Below, one piece after another: positions 1 to 45,145 of a stretch of DNA of 45,145 nt. Numbering within the stretch: the first letter of the stretch is position 1; each line of letters begins with the position of its first letter. A model generated the notes under the pieces. That model was given only the letters and a program-made list of their open reading frames with translations, was not told the origin of the DNA and did not search any database. The position numbers were made by a program, and so were the translations under genes. The stretch is taken from positions 1 to 45,145 of the forward strand of contig JAIEPK010000020.1 of assembly GCA_019749875.1 (NCBI GenBank), read 5' to 3'. This DNA comes from Candidatus Binatia bacterium. GTDB taxonomy: Bacteria; Desulfobacterota; Binatia; UBA12015.

Positions 1-339
1 CCACCGGATCAGGCGGTGGCGGTCGCGGTCGCGGCGCTCACGCCGCTGCCCCAGCCGGTACCGGCCGAGCCGAACGCTGCGTTGAATGCGGCGGCGCCGC
101 GTGCCGCCGCGCAGCCCGTGCTGCGCCATTCACCGGGCGGTGCACCGCAGGTGGCGATCAACATCCTCCAGTGGTCGGCGGAGCCGGCCCGGCGTTTCGC
201 GTTCGTGAGCGTCGACGGCGGAAACATGACGCAGGTCCGCGAAGGCGATCACATCGGTGGGCTCACCATCAAGCACATCCACCAGCAGATGATCGAGTTC
301 GGGTTCAACGACGGGACGTTCCTGCTGCGCGCGAATTGA
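1..339 (+). CDS. GspB-like type II secretion protein, C-terminal part (5' end outside window)
   Basis: The frame is open from base 1, so the start lies upstream of the window. The visible 112 residues begin with an Ala/Pro/Val-rich linker (about residues 1-40 of the fragment) and end with a compact domain containing INILQWSAEPARRF, VREGD and a final IEFGFNDGTFLL stretch. This is the pattern of the C-terminal periplasmic domain of GspB (T2SSB family), which helps place the outer-membrane secretin of the type II secretion system and normally follows a cytoplasmic tail, one membrane helix and a Pro-rich linker. Those parts are not visible here. Other T2SS genes would be expected just upstream. 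It is followed by a GC-rich hairpin and then a convergent gene. Confidence 0.7.
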   Translation, partial: PPDQAVAVAVAALTPLPQPVPAEPNAALNAAAPRAAAQPVLRHSPGGAPQVAINILQWSAEPARRFAFVSVDGGNMTQVREGDHIGGLTIKHIHQQMIEFGFNDGTFLLRAN

Positions 340-345
340 TTGCGG

Positions 346-368
346 AGAGGGGGCCCCGGGCCCCCTCT
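346..368. terminator. Bidirectional GC hairpin between convergent genes
   Basis: An 8-bp perfect stem (AGAGGGGG paired with CCCCCTCT, loop CCCCGGG) lies 7 bases after the GspB-like stop. No T-run follows. The rest of the gap up to 504 is GC-rich with further partial repeats of GGGGCCCCTCTCCCC type and no ORF. Termination is inferred from position between two convergent genes. Confidence 0.5.
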
Positions 369-504
369 GCCCGTCGAGCGGAGCTCCACGGGGGCCCCTC
401 TCCCCTGGCTCGCTTCGCTCGGCCCTCGCCTGCGGCTCGCGTGCACGGGTTGGTGCCGGTGGCGCCTCGAGAGCAGGGGGCCCGGTATCGTGCCGACGTT
501 CGGG

Positions 505-1278
505 TCAGCCGAGCATGATCATGCCGCCGTCGACGCAGAGGACCTGGCCGGTGATCATGGCGCTGTCGTCGGAGGCGAGGAAGACGGCGGCTCCGGTCAA
601 GTCCTCCGGCTCGAGGGGACGCTTCAGCGCCATCATGACGCCCACGATGTACTTCATGATGTCCTCGGGGACGGTTTTCTTGGTCGCCTCGGTCATCGTG
701 GGGCCGGGAGAGATCGAGTTGCAGCGCACGCCCGACATGCCCGCGGCGCCGGCGATGAGGTGGGTGAGGGCGCTGATCGACGCCTTGGTGATGCTGTAGT
801 GGAAGCTCGGCAGATCGTCGTCGTGCTGCACGTACGGATGCATGTACGCGGCGCCCGAGCTCTGCGTGATGATCGAACCCTTGCCCTGACGCTTCATGAA
901 CGGGTAGACCGCGCGCGCCGACAACCACACGCCGAAGAAGTTCACGTCGAAGATCTTCCGCATGTACGCGTACGAGTGGTTCAGATTGTCGATGTCGTAG
1001 AAGATCGCGGCGTTGGCGATGAGCGTGTCGATGCGGCCCCACTTGTCGACCACGGTCTGCGCCATCTTGCGGGTGTCGTCTTCGCTCGAGACGTCGACCG
1101 GGACGAAGATTGCGTCACCGCCCTTCGCTCGCAGCGCGGCCGTCACGGCCTCGCCCTTCTCGCGATTGATGTCGGCCACCGCGACCTTCGCGCCCTCCTG
1201 GATGAATCGGTGCGCGTAGGCCTCGCCGATGCCCTGTCCCGCACCGGTGATGATGGTGACGTTGTTCTGCAGCTTCAT
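505..1278 (-). CDS. Short-chain dehydrogenase/reductase (SDR)
   Basis: A 257-residue classical SDR, the usual family length. The cofactor loop TGAGQGIG is at residues 11-18, a NAN/AA variant of the NNAG motif near 88-91, the catalytic Ser at 140/141 and YSITK at 161-165, so the Ser-Tyr-Lys set is complete. The acidic residue after beta-2 (VADIN, near 36) suggests NAD rather than NADP, by inference. The ATG at 1278 was chosen over an upstream frame extension because AGGAGG lies about 10 bases before it. It is transcribed away from the tetR gene at 1458 across a shared region with palindromes, so it is probably a target of that regulator. The substrate cannot be told from sequence; a hydroxy-lipid, steroid-like or other alcohol is possible. 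Confidence 0.88.
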   Translation of the reverse strand: MKLQNNVTIITGAGQGIGEAYAHRFIQEGAKVAVADINREKGEAVTAALRAKGGDAIFVPVDVSSEDDTRKMAQTVVDKWGRIDTLIANAAIFYDIDNLNHSYAYMRKIFDVNFFGVWLSARAVYPFMKRQGKGSIITQSSGAAYMHPYVQHDDDLPSFHYSITKASISALTHLIAGAAGMSGVRCNSISPGPTMTEATKKTVPEDIMKYIVGVMMALKRPLEPEDLTGAAVFLASDDSAMITGQVLCVDGGMIMLG

Positions 1279-1304
1279 CGCCTGTCTGCCTCCTGTGGGT
1301 GCCG

Positions 1305-1320
1305 ATCGAACGGTCGATCG
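1305..1320. promoter_or_regulatory. Imperfect palindrome, candidate TetR operator 1
   Basis: GATCGAACGGTCGATC matches its own reverse complement at 14 of 16 positions. It lies between the SDR promoter and the SDR start codon and shares the GGTCG core with the two palindromes near tetR. Confidence 0.45.
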
Positions 1321-1329
1321 ATCCACGGG

Positions 1330-1358
1330 CGTATCACGAAGCTCGTCGATCGCACCAA
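1330..1358 (-). promoter_or_regulatory. Putative sigma-70 promoter for the SDR gene
   Basis: Reading the minus strand, TTGGTG (1358-1353) and GATACG (1335-1330) are 17 bases apart. Transcription would begin near 1323, just ahead of the palindromic site at 1305-1320, a good place for repression. The assignment is by motif only. Confidence 0.4.
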
Positions 1359-1393
1359 CGTCTCACGACCCACGACGAAAGGGTCGAAATCGC

Positions 1394-1422
1394 TTGACAT
1401 GGGCCCGACCGGTCGGGATAGT
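1394..1422 (+). promoter_or_regulatory. Putative tetR promoter
   Basis: A consensus TTGACA (1394-1399) is followed after 17 bases by GATAGT (1417-1422). The spacer contains the palindrome at 1404-1417, so a bound repressor would block polymerase. tetR starts at 1458. Confidence 0.55.
1404..1417. promoter_or_regulatory. Perfect palindrome in promoter spacer, candidate TetR operator 2
   Basis: CCCGACCGGTCGGG is a perfect 14-bp palindrome located in the spacer of the tetR promoter. Its GACCGGTC core resembles the neighbouring site at 1429. Confidence 0.5.
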
Positions 1423-1428
1423 CGCGTC

Positions 1429-1440
1429 GACCGATCGGTC
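1429..1440. promoter_or_regulatory. Perfect palindrome downstream of tetR -10, candidate TetR operator 3
   Basis: GACCGATCGGTC is a perfect 12-bp palindrome starting 6 bases after the -10 hexamer, where transcription of tetR should begin. Together with 1404-1417 it suggests autoregulation by the TetR protein. Confidence 0.5.
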
Positions 1441-1457
1441 GGTCCAACGAGAACCGC

Positions 1458-2102
1458 ATGACGCTGCCCAGCTGGAACAACGAGATCAGCTCGCGCGACC
1501 GCATCCTCGATGCGGCCGAGGCCCTGTTCGCGAAGCGGGGCTACGCGGGTGTGGGCCTGCGCGAGGTCGCCGAAGTCGTCGGCCTCGGCAAGTCGTCGCT
1601 GTTCCACCACTTCAAGAACAAGCCGCAGCTCTATGCGGCAGTGTGCGGTCGCATCCTGCGCCGCATCGAAGAGAGTCTGATGCGCACGCTCGCCGCCGGC
1701 GGATCGCCGGTCGAGCGGCTCGAGCGCTGGCTCGACGATCTCGTCAATCTCCTGGCCGACAATCCTTCGTACGCGCGCGTCCTGCTGCGCTCGCTCTTCG
1801 AGGACGACGATCTCGCCGGCGAGATGCCGGAGGAGATGGAGGTCGAGCGCGCGATCGCCAGCATCATGGGAAGTGCAGGGGCGTTGCTCCGTGAAGGGAT
1901 GGGCAGCGGTGCCTTCCGCGCGGCGAACGTTCCGCACATGCTGCTCTCGCTCGTCGGCATCACGGTGTTCCCCTTCGCCTCCGGTGAATTCGGCCAGGAG
2001 ATCCTCGGCAAGGACGTCTTCGACCCCGCCGAGGTGCAGCGTCGCAAGCACGAGCTCAGGGAGTTCATTCGCTTCGGTTTGATCGCACGATCCGAAGCTT
2101 GA
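1458..2102 (+). CDS. TetR/AcrR family transcriptional regulator
   Basis: A 214-residue protein with a TetR N-terminal helix-turn-helix at about residues 12-58: RILDAAEALFAKRGYAGVGL, then REVAEVVGLGKSSLFHHFKN, where the recognition helix reads GKSSLFHHF. The rest is a helical ligand-binding and dimerisation domain of normal length with no family I can name. Such proteins are usually repressors released by a small hydrophobic ligand. The gene faces the SDR at 505-1278, and three palindromes lie between them. The diiron protein gene at 2211 follows 108 bases later in the same direction and may be co-transcribed. ATG 1458 has no strong Shine-Dalgarno. Confidence 0.9.
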   Translation: MTLPSWNNEISSRDRILDAAEALFAKRGYAGVGLREVAEVVGLGKSSLFHHFKNKPQLYAAVCGRILRRIEESLMRTLAAGGSPVERLERWLDDLVNLLADNPSYARVLLRSLFEDDDLAGEMPEEMEVERAIASIMGSAGALLREGMGSGAFRAANVPHMLLSLVGITVFPFASGEFGQEILGKDVFDPAEVQRRKHELREFIRFGLIARSEA

Positions 2103-2210
2103 TCGTCAGTTGAAGACGTTCGGAGCGTCTGCATCGCTTCGTGGTCGGCGATGCCGAGACGGACGTCAGGCCCGGCGGCGGTCGCCGTCGCCACGTCAAG
2201 GAGCCGCTCG

Positions 2211-3290
2211 ATGGAGAAGATTCTCGCAGAGTACAGGAAGAAGATCGGCGACTTCGAGGTCGTCGACGTGGACGAGGCGCGCATCGAGGCGCTGCGCTCG
2301 CAGCTCGACGTCGACGTGCCCATCGACCTCCACTGGACGTGGAACTACGGCAGCGAGGTCGAGGAGCTGCGCGCGCTGTACGAGCGCGGCAAGCGCGGTC
2401 AGTGGAACGCCGAGGAAGACATCGACTGGAGCGCTCCGTTCCCGCTCGACGAGTGGTTCCTGCCGCGCGAGAACCTGCTCGTCCTGCCGACGATCCTGAC
2501 GATCATGGGACGCGACGAGGCGACCTGCAAGGAGGCCGCCGTCGACGAGTTCGCGTTCACGCTGTCGCAGCTCCTGCACGGCGAGCAGGCGGCCCTCCAG
2601 CTCTGCGGGCAGCTCACCAACGCCTGTCCGACGATGGACGCGAAGTTCTACGCGGCGTCGCAGGTCGCCGACGAGGCGCGTCACGTCGAGGTGCTGGCCA
2701 AGTTCCTGCAGCGCAAGGTGGGGACGATCTACCCGATCGGTGCCACGCTCAAGGTCCTGCTCGACAAGCTGCTCGAGGCCCCGACCTGGAAGACCAAGAC
2801 GCTCGGCATGCAGACGCTCTTCGAGGGCATGGCGGTCGGCATCTTCGACATGCTGCAGAAGGGCTCGACCAATCCGCTGCTCAGCGACATGATCCGTCGC
2901 GTCAAGCAGGACGAGGCGCGCCACGCCGCCTTCGGCATCCTGACCATGCGCAAGACGGTGAAGGAAGCGACGCCGGAAGAGATGGTCGAGATGGAGGACT
3001 TCGCGTACAACATCCTCGAGACGCTGAACGCGAACCAACAGCTCGACATGCTGCACGTGCTCGGCCCCAAGTACGGTCTCGATCCGGAGGCGGTGGTGCA
3101 GATGGGGCTGAGCCTGCCCGACTGGGCGAAGCTCAACAGTGACCTCTTCATGCACACGGTGGTGCCGAACCTCGCCCGGCTGGGCCTGATCACCGAGCGT
3201 ACGGAGTCGAAGTACCGTGCGGTGGGCATCATGTTCGGTGACCGCTTCGGCAGCGGCATCGACGCAGACGTCCAGGCCAGCATGAACTGA
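2211..3290 (+). CDS. Ferritin-like diiron protein (AurF/R2-like fold)
   Basis: A 359-residue, mainly helical protein. It shows the full six-residue carboxylate-bridged diiron set in two halves: Glu125 (HGEQ), Glu155 and His158 in DEARH, then Glu205 (FEG) and Glu235 and His238 in a second DEARH. This arrangement is that of ribonucleotide-reductase R2-like and AurF-like oxygenases, which use O2 to oxidise or desaturate a substrate. Length fits the uncharacterised ferritin-like family often annotated in soil and marine bacteria. The ATG at 2211 is preferred over an upstream in-frame start at 2151 because AAGGAG sits 7 bases before it. It follows the TetR gene and may act with the SDR on the same compound; the substrate is unknown. 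Confidence 0.8.
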   Translation: MEKILAEYRKKIGDFEVVDVDEARIEALRSQLDVDVPIDLHWTWNYGSEVEELRALYERGKRGQWNAEEDIDWSAPFPLDEWFLPRENLLVLPTILTIMGRDEATCKEAAVDEFAFTLSQLLHGEQAALQLCGQLTNACPTMDAKFYAASQVADEARHVEVLAKFLQRKVGTIYPIGATLKVLLDKLLEAPTWKTKTLGMQTLFEGMAVGIFDMLQKGSTNPLLSDMIRRVKQDEARHAAFGILTMRKTVKEATPEEMVEMEDFAYNILETLNANQQLDMLHVLGPKYGLDPEAVVQMGLSLPDWAKLNSDLFMHTVVPNLARLGLITERTESKYRAVGIMFGDRFGSGIDADVQASMN

Positions 3291-3302
3291 CGCGCGGCAA
3301 GG

Positions 3303-3333
3303 GGGCCGTCGCGCATCGTGTGCGCGACGGCCC
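3303..3333. terminator. Hairpin between convergent genes
   Basis: A 13-bp perfect stem (GGGCCGTCGCGCA with TGCGCGACGGCCC) and a 5-base loop lies 13 bases after the diiron gene stop and 9 bases before the end of the opposite hydrolase gene. There is no clear T-run on the plus strand. It probably serves both genes. Confidence 0.65.
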
Positions 3334-3342
3334 TGCCGCTCT

Positions 3343-4233
3343 TCAGACCGTCGCAGCGCCGAGGAAGCTGCGCACCTCGGCGAGCAGCTCGCGTGGCCGG
3401 TCGAAGTGCACCATGTGTCCCGCGCCGGGGATCTCGACGAAGCGCGCGTCCCGGAAGCATGCGAGCCTGCTCTTCAGATCCTCTTGATCGAGGTAGATCG
3501 CGCCCGGCTTGCTGCGCCAGAACTCACCCGACTCGCCCCCGTGCACGATCAGCGTCGGCGCGAGGACGCGCTTCCAGAACGCCATCGCGTAGGCGAGGTT
3601 GAACGGGCCGTTGAGCGCCATCGTCGCGAGCATGGCGTCGAACTTCCACTCGAGCTTGCCGTCCTCGCGGGCTCGCGTACCGAGCAGGGCGAGCTCGCGC
3701 GCCTGGCGCTCCGTCAAGCGCGGATTGCGCTCGCGCATGCGTCGGTACGCGGCGTCGAGGTCGTCGATGCCGCGCTGACCGCTCATCGCCTGGTCGATGC
3801 GGCGGAAGCCGTCGATCGTCCACGCGACCTCCTCGTCCATGGTCGGCGGCGGAGGCCCGAGCCCCTCGACGATCACCAGCTGCGACGGAACGTTGGGGAA
3901 GCAGCCCGCATACGTCGCGACGATCTCGCCGCCCATCGAGTGCCCGAAGATGACCGGCCGCTCGAGGCGCAGCGCGCGCACCAGATTGTGCAGATCGAGC
4001 ACGAAGTGTCCGAAGTGGTAGTACGGCGTGGTCTCGCTGTCGCCGTGGCCGCGCAGGTCGAGCGCGAGCACGTGGAAGCGATCGACGAGGCCGCGGGCGA
4101 GATCGTCGAAGGAGTGCGAGTGATCGCGCAGGCCGTGCACGATCACCAACGGCGGCTTCGACGCGTCGCCCCAGTCACGGAAGTGGATGCGCAGCGTGCC
4201 GCTGCGGAAGAACCTTTCGCTGTACTCCGGCAT
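3343..4233 (-). CDS. Alpha/beta hydrolase fold protein
   Basis: A 296-residue protein with the common alpha/beta hydrolase layout: the oxyanion HG motif (VHGLRDHS, near 33), the DLRGHGDS loop at 59-66, the nucleophile elbow GHSMGG with Ser99, a cap domain over about 120-215, and a C-terminal GAGHMVHF carrying the catalytic His. An acidic residue in the HGGESGEFW segment could complete the triad. Family members hydrolyse esters, epoxides or C-C bonds, and this one cannot be assigned to a substrate. No signal peptide is seen, so it should be cytoplasmic. The ATG at 4233 gives the normal family N-terminus; a much longer open frame continues upstream antisense to other genes and is not coding. 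Confidence 0.88.
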   Translation of the reverse strand: MPEYSERFFRSGTLRIHFRDWGDASKPPLVIVHGLRDHSHSFDDLARGLVDRFHVLALDLRGHGDSETTPYYHFGHFVLDLHNLVRALRLERPVIFGHSMGGEIVATYAGCFPNVPSQLVIVEGLGPPPPTMDEEVAWTIDGFRRIDQAMSGQRGIDDLDAAYRRMRERNPRLTERQARELALLGTRAREDGKLEWKFDAMLATMALNGPFNLAYAMAFWKRVLAPTLIVHGGESGEFWRSKPGAIYLDQEDLKSRLACFRDARFVEIPGAGHMVHFDRPRELLAEVRSFLGAATV

Positions 4234-4641
4234 GGCTCGGAACCGTAGCCAGCGGCCGATGCCGCGCCAAGGCGGGCCTTGCGCGCCGACCGTCGTGCTG
4301 GAGTCAGCTGCTCGATCCGGATCGAATGCGCGCGGATGAAGATCGACGATCTCGGGCCCATCGTCGACGGCGTGTTGGTCGCCGAGGCGTACGTCGTACG
4401 CTCGAGCCGTCGCCGCGCCTACGCGGAGGTCGATCCGTGGGCGCACGGCGAGCTCGCTGGTCGGGCGACGACGTACGTCCATGATCCGCGATGCGCTCCC
4501 GCCGGAGTCGGCTCGATCCGGGCAATGAGTGCACCGCCGCGCACCGGCGCCTCGCCGTCGCACACGATCGTGCCGACACGTGCCGTTGCCGGCGACGTCG
4601 CGCGCGGGTAGGTCCGACCCCGAGGAAGAGGAGGAACGGTC
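4234..4641. other. Intergenic stretch holding only a hotdog-domain remnant
   Basis: This 408-base gap separates the divergent hydrolase and PPOX genes. Apart from the remnant at 4336-4611 no gene was recognised. GGAAGAGGAGGAACGGTC just before 4642 supplies the ribosome binding site of the next gene. Promoters for both flanking genes should lie here, but I could not pick one with confidence. Confidence 0.5.
4336..4611 (+). pseudogene. Possible remnant of a PaaI-type hotdog thioesterase
   Basis: The frame from ATG 4336 opens with VDGVLVAEAYVVRSSRRRAY, then AEVDPWAHGELAGRATTYV. This strongly resembles the last strands of PaaI-like acyl-CoA thioesterases (a V..EA.VVR..RR.A..EV....G.L.ARA..TY pattern). 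The first two thirds of such a protein, including the active-site helix, are absent upstream, and after about 4500 the frame loses any family likeness. The simplest reading is a truncated, dead gene. A short independent protein is possible but has no clear Shine-Dalgarno. Confidence 0.4.
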
Positions 4642-5181
4642 ATGGCCGAGTGGTTCGTCTCGCTGGCACCCGAGCACGTGGAGTTCATCCGCGAGCAGCA
4701 CGTGTTCTTCGTCGCGACGGCGCCCGTGGACGGCAACGGCTACCCGAACCTTTCGCCGAAGGGCTACGACTGCCTCGACGTGCTCGGGCCGGCGGAGCTG
4801 GTCTACGCCGACATGCCGGGGAGCGGCAACCAGACCGCGTCGCACGTGGCCGGCGGCGGACGGATCACGTTGATGTTCTGCGGCTTCGAGGGGCAGGCGC
4901 GGATCCTTCGCGTGTTCGGCCACGGGCGCCGTGTGCTGCCCGACGACGCTGCGTGGGCGCCGCTCGCTGCGCGGCTCAGACCCGGGCTGATCACGTCGCA
5001 GACGCGGCAGCTCATCGGCATCGACGTCGACAAGGTGCAGACATCGTGCGGCTATGCCGTGCCGCGCTACGAGTTCGTCAGCGAGCGCGATACGTTGCGC
5101 CGCTACTACGAGCGCGCGGCCGAGCGCGGCGAGTTCCCCGACAAGCTCTCCCGCGCGCGACGTCTCCAGGACCCGGTCTGA
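4642..5181 (+). CDS. Pyridoxamine 5'-phosphate oxidase (PPOX) family flavin-binding protein
   Basis: A 179-residue protein of the split-barrel PPOX fold. The N-terminal barrel strand FFVATAPVDGNGYPNLSPKG is the characteristic start of this FMN/F420-binding superfamily, followed by LVYADMPGSGNQTASHV and GRITLMFCGFEGQARILRVF, which form the cofactor pocket and dimer interface. C-terminal residues from about 120 (TSCGYAVPRYEFVSERD) fit the subgroup related to YdaG/pyridoxamine oxidase-like proteins that contain a conserved SCGY/VP segment. Enzymes of this group reduce or oxidise small compounds, and many are of unknown role. The ATG has a strong GAGGA ribosome site. No operon partner: dusB follows after 81 bases with its own likely promoter. 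Confidence 0.85.
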   Translation: MAEWFVSLAPEHVEFIREQHVFFVATAPVDGNGYPNLSPKGYDCLDVLGPAELVYADMPGSGNQTASHVAGGGRITLMFCGFEGQARILRVFGHGRRVLPDDAAWAPLAARLRPGLITSQTRQLIGIDVDKVQTSCGYAVPRYEFVSERDTLRRYYERAAERGEFPDKLSRARRLQDPV

Positions 5182-5227
5182 GCCGACGTGGCTGGGTCGC
5201 GGCGCCGGCCACGTCGCCGCGGCACCC

Positions 5228-5256
5228 TTGGCCGGTGCGGGAACGACCGTTATCGT
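5228..5256 (+). promoter_or_regulatory. Putative leaderless promoter of dusB
   Basis: TTGGCC (5228-5233), a 17-base spacer and TATCGT (5251-5256) end 6 bases before the GTG at 5263. Transcription would start at or next to the start codon. No Shine-Dalgarno is present, which agrees with a leaderless mRNA. Confidence 0.5.
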
Positions 5257-5262
5257 GCCGGG

Positions 5263-6282
5263 GTGGTCTCCGGGAAGTCGTCGCTCGCCATCGGGCCGCT
5301 GCGCATCGAGCCGGCGCTCGTGCTCGCACCCATGTCCGGGGTCACCGACATGGCCTTCCGGCGCCTGGTCCGAGAGTGCAGCCCGGGCGCGGTCGGTCTC
5401 GTGGTCAGCGAGTTCATCTCCATCGAGGGACTGACACGCAACGACCTGCGCAGCCATCGCATGCTGCGCTTCCATCCGGACGAGCATCCGATCTCGATCC
5501 AGATCTTCGGCGGCGAGATCGACCGCATGGTCGAGGCCGCTGCGATCGTGCAGCAGACGGGCGTCGACGCCGTCGACATCAACTGCGGTTGCCCGGTACC
5601 GAAGGTCGTCAAGCGCGGCGGCGGCGCCGAGCTGCTTCGTCGCGTGCAGCACCTCGAGCGCATGCTGCGCGCCGTGCGGCGTGAGCTGTCGGTGCCGCTG
5701 ACGCTCAAGTTTCGCACCGGCTGGGACGCCGATTCCATCAACTGCGTCGAGGTTGCGCAGATGGCCGAGGCTGCCGGTGTCGCGCTGGTCACGGTGCACG
5801 GGCGCACGCGGGTGCAGCTGTATACCGGCAGTGCCGATTGGGAGCTGATCGGCGCCGTCAAGCAGGCCGTCGGCATCCCGGTGGTCGGCAGCGGCGACGT
5901 GACGAGCGTCGCGGCGGCTCGCGAGCGCATCGACCGCAGCGGCGTCGATGGGCTCGCCATCGGACGCGGCGCGATGGAGAATCCCTGGCTGTTCGGCGAG
6001 ATCGCTGCCGATCTCGCGGGGCGATCCCAGCCCGCGTCCACGATCGACGGCCGCATCGCCGCGCTGCGCCGCTACCGCGAGCTGCTCGACGAGCAGTATC
6101 CGGAGAAGGTGACGTCCGCCCGTCTGCGGGGCATGGCCTGTCGCACGCTGAAGGGTTTCCCGGGCAGCGCTGCGCTGCGCGAAGCGGCGTCGCGAACGCG
6201 CAGCAGCGACGAGCTGCTGGCGGTCGTGGGTGCCGGCGCGCAGGCCGTGCTCGCATCCGAACCCCCGCGCAGCGCAGCGTGA
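5263..6282 (+). CDS. dusB: tRNA dihydrouridine synthase DusB-like
   Basis: About 339 residues from GTG 5263. It reduces specific uridines in the tRNA D-loop using FMN and NAD(P)H. The TIM-barrel signatures are complete: LAPMSGVTDMAFRRL near the N-terminus, QIFGG, VDINCGCPVPKVVKRGGGAE with the catalytic Cys of the N-x-GCP motif, LKFRTGWD, VTVHGRTR, VVGSGDV and IGRGAMENPWLF for phosphate and FMN binding. A C-terminal helical domain follows (from about 250). An upstream in-frame GTG at 5188 would add 25 Arg-rich residues with no family likeness; the 5263 start gives the usual N-terminus and fits the promoter. The stop overlaps the start of the HAD gene (GTGA), so the two are translationally coupled. 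Confidence 0.92.
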   Translation: MVSGKSSLAIGPLRIEPALVLAPMSGVTDMAFRRLVRECSPGAVGLVVSEFISIEGLTRNDLRSHRMLRFHPDEHPISIQIFGGEIDRMVEAAAIVQQTGVDAVDINCGCPVPKVVKRGGGAELLRRVQHLERMLRAVRRELSVPLTLKFRTGWDADSINCVEVAQMAEAAGVALVTVHGRTRVQLYTGSADWELIGAVKQAVGIPVVGSGDVTSVAAARERIDRSGVDGLAIGRGAMENPWLFGEIAADLAGRSQPASTIDGRIAALRRYRELLDEQYPEKVTSARLRGMACRTLKGFPGSAALREAASRTRSSDELLAVVGAGAQAVLASEPPRSAA

Positions 6283-6995
6283 CCGTGTCCGGCCCCGCAC
6301 CGCGCGCGATCCTCTTCGACATCGACGGGACCTTGCTGCGCTCGCGCGGTTCCGCTCGCGTGTTCGACGACACCATGGAGCAGGTTTTCGGCATCCGCGG
6401 CGATCTCGGCTCGATCCGTCCCGACGGGATGACCGATCCGCACATTCTCGCGGCACTTCTGGACGGCCGCACACCGCGCGTCGGATCCGTGACGCCGCGA
6501 CTGCTCGCGACCTTCGAGGTCGCTCTGGCGCGTGCGCTCGCCGCCGCCGTCGCGAGTGGTGCGGTCACCTTCTGGACGCTGCCGGGGGTCGAAGGGCTGC
6601 TCACGGAGCTTTCCCGCCGCCAGGACATGCGGCTCGGCATCGTCACCGGCAACATGCGCGCGACCGCCCGCGTCAAGCTCGGCGCGGTCGCGCTCGACGG
6701 CTACTTCCGGGGCGGCGGCTATGGAAGCGACTCGCCGGTCCGCGACCAGCTGCCCGGCGTCGCCCTGCGGCGGATGAGCCAGGCCGAGGAGATCGTGTTC
6801 GAGCCGCGACACGCGGTGATGATCGGCGACACGCCGCACGATCTGGCGGCTGCGCGCGCACACGGCATGCGCTGCGTCCTGGTCGCGACCGGGCAGTACG
6901 AGCACGGCGAGCTGGCGGCAGCGGGTCCCGACGTCCTGCTGGAAGATCTGAGCGACGGAGCGCGTGTCCTCGACGCGATCCTCGGAGAGGAGTGA
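6279..6995 (+). CDS. HAD-superfamily hydrolase (phosphoglycolate phosphatase-like)
   Basis: A 238-residue HAD phosphatase. Motif I is LFDIDGTLL with nucleophile Asp14 and Asp16, motif II is the Thr in GIVTGN, the motif III Lys lies in the ARVKLG region and motif IV is MIGDTPHDLAAA. A helical cap is inserted after motif I (about residues 20-95), as in the subfamily I phosphatases such as phosphoglycolate phosphatase and beta-phosphoglucomutase. The start GTG overlaps the dusB stop by 4 bases; a second GTG lies 6 bases on. A small phosphorylated metabolite is the likely substrate but cannot be named. The pterin enzyme gene begins 6 bases after its stop, so the three genes form one operon. Confidence 0.88.
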   Translation: MTVSGPAPRAILFDIDGTLLRSRGSARVFDDTMEQVFGIRGDLGSIRPDGMTDPHILAALLDGRTPRVGSVTPRLLATFEVALARALAAAVASGAVTFWTLPGVEGLLTELSRRQDMRLGIVTGNMRATARVKLGAVALDGYFRGGGYGSDSPVRDQLPGVALRRMSQAEEIVFEPRHAVMIGDTPHDLAAARAHGMRCVLVATGQYEHGELAAAGPDVLLEDLSDGARVLDAILGEE

Positions 6996-7001
6996 CTCGA
7001 G

Positions 7002-7487
7002 ATGGCCGGCGGAAGCTTCGAAGTCTACGTGGCGAAGGAGAACCTGAAGTTCAACGCGGCGCACTTCATCGCCTACCCTGGGTTCCGCGAGCGACTGCAC
7101 GGTCACAACTACCAGGTCACCGTGCGTCTCGAGGGAGATCTCGGGCCCGATGGCTACGTGATCGATTTCGGGCTCGTCAAGCAAGCGACGAAGCGCGTCT
7201 GCGACGCGCTCGACGAGTACACGCTGCTGCCGGCGCAGAGCGACTGCCTGCGCATCACCGAGCAGGGCGACTCGGTCGAAGCCATCTACGAGGACGGCTC
7301 GCGCTTCGTGTTCCCACGATCCGACGTGATGCTGCTGCCGATCGTCCACACTTCTGCCGAGGAGCTCGCGCGCTACGTGGCGGGTCAGGTGCGGGCGGAG
7401 CTGCTCGCCGTCGGAGCGCGTCCCTGGCGCAGGCTCGAGGTCAGCGTCGCCGAGACGCGGGGGCAGTCCGCCACCTATTCGGAATGA
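7002..7487 (+). CDS. 6-pyruvoyl-tetrahydropterin synthase family, PTPS-III-like
   Basis: A 161-residue tunnelling-fold pterin enzyme. The zinc ligands are His21 (NAAHF) and His33/His35 of HGHNY. In QueD and PTPS-I a catalytic Cys stands four residues before HGH; here the segment is PGFRERLHGHNY, with Arg at that position and Glu30 next to it. A Glu replacing or accompanying the Cys is known for the PTPS-III group of Plasmodium and diverse bacteria, which turns dihydroneopterin triphosphate into 6-hydroxymethyl-dihydropterin and so bypasses FolB in folate synthesis. An inserted region (VEAIYEDGSRFVFP then LLPIVHTSAEELA) is also of that longer type. Thus folate synthesis is more likely than queuosine. 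It is last in the dusB operon; a good AGGAG lies before its ATG. Confidence 0.8.
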   Translation: MAGGSFEVYVAKENLKFNAAHFIAYPGFRERLHGHNYQVTVRLEGDLGPDGYVIDFGLVKQATKRVCDALDEYTLLPAQSDCLRITEQGDSVEAIYEDGSRFVFPRSDVMLLPIVHTSAEELARYVAGQVRAELLAVGARPWRRLEVSVAETRGQSATYSE

Positions 7488-7517
7488 CGGATTCGTGGCA
7501 TGCAAGGTGTTGCAAGC

Positions 7518-7569
7518 GCCCGACCGATTCGGGCAGAACGGGGCGTCACGCCAACGGGCGTGTGCCCGT
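7518..7569 (+). promoter_or_regulatory. Cluster of short hairpins in the aldolase leader
   Basis: Within the 114-base gap before the aldolase gene lie GCCCGA-N5-TCGGGC (7518-7534), GGCG-N3-CGCC just after it, and ACGGGC-GTGT-GCCCGT (7554-7569). They may end the pterin operon or fold in the aldolase leader. There is no T-run after any of them, so the role is unproven. Confidence 0.3.
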
Positions 7570-7601
7570 GACTGGCATTCGCACTCCGAGGAGCAAGGCC
7601 G

Positions 7602-8525
7602 ATGACCGAACGCGTTCGTGAGATCCTGAGCTGGTATGCCGGCAGCAATCCCGGCGTCCTGACCAACCTGGCGCGCATGCTGAACCACGGTGTGCTGGGC
7701 GGGACGGGGAAGATGGTGATCCTGCCCGTCGACCAGGGCTTCGAGCACGGTCCGGCACGGAGCTTCGCCCCGAATCCCGCGGGCTACGATCCGCACTACC
7801 ACTTCAAGCTGGCGATCGAGGCCGGATGCAATGCCTATGCGGCACCGCTCGGATTTCTGGAGGCGGGTGCCGCGGACTTCGCGGGCGAGATCCCGCTGAT
7901 CCTCAAGCTCAACAACAGCGACGTGCTCTACGAGTCTCCGGACCCGTGCTCGGCGCTGACCGGCTCGGTGGGCGACGCGCTGCGCCTCGGCTGTGCGGCG
8001 ATCGGCTACACGATCTATCCGGGCTCCGCGCTGCGCAACGAGATGTACGAGAGCCTGCGCGAGCTCAGCGAGGAGGCGAAGGCCGCCGGGCTCGCCGTCG
8101 TCGTTTGGTCCTACCCGCGCGGCTCGGGGCTCTCGAAGGACGGCGAGACCGCGATCGACGTCGTCGCGTACGCGGCGCAGATCGCGGCCCAGCTCGGTGC
8201 GCACGTGATCAAGGTGAAGCCGCCCACCGCCGCTCTCGAGCAGAAGGAGGCGAAGAAGGTCTACGAGGCGCAGAAGATTCCGGTCGAGACGCTCGCCGAT
8301 CGCGTCCGTCACGTCGTGCAGTCGTCGTTCAACGGACGCCGCATCGTCATCTTCTCCGGCGGCGCCAAGGGCTCCGACGACAAGGTCTTCGACGAGGTGC
8401 GCGGCATCCGGGACGGCGGCGGATTCGGGTCCATCATCGGCCGCAATTCGTTCCAGCGGCCGCGCGAAGATGCGCTCAAGTTTCTCGACACCGTGATGAA
8501 GATCTACGGCGGCAAGATCAAGTAG
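7602..8525 (+). CDS. Class I fructose-bisphosphate aldolase, DhnA/FbaB type
   Basis: A 307-residue member of the DeoC/DhnA aldolase family that cleaves fructose-1,6-bisphosphate to dihydroxyacetone phosphate and glyceraldehyde-3-phosphate through a Schiff base. Visible marks are ILPVDQGFEHGP near residues 40-51, GYTIYPGS at 135-142, VVWSYPRG at 167-174 and IKVKPP at 203-208 with the Schiff-base lysine (Lys206, possibly Lys204). The phosphate loop IFSGGAKG and FGSIIGRNSFQR are near the end. Family enzymes act in glycolysis or gluconeogenesis, and this bacterial type is close to the E. coli FbaB group. A good AGGAG precedes ATG 7602. It stands alone, ended by the strong hairpin at 8549. Confidence 0.92.
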   Translation: MTERVREILSWYAGSNPGVLTNLARMLNHGVLGGTGKMVILPVDQGFEHGPARSFAPNPAGYDPHYHFKLAIEAGCNAYAAPLGFLEAGAADFAGEIPLILKLNNSDVLYESPDPCSALTGSVGDALRLGCAAIGYTIYPGSALRNEMYESLRELSEEAKAAGLAVVVWSYPRGSGLSKDGETAIDVVAYAAQIAAQLGAHVIKVKPPTAALEQKEAKKVYEAQKIPVETLADRVRHVVQSSFNGRRIVIFSGGAKGSDDKVFDEVRGIRDGGGFGSIIGRNSFQRPREDALKFLDTVMKIYGGKIK

Positions 8526-8548
8526 CAAATTATATCGATGATCGGTCG

Positions 8549-8580
8549 ACTGCCGGACGTTCCTTCGGACGTCCGGCAGT
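8549..8580. terminator. Strong bidirectional terminator hairpin
   Basis: A perfect 12-bp stem ACTGCCGGACGT / ACGTCCGGCAGT with an 8-base loop containing TTCG lies between the convergent aldolase and dienelactone hydrolase genes. On the minus strand an AT-rich tail (AAATTATATCGAT region) follows, on the plus strand only a short one. Confidence 0.75.
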
Positions 8581-8613
8581 TCCGCTTGTGGGTCGTACGA
8601 GGTCCGCGCGGTC

Positions 8614-9363
8614 TCAGTGCACGGACGGCGGCATCAGGCGGTCGTGTAGGAAGGTCACCGCCAGGTCGAGGGCTTCGCGCGCCGCATCGGCGCGGTAGGC
8701 GTCGCGCCGGCGGTCGTTGACGAACGCGTGCCCCGCCCCGGAAAACACGCGCAGATCGAGCGGCTGGCCGCTCCGTTCGGCACCTGAGCGGAAGACCTCG
8801 CGATCGCTCGCAGGGATCAACGCGTCGTCCGCGCCGAAAAGGCCGAGGACCGGACAGCGCAGCGCATCGGCGGTCTCGGCCGGTGGTGGCAGCTTGCGCG
8901 CGGTCGTTCGTCCGTGTCGGAGCATCCCGTAGAAGGCGACACAGGCGTCGAGGCCGTCGAGGCGAGACGCCGCCATCAACGCGTACTGTCCACCGAGACA
9001 GAAGCCGACGATGCCGACGCGGCGTGCGTTTCCCCCCGCATCGGAGCGCAGATGGGCGACCGCGTCGCCGATGTCGCCGAGGACGCGTGCGTCGGGCAGG
9101 TCGGCGATCCACGCCTGTACCGCGGCCATGTCGGTCAGCCTCGGCGTGCCTTCGCGGACGTAGAGGTCGAGCAGCAGGATGCGCAGTCCGGCGGCCGCGA
9201 AGCGCGCCGCGATCTCGCAGTACAACGGAGAGACGCCGTGGACGTCGGGGACGAGGATGACGGTCGCCTCGCTCGTGTCGGCACCGAACGAGAGGCCGCG
9301 CAACGTCGCGCCTGCTCCCGAGAACGACACCGCGACCCCGCGATCTTTTGCTTCCGCTTGCAT
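8614..9363 (-). CDS. Dienelactone hydrolase family protein
   Basis: A 249-residue alpha/beta hydrolase of the dienelactone hydrolase branch. The nucleophile is Cys122 in GFCLGG, with the acid at Asp179/180 (FGADDALIP) and His212 in GAGHAF, the classic Cys-Asp-His triad of carboxymethylenebutenolidase. The first 20 residues look like an added N-terminal strand pair (VAVSFSGAGATLRGLSF), as in larger members acting on less defined esters. No aromatic degradation genes lie nearby, so a role in the chlorocatechol pathway is not supported; general esterase or lactonase work is more likely. It is cytoplasmic and diverges from the ComEA-like gene at 9536. Confidence 0.88.
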   Translation of the reverse strand: MQAEAKDRGVAVSFSGAGATLRGLSFGADTSEATVILVPDVHGVSPLYCEIAARFAAAGLRILLLDLYVREGTPRLTDMAAVQAWIADLPDARVLGDIGDAVAHLRSDAGGNARRVGIVGFCLGGQYALMAASRLDGLDACVAFYGMLRHGRTTARKLPPPAETADALRCPVLGLFGADDALIPASDREVFRSGAERSGQPLDLRVFSGAGHAFVNDRRRDAYRADAAREALDLAVTFLHDRLMPPSVH

Positions 9364-9535
9364 CGTTTGCCTCGATCCTTGTCGTCCGTGTCAAGCGCAG
9401 TCTTGACCGACGGTGTCCGGCCCCCTAGACGGGGCTCACCTCGACGCTGCTTCCCCGGCAGCGGAATCCAATCCGCGACGCTGCGCTGGCGTCGCAATGC
9501 AGCGCAGGCATCGATGCTGCGCAAGGTGGTGGAGC

Positions 9536-9937
9536 ATGAAAGGGATGAAACACGGTTGGATGTCGGGACGACGTGCGCAGTCGGTATGGCAGGTCGCCGT
9601 GGCGATGCTGCTCTCGGTGCTGATCATCGGGGGCGCAGGGGCGGCGGAGGAGCCGAGGGTGGATCTCAACACCGCAACGACGGCCGAGCTCGAGAGCTTG
9701 CCCGGCGTCGGTCCCGCCAAGGCGCAGGCGATCGTCGCGCACCGGGACGTTGCGCCGTTCAAGAATGCCGACGAGCTCGTGGAGGTGAAGGGCATCGGCG
9801 AGAAGCTCTACGCGCAGCTCAAGGACCGCGTCACCGTCTCCGGTGCACCCGCCGCGCGCAAGCAGGGCGGTGCCGGCGAGGTCGGAGCCGGCGACGGCAA
9901 GGGAGGTCGCGCCGCAGCTGCGCCCGCACGGCCGTAA
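9536..9937 (+). CDS. Exported ComEA-like helix-hairpin-helix protein
   Basis: A 133-residue protein with a basic N-terminus, a hydrophobic segment (WQVAVAMLLSVLIIGGAGA, about residues 18-36) and a likely signal cleavage before AEEP. The mature part begins VDLNTATTAELESLPGVGPA and continues with KNADELVEVKGIGEKLYAQL, the paired HhH motifs of the ComEA family. ComEA binds double-stranded DNA in the periplasm for uptake by transformation. The tail is Gly/Ala-rich and disordered. A free-standing ComEA in a Gram-negative can be a competence protein or an uncharacterised HhH protein; no other com gene is here. The ATG at 9536 follows AAGGTGGTGGAG and is preferred over a longer in-frame start at 9413. 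Confidence 0.85.
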   Translation: MKGMKHGWMSGRRAQSVWQVAVAMLLSVLIIGGAGAAEEPRVDLNTATTAELESLPGVGPAKAQAIVAHRDVAPFKNADELVEVKGIGEKLYAQLKDRVTVSGAPAARKQGGAGEVGAGDGKGGRAAAAPARP

Positions 9938-10037
9938 GTTTGCGTGAAGGAGGCGAGACGCACCATCCTTGGGGGGAAGGTGGCGGTGTGGTGGCTTGGT
10001 GCGAGCTCGTCACCCCGGGGCGCCGGTCGAGCGTTGC

Positions 10038-10484
10038 TCACGCGCGTGCGCGACGCTCGACCTCGCCCTTGAATTCGAGCACCGAATCGCGCAGCGCCTG
10101 ACGCTCGATGAGCCGCCGGAGCGGACCAGGAACCCAGAAGCCCAGATCCACCGCCTGGCGGCACGTGGCGCGCGTGTGCGTGTCGTCGAGGCGCTCGAAG
10201 GTGTAGCTGCCCTCGATCCCGGCGACGTCTCCCTCGACCAGGCGCCACCGCGCCCGATCCGGCAGCTCGTACGTATATTCCAGCACGTAGCGAACGTTGC
10301 GGATCTTCATGTCGAGCGTCATCTCGACGCGTCGTGCGCGGCCGTCTCCATCCCGCTCGAGGACCGTTGCGACCGTCGTCGGTCCGCTCCACGTGGGGTA
10401 GCGCTCGAAGTCGAGGAGCACCGCCCAGCACTGCTCGATGCTCGCGTCCACGTCCGCACTGAAACTCTGATCCGCCTCCGCCAT
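10038..10484 (-). CDS. SRPBCC (START-like) polyketide cyclase/coenzyme-Q-binding type protein
   Basis: A 148-residue START-like domain. It opens with FSADVDASIEQCWAVLLDFE then RYPTW, the standard beginning of the family in which a coiled strand leads into the DFERYP loop, and ends with a long helix (LRRLIERQALRDSVLEFKGE) that closes the hydrophobic pocket. Members bind lipids or quinones or chaperone cyclisation; some are membrane-stability toxins such as RatA. No catalytic residue can be named. The ATG at 10484 has GAGGAG before it, while the longer open frame reaching 10607 lacks family likeness. The gene is single and diverges from mtnA with a 209-base gap. Confidence 0.8.
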   Translation of the reverse strand: MAEADQSFSADVDASIEQCWAVLLDFERYPTWSGPTTVATVLERDGDGRARRVEMTLDMKIRNVRYVLEYTYELPDRARWRLVEGDVAGIEGSYTFERLDDTHTRATCRQAVDLGFWVPGPLRRLIERQALRDSVLEFKGEVERRARA

Positions 10485-10658
10485 CCCGCATCTCCTCGCT
10501 CGAGCAGGCCGCTTCGCACCGTCATGATTGCAAGTCAAGCCAGCTTCGGCGCCTGGCATGACGAATCGACTGCCGGTGTCGTCGCGCGCGGGCCGTTCGC
10601 GCAGCATTGCGGTGCGTCGTGCCGAGCAGTCCTAAACCCTCGTCCATGCGGAACGTTC

Positions 10659-10687
10659 TTGTCGGGAACGAACCGTGCGGCTAGAGT
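10659..10687 (+). promoter_or_regulatory. Putative leaderless promoter of mtnA
   Basis: TTGTCG (10659-10664), a 17-base spacer and TAGAGT (10682-10687) lie 6 bases before the GTG at 10694, the same spacing as at dusB and murI. No Shine-Dalgarno sequence precedes the start codon. Confidence 0.45.
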
Positions 10688-10693
10688 CGCCGC

Positions 10694-11776
10694 GTGACGA
10701 AGGTCCGCACCGTCGAATGGAGACGCGGTCGAGTGGTGATGCTCGACCAGCGCTTGTTACCCAACCGCGAAGTCTATCGCCTCTACCGCGATTCCGGCGA
10801 CGTCATACGCGCGATCAAAGAGCTCGTGGTGCGCGGTGCACCGGCAATCGGTGTCGCAGCGGCGATGGGCCTGGCGCTCGGCGCGCGAACGATGTCCGCC
10901 GATCGCTTTCCGCGTGAGTTCGAGAAGCTTTGTCGCGCCTTCGCCGCGGCACGCCCCACGGCGGTCAATCTCTTCTGGGCGATCGAGCGCATGCGGCGCG
11001 TCGTGCGCGAGAACGCCCAGCGCCCCGTCGATACGCTGCGGACGCTCCTCGAGCGCGAGGCGCTCACCATTTACGAGGAGGATCTCGACGCCAACCGCCG
11101 TCTCTCCGCGTACGGCGCGGCGCTTCTACCGCGGAAGGGAACGATCCTCACCCACTGCAACGCCGGAGGCCTCGCGACCGCCGGCATCGGCACCGCCCTC
11201 GGCGTCATCGTCGCGGCGCGCGACGCAGGCAAGAAGCTGTCCGTCTTCGCCGATGAAACGAGGCCCGTGCTGCAGGGGGCGCGCCTCACCGCGTGGGAGC
11301 TCCGTCGCGAGCGGATTCCCGTGACCGTGATCACCGACAACATGGCGGGGCACTTCATGCAGCGCGGCAAGATCGACGCCGTGATCGTCGGGACGGATCG
11401 CACCGCTGCGAACGGAGACGTCGCGAACAAGATCGGAACCTATTCGGTGGCCGTGCTCGCCGCACGGCACAAGATTCCTTTCTACGTTGCCGCGCCGACG
11501 AGCTCCATTGATCTCGCATGCAAGAGTGGAGACAAGATTCCGATCGAGGAGCGCTCTCCCGACGAGGTGTCGCACGTCAACGGGAAGATGCTGACCCCGC
11601 GCGGCGTGAAGATCGCGAATCCGGCGTTTGACGTGACACCGCACGAGTTGGTCACGGCGATCATCACGGAGAACGGGGTGGCGCGGGCACCTTATGGGAG
11701 ATCGCTGGCGAGGATGGTGCGGCAGGGGGCGGTCCGCGGCGACGTTCCCGGACGCTTGCGTTCGCGATTTACGTAG
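10694..11776 (+). CDS. mtnA: S-methyl-5-thioribose-1-phosphate isomerase
   Basis: A 360-residue protein of the eIF2B-like isomerase family that converts 5-methylthioribose-1-phosphate to the ribulose form in the methionine salvage cycle. Key marks: VVRGAPAIG at 45-53, catalytic Cys155 in [10 protein letters not shown], and catalytic Asp235 in [20 protein letters not shown]. The segment [13 protein letters not shown] near the end is typical of MtnA and sets it apart from eIF2B subunits and ribose-1,5-bisphosphate isomerase. The GTG start gives the normal N-terminus ([13 protein letters not shown]). No other methionine-salvage gene is nearby. Its last codons overlap the opposite MMPL gene by 8 bases, and base composition changes at this point. 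Confidence 0.93.
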
Positions 11777-14177
11777 GGCCTCCCGCAGAGTGTCGAAATG
11801 GCTCACGAGTATCGCCGCTAGTGTACTCGTCGCCAGCAATAGCTTTTCCAAGGATCGGCTGGATCCAGCGAGTCCTTGCGATCAAGGTGAGCATGGAGGG
11901 GATGGCGATGAGTGTGGCCATACTCGACGAGACCATCGACAATGCGACTAAGAGGCCCAACTGTTCAAATGCTCGAAATCCAGACAAGCATAGTACCGCA
12001 TAGCCTGCGGCAACCGCGGTAGAGACGAACAGAATAGCTTTGCCGGATGTTTCGACAGATCGGATGAGTGCCGCTTCAAAGGTTCGTCCGCGGGCGACTT
12101 CCTCGCGTAGCCTGAATAGAAAATAGACTGCGTAGTCGGCTCCAATACCGACGGCCATCGCCGTGACGATCGCGGTCGTGATGTCGAGTCGAATCCCTAA
12201 AGCACCCATCGCGCCAAAGTTAACTAGAACCGCGACGGTCAGCGGAACCGCGACAAGCAGCCCTCCGAGTAAGCTTCGGAGAACGGCCGCCGAGATAACG
12301 ATCGTGGCCAATGAAATCTGAGCGATGTTCAGTAGCTTTCCGCGGACCACACTATGTGAAAGTGCCGCATTAGATGCGAGGGTGCCCGCGACTCGCATGC
12401 TGAATCCCGGCGGCAATGTCTGGCTGGCGATCATGCGGGCGGCGCCGATCACCTGCTCGCCGTAACTAGTATTGTCCTCATGAAGCATGACTGTGATCTT
12501 TGCGATCCGATAATCAGGTGTCACAAAACTCGTCAGCGCCTCCCCGCTAGATAGGCTGTAAAGAAACAGATACTGAAGAGCGGCTTCTTTGCTTGGTGGG
12601 AGCTCTGAATGTGCGCCACCCTCCGCCAGGGCACCATGAAGGCGCTTAAGTATGTCGAGTACGGAAAAGGCTTTTCCGACACCGTCGATGCCTTCGACGG
12701 CGCGCTCGAGTCTGTCGATAGCCTCCAGCGCGGCGGGCTCTGCAAGCGCTCCCTCGTGGGGGCCTTCGATCAAAAAAAGAAGAGTATTCGTACCTGCGAA
12801 CTTGGAATTTAGCCAATCGTCTCCCGATCTGATTGGATCAGTTTGTGCGAAACTTTGCTTCAAGCTCGTGTCGATCACAAGGTTCCGCGAAAGCAGCACG
12901 GTCATGGCCAACAATATTGCGTACGCCAGGGTGCCGACGAGCGCGCCAGTGCGATTCGCCAGTCGCGTCGCCATTGTCGCCAGGATGTCACTCAGCCAAG
13001 GGGAGGCCTCTGCCTCGGCGGTACGACTCGCGTCTACGGGACGGCCGAGGCACGCGCGCAATGCCGGAATAATCGTAAGCTCAACGGCAAGTGCCGACAC
13101 TATCCCGAAGCCAGTGAAGAGTCCGAATGTCCGGATGGACTCCGTGCCAAGTGTGGCGAGTGAAAAGAAGGACAGTGATGCAATTGTGGCGGCCGCGATC
13201 ATCACCGGTCCCACGTGGGCGAGGGATAGAACTATGGCGTCTTCGTTCGTCGCCGCCGTTGGGAGTTCTTCGTAATAGCGTTTCAGGATCTGTACTGCGT
13301 GGCCGGCGCCGATGGCCAAGATCAACACTGGCGTCGTTGCATTAAATGGATCAAGAGCGACCGAAAGGTGACCCATGAGTCCGAGCGCCCATATCACAGC
13401 GAGAAGGCCAGTTAAGAGTGGAAGTACTACGGCCTGCCATGTCCGAAACGCGTGATAGTGCACAAGTCCTATAACAAAAAGAGCGATAGGGAAAAAATAC
13501 GCAATTCGTGCGGTGTGCGCAGTCATTGCGGCGGATACGGCGACGACCCCTGAAACGGAATAACGAAACGAGCCATCGTCGGCGCTCCGCAAGATGTCCT
13601 CGATAGCCCGATGTAGTTGGACATATCCGGGTAGCTTCGGGCTCAACTCGAATGTGGCGTATATGGCAAGGGCAGAAGCGTCGGGTGAGACGAGAACCCC
13701 AATATTGAACGGGTCATCGAGGACGCGGGTTTTGATCAGCTGAGCCTCGGCTGGCGAAGTCGGTATTCGCGGCATCAGCTGTTCGATCACTACCTCCCCG
13801 TTCTCTTGCCGATGGACATGTTTGGCGCTTGTCGATGAAATGCTGAGCAGCAGCGGCTGCACGGCACCGGGTATAGCCCCCAGTCCTTCTGTGATCTCAG
13901 CAATCTTGGAGAGGCAATGTGGCGAGAATGCATCACCCTCAACGGGCTGTATTCCGACCATCACGAGGTTCTTGTCTCCAAAAAGCCTGTGCGCCTCGTT
14001 GAGTGCAATAATATAAGGGTTGCTCTGAGGAAGCTGCCGGTCAGGATCGACCTCTACGAATAGGCGCCCGATTCCGCTGCCCAACGCTAGAGTTGCTCCA
14101 AGAAGACCGAGAAGCACAAGCGCCCGTTGTCTTATGACAAAGAGTCCGAATCGACCCATGAGGCTCTCGTGTGTCAT
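11769..14177 (-). CDS. MMPL/RND-family exporter
   Basis: An 802-residue membrane protein with the duplicated RND plan: TM1 at about 16-37, a periplasmic loop to about 220 beginning [15 protein letters not shown], a five-helix bundle at about 225-370, TM7 near 408-430, a second loop, and a last helix bundle at about 630-780. The sterol-sensing-like segments [20 protein letters not shown] and [20 protein letters not shown] are repeated counterparts carrying the polar residues used in proton coupling. Members of this branch move lipids or hydrophobic polyketides (hopanoids, aryl polyenes, mycobacterial lipids). It diverges from the dehydratase gene and so is the likely exporter of the locus product. 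AGGATCG precedes the ATG at 14177. Its TAA lies within the last codons of mtnA. Confidence 0.88.
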
Positions 14178-14456
14178 TGGCGATCCTGTCGGTCTGACCT
14201 ATCGCTATGGCGCAACTTTCGTCAAGAGGCGTATCTTCCAAGGAGCGCTCATTGCTAATCCGCGAATTGCCGCCTATGGGAGGCGACGGCCGTCCCGCTA
14301 ACGTCATGGTAGAGATCAGCGAGATCGGGAAACGGGCGAAACGGCGGGGGCCGCGGCGGACTGAAACGTCCAAGGCTGTGCGGTGTAGGAGTGTGGTGCT
14401 GCGGGTTAGACACCCGAAGACTCCGTCTGGGATGGGGGGGCATCTGCGGCCCTGGA

Positions 14457-15686
14457 ATGTGGATGAGCAAGTCGATGGCAACAGAATCACCGAAGCCGCT
14501 CTTCGATGAGGCGGATCTCATGGAGTTCGCAGAGGGGCGCGTTAGTAACGTGCTCGGTGCGCTGTTTGCCCCGGTTGACCTCTATCGGCGACGCGTGCGT
14601 CTTCCCAGCCCCCCATTCATGGCTCTTAGCAGGGTGGTGGAGATTTCCGGGGTGCCCGGAACGATGAAGGACGCGACAATTCGAACTGAGTACGATATCC
14701 CAGGGCACGCATGGAACGCGCTTGATGGACAGGCGTCACAGCTAACGTTGGATCCGCAGGGGGCGCTCGTACTGGCCGCGTGGCTTGGTATTGACTTTGA
14801 AAGCAAGGGGGCGCGCGCGTATCGCTGGGTCGATGCAGATCTCACGTATTGCGATAGATTGCCAAGGGTCGGGGAGCGAATCGACTATGAAATTCACTTT
14901 GGCCAATCGGTTGTCATCGGAGAATCGCGGATCGTTCGCGGCAGATGCCGAGCTTACGTGGAAGGCCGCATAACCGTCGACGCCCCACGTATGACCATTG
15001 GATTCTTCACTGATGAAGCGCTGGAGTTCCCGGTGAACTGGGTGCCACGACGCACTTTACGAGCGCAGTCACTGCAAAACGATCGACCACGAATGTGGCC
15101 CGCACGGGGATCGTTGGAGCGCGTTGACCTGTTAGCGCTCTCCCACGGACACTTAGCCGAGGTCTTCTCGCGGGCTGTTCCTGCCGACGCCCGGAACCCA
15201 TCGCTGCGCCTGCCGTCGGCCATCCTTCAGTTCGTCGACCGAGTGGCCGCGATGTCGACGTCAGGTGGCGTGTGCGGGTTGGGGTCAATTGAAGCGGAGT
15301 GGGTGGTTAACCCGGATCATTGGGCGGTGCGATCGCATTTCAAGGACGACCCAATTGTCGCAGGGCCTTGTATGGTGGAGGGGGCCGTCCAGGCTCTTCA
15401 TATCTATGCCTTGGCGGTTGGTCTCCATCGAGGCGTGTCGGCTGGGCGTTTCGAGCCCGTCGTCAACAGCCGGGTATCCATACGATTTGGGGCGCAGGTA
15501 AGAGCTCGAGGCCAAGTCTTGCGCTATTGTGTGGACATCGTTGATGTCCAGCTGCGCCCCGACCCAAGTCTTGTGGCAGACGTGGAAATTGTTGATGAAG
15601 GTGCTGTCGTCGGCCGGATTGAGGGGCTCGGAGTTCGGATAGTGGCAGAGACTACGAATCGTACGTCTGGGGCACGGAATGAGTGA
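14457..15686 (+). CDS. Stand-alone PfaC-type double-hotdog (FabA-like) dehydratase
   Basis: About 409 residues made of two FabA-like hotdog domains in tandem, the order found in the C-terminal part of PfaC of polyunsaturated fatty acid synthases. The first half shows AEGRVSNVLG, RRRVRLPSPPF, TEYDIP, AWLGIDFESKG and GFFTDEA, all PfaC hallmarks, but the catalytic His and acid positions read Gly and Val, so it is probably a structural pseudo-domain. The second half has NPDHWAVRSHFKDDPIVAG with the catalytic His, and a Glu 14 residues later (FabZ uses Glu there, FabA Asp). It should dehydrate 3-hydroxyacyl-ACP. The start is uncertain: ATGs at 14457, 14463 and 14475 are possible and none has a good Shine-Dalgarno. 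The ketosynthase and ACP follow. Confidence 0.8.
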   Translation: MWMSKSMATESPKPLFDEADLMEFAEGRVSNVLGALFAPVDLYRRRVRLPSPPFMALSRVVEISGVPGTMKDATIRTEYDIPGHAWNALDGQASQLTLDPQGALVLAAWLGIDFESKGARAYRWVDADLTYCDRLPRVGERIDYEIHFGQSVVIGESRIVRGRCRAYVEGRITVDAPRMTIGFFTDEALEFPVNWVPRRTLRAQSLQNDRPRMWPARGSLERVDLLALSHGHLAEVFSRAVPADARNPSLRLPSAILQFVDRVAAMSTSGGVCGLGSIEAEWVVNPDHWAVRSHFKDDPIVAGPCMVEGAVQALHIYALAVGLHRGVSAGRFEPVVNSRVSIRFGAQVRARGQVLRYCVDIVDVQLRPDPSLVADVEIVDEGAVVGRIEGLGVRIVAETTNRTSGARNE

Positions 15687-15725
15687 ATCAGGGCGCTCGT
15701 GCATTTGGCAGGGGAGAGTCAGAGT

Positions 15726-15761
15726 GTCGGAACCAGAGCGCTTAAGCGCTCTGGTTCCGAC
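15726..15761. repeat. 36-bp perfect palindrome between dehydratase and ketosynthase genes
   Basis: The arm GTCGGAACCAGAGCGCTT is followed at once by its exact reverse complement, with the centre at CTTAAG and no loop. It lies 39 bases after the dehydratase stop and 44 bases before the ketosynthase start. As RNA it would form a very stable hairpin (GC-rich arms), but no T-run follows on either strand. It could be an attenuator or internal terminator, a binding site for a dimeric protein, or an mRNA stabiliser. Confidence 0.9.
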
Positions 15762-15805
15762 GGGGGCTTGAGAAGGTGGCGCGAATGGTGTGAGGCGGTG
15801 ACTCG

Positions 15806-17044
15806 ATGGAGCGCATAGTTATCACGGGAATCGGGTGCGTGACTCCGATCGGAATAGGAATAGAGGCATTCTCGAATGCGTTAAGGGGGGGGGTGTCGGG
15901 AATAGGCCCGCTTACGCTGTGTGACCCGACGCCATACGAATGTCGTGTCGCTGCAGAAGTGCGAGATTTTGATCCTACACGATTCTTGGACCTTCGGGAG
16001 GCTAAGGCACTCCCTCGAGTGGCTCAGTTCGCTGTGGCGGCGTCGCGACTCGCGCTGGAGTCGGCCAAGCTTGACAAAGTACCGGACCCGACGCGCACTG
16101 GTATTGTGTTTGGCACGTCGTCGGGGCCGATCGACTATTTGTTCGAGCAGCAAAGTCTCTTCATCGAAAGAGGCGCTCGGAGGATGCACCCCTCCACGCC
16201 AATGTTTGCGCATAATGGAGTGATTGCGTCGGAGGCAGCTATCCAACTCGGTGTTCGCGGGAACGTGTTCACCGTGTCGAGTGCGTGCACGTCGGGAGCG
16301 GATGTAATCGGATTGGGAAGAATGATGATCGCTGGTGGTGGATCGGACGTGATGTTGCTTGGGGCGGCGGATGCTCCGATAACGCCACCACTGTTTGCGG
16401 CGTTCGATCGTTTGGGGATGATGCCAAGGGCGTACAACGATGATCCTGGTGCCGCTTGCCGCCCGTTTGATGTTGCGCGCGAGGGGATGGTGTTGGGCGA
16501 GGGTGCCGTGGTGTTTGTGGTTGAGCGCGAGTTGCATGCGCGCAGGCGCGGGGTTGAGATCCTAGCTGAGATCGCGGGCTATGGAGCTACGTGCGATGCG
16601 TCGTCGCATTTTCGGCAAGAAGCGTCAGGGGAGGATGCGTCGCGGGCGGTGAGGATCGCACTGGATATGGCCGCGATCTCATCCAAGGATCTTGATTATG
16701 TCAGCGCTCATGGAACTGGGACTCGGGAGAATGACCCTTTTGAGACGAGAGTGCTGCGCCGAGTGCTGGAACGGGAGTGTGGGCGAGTCTTGGTCGGTGC
16801 ATCGAAGTCGCAGTTCGGGCATACGCTAGGTGCCTCGGGAGCGCTTGAGGCCGCGGCTGTCATTGCGGGTATGAGGGATGGGTATGCCCCGGCTAACATC
16901 AGTCTGCAAGCAGTGGATCCAGAATGCGATCTGGCCCATGTGGCGCGCGACGTGAGGGTTTGCGAGATGCGCGCGGCGCTATCGACGAACTTTGGGTTCG
17001 GGTCGCGTAACGCCGCTCTTGTGTTTCGAAAGATTGAGAACTGA
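15806..17044 (+). CDS. Beta-ketoacyl-ACP synthase, FabF type
   Basis: A 412-residue condensing enzyme of KAS II length. The Cys-His-His triad is complete: Cys161 in SSACTSG, His302 in SAHGTGT and His339 in KSQFGHTLGASG, with the GFGSRNAA loop near the end. It joins an acyl chain with malonyl-ACP. The substitution of the usual N-D/N-E context after GTGT (RENDPFE) still keeps the family pattern. There is no chain-length-factor partner and no acyltransferase domain, so malonyl-ACP must come from the host's FabD. It lies between the dehydratase and an ACP gene that starts one base after its stop, so KS and ACP are tightly coupled. GGCGGTGA gives a weak ribosome site. Codon use is of the island type. 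Confidence 0.92.
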   Translation: MERIVITGIGCVTPIGIGIEAFSNALRGGVSGIGPLTLCDPTPYECRVAAEVRDFDPTRFLDLREAKALPRVAQFAVAASRLALESAKLDKVPDPTRTGIVFGTSSGPIDYLFEQQSLFIERGARRMHPSTPMFAHNGVIASEAAIQLGVRGNVFTVSSACTSGADVIGLGRMMIAGGGSDVMLLGAADAPITPPLFAAFDRLGMMPRAYNDDPGAACRPFDVAREGMVLGEGAVVFVVERELHARRRGVEILAEIAGYGATCDASSHFRQEASGEDASRAVRIALDMAAISSKDLDYVSAHGTGTRENDPFETRVLRRVLERECGRVLVGASKSQFGHTLGASGALEAAAVIAGMRDGYAPANISLQAVDPECDLAHVARDVRVCEMRAALSTNFGFGSRNAALVFRKIEN

Positions 17045-17045
17045 G

Positions 17046-17303
17046 ATGGGTGAGGGAGCAGATATTGAAGCTGTAGTCGTAAGAGCCTTGTCGGTGGAGC
17101 TTAAGGTGTCTGAGGACGCGATACGGACGATGGCGTCGCTAAAAGATGGATGTCGCATGGATTCCATTTCGGCGGCGAACGTTGCGTTTGCGCTTGAGGA
17201 GGAACTTGGAATTGAGATTGAGATCGAGAAGGGGGACGCGTTTGATTCGCTGGGTGACATTGTTGCACTTGTGACGCGTTGTGTGGCCGGCAAGGCTAAC
17301 TGA
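17046..17303 (+). CDS. Acyl carrier protein
   Basis: An 85-residue acidic helical protein. The phosphopantetheine attachment is Ser40 in RMDSISAANVAFALEEELG, with the usual DS-hydrophobic motif and the following helix II rich in Glu. The length and the last helix (DSLGDIVALVTRC) fit a free-standing type II ACP. It carries the growing chain for the neighbouring ketosynthase and dehydratase. The ATG at 17046 is one base after the ketosynthase stop; a longer in-frame start inside that gene at 16992 is not likely. No phosphopantetheinyl transferase gene was found in the window, so the host enzyme must modify it. Confidence 0.9.
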   Translation: MGEGADIEAVVVRALSVELKVSEDAIRTMASLKDGCRMDSISAANVAFALEEELGIEIEIEKGDAFDSLGDIVALVTRCVAGKAN

Positions 17304-17314
17304 GGACAACGATC

Positions 17315-17965
17315 GTGGTGTCGGCGGCAGCGGGTGTGGTTGACGGCCTGGTTGGGCTCTTGGCGCGACGGGTGCGCGTATGCGGCTTGGCGGAGGCCGA
17401 AGAGGCTTTGGTCGCACTTCGCGAGCAGGAGCGGGGGCGGCGAGTGCTTTACTATCATTGGATAGAGGACGTGCTCCCGCGATTGGTTTTGGCGCGTCGT
17501 GTTGGTTGGCATCTAGGGGCGGATGTCGGGTTTGTTTGCGACGACACCTTCTTCGGTCAGGTCGGAGCAAGAATCGTGACCTCCATGGGGGGGCGTCCGA
17601 TGTTGTTTCGTGCTAGCCAAGGAGTTGTTGGGATCAACGATTTGCGGGCTTTGCTCCGGGAGCCGGCACCGATCAATATTGCCGCGGACGGCCGCGGGCC
17701 GTATGGTCGCGTGCATCCCGGGCTTGTGGGTGTGGTGCGCGGGAGAGGGGCCGTTGCGATTGCTGTGGCGGTCGTGGCTAGACCTTACCTTGGGGCGCTT
17801 GGAACGAAACGCTTCTCAGTGCCATTGCCTGGAAGTGCGCTCGCCATAGGCGTTGATAAGGCGGCTGGTTTGGATGGTCTGGATGACCGGGCAGCAGTTA
17901 GGGCCCTGGAGGCTGGCTTGCGTAATGCGCGCGCGATCGCGTGTCAATTACTTGCTGACGCTTAG
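17315..17965 (+). CDS. DUF374-like lysophospholipid acyltransferase family protein
   Basis: A 216-residue protein. The segment INDLRALLREPAPINIAADG continuing RGPYGRVHPG and ending in AIAVAVVARP and SVPLP matches the C-terminal half of DUF374 proteins (LPLAT superfamily, pattern ..DG.RGP...V.PG....AR..G..I.PVAV). An early HWIED with His48 may be the counterpart of the catalytic His in the FWHG segment of that family, and DDTFFGQVGARI follows. It would transfer the finished acyl chain to a lipid or sugar acceptor, as the LPLAT proteins of aryl-polyene loci are thought to do. The GTG at 17315 has TGAGGA 8 bases before it and lies 11 bases after the ACP stop. The family call is from motif reading and moderately sure. 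Confidence 0.65.
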   Translation: MVSAAAGVVDGLVGLLARRVRVCGLAEAEEALVALREQERGRRVLYYHWIEDVLPRLVLARRVGWHLGADVGFVCDDTFFGQVGARIVTSMGGRPMLFRASQGVVGINDLRALLREPAPINIAADGRGPYGRVHPGLVGVVRGRGAVAIAVAVVARPYLGALGTKRFSVPLPGSALAIGVDKAAGLDGLDDRAAVRALEAGLRNARAIACQLLADA

Positions 17966-18043
17966 GTCGCTTGCGGGAGAGTCATGACTCGGGGGCACGT
18001 ACATAGCGCCCTGCGCGGCGCGGGGCCGGAGATAGCCCGAAGG

Positions 18044-18073
18044 CTTTGGTGTTGCGAGCTTTGGTGTTGCGAG
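18044..18073 (+). repeat. Tandem duplication of a 15-bp unit
   Basis: CTTTGGTGTTGCGAG occurs twice in direct succession without any spacer, 79 bases after the acyltransferase stop. It suggests slippage or a duplication in non-coding DNA. Confidence 0.85.
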
Positions 18074-19205
18074 TCGATGGGCACCGCATCGGCCATCGTT
18101 GGCGGCGGTACTTGCCGCACCTCATCGCGGTCGCTGGCGGCAGTTCCCGCATCGAGGCGAAGTCACGGGCCGACGCGACGGCATGGGCGCACGGTCCGTT
18201 GGTCTCGGCGCTGTGGTGCTTGGCCCGCCGAGGTGGTGTACTGTTTTGGTGCAGACGACCATCTCTTCTGCGCGCTTTCGTTTCCCATGGTGGAGCGAAA
18301 AGCGCGGACGCGGCGTGGCCCGTCCCTCGATCAGCGATCGGCGGTTCATCGAGTGCAGTGCTGCGTTTGGCTCTACACCGCGCACCTTTGCTGTGGCGCT
18401 GAAGGCGATGGGGGCTTGGTCCGAGTGGCCTGTTGGCGGGCGCGAATGAAGTCCCCCAGGCTGGAGCCGACCACGTGGGCTTATCGCGCGCGCCCGTCCC
18501 GCACCGGCTTCGGCAGCCGGCAGCGGTATATCGGCCCATGGCCCATTGCAGCTCTTCGTTGTTCATCAGTGCCCCACGTACTGGAGCCGCGCTGCCTGGC
18601 CCAGCGCCTTCTTGATCACTGGGCCGGGGCAGATCCGTCAGCGACTGGTGCTTGCCCGGTGGAGCGCCGCTCTCGGCGGGCGCCCGCCACCGGGGCTGCT
18701 CGGGTGGTGGTGCCTCCGTCCATCTTAGCTATTCAACTGGAAGTTGTGGCGGAGGCTCGCGCATCATCGGCGATCCGTTTGATCGCCAAGGGCTCGGTCG
18801 CGATCTGCGCGCCTTATTCAGGTCCGGGAAGTGTCCCTCTAGGGGGAGAGTCGCTCGACCCGACGCTCGAACAACTGATGGGGACTTGCGAAGGAGGCGA
18901 GCGTGGCCCCCTCGCTGCTCATGTCGAGAAAGAAGCCAAACCGGACCTTATCCTCAAGGAGCTCGGGCATTTTGCGCTCCGTGGCGCACAGTGTACACGC
19001 GACCGGAAGCCGGCACTTAGAGGGGCGCTGGGGCAGAACGAGCTAGCGGCCTCGGTCCTACTGCGTCCGGTCGAAGACTCGCGAAAGCTGCTCTGGCCAA
19101 ACATCCGTGATCGCGTTGTCCAGGAGGAGCCGCTCGGCGAGCGCCATGGCGGTCTCCATCTCCGCTGATGACCCATCGCGCCGCGCATCGCGATCGCGGG
19201 CAGCG

Positions 19206-19238
19206 TTGACCAGGGGATGTCAATTGCGACATGTCGCA
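19206..19238. promoter_or_regulatory. Inverted repeats upstream of the sensor kinase
   Basis: TTGAC-N8-GTCAA (19206-19223) is directly followed by the perfect 14-bp palindrome TGCGACATGTCGCA (19225-19238). They lie 67-99 bases before the kinase ATG. Two adjacent symmetric sites suggest binding of a dimeric regulator; which one is unknown. Confidence 0.45.
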
Positions 19239-19304
19239 TTAGTCATAAACCGAGCTACGGTCCGTAACAGCGATAGCGTGTTATCGGCCTTTTAGGCAAC
19301 GCAG

Positions 19305-20690
19305 ATGGAGTGCACGCGAGCCGGCGACGCCATTCGTGAAGCAGTCGATCGTCGACGGGAGTTCGTTCAGGGGCTTGGCGTACGAGCGGGAATCACGCTC
19401 GCGCTCGGGTTTGGTGTAGTAGGATTCTGGGCTCTCGGTACTATTCCCTCTTATAATACGCTCGCACTGGCCGTAATCTTAGGCCTATGGGCCAGTGTGA
19501 ATGTTGTGTATTGGAAGATTGGTGCGATGCGGGGGTTTCCAACGCGAGACTTCGCTGTGCACCAGATATGTGATGTTGTTATTAGCACGGTAGCAATTCA
19601 TTATGCTGGCGGAGTTAGTATGCCGTATTGCGCAATGGCATACTCGCCCCCAGTCCTATTTGCGGCGCTCAACGATTCGCGGCGGGTGGCGCTACTATTG
19701 GGGGGGGTGTCGATCGCAAGCCTGACGTGTCTCGTTATGCTTGAGCAAGGAGGGGGCGTTCCTTCGTTCGGTATGATTTGGGGCTACGTGCTCCCCGGGC
19801 AGGTTCAAGTGGTCGTATTGGTTGTGGGGGCGGTTTATCTTTTGACGCTAGCATGGGTCGCGGGGACATTGGGGGATGAGCTAAAACTCGCAAATGTCCA
19901 TCTCGAGGATGCGGGCTTGCGACTTCAGGCTCAGAACCGCGACCTTGAGCGTCGCGTTGGCGAGCGTACGGCAAAGTTGGCCCGCGCAACGCAAGAGATC
20001 GAGGATCTCGTCCACATCGTCTCGCATGACCTCAAGAACGTCGCGGTTGCCGTCACCGAGACCGCGCGTAAGCTCGTCGCGCGCGAGAGCGGAAACCTTT
20101 CGGAGCGAGGTCGATCGTACGCCGACAACGTGCTCGAGGACGGCCGTACGATGTCGCGAATGCTGGAGGACTTGCTCTTGTTGTTCCGGCACACGGAGGG
20201 TGCCGGTGCGCGCGCCGAGTGGGTGGACGTCGATGCTGTCGTCAGGCAGTCGCTCAGGCAGCTCCAGTACCAGGTCGAGGCGAAGCGCATCGAGGTGTCG
20301 GTGGGGCCGTTGCCGTCGGTCTTTGCGGACACGCAGAAGATGCGCCATATCTTCGACAACCTGCTGAACAATGCCTGCAAGTACGTGGGAGACAAGAAGC
20401 CCGCGAGGATCGAAGTCGGTGGGGAGGCGAACGGAACGACGGTGAAGTTCTTCGTCCGGGACAACGGCGTCGGTATGGACGAGCGCCAGCGGGCGAGGAT
20501 TTTCCAGCTGTATCATCGTGGGCCGGCTCAGGAGGTGGAGGGGGCGGTGCAGGAGGGACACGGCGTTGGCCTGGCGATCGTCAAGCGCATCGTGGAGCGC
20601 TACGGTGGCACGATCGGTGTCAAGAGCGCGGCTCGCGAGGGGACGACCTTCGAGGTCACTCTGCCGCGTGGTGACGGTACGGTTGCGTGA
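19305..20690 (+). CDS. Membrane sensor histidine kinase
   Basis: A 461-residue kinase. Residues 25-190 form about six hydrophobic helices (for example ITLALGFGVVGFWALG and VQVVVLVVGAVYLLTLAWVA), an integral membrane sensor with no large extracytoplasmic domain. A coiled coil at about 195-235 leads to the phospho-acceptor His241 in HIVSHDLKN, the N box NLLNNACKY, the G1 box DNGVGM and the G2 box GHGVGLAIV, so catalysis should be intact. The first ~200 codons have the low-GC style of the island and the rest the GC-rich backbone style, as if the sensor half was exchanged. Its GTGA overlap with the next gene couples it to a receiver-kinase protein. The ATG at 19305 has only a weak ribosome site. 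Confidence 0.9.
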   Translation: MECTRAGDAIREAVDRRREFVQGLGVRAGITLALGFGVVGFWALGTIPSYNTLALAVILGLWASVNVVYWKIGAMRGFPTRDFAVHQICDVVISTVAIHYAGGVSMPYCAMAYSPPVLFAALNDSRRVALLLGGVSIASLTCLVMLEQGGGVPSFGMIWGYVLPGQVQVVVLVVGAVYLLTLAWVAGTLGDELKLANVHLEDAGLRLQAQNRDLERRVGERTAKLARATQEIEDLVHIVSHDLKNVAVAVTETARKLVARESGNLSERGRSYADNVLEDGRTMSRMLEDLLLLFRHTEGAGARAEWVDVDAVVRQSLRQLQYQVEAKRIEVSVGPLPSVFADTQKMRHIFDNLLNNACKYVGDKKPARIEVGGEANGTTVKFFVRDNGVGMDERQRARIFQLYHRGPAQEVEGAVQEGHGVGLAIVKRIVERYGGTIGVKSAAREGTTFEVTLPRGDGTVA

Positions 20691-21796
20691 GCGCGAGCGC
20701 GACGCGGCCCATCGAAATCCTCGTCGTCGAGGACAATCCGCGCCATTCCGCGCTGATCAAGGACGAGCTGGAGATCGAGGTTCCGACGGCGTCGGTGACG
20801 ATCGCGCCGAGCGTGAGCGCCGCCTTCGAGGCGTTGAGCGCTCGCGCGTATGACCTCGTGCTCCTGGATTTCAGGCTGCCCGACGGGGACGGCCTGGAGA
20901 TCCTCACGCAGATGAAGGCCGATGCTCGACGGGAACCGGTAGTGTTCGTCACCACGAGCTCGTCGACACCGACGGCAGTGGCGGCAATGAAGATCGGTGC
21001 TGAGGATTATGTCGTCAAGGAAGAGGGATACCTCGAAGTCCTGCCGTTCGTCGTCAACGAAGTTCTCGAGCGAGCGCGACTGAAGGCGGAGCGCGTCGAG
21101 ATGGAGAAGAAGGCGGCCAGAGCGGACCGCCTGTCGTCCTTGAACAACTTGATGGCCAGCATCGCGCACAACCTGAACAACCCGCTGACGACCGTCCGAA
21201 CCTTTCTCGAGCTGTTGCCGGCGCGATACGACACGGACCTGGAGTTCCGAACCGGATATTACAAGCTCGTCCTGGAGGCTGCTGAGCGGATCGGCCTGCT
21301 GATCTCGAACATGATGAGAGCCGTCACCGTGCCGTCGGAGGGCATCGACCCGCCATGGTCCGTGCGCGACCTGATGCTGGAGCTGCAGATGTACGCGGCA
21401 CCGTCGCTGCGAGACCGTCAGCTGCATCTGGAGATCGACTACGCAGCGGACGTTCCGGAGCTGACGGCGCCGCGCGAATCGCTCAAGCAGGCGCTCATCG
21501 TGCTCGTCGACAATGCGGTGGCGTTTTCGCCGATGGGCGGCAAGATCCGCCTGTCGTGCCGCGCGACGGGGGACGACGTCGTACGCGTCGTCTTCGAGGT
21601 GACGGACGAGGGGCCCGGGGTCCCGATGGCGGATCGAAGCAAGATCTTCGACGCGTTCTACACGACGCGTACCGGGGGCAACGGAATCGGTCTGTTCGTC
21701 GCGCAGAACGTCGCGCGCGCGCAAGGGGGAGTGCTCGAGGTCGGTGACAACACGCCGTGCGGAGCCGCGTTCTCGATCACGCTACCCGTCTCGTGA
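20687..21796 (+). CDS. Receiver domain fused to a histidine kinase
   Basis: A 369-residue protein. An N-terminal receiver domain (residues 8-130) has Glu15/Asp16, the phospho-acceptor Asp61 in LLDFRLPDGDG, Thr89/90 and Lys111. A helical linker (VLERARLKAERVEMEKKAAR) joins a kinase core with His161 in SIAHNLNNPL, an N-box region ALIVLVDNAVAFSP, DEGPGVP and GGNGIGLFVAQNVARAQGG. The REC-HK order is that of an intermediate in a phosphorelay, receiving phosphate or control from the membrane kinase encoded just upstream (4-base GTGA overlap). Neither protein has a DNA-binding output, so the final response regulator must lie elsewhere. The last 15 bases overlap the end of the opposite BCCP gene. Confidence 0.9.
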   Translation: MSASATRPIEILVVEDNPRHSALIKDELEIEVPTASVTIAPSVSAAFEALSARAYDLVLLDFRLPDGDGLEILTQMKADARREPVVFVTTSSSTPTAVAAMKIGAEDYVVKEEGYLEVLPFVVNEVLERARLKAERVEMEKKAARADRLSSLNNLMASIAHNLNNPLTTVRTFLELLPARYDTDLEFRTGYYKLVLEAAERIGLLISNMMRAVTVPSEGIDPPWSVRDLMLELQMYAAPSLRDRQLHLEIDYAADVPELTAPRESLKQALIVLVDNAVAFSPMGGKIRLSCRATGDDVVRVVFEVTDEGPGVPMADRSKIFDAFYTTRTGGNGIGLFVAQNVARAQGGVLEVGDNTPCGAAFSITLPVS

Positions 21797-22293
21797 GGCG
21801 CCGTACTCGCACGTGGCGATCGGCTGGTCCTGCTCGACCGACGCACCGGCCTCGACGTGGACCGCGACGACCCGACCGTCGGCGGGGGCGAGGATCGGGG
21901 TTTCCATCTTCATCGCCTCGATGACCGCAAGCACGTCTCCGGCGAGAACGGCGTCACCAGCCCCGACGTTCAGCTTGAGAATCCGGCCGGGAACGGAGGC
22001 GCGCAGCACGGGCTCGTTCGTTTCGCCGGCGTGCGCACCGGGAACCGCAGCACCGGCCGTCAGGCGCTGAAAGGTCGACTCGCGTCCCTCGAGCACGACG
22101 CGGACGTCGCGCTCACCGACGCGCACCCAGGCGCGATGCACGCATCCGTCCATCGAGAAAACGATCTTCGACCCGTCGTGCTCGATGAGCTGGACCTCGC
22201 GTCGCACGCCGTCCACTTCGACCGCGCACGCCGCTCGATCGCCACGAATCGTGATGGCGACCGTCGCTCCGTCGCGACCCCGCAGGTGCAAGC

Positions 22294-22297
<4 letters not shown>
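21782..22297 (-). CDS. Biotin carboxyl carrier protein with BT-like domain (split alpha subunit)
   Basis: A 171-residue protein. The C-terminal half is a biotinyl domain with the biotinylated Lys130 in EAMKMETP, preceded by LRASVPGRILKLNVGAGDAV. The first ~75 residues (VAITIRGD, CAVEVDGVRREVQLIEHDG, HRAWVRVGERDVRVVLEG) are strand-rich and correspond to the BT linker domain that joins biotin carboxylase and BCCP in the fused alpha subunits of propionyl- and methylcrotonyl-CoA carboxylases. Its GTG start overlaps the stop of the biotin carboxylase gene (GTGA). The two together (504 + 171 residues) equal the normal fused length. It is the last gene of the leftward operon. Confidence 0.88.
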
Positions 22298-23808
<1,511 letters not shown>

Positions 23809-23813
23809 GGTCG

Positions 23814-25421
23814 CTACATGCGGTAGACGCCGGTCAGCGTCGCGGGAACGGGACTGTTGGCGGTCGACGCGAGAGCGAGGGCGAGTGCAGCGCGAGATTC
23901 GACCGGGTCGAGGATTCCGTCGTCCCACAGCCGCGCGCTCGAATGATACGGGCTGCCTTCGCGCTCGAACTGCTCGCGGATCGGGGTCTTGAAGGTCGTC
24001 GCCGCGGGAGTCTCGGCTTCGGAGTCCTCGCCGCGCGCCTGCTGGCGGACGGTCCACAGCGTGCTTGCCGCCTGCTCGCCGCCCATCACCGAGATGCGCG
24101 AGTTGGGCCACATGAAGAGGAAGCGCGGCTGATACGCTCGACCGCACATCGCGTAATTGCCCGCCCCGTGCGATGCGCCGATCACCAGCGTGATCTTCGG
24201 AACGGCGGCATTGGCGACGGCGTGGACCATCTTGGCGCCGTCCTTCGCGATGCCGCCGTGCTCGTACTGGCGGCCGACCATGAAGCCCGTGATGTTCTGC
24301 AGGAAGATCAACGGAATGCGCCGCGTGGTGCAGAGCTCGATGAAGTGCGTCGCCTTCAGGGCGGACTCCGAGAAGAGGACGCCGTTGTTTGCAATGACGC
24401 CGACCGTGTAGCCGAACAGCCGTGCGAATCCGGTCACCAGCGTCGGTCCGAAGCGCGGCTTGAACTCCGCGAACAAGGAGCCGTCGAAGAGCCGCGCGAT
24501 CACCTCGCGGACGTCGTAGGGCTGACGCGTGTCGCGAGGGACGATCCCGTACAGCTCCGCCGGATCGTATGCCGGATCCTCGGGAGCTGCCGCCGGTACG
24601 ATGGACGGCTCGGCACGCACGCCGAGGTTCTCGAAGATGGCTCGCGTGATCGCGAGCGCGTGCGCGTCGTTGCTCGCGAGGTGGTCTGCGACCCCGGAGA
24701 TGCGCGTGTGGACATCGCCGCCGCCGAGGTCCTCGGCGGACACGACCTCGCCGGTCGCGGCCTTCACGAGGGGCGGACCACCGAGAAAGATCGTTCCCTG
24801 CTTCGCGACGATCACCGCCTCGTCGGACATCGCCGGGACGTACGCGCCACCCGCGGTGCACGAGCCCATCACCACGGCGACCTGCGCGATCCCGGCGGCG
24901 GACATGCGCGCCTGGTTGTAGAAGATGCGGCCGAAGTGGTCGCGGTCGGGGAACACCTCCGCCTGCAAGGGCAGGAAGGCTCCGCCGGAATCCACCAGGT
25001 AGACGCACGGCAGACGGTTCTCGAACGCGACCTCTTGCGCGCGAAGATGTTTCTTGACGGTCATCGGGAAGTACGTCCCGCCCTTCACCGTCGCGTCGTT
25101 CGCCACGATCATCGCCTCTCGCCCTTGGATCCGACCGATCCCGGTCACGATCCCGGCACCGGGCGCGTCGCCGTCGTACATGCCGTGCGCGGCGAGGGCG
25201 CCGAGCTCGAGAAACGGGCTCTCGGGGTCGAGCAGGGCGTCGATGCGATCGCGGACGAGAAGCTTGCCGCGCGAGGTGTGACGCTCGCGCGCCTCCTGCG
25301 ATCCGCCGAGCCTCACCTTCGCGAGCGCCTCCCGCAGCTCGGCTGCAAGTGCACGATGGTGCGCGGCGTTCTCGCGGAAGGCGTCGCTCGTCGTACGGAG
25401 CTTGGACGTCAGGCGTTCCAC
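23814..25421 (-). CDS. Acyl-CoA carboxylase, carboxyltransferase (beta) subunit
   Basis: A 535-residue carboxyltransferase with two crotonase-like halves. Markers include [70 protein letters not shown] and, in the second half, [40 protein letters not shown]. These are close to the methylcrotonyl-CoA carboxylase beta subunit; the [20 protein letters not shown] stretch is typical of MCC and geranyl-CoA carboxylase rather than propionyl-CoA carboxylase. Together with the split alpha subunit it would act in leucine or isoprenoid breakdown, but substrate choice is inference. It starts at GTG 25421, one base after the stop of the upstream acyltransferase gene. Confidence 0.92.
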
Positions 25422-25422
25422 G

Positions 25423-26412
25423 TCAGACGAACACGCCGCGACGGCTGCGCAGCCCTCGCTCGATCATGCCGCGCATCTCGTCGCGGACCTCCTGAACCTT
25501 GGCTTCGATCACGGAATCCTCGTCGCGGGGGTTGCCCGAGAAGTGCATGGGAGGGCCGATCAGAATCCGATACTTGACCGGCAGCGGCAGGACGCCGAGC
25601 GGGCCCAGCAGCGGAAACGTCAGCGTGATGGGGAACGCCGGCGTGCCCAGCAGGCGCGCGAGCGGCCGCAGGTTGGCGATCGCGGGCGCTTGGTCCTCGG
25701 AGCCGATGACCACCGCCGGTACGACGGGCGTCGCGGTCTCGAGCGCGAGTCGCATGAATCCGAGGCCGAATCGCTGCAGCCGATAGCGCTGCGCGTAGAG
25801 CTTGTTGAGCCCGCGCACCCCCTCGGGGAATGCGATCACGGCTTCCTCGCGCTGCAGCAGGTCGACGCAGTTCTTGGGCGTGCCGACCACCGAGCCGATG
25901 CGATGGCCGATCGTGCCGACGAACGGCAGCGTCGGCATCCAGTATTCGGCCATGCCGCGCAGCACGCGCGGCGGCTCGGCCTCGAGGATCGACGCACACA
26001 TCAGCATGGCGGCGTCGAACGGCAGCTGCCCCGCGTGGTTCGCGATCAGCAGCATGCGGCCCGAGGGGAAGTGCTCGATCCCCTCGACCTCGACGCGGAA
26101 CCAGTAACGGTAGAGCAGGGCGGTGACGAGCGTCGAGCTGCGCAGCGTCGCGGGACTCAGCCCCCACGGGTCGAAGCCGTACTCGTTGAGCTCGGTCGGA
26201 ATCCGCGCCAGCTTCGCGTCGATCTCGTCGGCGAGCTCGCCCACCACCGCGGGCATCGCGAGCGACAGCGCACGCACCGCGGCGTCGAGCGTCTCCTCGA
26301 TCAGCCCTTGGTTCGGCTGGCGGTGCGGTGCGGCGGCGCCCGGTGAGCGGGTTAGGCCGCCGCCCGTGCTCGCGCGTCCCGCAATTGCGCGAAGATGTCG
26401 TGCAGGCTCCAT
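25423..26412 (-). CDS. Lysophospholipid acyltransferase (PlsC-like) family protein
   Basis: About 329 residues if the ATG at 26412 is used. The acyltransferase core has [16 protein letters not shown], a form of block I in which the catalytic His and Asp are spaced as NHxGxLPxD, and [12 protein letters not shown] as block III. A hydrophobic stretch ([20 protein letters not shown]) lies near the C-terminus. This subgroup is common next to epimerase-like SDR genes in actinobacteria and deltaproteobacteria and probably esterifies a glycerolipid. The start codon lies 61 bases inside the preceding epimerase gene, which makes it doubtful; an alternative non-ATG start near the [10 protein letters not shown] segment is possible. 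It is part of the leftward operon. Confidence 0.82.
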
Positions 26413-27305
26413 CGTGGTTCGAATCCCGTCGCCGCGCGGAAGCGACGATCGCTAACGGTGCATGGATACTTGATGAAATCAATCGCGCCCGGCGGGAAGC
26501 GATACAGACCGAGACGGAACAGCTCGCGGACCACGGGTCGTGCGACCGCCTCGGGGAACGTGATGGCCTCGCCGCCCGTTTCGCGGATCGCGACGTGCAG
26601 CGGCACCGCGCCAGGACCTGCGACGTTGAACACGCCGCGCGTCTGGCACTCGAGCGTGAGCAGCAGCGCGCGGGCGAGGTCCTCTTCGTGGATGAACTGC
26701 AGCATGGGGTCGAAGCCCATGAGCATCGGAACGCGCCGCAGGCGGAGATAGCCGCCGATCGAGCTGCGCACCGACGGTCCGACGGTGTTCACCGGGCGGA
26801 TGATCGACGTGCGGACTTCGGGGTGCTGCCACAGGAACGCCGAGCACAGCGAGTCGACCTCGGCGAGGTCGCGCACCTCCGGATAGTTGCGGCTGACGTT
26901 GAGCGGCGCGTCTTCGTCCACGTAGCTCGCATTGTCGGCGAGCGCTCCGTAGACGTACGAGCTCGACAGGACCGTGAGCTGGCGGACGCCGTACTCCGCG
27001 CAGTAGTCGAGGAGGTGCTTGGTGCCGAGGACGTTGACCTCGTGCCGTTGCTCGAGGCTCGAGCGGAAGTGGCGCACGAAGGCGAGATGGACGACGGCCT
27101 TCGGCCGCTCGTGTCGGAATACGTCCTCGAATTTTCGCTTGAGCAGGTCGACCGCGTAGAGGCGTGCGCGGCTCGCATCCTCGAGCGGTACCGTGACGTC
27201 GCGGTCGACGCCGCAGACGTCCCAGCCGGCAGCCGCGAGCCCGGCGACGAGACGCCCCTGACCGCCCGCGATCCCGGTGATGAGCAGCTTCTCCATGCGC
27301 GCCAT
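26352..27305 (-). CDS. NAD-dependent epimerase/dehydratase-like SDR
   Basis: A 317-residue extended SDR. The N-terminal LLITGIAGGQGRLVAGLAAAGW holds the TGxxGxxG cofactor loop, with VCGVDRD after beta-2 (acidic, NAD-type). AVVHLAF, VNVLGTKHLLDYC and VLSSSYVYGA follow. The catalytic YxxxK of the family reads YPEVR (in SRNYPEVRDLAEVD), so Lys is replaced by Arg and activity as a sugar epimerase is uncertain. IIRPVNTVGPS and QFIHEEDLARAL fit substrate-binding regions. Starts at 27305 and 27296 are both possible. It is co-located with the acyltransferase, an arrangement seen for lipid-modifying SDR/LPLAT pairs. Role unknown. Confidence 0.82.
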   Translation of the reverse strand: MARMEKLLITGIAGGQGRLVAGLAAAGWDVCGVDRDVTVPLEDASRARLYAVDLLKRKFEDVFRHERPKAVVHLAFVRHFRSSLEQRHEVNVLGTKHLLDYCAEYGVRQLTVLSSSYVYGALADNASYVDEDAPLNVSRNYPEVRDLAEVDSLCSAFLWQHPEVRTSIIRPVNTVGPSVRSSIGGYLRLRRVPMLMGFDPMLQFIHEEDLARALLLTLECQTRGVFNVAGPGAVPLHVAIRETGGEAITFPEAVARPVVRELFRLGLYRFPPGAIDFIKYPCTVSDRRFRAATGFEPRWSLHDIFAQLRDARARAAA

Positions 27306-27344
27306 CGGTATAGCGCGCCCGGCGTGCCGACGCGCGTCTCCTGG

Positions 27345-27764
27345 TCAGGCGACGGTGCGGACGCGGAGAAAACGAACCGCCGCGGGAGCGCGCTTGGCGG
27401 CGGCAGCAGCCGTCGGTACGGACGGCGGATCGGCCGGCGCCGGCAGGAACACCCGCACCGATGGGACGGGTCGCGGCTGCTCGGCGGGCGTCGCCCCGGC
27501 GTGGGCGGCGCGATGGGCAGCCACCAGCTCGCCGGCCCGCCCGCGCGGATCGGGAGTCATCTCCCACCGGATGCAGTGGGCACGAAGCCGGAGCTTCGGA
27601 TCGCTCAACGCCCGACGGACCGCGCTGCGCAGGCCTTCGCCGGGATCGCCGCCGATGAAGAGCACCGTGCGGACCAGGCTGCCGATCTCGAACGCCGCCG
27701 ACGCCTCGGGCAACGAGGCGAGGACGGTGGGAGTCAGCGGCTGCCACGGTGCTTCGATTGCCAT
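27345..27764 (-). CDS. Hypothetical protein, weakly GIY-YIG-like
   Basis: A 139-residue protein without membrane segments. The middle part runs LPEASAAFEIG, then VRTVLFIGGDPGEGLRSAVR, IRWEMTPDPRGRAGELVAAH and RAAHAGATP. This follows the outline of GIY-YIG-type small proteins (a VLYIG-like strand, LR..L helix, then an E and ELL..H helix), but the first Tyr is Phe and the match is loose, so nuclease function is not claimed. The C-terminal 50 residues are Pro/Ala-rich. ATG 27764 was chosen because GGTGGAG lies 5-6 bases before it. It sits in the leftward operon between the hydroxyacyl-CoA dehydrogenase and the epimerase. Confidence 0.6.
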   Translation of the reverse strand: MAIEAPWQPLTPTVLASLPEASAAFEIGSLVRTVLFIGGDPGEGLRSAVRRALSDPKLRLRAHCIRWEMTPDPRGRAGELVAAHRAAHAGATPAEQPRPVPSVRVFLPAPADPPSVPTAAAAAKRAPAAVRFLRVRTVA

Positions 27765-27901
27765 CCCAGCTCCACCTTCGCGACGGCGATCGCGGCTCGC
27801 GAGTTTCGTGCCACCGCGATCGCCGTCATTTTCGCGCGTCGTTGGCGTTGCCACCGACGCGTTCGCTGACGACCGTCAAAACCTCGACAGGGTGCAGCCT
27901 G

Positions 27902-28798
27902 TCAGGCGCCCTGCTCGAGGGCCGGATTCGGGCGCGGGGGCTTCGCGCTGTAGTCGAAGAAGCCGAGACCCGACTTGCGGCCGAGGTTGCCCGAAAGGAA
28001 CAGGCGGCGCAGCACCGGCGGCGGCGCGAAGCGCGGCTCGCGGTACTCGTCGTGCAGATTCGACGCCATGTGGAACACGACGTCGAGCCCGATGAAGTCG
28101 GCCAGCGCGAACGGACCCATGGGGTGGCCGGCGCCCTGGCACATCGCGACGTCGATGTCGGCGATCGAGCCGGCGCCCGAACGCCACGCGTTGATCGCGT
28201 CGAGCAGGTACGGGACGAGCAGCCGGTTGACGATGAAGCCGGTCGAGTCGGGCACCAGGACCGGCGTCTTGCCGAGCTCGGTGACGAGCTTCTTCACCGA
28301 CGCGATGACCTCCGGCTTGGTGCCGAGCGTGGTCGCGATCTCGACCAGCTTCATCGCCGTCGCCGGGTTGAAGAAGTGCAGGCCGATGAAGCGGTCGGGG
28401 CGCTTGGTCTTGACGGCCATCTCGGTGATGCCGAGCGTGGACGTGTTGCTCGCGAAGATCGCGTCCGGACGGCAGATCGACTCGAGCTTGTCGAACGCCG
28501 CGTGCTTGGTCGGCAGGTCCTCGACGATCGACTCGACGACGATGTCGGCGTCCTTCAGCGCGGCGAGATCGCTGGTGGTGACCAGGTTGCCGACCGCGGC
28601 CTGCTGCGCCTCGGCGGTCATGCGGCCCTTCTCGACCTCCTTCGCGAAGCCCGTCTCGATCTTCTTGCGGACCGCGTCCACGTTGCCCGGAGTCATCTTG
28701 ACGAGGATGGTCTTGAAGCCCGCGCGCGTCGCGACCTGCGCGATGCCGAGGCCCATCTGTCCGGCACCGAGGATGCCGACGGTACGAATGTCGCTCAT
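27902..28798 (-). CDS. 3-hydroxyacyl-CoA dehydrogenase (Hbd type)
   Basis: A 298-residue stand-alone enzyme of the Hbd/PaaH length. The NAD-binding loop is GILGAGQMGLGIA (8-20). Catalytic residues appear as SNTSTL, GLHFFNPA (His) and VPDSTGFIVNRLL (Asn), and the C-terminal helical domain shows GHPMGPFALADFIGLDV and GRKSGLGFFDY. It oxidises 3-hydroxybutyryl-CoA or related acyl-CoA with NAD. Lying 43 bases after the lyase gene of the ethylmalonyl-CoA pathway, it may supply acetoacetyl/3-hydroxybutyryl-CoA interconversion at the entry of that pathway (which more often uses NADPH-dependent PhaB); this link is inference. GGAGGG precedes the ATG. Confidence 0.92.
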   Translation of the reverse strand: MSDIRTVGILGAGQMGLGIAQVATRAGFKTILVKMTPGNVDAVRKKIETGFAKEVEKGRMTAEAQQAAVGNLVTTSDLAALKDADIVVESIVEDLPTKHAAFDKLESICRPDAIFASNTSTLGITEMAVKTKRPDRFIGLHFFNPATAMKLVEIATTLGTKPEVIASVKKLVTELGKTPVLVPDSTGFIVNRLLVPYLLDAINAWRSGAGSIADIDVAMCQGAGHPMGPFALADFIGLDVVFHMASNLHDEYREPRFAPPPVLRRLFLSGNLGRKSGLGFFDYSAKPPRPNPALEQGA

Positions 28799-28841
28799 GG
28801 TTCCCTCCGAAGTCGAAGTGCTGTGAATGGTGGACGCCGGA

Positions 28842-29879
28842 TCAGTCGATGCGGCGCATCTGCTCGAGGAGGTCGTAGCCGGTGATGGCCTTCGACCGCG
28901 TGGCCTGCTCGGCCAGGTACGAAGCGGGGACGGTGCCTGCCTGCACGCCTTTCGCGAGATCCATGAGCGCGATCTTGATGGTTGCCTCGTCGATCATGTC
29001 GCCGGTCTCGGGATCGGCCATCGAGCCGCCGCCGCGCTGGTGGTACAGATCCGTCACGCGCTTGGCGAATGCGATCTGGCGCTCGTTGGGCGTGTAGCAC
29101 TCGTTGGCGATCGCGGCCTGCTGCGGATGGATGATCCAGGTTCCGTCCATGCCGAGGTTCGCGGCCCCGACGTTCTTGTCGCGCAGGCCGTCCTCGATCC
29201 GTCGCACGCGTTCGGGGTCGTCGTCCTTGCGGTGCAGCTTCAGATACACGCTGTCGATCGCATGCAGGCCGGCGGCCTTGGCGGCGACGACGACGGACTG
29301 CTTCGCGTAAAGGAAGTTCAGGTTCTGGCCCTCGACGGCCTCGCGGATGCCGAGCGTCGCGGCGAAGTCGGCGACTCCGAAGACCAGGCCCGCCATGCGG
29401 GACGATGCCGTCGCGATCGCGTGGGCGTTCAGGACCCCGCGCGGGGTCTCGATGAGTGCCGAGATCTGCAGCGGGTAGTCCCAGCCCGCCTCACGCTCGA
29501 GCGCGTCGAGGAGCCGCGCCGTGTAGAGGACGTCCTCCACGCTCGAGGCCTTGGGCAGGACGATCGCGTGAAAGCGGTTCGGCGCACCGCGCACGATCGC
29601 CTCCAGGTCGCCCAGGAAGTGCGGCGACTGGATGGCGTTCGGCCGGACGCTGAGCACCTTCGCGCCGAAATCGAGCGTGTTGAAGGCTTCGACCACGACC
29701 GCGCGGCTCTTCGGCCCCTTGAACTCCCAGGGGCAGCCGTCCTCCAGGTCCGCGACGACGGCGTCGACCGGCGATTTCACGGGGTCGGCCGCGTTCTGGT
29801 GGAGCTTCGGGTTGTGGCCCGGGTAGGTCATCTCCGTGCGCGGGATGACGAAGCGGCGGCCACCGTCGAGTACGAACAT
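28842..29879 (-). CDS. HpcH/HpaI-family acyl-CoA lyase (malyl-CoA/beta-methylmalyl-CoA lyase-like)
   Basis: A 345-residue citrate-lyase-beta/HpcH type TIM barrel. Visible motifs are DAVVADLEDGCPWEFKGPKS with the metal-binding acid pair region, LSVRPNAI with the substrate Arg, ALIETPRGVLNA (metal-binding Glu), VFGVADFAATLG and the C-terminal GMDGTWIIHPQQ with the lid. In the ethylmalonyl-CoA pathway Mcl cleaves beta-methylmalyl-CoA to glyoxylate and propionyl-CoA and can also make malyl-CoA. The gene faces ethylmalonyl-CoA mutase and is first of the leftward operon, which supports that role; a malyl-CoA thioesterase (Mcl2) is the main alternative. AAGGA precedes ATG 29879; the open frame upstream of it is not coding. 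Confidence 0.82.
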   Translation of the reverse strand: MFVLDGGRRFVIPRTEMTYPGHNPKLHQNAADPVKSPVDAVVADLEDGCPWEFKGPKSRAVVVEAFNTLDFGAKVLSVRPNAIQSPHFLGDLEAIVRGAPNRFHAIVLPKASSVEDVLYTARLLDALEREAGWDYPLQISALIETPRGVLNAHAIATASSRMAGLVFGVADFAATLGIREAVEGQNLNFLYAKQSVVVAAKAAGLHAIDSVYLKLHRKDDDPERVRRIEDGLRDKNVGAANLGMDGTWIIHPQQAAIANECYTPNERQIAFAKRVTDLYHQRGGGSMADPETGDMIDEATIKIALMDLAKGVQAGTVPASYLAEQATRSKAITGYDLLEQMRRID

Positions 29880-29936
29880 GGATTCCTTCGGATGGGCGAA
29901 AACCGACGCCGGCTGGCCGCCGGGTCGAGGCGCGGG

Positions 29937-29966
29937 ACTATAAAAGTCGCTCGGTGCGGCGGTCAA
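29937..29966 (-). promoter_or_regulatory. Putative promoter of the leftward operon
   Basis: On the minus strand TTGACC (29966-29961), an 18-base spacer and TATAGT (29942-29937) form a good sigma-70 match. The lyase ATG lies about 50 bases after the expected start of transcription. This is the only AT-rich spot in the divergent gap. Confidence 0.6.
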
Positions 29967-30021
29967 ACGCGCCGCCCGTCCGGACTCCCGCAGCCCCGCC
30001 GGGCCTGCTAGGACGGGGCCC

Positions 30022-32001
30022 GTGAAGCGCGAAAAGCCTTGGGTGATGCGCACGTATTCGGGCCACTCCAGCGCCCGGGCGAGCAACGAGCTGTACCGCC
30101 TCAATCTGTCGAAGGGGCAGACCGGGCTGTCGGTCGCCTTCGACCTGCCGACGCAGACCGGCTACGACGCCGACGATCCGCTCGCGGTCGGCGAGGTCGG
30201 CAAGGTCGGCGTGCCGATCGGTCACATCGGCGACATGGAGCTGCTGTTCGACGGCATCCCGCTCGGCGAGATGAACACGTCGATGACGATCAACGGCACG
30301 GCGCCGTGGCTGCTTGCGCTCTACATCGCGACCGCGGAGCGGCAGGGCGTCGACCCGAAGGTCCTGCAGGGGACGACGCAGAACGACATCATCAAGGAGT
30401 ACCTGTCGCGCGGGACCTACATCTTCCCGCCCGCGCCGAGCATGCGGCTCACCTCCGACGTGATCACGTACACCGTCAAGCACGTGCCGAAGTGGAACCC
30501 GACCAACGTCTGCAGCTACCACCTGCAGGAGGCCGGTGCGACGCCGGTGCAGGAGGTCGCCTACGCGCTCGCCGCCGCCGTCGCGATCCTCGACACGGTC
30601 CGGGAGACCGGCCGCGTCGACGCGAGCGAGCTCGCGCAGACCGTCGGCCGCATCAGCTTCTTCTTGAACGCCGGCATCCGCTTCATCGAGGAGATCTGCA
30701 AGATCCGGGCGTTCGCGCGCCTCTGGGACGAGATCACGCGCGAGCGCTACGGCGTGACCGACGAGAAGCTGCGCCGTTTCCGCTACGGCGTGCAGGTGAA
30801 CTCGCTCGGCCTCACCGAGGCGCAGCCCGAGAACAACGTGCCGCGCATCGTGCTGGAAGCCCTCGGCGTCACGCTGTCGCGCGACGTGCGCTGTCGTGCT
30901 CTCCAGCTGCCGGCGTGGAACGAGGCGCTCGGGCTGCCGCGTCCGTGGGACCAGCAGTGGAGCCTGCGTATCCAGCAGATCCTCGCGTTCGAGACCGACA
31001 TGCTCGAGTACGAGGACATCTTCGCGGGCAGCCACGTCATCGAGCGCAGGGTCGGCGAGATCGAGACCGCCGCGAAGCAGGAGCTGGAAGAGGTCCTCGC
31101 ACAGGGCGGCATCGTGCCCGCGATCGACTCGGGCTGGGTCAAGCAACGCCTGGTGCGCTCGCAGTTCGATCGGCTGCGTCGCATCGAGACCGGCGACCAG
31201 ACCGTGGTCGGACTGAACCGCTTCACCGAGACCGCGCCCTCGCCGCTCGCCACCGAGGGCGCCTCGGCGATCCTGAAGGTCGACGCGGCCGCGGAGCGCG
31301 AGCAGATCGAGGCGCTGCGCGCGCACCGCGCACGGCGCAACGAGAAGGACGCGAGCGCGGCGCTCGCAGCACTGCGCGACGTCGCGAGGGCGAGCGACAA
31401 CGTGATGCCCGCGTCGATCCGCTGCGCGCACGCCGGCGTGACGACCGGCGAGTGGGCCGGTGCGCTGCGCGAGATCTTCGGCAGCTACCGCGCGCCGACC
31501 GGCATCGCGGCGTCCACCGCCGGCGGCGCCACCAGCGACGCCGACCCGCGGCTCGCGAAGGTCCGCGAGAGCGTCAAGGCGGCCGCGGGACGCATCGGCC
31601 ATCCGCTCAAGGTCCTGATCGGCAAGCCCGGCCTCGACGGTCACTCGAACGGCGCGGAGCAGATCGCGGTCGCGTGCTGCGACGCCGGCATGGAGGTCAT
31701 CTACGGCGGCATCCGTCTCACGCCCGCCGAGATCGTCGCCACCGCGCGCGACGAAGCCGTCGACCTCGTCGGCTTGAGCATCCTCTCGGGATCGCACCTG
31801 ACGCTCGTCCCGCAGATCCTCGAGGGCCTGCGGGACGAGGGTGCCGACGACATCCCCCTCGTCGTCGGCGGCATCGTCCCGGAAGAAGACGCGGAGGTCC
31901 TGCGCAAGCGCGGCGTCGCCCGCGTCTACACGCCCAAGGACTACGACGTGCTCGCGATCATCGAGGACATGGTGAAAGTCGTCGAGAAGCGCGTGGCTTG
32001 A
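30022..32001 (+). CDS. ecm: Ethylmalonyl-CoA mutase
   Basis: A 659-residue B12-dependent mutase containing both the TIM barrel and the cobalamin domain in one chain. The N-terminus RTYSGHSSARASNELYRLNL and SVAFDLPTQTGYDADDPLA, then GEMNTSMTING, QGTTQNDIIKEYLSRGTYIF and NVCSYHLQEAGAT, are mutase-core motifs; the protein lacks the longer N-terminal region of methylmalonyl-CoA mutase. AWNEALGLPRPWDQQWSLRI and ENVMPASI-like NVMPASIRCAHAGVTTGEWA are typical of the ethylmalonyl-CoA mutase branch as I know it. The B12 motif is GKPGLDGHSNG with the cobalt-ligating His541. It converts (2R)-ethylmalonyl-CoA to (2S)-methylsuccinyl-CoA. GTG 30022 has no Shine-Dalgarno; a TAGGAC 7 bases before it hints at a leaderless mRNA, but its -35 is poor. 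Confidence 0.88.
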   Translation: MKREKPWVMRTYSGHSSARASNELYRLNLSKGQTGLSVAFDLPTQTGYDADDPLAVGEVGKVGVPIGHIGDMELLFDGIPLGEMNTSMTINGTAPWLLALYIATAERQGVDPKVLQGTTQNDIIKEYLSRGTYIFPPAPSMRLTSDVITYTVKHVPKWNPTNVCSYHLQEAGATPVQEVAYALAAAVAILDTVRETGRVDASELAQTVGRISFFLNAGIRFIEEICKIRAFARLWDEITRERYGVTDEKLRRFRYGVQVNSLGLTEAQPENNVPRIVLEALGVTLSRDVRCRALQLPAWNEALGLPRPWDQQWSLRIQQILAFETDMLEYEDIFAGSHVIERRVGEIETAAKQELEEVLAQGGIVPAIDSGWVKQRLVRSQFDRLRRIETGDQTVVGLNRFTETAPSPLATEGASAILKVDAAAEREQIEALRAHRARRNEKDASAALAALRDVARASDNVMPASIRCAHAGVTTGEWAGALREIFGSYRAPTGIAASTAGGATSDADPRLAKVRESVKAAAGRIGHPLKVLIGKPGLDGHSNGAEQIAVACCDAGMEVIYGGIRLTPAEIVATARDEAVDLVGLSILSGSHLTLVPQILEGLRDEGADDIPLVVGGIVPEEDAEVLRKRGVARVYTPKDYDVLAIIEDMVKVVEKRVA

Positions 32002-32057
32002 TCCGCGCCCGATTCGCGCAATCATCCGAAGATCAGAACCCCCGGAGGAACCAAGGG

Positions 32058-33692
32058 ATGTCCCTGTCCAGCGAAGCGGTGGAGGCGGCGCGCGCGTCGA
32101 ACGAGCGTCTGCGCAAGGCGGTCGACGCGGCCCTCGAGAACGGCCGCACGATCACGAACAAGGGTCGCGACATCGACCAGCACCAGGTGCACAGCGAGCG
32201 CCTGGCCTACCTCGCGACCGAGGCGCTGGCCGCCGAGACGCTCGTCACCTATGCCGCGCAAGCGCACGACAACGATCCTTTCGCGGCGGAGTGCGCCACC
32301 ATCTTCGCCGGGCAGGTGGCGAGCCGCGCCCGGGCGCAGCTCGGCGACTTCCCGGAGGCGTTCGGCGTGCCGGCGAGCCTCGTCGCGGACACCGTCGGCT
32401 CGAACGACGCGGCGCGCTTCATCGCGGAAGCCGTCAAGGACGCGCGCATCGAGGCGCTCGGGCGCGAGGTCGTCGCGCGGCGCGGCACCCCGGACTCGTG
32501 GCTGGAGTCCGAGGAGGCACGGCTCACGCGTGAGACCGTCCGCGACTTCGCGCGCAGCGAGGTCGCCCCTCTCGCGCAGCACATCCACCTGAACGACGAC
32601 CTGGTGCCCGAGTCGATCATCGGCAAGATGGCCGAGCTCGGCTTCTTCGGCCTCGCCGTGCCCGAGCAGTACGGCGGGCAGGGCATGGGCAACCTGGCCA
32701 TGATCGTCACCACCGAGGAGCTCTCGGCGGCGTCGCTGGCGGCGGCGGGTAGCCTGATCACGCGTCCGGAGATCCTCACCAAGGCGCTGCTCGCCGGCGG
32801 CAGCGAGGAGCAGAAGAAGCACTGGCTGCCGAAGCTCGCGGCAGGCGAGATCATGGCGGCGATCTCCGTCACCGAGCCCGACACCGGCTCGGACGTCGCG
32901 TCGGTCAAAGTCCGCGCGGAGAAGGGCGAGCAGAACGGCAAGGCCGGCTACTTCATCTCCGGAGCGAAGGCGTGGTGCACGTTCGCCGGCCGCGCGAACG
33001 TCATCGCGATGCTGACGCGGACCGATCCGGATCTGGCGAAGGGCGCCAAGGGGCTGTCGCTCTTCATCGTGCCGAAGGATTCGTTCCCCGGGCACGAGTT
33101 CGTGATGAAGCAGCCTGGTGGCGGCACGATCGAAGGCAAGGCCGATCGCACGCCGGGCTACCGCGGCATGCACTCGTACACGCTGCAGATCGATCGCTAC
33201 TTCGTGCCGGCGGAGAATCTCGTCGGAGGCGAGGGGAAGGGCTTCTACCTGCAGATGAGCGGCTTCGCCGCCGGCCGCCTGCAGACCGGCGGTCGCGCGT
33301 CGGGGCTCGCGCAGGCGGCTCTGGAGGCAGCGGCACAGTACGCGAACGAGCGCTCCCAGTTCGGCCAGCCGATCGGCTCGTACCAGCTCACGCAGTTCAA
33401 GCTCGGCCGCATGGCGGTCGAGATCGCGGCGGCGCGCCAGCTCACGTATCATGCGGCGCGCGTGTTCGATCAGGACGAGGGGCGTGCGCTCGAGCCGGCG
33501 ATGGCGAAGCTGTTCGCCTGCGATGTCGCGGTGCGCACGACGCAGGAGGCACAGCAGCTGCACGGCGGCTGGGGATTCGCGGAAGAATTCCCGATCTGTC
33601 GCTACGTCGTCGACGCGCTGGTGCTGCCGATCTTCGAGGGCGTCAAGCCAATCCTCGAGCTCAAGGTGATCGCGCGCTCGCTGCTGGGCTGA
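32058..33692 (+). CDS. mcd: Methylsuccinyl-CoA dehydrogenase
   Basis: A 544-residue acyl-CoA dehydrogenase with an extra N-terminal helical region of about 145 residues (SNERLRKAVDAALENGRTI to RRGTPDSW), the feature that marks methylsuccinyl-CoA dehydrogenase among the family. The usual domains follow: VRDFARSEVAPLAQ, GFFGLAVPEQYGGQGMGNLA, AAISVTEPDTGSDVAS, KAWCTFAGRANVIAM, and the C-terminal QTGGRASGLAQAALEAA and QQLHGGWGFAEEFPI. It oxidises (2S)-methylsuccinyl-CoA to mesaconyl-CoA with FAD, passing electrons to ETF. GGAGG lies before ATG 32058. It is the next gene after ecm (56-base gap), so substrate and order of steps agree. Confidence 0.9.
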   Translation: MSLSSEAVEAARASNERLRKAVDAALENGRTITNKGRDIDQHQVHSERLAYLATEALAAETLVTYAAQAHDNDPFAAECATIFAGQVASRARAQLGDFPEAFGVPASLVADTVGSNDAARFIAEAVKDARIEALGREVVARRGTPDSWLESEEARLTRETVRDFARSEVAPLAQHIHLNDDLVPESIIGKMAELGFFGLAVPEQYGGQGMGNLAMIVTTEELSAASLAAAGSLITRPEILTKALLAGGSEEQKKHWLPKLAAGEIMAAISVTEPDTGSDVASVKVRAEKGEQNGKAGYFISGAKAWCTFAGRANVIAMLTRTDPDLAKGAKGLSLFIVPKDSFPGHEFVMKQPGGGTIEGKADRTPGYRGMHSYTLQIDRYFVPAENLVGGEGKGFYLQMSGFAAGRLQTGGRASGLAQAALEAAAQYANERSQFGQPIGSYQLTQFKLGRMAVEIAAARQLTYHAARVFDQDEGRALEPAMAKLFACDVAVRTTQEAQQLHGGWGFAEEFPICRYVVDALVLPIFEGVKPILELKVIARSLLG

Positions 33693-33701
33693 TGCCGCGA
33701 A

Positions 33702-33742
33702 GCAGTGGGCGCGTGCGTCAAGCGGACGCGCGCGCCCGCTGC
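33702..33742. terminator. Long hairpin at the mcd/bolA junction
   Basis: 18-base arms GCAGTGGGCGCGTGCGTC and GACGCGCGCGCCCGCTGC pair with two exceptions (A-G changes that still allow G-U on one strand) around a 5-base loop. It begins 9 bases after the mcd stop and overlaps the last codons of bolA on the other strand, so it likely ends both transcripts. Confidence 0.65.
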
Positions 33743-34005
33743 CACTCGTCGGGCGTGTACGCGCGCACCGCCAGCGCGTGCACCTGGTGCGGGATCATGT
33801 CGCCGACCGCGTCGTAAACCGCGCGGTGCCGGTCGACGCGGGTCATGCCGGCGAAGCGGCTCGCGACCACGACGACGGAGTAGTGTCCTGCGCCACCGCG
33901 CGCACCGGCGTGTCCGCGGTGCTTGGCACTGTCGTCCTGCAGCTCGACGACGTCCGCGGCGAGGGCGGCGGTGATCCGGTTTCGCAGCTCGTTCATGCGA
34001 TCCAT
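33718..34005 (-). CDS. BolA family protein
   Basis: About 95 residues. The BolA core is seen in LRNRITAALAADVVELQDDS, then HRGHAG, GHYSVVVVASRFAG and the final helix-strand with DRHRAVYDAVGDMIP and HQVHALAVRAYTPDEW, including the RHR.VY and H.HAL..... A-T-P-.EW pattern. BolA proteins partner monothiol glutaredoxins in iron-sulphur trafficking and affect cell shape and stress. No glutaredoxin gene is next to it. ATGs at 34005 and 33996 are both possible, and neither has a clear Shine-Dalgarno. The C-terminus lies inside the terminator hairpin. Confidence 0.88.
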   Translation of the reverse strand: MDRMNELRNRITAALAADVVELQDDSAKHRGHAGARGGAGHYSVVVVASRFAGMTRVDRHRAVYDAVGDMIPHQVHALAVRAYTPDEWQRARASA

Positions 34006-34058
34006 GAATCGGTCGGCTAGCACACGGGTCGCGGCAGTCGCGACGCGGGAACGCTAGC

Positions 34059-34087
34059 TTGCCACCTTCTGGGGCGGCGCATATAAG
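34059..34087 (+). promoter_or_regulatory. Putative promoter of the ThDP enzyme gene
   Basis: TTGCCA (34059-34064), 17 bases, then TATAAG (34082-34087). Transcription would start near 34094, about 34 bases before the ATG at 34128. Confidence 0.6.
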
Positions 34088-34127
34088 CCCCGGTGGCATC
34101 TCGGCCGCATCAACTGGGACTTTCCGA

Positions 34128-35777
34128 ATGGCACAACTTCACGGTGGACAGATCGTCGCGCGCGCCCTCGCCAAGGAGGGCGTCCAATTCGTGTTCACGC
34201 TCTGCGGCGGTCACATCATGTCGATCTACGACGGGTGCATCGACGAGGGCATCCGCGTCATCGACGTGCGGCACGAGCAGACCGCTGCGCATGCCGCCGA
34301 CGGCTGGGGACGCGTCACCGGCCAGCCCGGTGTGGCGCTCGTCACCGCGGGGCCCGGCTTGACCGACGCGGTCACCGGCGTCGCGACCGCGCACCGCGCG
34401 AAGGCACCGATGGTCATCATCGGCGGTCAGGCGCCGCGCGCGTATCAGGACATGGGCGGCCTGCAGGACATGAACCACGTCGAGCTCATGCGACCGATCA
34501 CCAAGTGGTCGGTCGCGGTGCCCGACTCGCGCCGCCTCGGCGAGTACGTCGCGACCGCGTTCCGCATCGCGACGACCAACGTGCCGGGCCCCGTCTTCCT
34601 CGAGATGCCGCTCGACTTCCTGTTCGACAACGTCGACGAGGAGCGCGTCGTCTCGCCGACCAAGTACCGTACGGAGGCGGGCATCGCCGGCGATCCCGAG
34701 TACATCGATCGCGCCTTCGAGGTGATCCGTCAGGCGAAGCGTCCGGTGTGTCTGGTCGGCAGCCAGTACTGGTGGTCGCGCCGGCGCGAAGCGTACCTGC
34801 CGTTCCTCGAGACCTTCGGCATGCCGACCTTCGTCAACGGCATGGCGCGCGGCTCGATTCCGCCGGGTCATCCGTACGGCATGACCATGGCGCGCAAGGA
34901 CGCGCTGCGGAAGGCCGACTGCGTGCTGATCTTCGGCACGCCGCTCGACTTCCGCATCGGCTACGGTCGCTCGACGCACATCGCCGAGGACGCGAAGATC
35001 ATCCAGGTGGACCTCGACGGCGGCGAGATCGGCCGCAATCGCGCGATCGAGGTCGGTCTCATCGGCGACACCGGCCTGATCATGGAGCAGCTCACCAACG
35101 TCGCGAAGAAGAGCGGCTACCAGAAGGACCTGCACAAGAGCTGGACCGACGACATCCGCCGCATCGACGGCGAGAAGCGCGCCGCGCACGATCCGGAGAT
35201 GACGTCGAACGCGTCGCCGGTGAACCCGGTGCGCGCCTGCGCCGAGATCGACGCGGTGCTGAACGAGGACTCGATCGTCATCGGCGACGGCGGCGACTTC
35301 GTCGGCACCGCGGCGAACGTGCTCCGCATCCGCAAGCCCGGCCACTGGCTCGATGCGGGTCCGCTCGGCACGCTCGGCGCAGGCCCCGGCTTCGCGATGG
35401 CGGCCAAGCTCGCGAAGCCGAAGAGCGACGTCATCATCGTCTACGGCGACGGCTCGTTCGGCCTGAACGGCTTCGAGTTCGAGGCGATGGCGCGCCAGAA
35501 GATCAACGTCGTCGGCGTGATCGGCAACGACGCCGCGTGGCAGCAGATCAAGCGCGGGCAGGTCCAGTTCTACGGCCCCGATCGCACGATCGCGTGCTCG
35601 CTCGACTTCACGCCGTACGAGAAGGTCGGTGAGGCGCTCGGCTGCCACGGCGAGTACTGCGAGCGGCCCGAGGAGGTCCGGCCGGCGCTCGAGCGTGCGC
35701 TCAAGGCCGACAAGCCGGCGATCGTGAACATCAAGATCGGAACCAGCGAGTTCCGCAAGGACGCGATCTCGGTGTGA
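34128..35777 (+). CDS. Thiamine-diphosphate-dependent enzyme (acetolactate synthase / 2-hydroxyacyl-CoA lyase type)
   Basis: A 549-residue ThDP enzyme with the three usual domains: Pyr (1-170), middle (190-330) and PP (370-540). The catalytic Glu50 lies in VRHEQTAAHAADGWGR, followed by GVALVTAGPGLTDAVTG. The ThDP/Mg2+ motif is GDGSFGLNGFEFEAMA near residue 441 followed by GND. Features such as the GGHIMSIYDG start and the AAWQQIKRGQ stretch fit the acetolactate synthase-like/oxalyl-CoA decarboxylase/2-hydroxyacyl-CoA lyase branch. No regulatory subunit gene is present and no ADP-binding pocket can be judged. The presence of the Glu argues against glyoxylate carboligase, which lacks it. The substrate is open. 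The stop overlaps the next gene (GTGA). Confidence 0.82.
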   Translation: MAQLHGGQIVARALAKEGVQFVFTLCGGHIMSIYDGCIDEGIRVIDVRHEQTAAHAADGWGRVTGQPGVALVTAGPGLTDAVTGVATAHRAKAPMVIIGGQAPRAYQDMGGLQDMNHVELMRPITKWSVAVPDSRRLGEYVATAFRIATTNVPGPVFLEMPLDFLFDNVDEERVVSPTKYRTEAGIAGDPEYIDRAFEVIRQAKRPVCLVGSQYWWSRRREAYLPFLETFGMPTFVNGMARGSIPPGHPYGMTMARKDALRKADCVLIFGTPLDFRIGYGRSTHIAEDAKIIQVDLDGGEIGRNRAIEVGLIGDTGLIMEQLTNVAKKSGYQKDLHKSWTDDIRRIDGEKRAAHDPEMTSNASPVNPVRACAEIDAVLNEDSIVIGDGGDFVGTAANVLRIRKPGHWLDAGPLGTLGAGPGFAMAAKLAKPKSDVIIVYGDGSFGLNGFEFEAMARQKINVVGVIGNDAAWQQIKRGQVQFYGPDRTIACSLDFTPYEKVGEALGCHGEYCERPEEVRPALERALKADKPAIVNIKIGTSEFRKDAISV

Positions 35778-36511
35778 GCGCACGCGAGCGCACCGCCGGC
35801 GTGGTCGTCATCGGCAACGAGATCCTTTCGGGGAAGGTCGCCGACACGAACTCGCCGTTTCTCGCGGCGGAGCTGCGCAAGCTGGGTGTCGCTCTGCGGC
35901 GCATCGAGACCATTCCGGACGAGCTCGACGACATCGGCGCGACCGTGCGCCGCTTCCACGAGAGCTTCGACTACGTCTTCACTTCGGGGGGCGTCGGACC
36001 CACGCACGACGACGTGACGATCGAGGGCATCGCGCTCGGGATGGGGCGCAAGGTCATTCGCCATCCCGATCTGGAGGCGGGCATCCGGACGTTCGTGCAG
36101 GGCGAGCTCAACGCGGCGCACCTGAAGATGGCCGAGGTGCCCGAGGGCGCGGAGCTGCTGCCGGACGAGAACCTTCGCTTCCCGACGATCCGGCTCGAGA
36201 ACGTCTACATCCTGCCGGGGATTCCGGAGATCCTCCGCAAGAAGTTCGCCGCGATCCGTTCGCTGTTCGCGACCGAGCCCTATCACCTGCGGATCATCTA
36301 CACGAGCTACAGCGAGAGCATGATCGCCGAGTCGCTGAACCAGACGGTGAGCGAGTTCCCGGAGCTGCTCCTCGGCAGCTATCCGAAGATGGGCGACCCC
36401 GAGTACCTGGTGAAGCTGACGATGGAGTCGAAGGACGACGCGTACGTGCAGCGTGCCTTCGACCGGCTCCTGTTCCTGCTGCCTGCCGGATCGGTCGTGC
36501 GCACGGAATGA
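35774..36511 (+). CDS. CinA-like molybdopterin-binding domain protein
   Basis: A 245-residue protein. It opens with TAGVVVIGNEILSGKVADTN and has FTSGGVGPTHDDVT, both signatures of the MoCF-binding (MoaB/CinA N-terminal) fold, and RLENVYILPGIPEILRKKF as in CinA. The C-terminal nicotinamide-nucleotide amidase domain of CinA is absent, so it is of the short form found in many bacteria and related to eukaryotic FAD synthase MPTb domains. The role is unsettled: ADP-ribose pyrophosphatase activity is reported for COG1058 proteins. GTG start overlapping the ThDP gene stop by 4 bases indicates coupling. Confidence 0.88.
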   Translation: MSARERTAGVVVIGNEILSGKVADTNSPFLAAELRKLGVALRRIETIPDELDDIGATVRRFHESFDYVFTSGGVGPTHDDVTIEGIALGMGRKVIRHPDLEAGIRTFVQGELNAAHLKMAEVPEGAELLPDENLRFPTIRLENVYILPGIPEILRKKFAAIRSLFATEPYHLRIIYTSYSESMIAESLNQTVSEFPELLLGSYPKMGDPEYLVKLTMESKDDAYVQRAFDRLLFLLPAGSVVRTE

Positions 36512-36573
36512 TCCCGCTCCGCCGTCGGCGCGGCCGGCGTCAAGGAAGACGGGCGGGAAGTGGAGGTGCTGTG

Positions 36574-36999
36574 ATGGGTGGAAGGACGAAGGCCGGGTCG
36601 GCGCGCGTGCGGCGCTGGATCGTGTGTGCGCTGCTCGCGACGGTCGTCACGTCGGCGCGGCCGGCACGGGCGGAGGAAGGCTTCTTCGAGAAGGCCGGCA
36701 TCGGTCTCGGCACGGCGCTGGTGAACGTCCTGTACATTCCCGCGAAATTCACCTACGCGACGGTCGGTGGGCTGATCGGCGGCTTCGCCTGGGTGCTGAG
36801 CCTGGGGGATACCGACACGGCGATGGGCGTCTGGGAGCCGACCATGGGCGGCAGCTACATCGTCACCCCCAACATGCTGCGCGGCAAGGAGCCGCTCGAG
36901 TTCACCGGGTCGACCACGACCGCGAGCAGTACCCGCGAGGATGAGGTCGTCGAGGAAGACATCACCATCAAGGAATACGACACGAGCTCGCCGAACTGA
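36574..36999 (+). CDS. Small exported or membrane-associated hypothetical protein
   Basis: A 141-residue protein. After a basic start (RTKAGSARVRR) a hydrophobic signal segment WIVCALLATVVTSARPARA likely ends with cleavage before EEGFF. The mature part has a glycine-rich hydrophobic stretch (FTYATVGGLIGGFAWVLSLG, about 67-86) that could be a membrane hairpin, and an acidic tail (DEVVEEDITIKEYD). No family is recognised. GGAGGTG is 5-8 bases before the ATG at 36574, preferred over an ATG at 36508 that overlaps the previous stop. It precedes another envelope protein gene by 21 bases. Confidence 0.75.
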   Translation: MGGRTKAGSARVRRWIVCALLATVVTSARPARAEEGFFEKAGIGLGTALVNVLYIPAKFTYATVGGLIGGFAWVLSLGDTDTAMGVWEPTMGGSYIVTPNMLRGKEPLEFTGSTTTASSTREDEVVEEDITIKEYDTSSPN

Positions 37000-37020
37000 C
37001 GGGCTTTCGGGAGGGGTCGC

Positions 37021-37647
37021 ATGCGCAACGTCATCATCGTTCTCGTCCTCGTCGCGGCCGCCGCCGGCGCGTGGATCTTCTTCAAGGCGCGCGGGGTGCA
37101 CCAGGCTGCGGTGAAGTGGGAAGGTCAGGTTCCGGAGATCACGTCCGAGGACATCAAGAAGGACAAGGACGTCGTCAACGTGAAGCTGACCTCGCGCATC
37201 GACGCTCCCATCGACGACGTGTTCGCGGCTTTCCAGAGCCCGGAGCGGAGCCAGGGGCTCGTCGAGGAGATCAAGGTCGCGAAGGTGCTGTCGGGGGACG
37301 ACAAGAAGAAGACGGTCGAGTTCCACATCACGACCCTCGGTCAGCTTCAGGTGCTGACCGTCGACCTGACGTACCAGAAGGACAAGAACCAGATTGGCAT
37401 CAAGACCGTCGAGGGCGTGATCGACATCGACGGTGCCTACGCCCTGAGCCCTTCGCCGGACGGCAAGAAGACGCTGGTCACGTACACGGCGGTGCAGAAG
37501 AACAAGCTGCCGCTGCCGGTCCCCGAGTCGGTCGAGCGCAGCGCGATCAAGGAGCAGTTCGCGAACCTGATGCGCGCGATCAAGAAGGATCTGCAGCAGC
37601 AGGGCAAGTCCACGGCTGACGCGAGCGAGCTCCGTCTCGCGGCCTGA
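37021..37647 (+). CDS. Membrane-anchored SRPBCC-like protein
   Basis: A 208-residue protein with an N-terminal anchor or signal (VIIVLVLVAAAAGAWIFF, residues 4-21). The rest looks like a START-type fold: VVNVKLTSRIDAPIDDVFAA then FQSPERSQGLVEEIK, VEFHITTL, LTYQKDKNQIGIKT, and a final helix ERSAIKEQFANLMRAIKKDL typical of SRPBCC proteins. It probably sits on the outer face of the inner membrane and binds a lipid-like molecule; no function is known. GGGAGGGG precedes the ATG. Genes 36574 and 37021 appear to be one unit placed upstream of engB. Confidence 0.72.
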   Translation: MRNVIIVLVLVAAAAGAWIFFKARGVHQAAVKWEGQVPEITSEDIKKDKDVVNVKLTSRIDAPIDDVFAAFQSPERSQGLVEEIKVAKVLSGDDKKKTVEFHITTLGQLQVLTVDLTYQKDKNQIGIKTVEGVIDIDGAYALSPSPDGKKTLVTYTAVQKNKLPLPVPESVERSAIKEQFANLMRAIKKDLQQQGKSTADASELRLAA

Positions 37648-37675
37648 GGCCGCGCTCCGGCAGCGCGGCGATTCG

Positions 37676-38278
37676 ATGCCGGAGCGGAAGAAGGGCCGTG
37701 CTGCCGAGGTCGGGTGGCGCTTCGCCGGAGCGGTCTCGTCTCCGGAGGGGCGGCCACCGGACCTCCAGCTGCCGGAGGTGGCCTTCGCCGGGCGGTCCAA
37801 CGTCGGCAAGTCGACGCTGATCAACCGGCTGACGAAGAGCCCGGGACTCGCCCGCACCAGCTCGACCCCCGGGCGTACGCAGCAGATCAACTTCTTCGTG
37901 CTTCCGGACAAGCTGGTCTTCGCCGACCTTCCCGGCTACGGCTTCGCCAAGGTTCCGGAGCGCATCCGTGCCGTCTGGAAGCCGCTCCTGGAGAAGTACC
38001 TCGAGAGCCGCGACACCTTGCGCGGCATCGTGGTGATCATCGACGCGCGTCGCGGTCTCGGCGACGAGGACCAGATGCTGCTCGACTTTGCCGAACGCTG
38101 CGGTCGGGCGACGATCCTGGTTGCGAACAAGGTCGACAAGCTCCGGCAGGCGGAGCGTGCGCGCCTGCAGCGAGAGATGACGGGCCGCGCCATGGAATTC
38201 GTCGCATTCTCGGCGACGACGGGCGAGGGCGAGCGCGAGCTGTGGAAGCGATTGACCGCGCTCGCGGTCGTTCGCTAG
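37676..38278 (+). CDS. engB: Ribosome biogenesis GTPase EngB (YihA/YsxC)
   Basis: A 200-residue Ras-like GTPase. G1 is FAGRSNVGKSTLINRLTK (Ser41-Lys45-Ser46 region), the G2 Thr is within SSTPGRTQQINFF, G3 is FADLPGYGFAKV, G4 is VANKVDKL and G5 lies in FSATTGEGE. Length and the TPGRTQ.INF motif are those of EngB, needed for assembly of the 50S subunit. The first ~20 residues are a variable extension. The ATG has no strong Shine-Dalgarno. murI follows after 9 bases, but a promoter for murI seems to lie inside the end of engB. Confidence 0.94.
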   Translation: MPERKKGRAAEVGWRFAGAVSSPEGRPPDLQLPEVAFAGRSNVGKSTLINRLTKSPGLARTSSTPGRTQQINFFVLPDKLVFADLPGYGFAKVPERIRAVWKPLLEKYLESRDTLRGIVVIIDARRGLGDEDQMLLDFAERCGRATILVANKVDKLRQAERARLQREMTGRAMEFVAFSATTGEGERELWKRLTALAVVR

Positions 38279-38281
38279 CGT
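38252..38281 (+). promoter_or_regulatory. Putative leaderless promoter of murI within engB 3' end
   Basis: TTGACC (38252-38257), an 18-base spacer and TAGCGT (38276-38281, whose TAG is the engB stop) end 6 bases before the GTG at 38288, the same layout as at dusB and mtnA. No Shine-Dalgarno precedes murI. Confidence 0.45.
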
Positions 38282-38287
38282 CCGCGC

Positions 38288-39196
38288 GTGCCGAAGCCGA
38301 CCAAGCAGCGGGCCGCGTCGATCCGCAGCGCAGCCCCCGCAGCGCCCGCGCGGCACGCCGACGCCGCGATCGCGGTGTTCGACTCCGGCATCGGCGGTCT
38401 GACCGTCTTCAAGGAGCTCGCCCGCCGGCTGCCGCGCGAGCACCTGCTCTACCTCGGCGACACCGCGCGCCTGCCGTACGGCACGAAGTCGCCGGAGAAC
38501 GTGCGCGGCTGCGCGGTGGAGATCGGTGACTTCTTCGCCGACCGCGGCGTCAAGCTCATGGTGGTCGCGTGCAACACCATGTCGGCGATCGCTCTCGACG
38601 CCATGCGCAGCCGTTACGACGTGCCGGTGGTCGGCGTGATCACACCCGGCGCACGGGCGGCGGTGGCGGCGACGCAGCGCGGCCGCATCGGTGTGATCGG
38701 CACCGAAGCCACCGTCGCGAGCGGTGCGTACGAGCGCGAGATCCGACGGCTCGCGCCGAATGCCGAGATCTTCGCGCGGGCGTGCCCGCTGTTCGTGCCG
38801 CTCGCCGAGGAGGGCTGGCTCGACAACGACGTCGCGCGGCGCGCGGTCGGCATCTACCTCGGAAGTCTCAAGAAGAGCGGCATCGACGCACTCATCCTCG
38901 GTTGTACCCACTACCCGCTGCTCGAGCCCGCGATCGCCGACTTTCTCGGACCGGGGGTCCGGATCGTCGATTCCGCGAAGGAGACGGCGGGCGAGGTCCG
39001 GCGCCTCTTGCAGGAGCGCCGGCTGCTGCGGACGCGTGGGCGCGGTACCGCGAGCTTCTTCGTCACCGACGGGGTGCAGCGCTTTCTGCAGGTGGGGGAA
39101 CGCTTCTACGGGGCGAGCGTCGCTTCCGCGGTACGCGTCGTCCTGCGTGGTGACGGCCGAGCCGAACGACCGGCGCGTCTCCGCCGGCGGGCCTGA
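38288..39196 (+). CDS. murI: Glutamate racemase
   Basis: A 302-residue enzyme that makes D-glutamate for peptidoglycan. Key sites: AVFDSGIGGLTV with Asp32 and Ser33, YLGDTARLPYG, the first catalytic Cys95 in VACNTMSA, PGARAA, GTEATVASGAY and the second catalytic Cys206 in LGCTHYPLL with His208. The first ~22 residues are a basic Ala/Pro-rich extension not usual in the family; an internal start near 38354 cannot be ruled out, though the GTG fits the promoter spacing. The tail after 280 is Arg-rich. Essential cell-wall function, cytoplasmic. Confidence 0.94.
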   Translation: MPKPTKQRAASIRSAAPAAPARHADAAIAVFDSGIGGLTVFKELARRLPREHLLYLGDTARLPYGTKSPENVRGCAVEIGDFFADRGVKLMVVACNTMSAIALDAMRSRYDVPVVGVITPGARAAVAATQRGRIGVIGTEATVASGAYEREIRRLAPNAEIFARACPLFVPLAEEGWLDNDVARRAVGIYLGSLKKSGIDALILGCTHYPLLEPAIADFLGPGVRIVDSAKETAGEVRRLLQERRLLRTRGRGTASFFVTDGVQRFLQVGERFYGASVASAVRVVLRGDGRAERPARLRRRA

Positions 39197-39210
39197 CGGC
39201 GGTCCCTGCT

Positions 39211-39239
39211 TTGTGCTGGCCGCACCTTTGCGGTACCGT
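39211..39239 (+). promoter_or_regulatory. Putative secA promoter
   Basis: TTGTGC (39211-39216), 17 bases, TACCGT (39234-39239). It lies in the 128-base gap before secA and would give a leader of about 80 bases. Confidence 0.45.
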
Positions 39240-39324
39240 GCGACGTTTGTCGTCTGAGCAGCGCGCGGACCGGCGGGATCAGCCGGGACTCCGTGTGCGC
39301 ACCCCGCGGAGAGCGATCTGAGCC

Positions 39325-42000
<2,676 letters not shown>

Positions 42001-42006
42001 GCCGGA

Positions 42007-42062
42007 GCGCGGGACGCCGGCGCCGCTCGCGCTCCTGGCGTCCGTCTCGGCGCGTCCCGCGC
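42007..42062 (+). terminator. Inverted repeat after secA
   Basis: GCGCGGGACG (42007-42016) pairs with CGTCCCGCGC (42053-42062), and a third copy of the core, CGCGGGACGCG, lies at about 42073-42083. The loop is long and GC-rich, and there is no T-run close by. It lies between convergent secA and HU genes. Confidence 0.45.
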
Positions 42063-42101
42063 GCGAGTGCGACGCGGGACGCGACCGAACGAAATTTGAT
42101 C

Positions 42102-42389
42102 TTACTTCTTGGCCGTCCCCAGCACGCCGTCCTTGAACACCTTGGCGACGGTGAAGCCGACCTTGCGCCGCGCCGGGATCTTGATCGCCTCACCGGTCTG
42201 CGGGTTGCGTCCCATGCGGGCCTTCATCTTGCGGAGGCGCAGGATGCCGAGCCCTGGGATCTTGACGGACTCCCCCTTCTTGATCGTCTTGCCGGCCGTC
42301 TCGACCAGCGCGACCAGAACCTGATCCGCCTGCTTCTTCGTGATGTCTGCCGACGCGGCGAGCTTCTCGAGCAGTTCCGACTTCGTCAT
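42102..42389 (-). CDS. HU/IHF-family DNA-binding protein
   Basis: A 95-residue histone-like protein: TKSELLEKLAASADITKKQA in the N-terminal helices, VKIPGLGILRLRKMKARMG and the DNA-binding arm GRNPQTGEAIKIPARRKVGF, with Pro at the arm tip (RNPQTGE) that kinks DNA. The C-terminal AKVFKDGVL closes the fold. It forms dimers that bend DNA and compact the nucleoid. The arm KARMGRNPQTGEAI is HU/IHF-like, and the exact type cannot be told. ATG 42389 follows GGAGG with 8-base spacing; an in-frame GTG 15 bases upstream is less likely. A good promoter lies at 42447-42475. Confidence 0.94.
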   Translation of the reverse strand: MTKSELLEKLAASADITKKQADQVLVALVETAGKTIKKGESVKIPGLGILRLRKMKARMGRNPQTGEAIKIPARRKVGFTVAKVFKDGVLGTAKK

Positions 42390-42446
42390 TGGCACCCCCT
42401 CCACGACAAGAATTGAAGACTCAAACGACTCAACGTGAGGCGTTGC

Positions 42447-42475
42447 GTCTTAGGAGAGAGACCCTTGTGTGTCAA
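42447..42475 (-). promoter_or_regulatory. Strong promoter of the HU gene
   Basis: On the minus strand a consensus TTGACA (42475-42470), 17 bases, then TAAGAC (42452-42447). Transcription should start near 42440, giving a leader of about 50 bases. This is one of the best -35 matches in the window, as expected for an abundant protein. Confidence 0.65.
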
Positions 42476-42549
42476 GGAGAATCGAGGCCGCACACGCAGA
42501 AAACTCGCGCCCAGCGCGGGTTCGGGCGATGTCGGTGCTCGGAACTCCT

Positions 42550-42768
42550 CTAGGGATGCACCTCGCGCGCGCCTTCGACGATCTCGATCTCGTGCTCGAA
42601 CAGCACCAGCTTCTCGCCGCAATCGAAATCGACGGTGATGAGACGACGACCGATGTTCTCGCGCGTCGAGCGCACGGTTCCTTCCGCTGCGCGATTGACG
42701 ATGCCGCGTCGGTGCGTGATCGCCCGCGTTGCTCGGCAACGCAGGCCCGGGACGAATGACGGGTCCAT
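42550..42768 (-). CDS. Small hypothetical protein (72 residues)
   Basis: A short gene with an excellent AAGGAGG 8 bases before its ATG at 42768. The protein has about half of its residues in strands: RCRATRAITHRRGIV, GTVRSTRENIGRRLITVDFD and GEKLVLFEHEIEIVEGARE. The pattern (a short beta-barrel with GTV.STRENIGR..... VDFD.G...LFEHEIE) looks like a conserved small family of unknown role found in several bacterial groups. The ribosome site and the non-random composition support it as real. It is located 75 bases upstream of the HU promoter in the same direction. Confidence 0.65.
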   Translation of the reverse strand: MDPSFVPGLRCRATRAITHRRGIVNRAAEGTVRSTRENIGRRLITVDFDCGEKLVLFEHEIEIVEGAREVHP

Positions 42769-43038
42769 GGCAGCTGCCTCCTTCGCGCTCGAGCAAAAGC
42801 ACGCGCCGTGCCTGGACGCGCCAACCGGTGACGTTCGCGATGGTGCGTGGGATCGGTGGTCGAGCGGTGGTGCCGGTTCCGTCACCGGGTCTCGAAATCG
42901 GACGCGGTCGTCTCGCCGGCGGACGAATGACGGCATGTTCATCCGCGCGCCGGAACGCGATCGTCGAGCGTGCGGGACCGCGCAAGGGGAGCGCAGAAGC
43001 GCGCATTTTCGGCAAGCCCTGCGCAAGGAGTGTGCAAA

Positions 43039-44457
43039 GTGAGCAACGATCGAGGAGCGCCACCGTGGGTTCGGGGGGTGATCGAGGGCTTCTACGGCAA
43101 GCCGTTCTCGCACCAGGAGAGAATCGAGCTGCTGCGCTTTCTCGGCCGGCACGGCTTCGACTGCTACGTCTACGCCCCCAAGGACGACCCTCGGCATCGC
43201 GAGCACTGGCGAGATCCGTACGCCGCGGACGAGCTGTCCCGCTTCCGCGAGCTCGCAGGGGAGGCCGAGCGTCACGGCATCCGCTTCCTGTACGCGCTCG
43301 CGCCCGGGCTCACCTACGACGCGTCGCAACCGGACGATTTCGTTCTTCTCGAAGCCAAGATCCGAGCGGTGATCGAAGCGGGGGCGCGCGGCATCGCGTT
43401 GCTGTTCGACGATCTGACCGGCGACTCCACGACCCTCGATCCGCAGCTGCAGGCGAGCGTGATCCGGCGGGTGTACGACCTCGTGACCGCGATCGACGAC
43501 CGGCTCGCGTTCTGGTTCATCGGCAACTTCTACTGCGGCGACGCTGCCGAGATCCGCGGCGAGGGCGGCTTCTGGCGCGCGCTCTACGGGCGGTCCGCGC
43601 TCGAGTACTTCGCTGCGTACGCGCAGCACGTGCCGGCGTCGGTGCCCATGCTGTGGACCGGGCCCGCCGTGTTCTCGGCACGTGTCACCGAGGGCGACAT
43701 GAAGGAGATCTGCGCCATGGTCGGGCGGCCGGTGATCCTGTGGGACAACTTCCCGGTGAACGACACGCTCCGTGATCAGCTCTTCGTGGGGCCGTACGTC
43801 GGTCGCGATCCGGGCATCGCGGGCGTGTTGCACGGCGTCGTCCTGAACCTCATGTCGCAGGCGGCGGCGAACCAGATCCCGCTCGCGACCGCCGCGGAGT
43901 TTTTATCCGACGGCGAGCGTTACGATCCCGAGCGTGCGCTCGAGCGCGCGATCGAGGCGGCGAGTCCGTCGCCGGGCGCGGCTCGGCACCTGGCGACGTT
44001 CGTCGCCCAGCACCGCGGTCACCCGGTTCTCGCCGGCAGCGATACGGCGCAGGAGCTGGCCGCGCTGACCACGGCGGCGTTCGCTGCGGACGACCTCGAC
44101 CCGCAGAGGGTTGCGGCGCTGCGCTTCCATCTCGAGCAGCTGCGCGACAACGAAGCCCACCTGACGGCGGCATTCACGGATGCGCCGCTGCTCGCCGAGA
44201 TCGCGCCGTGGAGCCGTCAGATGGGACGTCTCGCGCGTGCGGCGCTGGCAGGGCTCGACGTGCTGGCCGGAGATGCGTCGCGCGATGGATTCGTATCGCT
44301 GCGTGACGAGTCGCGCGCCGCCGATCACCTGGTCGCGGCAACACGCCTGCCGGGCGCGCTGCAGCCCTTCGTTGCCGGCGCCGGTGAGACGGTCGATCGT
44401 TTCGCCGAGCTCTTCGCCGCCATCGAGTCGCGGCTCGAGCCGGCCCGTCGCTGGTGA
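43039..44457 (+). CDS. GH84-type beta-N-acetylglucosaminidase (O-GlcNAcase-like)
   Basis: A 472-residue protein. The catalytic TIM barrel begins VRGVIEGFYGKPFSHQERIE and has DCYVYAPKDDPRHREHWRDP and the paired acids Asp124-Asp125 in ALLFDDLTGD, the signature of GH84 (hyaluronidase-like NAGidase and O-GlcNAcase), which use substrate-assisted hydrolysis of beta-N-acetylglucosamine. Later barrel parts are LWTGPAVFSARVT and VILWDNFPVNDT, with Trp and Asp residues that bind the sugar. The C-terminal ~160 residues are a helical domain. No signal peptide is seen, so it acts in the cytoplasm, unlike secreted clostridial NagJ. GTG 43039 has AAGGAG 8 bases before it. An earlier start at 42970 would add basic residues without family likeness. 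Confidence 0.88.
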   Translation: MSNDRGAPPWVRGVIEGFYGKPFSHQERIELLRFLGRHGFDCYVYAPKDDPRHREHWRDPYAADELSRFRELAGEAERHGIRFLYALAPGLTYDASQPDDFVLLEAKIRAVIEAGARGIALLFDDLTGDSTTLDPQLQASVIRRVYDLVTAIDDRLAFWFIGNFYCGDAAEIRGEGGFWRALYGRSALEYFAAYAQHVPASVPMLWTGPAVFSARVTEGDMKEICAMVGRPVILWDNFPVNDTLRDQLFVGPYVGRDPGIAGVLHGVVLNLMSQAAANQIPLATAAEFLSDGERYDPERALERAIEAASPSPGAARHLATFVAQHRGHPVLAGSDTAQELAALTTAAFAADDLDPQRVAALRFHLEQLRDNEAHLTAAFTDAPLLAEIAPWSRQMGRLARAALAGLDVLAGDASRDGFVSLRDESRAADHLVAATRLPGALQPFVAGAGETVDRFAELFAAIESRLEPARRW

Positions 44458-44461
44458 CGCC

Positions 44462-45145
44462 TCACGAGGAACCGGCGCCGCTCTGCTCGAGCGCGGCGAC
44501 GTAGGCGCGAATGCGCGCCGCGTTCACCCCCATGTCGCCCTTGCCGTCGCGGGACTTGGAGCGCACGTCGACGATGCTGCCGGCGCCGTCTGGTCGGACG
44601 CGGATCACGATGTCGTCCTGGAAGCCGAACACCTTCGACTCGGAGACCGCTTCGATGGTGCCCTTCGCCCCGTCGACCTGGGTGATCGTCCACGTCGGCA
44701 TGTCGGCCGCGACGCGCTCCGCACGCTGCAGGGCTTGATCGGCCGGTGCCGCGATACGCGCGGCGTGGAGGTCCGCGCAGCAGGCGCGCTGGGACTCCGC
44801 GAACTCCGCCGGGTACGCGAGGTCGCGCCCCGCATTGGCCGGCAGGGTCGCGGCGAAGACGAACGTCGGCGGATCGGCGAGGTTGGTGGTGAAGTCGTTG
44901 ATCCGCGGTGCGCCGCCCGCGCCGAATGCGGTCAGGAGGAAGATCGCGCCGGCGAGCAGCGCGATCGAGCGGCCGACGCCGAAGCCGCGGCCGCGCGCCG
45001 AGGCGATCAGCGCGCTCAAGCCCGTGACCACCGCGACCAGGCCGCCCAGGGCGAACAGGGCAAAGGCGACGAGCGCCGGCACTACGCGCAGCCAGCCGAG
45101 CACCGGGCCGAGGATCACGGCGGTTCCGGCGAGCATTCCGAGGAC
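44462..45145 (-). CDS. DUF1499 family membrane protein (5' end at or beyond window edge)
   Basis: The visible frame has an ATG at 45136 but stays open to the window end, so the true start may be outside. Three hydrophobic helices come first (residues about 1-25, 20-45 and 57-75 of the ATG form), then GGAPRINDFTTNLADPPTF, the characteristic DUF1499 opening that often reads NDISTD..DPP.F. The soluble part includes WTITQVDGAKGTIEAVSES, FGFQDDIVIRVRPDGAGSIV and DVRSKSRDGKGDMGVNAARI. The family is widespread and of unknown function. It converges with the GH84 gene, with a 4-base gap. Confidence 0.82.
   Translation of the reverse strand, partial: VLGMLAGTAVILGPVLGWLRVVPALVAFALFALGGLVAVVTGLSALIASARGRGFGVGRSIALLAGAIFLLTAFGAGGAPRINDFTTNLADPPTFVFAATLPANAGRDLAYPAEFAESQRACCADLHAARIAAPADQALQRAERVAADMPTWTITQVDGAKGTIEAVSESKVFGFQDDIVIRVRPDGAGSIVDVRSKSRDGKGDMGVNAARIRAYVAALEQSGAGSS

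Follow-up and report, generated by a model that had tools for sequence, protein, structure and literature searches.

A PTPS-III pterin synthase as a probable replacement for FolB in folate synthesis in the class Binatia

The window, a 45,145-nucleotide stretch of DNA from a Candidatus Binatia bacterium (genome G000), carries an intact gene for what its sequence and a structure model indicate is a PTPS-III pterin synthase, a kind known best from malaria parasites; it is ordinary for its group apart from a second catalytic substitution. The explanation that fits best, and in which we place good confidence, is that this enzyme takes the place of dihydroneopterin aldolase (FolB) as a folate bypass in most of the class, with a FolB-like gene probably playing an accessory part in G000. 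The malaria-type FolB bypass would thereby reach the majority of the genomes sampled from a bacterial class that has been little studied, with PTPS-III, which the NCBI models match only below their cut-offs, as the probable folate enzyme. A literature search for Binatota and folate returned one unrelated paper.

The PTPS-III gene and its active-site motif

The gene and its flanking features are as follows.

5248–6282, forward strand: tRNA-dihydrouridine synthase DusB, upstream of the HAD and PTPS genes
6291–6995, forward strand: HAD-type hydrolase, phosphoglycolate phosphatase or PpaX-like, with all NCBIfam matches below cut-offs; its start codon is not fixed, and 6291 marks only approximately where the domain's first residues lie
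6984–6992, forward strand: GGAGAGGAG, a ribosome-binding-like stretch 5' of the ATG at 7002, picked out by eye and unscored
7002–7487, forward strand: PTPS-III gene, a complete open reading frame of 161 amino acids with an ATG start; His21, His33 and His35, Glu30 (ExxHGH), and Asp71-Glu72 replacing Asp-His
7602–8525, forward strand: class I fructose-bisphosphate aldolase, the downstream neighbour of the PTPS gene

The reading frame at 7002–7487 is intact and its translation agrees with that of an earlier, sequence-only reading, which had noted a missing cysteine and the presence of Glu30; the frame, the motif and the match to the Pfam PTPS family (PF01242, E 7.1e-22) bear out both observations. 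The motif reads GFRERLHGHNY, with Glu as residue 30, His at 33 and 35, and no Cys, and it contains ExxHGH, given as the PTPS-III signature in the available portions of two papers (PMC5041015; PMC5445326). The further statement that Glu replaces Cys holds in part: the Cys is gone and a Glu is in the motif, but in the CxxxHGH register the Cys slot is Arg29 and Glu30 is the next residue, so this is not a letter-for-letter replacement. Neither the QueD-type pattern CxxxHGH (the protein has RERLHGH) nor the PTPS-II (biopterin) pattern CxxxxxHGH is present.

We searched 193 related genomes, comprising 148 of the class (G000–G147) and 45 others of the phylum. All 127 PTPS-III copies, drawn from 126 class genomes (one best match per locus, one of them truncated, with a 128th row, the true QueD of G139, set aside), have Glu30, which is therefore not a chance occurrence. 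The same 127 copies all keep His21, His33 and His35, which we take to be the zinc ligands of the PTPS family.

According to the accessible text of PMC2229834, Plasmodium PTPS yields two products; Glu38 of the P. falciparum enzyme is required in vitro for 6-hydroxymethyl-dihydropterin formation from dihydroneopterin triphosphate, and the Glu38Cys variant gives the conventional product only. PTPS-III is listed as a validated FolB replacement in one eukaryote and eight prokaryotes in the part of PMC3223725 available to us. From the Glu38 work and these validated replacements, the principle of the PTPS-III bypass is thus already known.

Kinship with Plasmodium enzymes and a second substitution

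Sequence, predicted fold and tree all place the protein with the Plasmodium enzymes. The best PDB sequence matches are Plasmodium PTPS (E 2e-37), against E 2.6e-5 for E. coli QueD. An AlphaFold2 model of the 161-residue protein (built from 24 sequences, pLDDT 94.3) was searched with Foldseek, and the top four matches were the same four Plasmodium PTPS entries, including E37A and E37C ‘catalytic residue’ mutants (E 1.8e-21, TM 0.90), with QueD at E 1.9e-6. The P. falciparum and P. vivax enzymes (PDB 1y13, 2a0s) share with the window protein the GFRExLHGHNY motif, the Glu base, the His ligands and an extra middle segment, and align to the model with a TM of 0.90 and 41–42% identity over the structural alignment, but they keep Asp-His (LDHHFILP) where the window protein has Asp-Glu (LDEYTLLP). 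A 96-row tree, made by a quick search with SH-aLRT as its sole support measure and no bootstrap (41 of the 93 inner forks below 80), joins 57 PTPS-III and two Plasmodium rows in a single 59-row clade with SH-aLRT 100, and all 35 QueD-type rows fall outside it. One archaeal and one Nitrospinota CExxHGH row sit within the clade, at its base, on long branches, and their placement is unsure. The assignment to PTPS-III, put forward from the sequence alone, is thus supported. The nearest named records are metagenome-assembled genomes called Deltaproteobacteria (99%), HRbin30 (62%) and Candidatus Binatia (61%).

That the protein is instead a QueD-type enzyme of queuosine synthesis is highly improbable. 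It shares superfamily and fold with E. coli QueD (PTPS-I), and of the two NCBIfam PTPS-family models, both matched below cut-off, QueD scores best (54.6 bits, cut-off 89.25); G000 also has a QueC match of 27.6 bits against a Pfam cut-off of 22, covering only positions 2–62 of 210. Against this, the Cys of CxxxHGH and the Asp-His pair of QueD are both absent from the window protein, which stands outside all QueD rows in a separate clade. Among the 14 genomes of its family (f1) there is no strong QueC; the best match has E 1.3e-6, and the seven rows listed for f1 reach only to about position 62 of 210. Motif, tree and the absence of a strong QueC led us to reject QueD identity.

Several other PTPS-family proteins were seen in the surveyed genomes. 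Family f1 includes a planctomycete-type PTPS-III (L049/L111 in G012, L112 in G006, L209 in G009), which falls in an eight-row group with Planctomycetota (SH-aLRT 98), lies beside the native copy in G012 and replaces it in G006 and G009; horizontal transfer is the probable source. In other families of the phylum, the dual PTPS-I/III motif CExxHGH appears in 26 of 30 QueD-type proteins (L071–L100); FolB is rare in those families (3 of 45 genomes). At L107:3546–4430 (G036:C68), one 295-residue frame holds two tandem PTPS-II-like domains (FGKCxxxxGHGHNY), and G036 additionally encodes a PTPS-III bearing an odd His-Phe pair; two PF01242 matches in one frame of about 295–330 residues recur in other genomes of family f5, of which only L107 was read.

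The second substitution concerns the catalytic triad. PTPS enzymes use a catalytic Cys-Asp-His triad, which the title of a 1995 paper by Burgisser, cited in PMC2229834, places between subunits. Position 72 aligns with the triad His of Plasmodium PTPS and is Glu in the window protein. Across the 127 class copies it is Glu in 91, His in 22 (families f2 and f17), Phe in 13 (f5) and Gly in one, counts that reflect related sequences and not independent events. In the 96-row alignment, all 39 Cys-bearing rows keep Asp-His, and the 57 Cys-less Glu30 rows comprise 12 with Asp-His (including both Plasmodium rows), 32 with Asp-Glu, eight with Asn-Glu and five with His-Phe; loss of His in this set is thus confined to rows already without Cys. 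A cruder, alignment-free count agrees but for four rows: three Cys rows, for which it gives Asn-Glu or Asn-Gly although the alignment has Asp-His, and a row counted as lacking both Cys and Glu, which is probably a PTPS-II domain with its Cys further off.

The His may have been released once Glu took over as the base, possibly with loss of the 6-pyruvoyl side reaction as well, and its loss may point to a dedicated retro-aldol enzyme. We tentatively propose, as a possibility short of an even chance, that a large bacterial PTPS-III branch with rebuilt Cys/Asp-His machinery (Cys gone, Glu30 as base, His changed to Glu72 or the pair to Asn-Glu or His-Phe) is a dedicated 6-hydroxymethyl-dihydropterin synthase that does not form the 6-pyruvoyl side product of Plasmodium. 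The loss of Cys and then His makes it simple to ask by mutagenesis how a single active site picks among its products. The His-to-Glu change has no mention in the literature searched or in the available portions of PMC2229834, PMC5041015, PMC4674097, PMC5445326 and PMC3223725; as this coverage is partial, we make no claim of priority for it.

The 22 His72 rows belong to families f2 and f17, where strong QueC (> 180 bits) is frequent. We considered whether His72 goes together with queuosine, but the association is not tight: four f2 genomes (G060, G070, G094, G117) are without strong QueC, and two f9 genomes (G093, G142) combine strong QueC with Glu72. Many genomes of f2 and f17, along with G093 and G142, have strong QueC yet only a Cys-less PTPS-III, the exception being G139 with its true QueD.

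Distribution of PTPS-III and FolB, and the FolB-like gene of G000

Homologues of the window protein occur in 126 of the 148 class genomes and FolB in 13; G146 and G147 are among the 22 in which no such homologue was matched. PTPS-III without FolB is found in 123 genomes, both in three (G000, G003 and G010), FolB alone in ten and neither in 12, an anticorrelation with a Fisher p of 1.4e-7 over the 148 genomes when shared descent is ignored; probably only two independent switches lie behind it. Nine of the ten genomes with FolB alone come from one genus (f12/g24), and the remaining one, G073, is an assembly of 1200 contigs with no detected FolE. Ten of the 12 with neither are less than 90% complete, and two (G095, G103) have a QueD-type PF01242 match instead. 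FolK was found in 183 and FolE in 141 of the 193 genomes. Like bacterial PTPS-III described as a FolB replacement (COG0720), the window protein has ExxHGH and belongs to a group whose genomes mostly lack FolB, but its own genome differs in having an extra FolB-like gene, and no direct folate operon was seen.

In family f12 (L105, from G034, being the locus read), PTPS is absent from nine of nine genomes, a FolB-domain gene is present in all nine, and seven have two HPPK genes. The one f12 FolB-domain protein scored leans to FolX, with 118.4 bits, below the FolX cut-off, but its 77.6 bits with FolB pass the FolB cut-off.

Beyond the surveyed relatives, genomes could be reached via 20 of 26 PTPS-III loci, three of them again Binatia-like, and FolB was present in three of the 20: the Nitrospinota genome behind the CExxHGH row, and two from Gammaproteobacteria, whose PTPS-III have Asp-Glu. 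On this evidence, the bypass is not needed in these exceptions.

The prediction that the genome itself lacks folB failed. A PF02152 search of G000 found one intact, divergent FolB-domain gene (G000:C633:3714–4043, reverse strand, 60.8 bits), whose product falls below the cut-off of the FolB equivalog model TIGR00525 (65.5 against 72.15 bits), passes that of the FolB-domain model TIGR00526 (57.6 against 45.05 bits), and retains four columns shared with E. coli FolB (Glu, Tyr, Glu and Lys), which we take to be catalytic. Of the other genes named for checking, FolK and two FolE are present in G000, and its single PTPS groups apart from QueD. Of the two findings that together were to count against the bypass, an intact folB and a grouping with QueD-type enzymes, only the first is borne out, by this FolB-like gene, and the second is contradicted by the tree.

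In G000, G003 and G073 a LysR gene diverges from the FolB-like gene, which is followed by glyA (gene calls by a simple script, with SHMT and LysR family matches checked in G000 only), and the module is seen at L104:2343–5128 (G000:C633), L101 and L103; the FolB copy of G010 has no glyA alongside. The arrangement is perhaps an inducible C1/folate supply module, and the FolB-like gene of G000 probably an accessory copy for C1 metabolism.

The match could instead stem from assembly contamination of a genome truly without folB, since G000 has 680 contigs and 3.57% contamination and its congener G001 has no detected FolB. We regard this as quite improbable: the same gene and gene order occur in G003, on a 290-kb contig of a 20-contig genome, which argues that the gene belongs to the family, and in tetranucleotide composition the FolB stretch correlates with the window at 0.973 (pieces of the window itself: 0.976–0.996), though the test is weak because several relatives' stretches likewise reach 0.95–0.99. 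Contamination was rejected as the source on these two grounds.

If the gene is native, FolB could be the real folate enzyme of G000, with PTPS a leftover or in another pterin role. An intact FolB-domain gene that keeps its four columns, and the gene order shared by G000, G003 and G073, speak for this reading, which we nonetheless consider improbable. A search with the G000 protein matched only seven of the 193 genomes, four strongly and already known, with no convincing further copy, and within the class FolB of whatever type is far rarer than PTPS-III. PTPS is moreover well conserved where both genes occur (87% identical to the window protein in G003), and G001, with no detected FolB, has a PTPS that is 99% identical.

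Nor is it at all probable that the protein serves tetrahydromethanopterin or biopterin. PTPS-III members do serve methanopterin in some Archaea, according to the accessible part of PMC5041015, but none of the 193 genomes gave a match to methenyl-H4MPT cyclohydrolase (the control was positive in three archaea among 14 named genomes), and none to aromatic amino acid hydroxylase (control positive in one of 14). The methanopterin role was dropped on the first result and the biopterin role on the second.

It is therefore very likely that a folate bypass operates throughout the class, FolB being additional to it in G000, because PTPS-III and FolB nearly exclude each other, a congener with a 99% identical PTPS has no detected FolB, and the other roles are without support. 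The bypass proposed by the sequence-only reading stands on motif, fold, tree and distribution, and is weakened for G000 itself by the FolB-like gene; with this gene intact, and both genes present in G003 and G010 as well, G000 may not depend on the bypass.

Proposed mechanism and gene neighbourhood

In the mechanism that we propose, FolE would convert GTP to 7,8-dihydroneopterin triphosphate, whose side-chain oxygens would be held by zinc. Glu30 would act as the catalytic base and take a proton, and the C1'-C2' bond would break in a retro-aldol step, giving 6-hydroxymethyl-7,8-dihydropterin directly, with a phosphorylated two-carbon aldehyde as the leaving fragment. FolK would carry the pterin product into folate, and PTPS-III would stand in for FolB in most of the class. 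The activity, substrate, product and division of labour with FolB are all inferred, the mechanism from what is known of the family.

The HAD frame ends six bases before the PTPS ATG, and the two genes are likely co-transcribed. The hydrolase adjoins PTPS in seven other class genomes (families f1 and f6), and at a guess from this adjacency it might clear the two-carbon fragment. A Dus gene lies upstream of PTPS on the same strand, with centres within about 1.5 kb, in 22 other class genomes, a count with no fair denominator, as locus flanks ranged from about 0.2 to 19 kb; as a pointer to folate it is weak at best. The downstream aldolase is near PTPS in few relatives and is probably unrelated. 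No folE or folK stands immediately next to PTPS-III, and no folate-gene operon was seen; folE lies about 14–18 kb from PTPS on the same contig in seven genomes (G016, G022, G028, G042, G048, G055 and G066), and folK 6–10 kb away in three (G031, G057 and G068). A metagenome-assembled record titled ‘Klebsiella pneumoniae’ (L043) has a PTPS-III of Binatia type (73%) flanked, as in the window, by Dus and aldolase genes, and is probably misnamed.

Follow-up and report, generated by a model that had tools for sequence, protein, structure and literature searches.

In the genome of a Candidatus Binatia bacterium, a perfect 36-bp palindrome at positions 15726–15761 of the window, the whole 45,145-nucleotide stretch of DNA that was analyzed, is likely to encode the 3'-end hairpin of the transcript of the preceding dehydratase gene, either as an I-shaped terminator lacking a U-tract or as an exonuclease barrier after Rho termination. 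In place, energy and tail, it matches a class of 3'-end hairpins in the same genome. The palindrome is a real, non-random element that probably functions as RNA and is of a known and ordinary kind; that RNA polymerase transcribes this copy and that a 3' end forms there is our inference.

Sequence, position and folding of the palindrome

The palindrome, GTCGGAACCAGAGCGCTTAAGCGCTCTGGTTCCGAC, assigned to neither strand, occupies exactly positions 15726–15761, is centered on CTTAAG, and shows Watson–Crick complementarity at 18 of 18 arm positions, without G–U pairs. It lies in the 119-nt gap between the dehydratase and ketosynthase genes, 39 nt past the dehydratase stop codon (15684–15686) and 44 nt ahead of the ketosynthase ATG (15806). 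No T-run follows it 3' on either strand, the tails being GGGGGCTTGAGA and ACTCTGACTCTC. These observations bear out the sequence-only reading, which had described a perfect palindrome with 18-base arms and this center, free of a T-run, between the dehydratase and the ketosynthase–acyl carrier protein (ACP) pair. A canonical intrinsic terminator was rejected, as no U-tract directly follows the stem.

The same reading had called the palindrome loopless, a description that applies to its DNA form only. In RNA, the sequence forms a 16-bp stem capped by a UUAA tetraloop (−32.4 kcal/mol), and the 151-nt region around it folds more stably than all 200 shuffled versions (z = −4.5). A search of the whole window with Rfam covariance models at gathering thresholds returned no match, indicating that the palindrome is not a known structured RNA.

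A class of gene-end hairpins in the genome

Hairpins were surveyed in a 1.82-Mb sample of the same genome (7.78 Mb, 680 contigs), listing perfect stems with loops of 0–10, and arms of at least 12 for class densities. Genes were called by a simple codon-usage score trained on the sample, with the low-GC genes of the window added by hand, and the class statistics rest on these calls. Across the 1.82 Mb, intergenic DNA contains 23.0 perfect hairpins with arms of at least 12 per 100 kb, versus 2.5 per 100 kb for coding DNA (binomial p = 2e-22). Their density per 100 kb is 50.0 in convergent gaps, 25.7 and 26.9 in co-directional gaps, and 4.9 in divergent gaps, which hold 3 of the 48 intergenic hairpins (p = 2e-4). 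Since divergent gaps contain no gene 3' ends, this descending order from convergent through co-directional to divergent is what 3'-end elements give. Within co-directional gaps, the hairpins cluster by the upstream stop codon, at a median relative position of 0.16 (KS test against a uniform distribution, p = 2e-4). Hairpins were too few in the relatives G001, G003 and G006 to show the enrichment there.

Membership of the class requires a perfect stem (12 bp or longer), a loop of at most 10 and a location in a gap after a stop codon, all of which the palindrome displays; hairpins of this kind were, as expected, more frequent at gene ends than in coding DNA or in divergent gaps. Its distance of 39 nt from the stop codon falls inside the range of the co-directional class, and its energy is likewise within the class range, 12 of 45 class hairpins being more stable. 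Fewer than three T residues occur in the next 8 nt after 30 of 45 class hairpins, as after the palindrome, and at least five after 3 of 45. The sole unusual trait of the palindrome within this class is its exact self-complementarity: a loop of 0 is found in only 2 of the 48 intergenic hairpins of the sample, the palindrome included, and this rarity counts against the 3'-end reading.

Chance occurrence had been described as negligible. Base composition predicts 4e-6 perfect palindromes whose arms reach 18 or more in the window and approximately 1e-3 in the 7.78-Mb genome, so the statement stands against random sequence; that null is the wrong one, however, for a genome rich in intergenic hairpins. 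Perfect hairpins with arms of at least 17 and loops of 0–10 number about 6 in the 1.82 Mb, or about 0.15 per window-sized stretch, and the palindrome is the sole loopless perfect palindrome there with arms longer than 15. The longest perfect hairpin in the sample, with 21-nt arms and a 3-nt loop, lies at positions 10962–11006 of locus L087; it is coding by the simple gene model and may be a miscalled intergenic site.

Evidence for action at the RNA level

An element functioning as RNA should tolerate G–U pairs on the transcribed strand and not A–C mismatches. Among near-perfect 3' stems in co-directional gaps, G–U exceeded A–C on the transcribed strand in 8 of 8 settings (for example, 18:10, 12:2 and 23:7), the last of these counts coming from 14-bp stems (23 versus 7, p = 0.005); the eight settings overlap, and their p values range from 0.005 to 0.18, uncorrected. 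In divergent gaps, G–U and A–C were about equal. This pattern suggests that selection on the hairpin class acts at the RNA level, which is moderate support for the class and not proof for this copy.

Proposed role and comparison with known systems

In the proposed mechanism, RNA polymerase would pass the dehydratase stop codon and, 39 nt further on, the nascent RNA would fold into the 16-bp stem capped by UUAA. By one route, the hairpin would help to end transcription without a U-tract, as an I-shaped terminator. By the other, Rho would end transcription downstream, and the hairpin would halt 3'-to-5' exonucleases and thereby fix the mature 3' end; Rho is encoded in the genome (713.9 bits). 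By either route, the dehydratase message would be partly or fully separated from the ketosynthase–ACP message. No promoter was recognized between the hairpin and the ketosynthase gene or within the palindrome. With only 44 nt to the ketosynthase ATG, transcription that always ended at the hairpin would require a ketosynthase promoter in or overlapping the palindrome. Whether U-less hairpins terminate transcription by themselves is reportedly disputed (Czyz et al. 2014).

Comparable elements have been described in other bacteria. In Streptomyces clavuligerus, structured 3' ends without U outnumber U-rich ones, 353 to 182 (PMC8269248). These ends, termed HS-U-lack TEPs, share with the present case a GC-rich genome, a strong stem-loop and fewer than three U residues in the next 8 nt, but they were defined by 3'-end mapping (PMC8269248), whereas the class described here was recognized in DNA sequence. 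Mycobacterial I-shaped terminators are hairpins that lie no more than 50 bp from the stop codon and carry no U trail (PMC12288462); the palindrome resembles them in its hairpin about 50 bp or less from the stop (39 nt) and in a tail without a U trail (GGGGGCTT), although termination here is only predicted. The requirement for a U-tract is disputed in literature cited by the same source (PMC12288462), and Gupta and Pal reported poly-U to be unnecessary at hairpin-associated ends in 13 genomes (PMC8355165). In E. coli, 3' hairpins protect Rho-dependent transcripts from exonucleases, and the same protection has been invoked for S. clavuligerus (PMC8269248). A stable stem-loop 5' of the final 3' end is common to the E. 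coli transcripts and the present locus, and Rho is encoded in this genome too, while trimming is a proposal here.

Copy number and conservation

A search of the whole genome with a 22-nt core, allowing up to 3 mismatches, found one copy and no second site, and BLAST of the intergenic gap against its own genome returned only the self-match. REP and BIME palindromes also lie between genes, after a gene, but they are multi-copy; a REP-like repeat, which the sequence-only reading would have read from many scattered copies, was therefore rejected for this single-copy element. A 28-nt core was absent from 57 relatives at up to 3 mismatches, and in ten relatives the gap 5' of the ketosynthase orthologues contained no comparable perfect palindrome. 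The only same-genus genome, G001, provides approximately 190 nt 5' of ketosynthase before the contig ends (L040 1–193), without such a palindrome; the contig end hides the gene that precedes ketosynthase there. Absence from relatives had been named in advance as the sign that the palindrome is incidental, and a conserved locus-specific signal was rejected accordingly. The palindrome still fits the hairpin class, which is set by structure and position and not by sequence.

An origin in a mobile element or phage was also rejected: the exact core was absent from the viral and genome collections searched, from which near-identical genomes may be missing, and the gap had no meaningful plasmid or phage match. 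The one hit, a 36-bp match to a Sphingopyxis plasmid (E = 0.1), was taken as chance.

Genes flanking the palindrome

The gene upstream of the palindrome encodes a FabA-like dehydratase-domain protein (14457–15686, forward strand; Pfam PF07977, E = 8e-25); its start codon at 14457 is a guess, the reading frame being open from 14391. Downstream are the beta-ketoacyl synthase (15806–17044, forward strand; Pfam PF00109/PF02801), with orthologues at 54–60% identity, and the syntenic ACP (17046–17303, forward strand; Pfam PF00550, E = 3.5e-6). A 216-aa protein (17315–17965) without a Pfam match is syntenic 3' of the ACP across the family; it carries a DGRGP-like motif, which on visual inspection hints at a lysophospholipid-acyltransferase-like enzyme. 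In the family, f1, the order of IF-2B-family gene, ketosynthase, ACP, 216-aa protein and histidine kinase is widely kept. The spacing between the last two is about 50 bp in genome G003 and about 220 bp in G001; in the window, approximately 1.3 kb without a recognizable gene (17966–19304) separates them, its open reading frames having no Pfam match.

The interval between the IF-2B-family gene and ketosynthase is more variable, spanning approximately 165–330 nt in some f1 members and holding approximately 1.4–1.7 kb of other sequence in others; in G003, it is occupied by an opposite-strand gene that appears NagZ-like on inspection of its sequence. In the window, an MMPL-family transporter gene (11769–14177, reverse strand) lies between the IF-2B-family gene and the dehydratase gene. 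Among the genomes seen, only that of the window has MMPL and dehydratase genes at this position; the MMPL homologues closest to it in the family occupy other loci, on other contigs, and none of the 57 relatives has a close homologue of the dehydratase, for which the best match reaches 34% over a part. The dehydratase is thus a lineage-specific neighbor of ketosynthase–ACP, and separate transcription of dehydratase and ketosynthase is plausible. The GC content of the 11.8–20 kb stretch (11769–20000) is mostly 56–62%, versus 69.5% in the genome sample, and the genome's codon-usage model largely misses its genes, even though synteny in the family extends to ketosynthase, ACP and kinase.

Alternative explanations

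The sequence-only reading had suggested attenuation or processing that regulates ketosynthase and ACP levels, a target for a dimeric regulator, or the mark of a past insertion. Among these, a 3'-end or processing role is best supported, as class hairpins concentrate after stop codons and shun divergent gaps. It is unlikely that the hairpin is instead internal to an operon and, without terminating transcription, tunes ketosynthase–ACP against dehydratase through partial read-through, RNase III cleavage or differential decay of the message halves. The genes are co-directional, the gap is just 119 nt long with no recognizable promoter between hairpin and ketosynthase, and a 16-bp stem could serve as a substrate for double-strand RNases, all of which would suit such an arrangement. 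However, relatives possess ketosynthase–ACP without a dehydratase at that position, which argues against an ancestral operon, and they have no comparable palindrome 5' of ketosynthase.

The origin of the arms is a separate question. Template switching during replication creates and perfects hairpins and can yield perfect stems in one event (PMC8794818). Pairing here is perfect, without G–U, in a region of lowered GC content, at a locus that varies in the family between the IF-2B-family gene and ketosynthase. That the palindrome is merely a neutral product of such switching, or a scar left when the MMPL and dehydratase genes arrived here, is nevertheless rather improbable: this account leaves unexplained the near-stop placement common to the genome's other hairpins, and visual inspection showed no flanking duplication. 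The earlier suggestion of a past insertion holds insofar as relatives lack the two genes at this position, but no observation makes the palindrome the cause of that event. Perfection of the arms by template switching may account for origin and not function, and would be compatible with a role as a 3'-end hairpin.

Perfect dyad symmetry, together with a TetR-family gene in the window (1458–2102, about 14 kb from the palindrome), would suit a DNA operator bound by a dimeric regulator, but we regard this reading as very unlikely. An operator would be recognized by further genomic sites or by promoter conservation in relatives; no second site was found for the 22-bp core at up to 3 mismatches, the vicinity of the TetR gene included, and the palindrome is absent from the 57 relatives. 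It also exceeds the usual length of operators and resembles a hairpin class tied to gene ends, not starts. Highly improbable, too, is a function of the exact self-complementarity at the level of DNA or an RNA dimer, for example, as a cruciform, or as a lineage-specific site through which a regulator sets ketosynthase–ACP dosage against a newly arrived dehydratase. A fold-back join produced by a fragmented draft assembly is scarcely credible: the genome is in 680 contigs, but the palindrome lies inside a 45-kb contig, between intact genes, and its two flanks are unrelated.

Implications

If the 3'-end reading holds, the dehydratase and ketosynthase–ACP messages would be separate or separately stabilized. 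Judging by the survey, long hairpins, most of them U-less, mark the ends of genes throughout this GC-rich genome, in line with reports from Streptomyces and mycobacteria, and the pattern could aid the annotation of transcription units in genomes for which no expression data exist.
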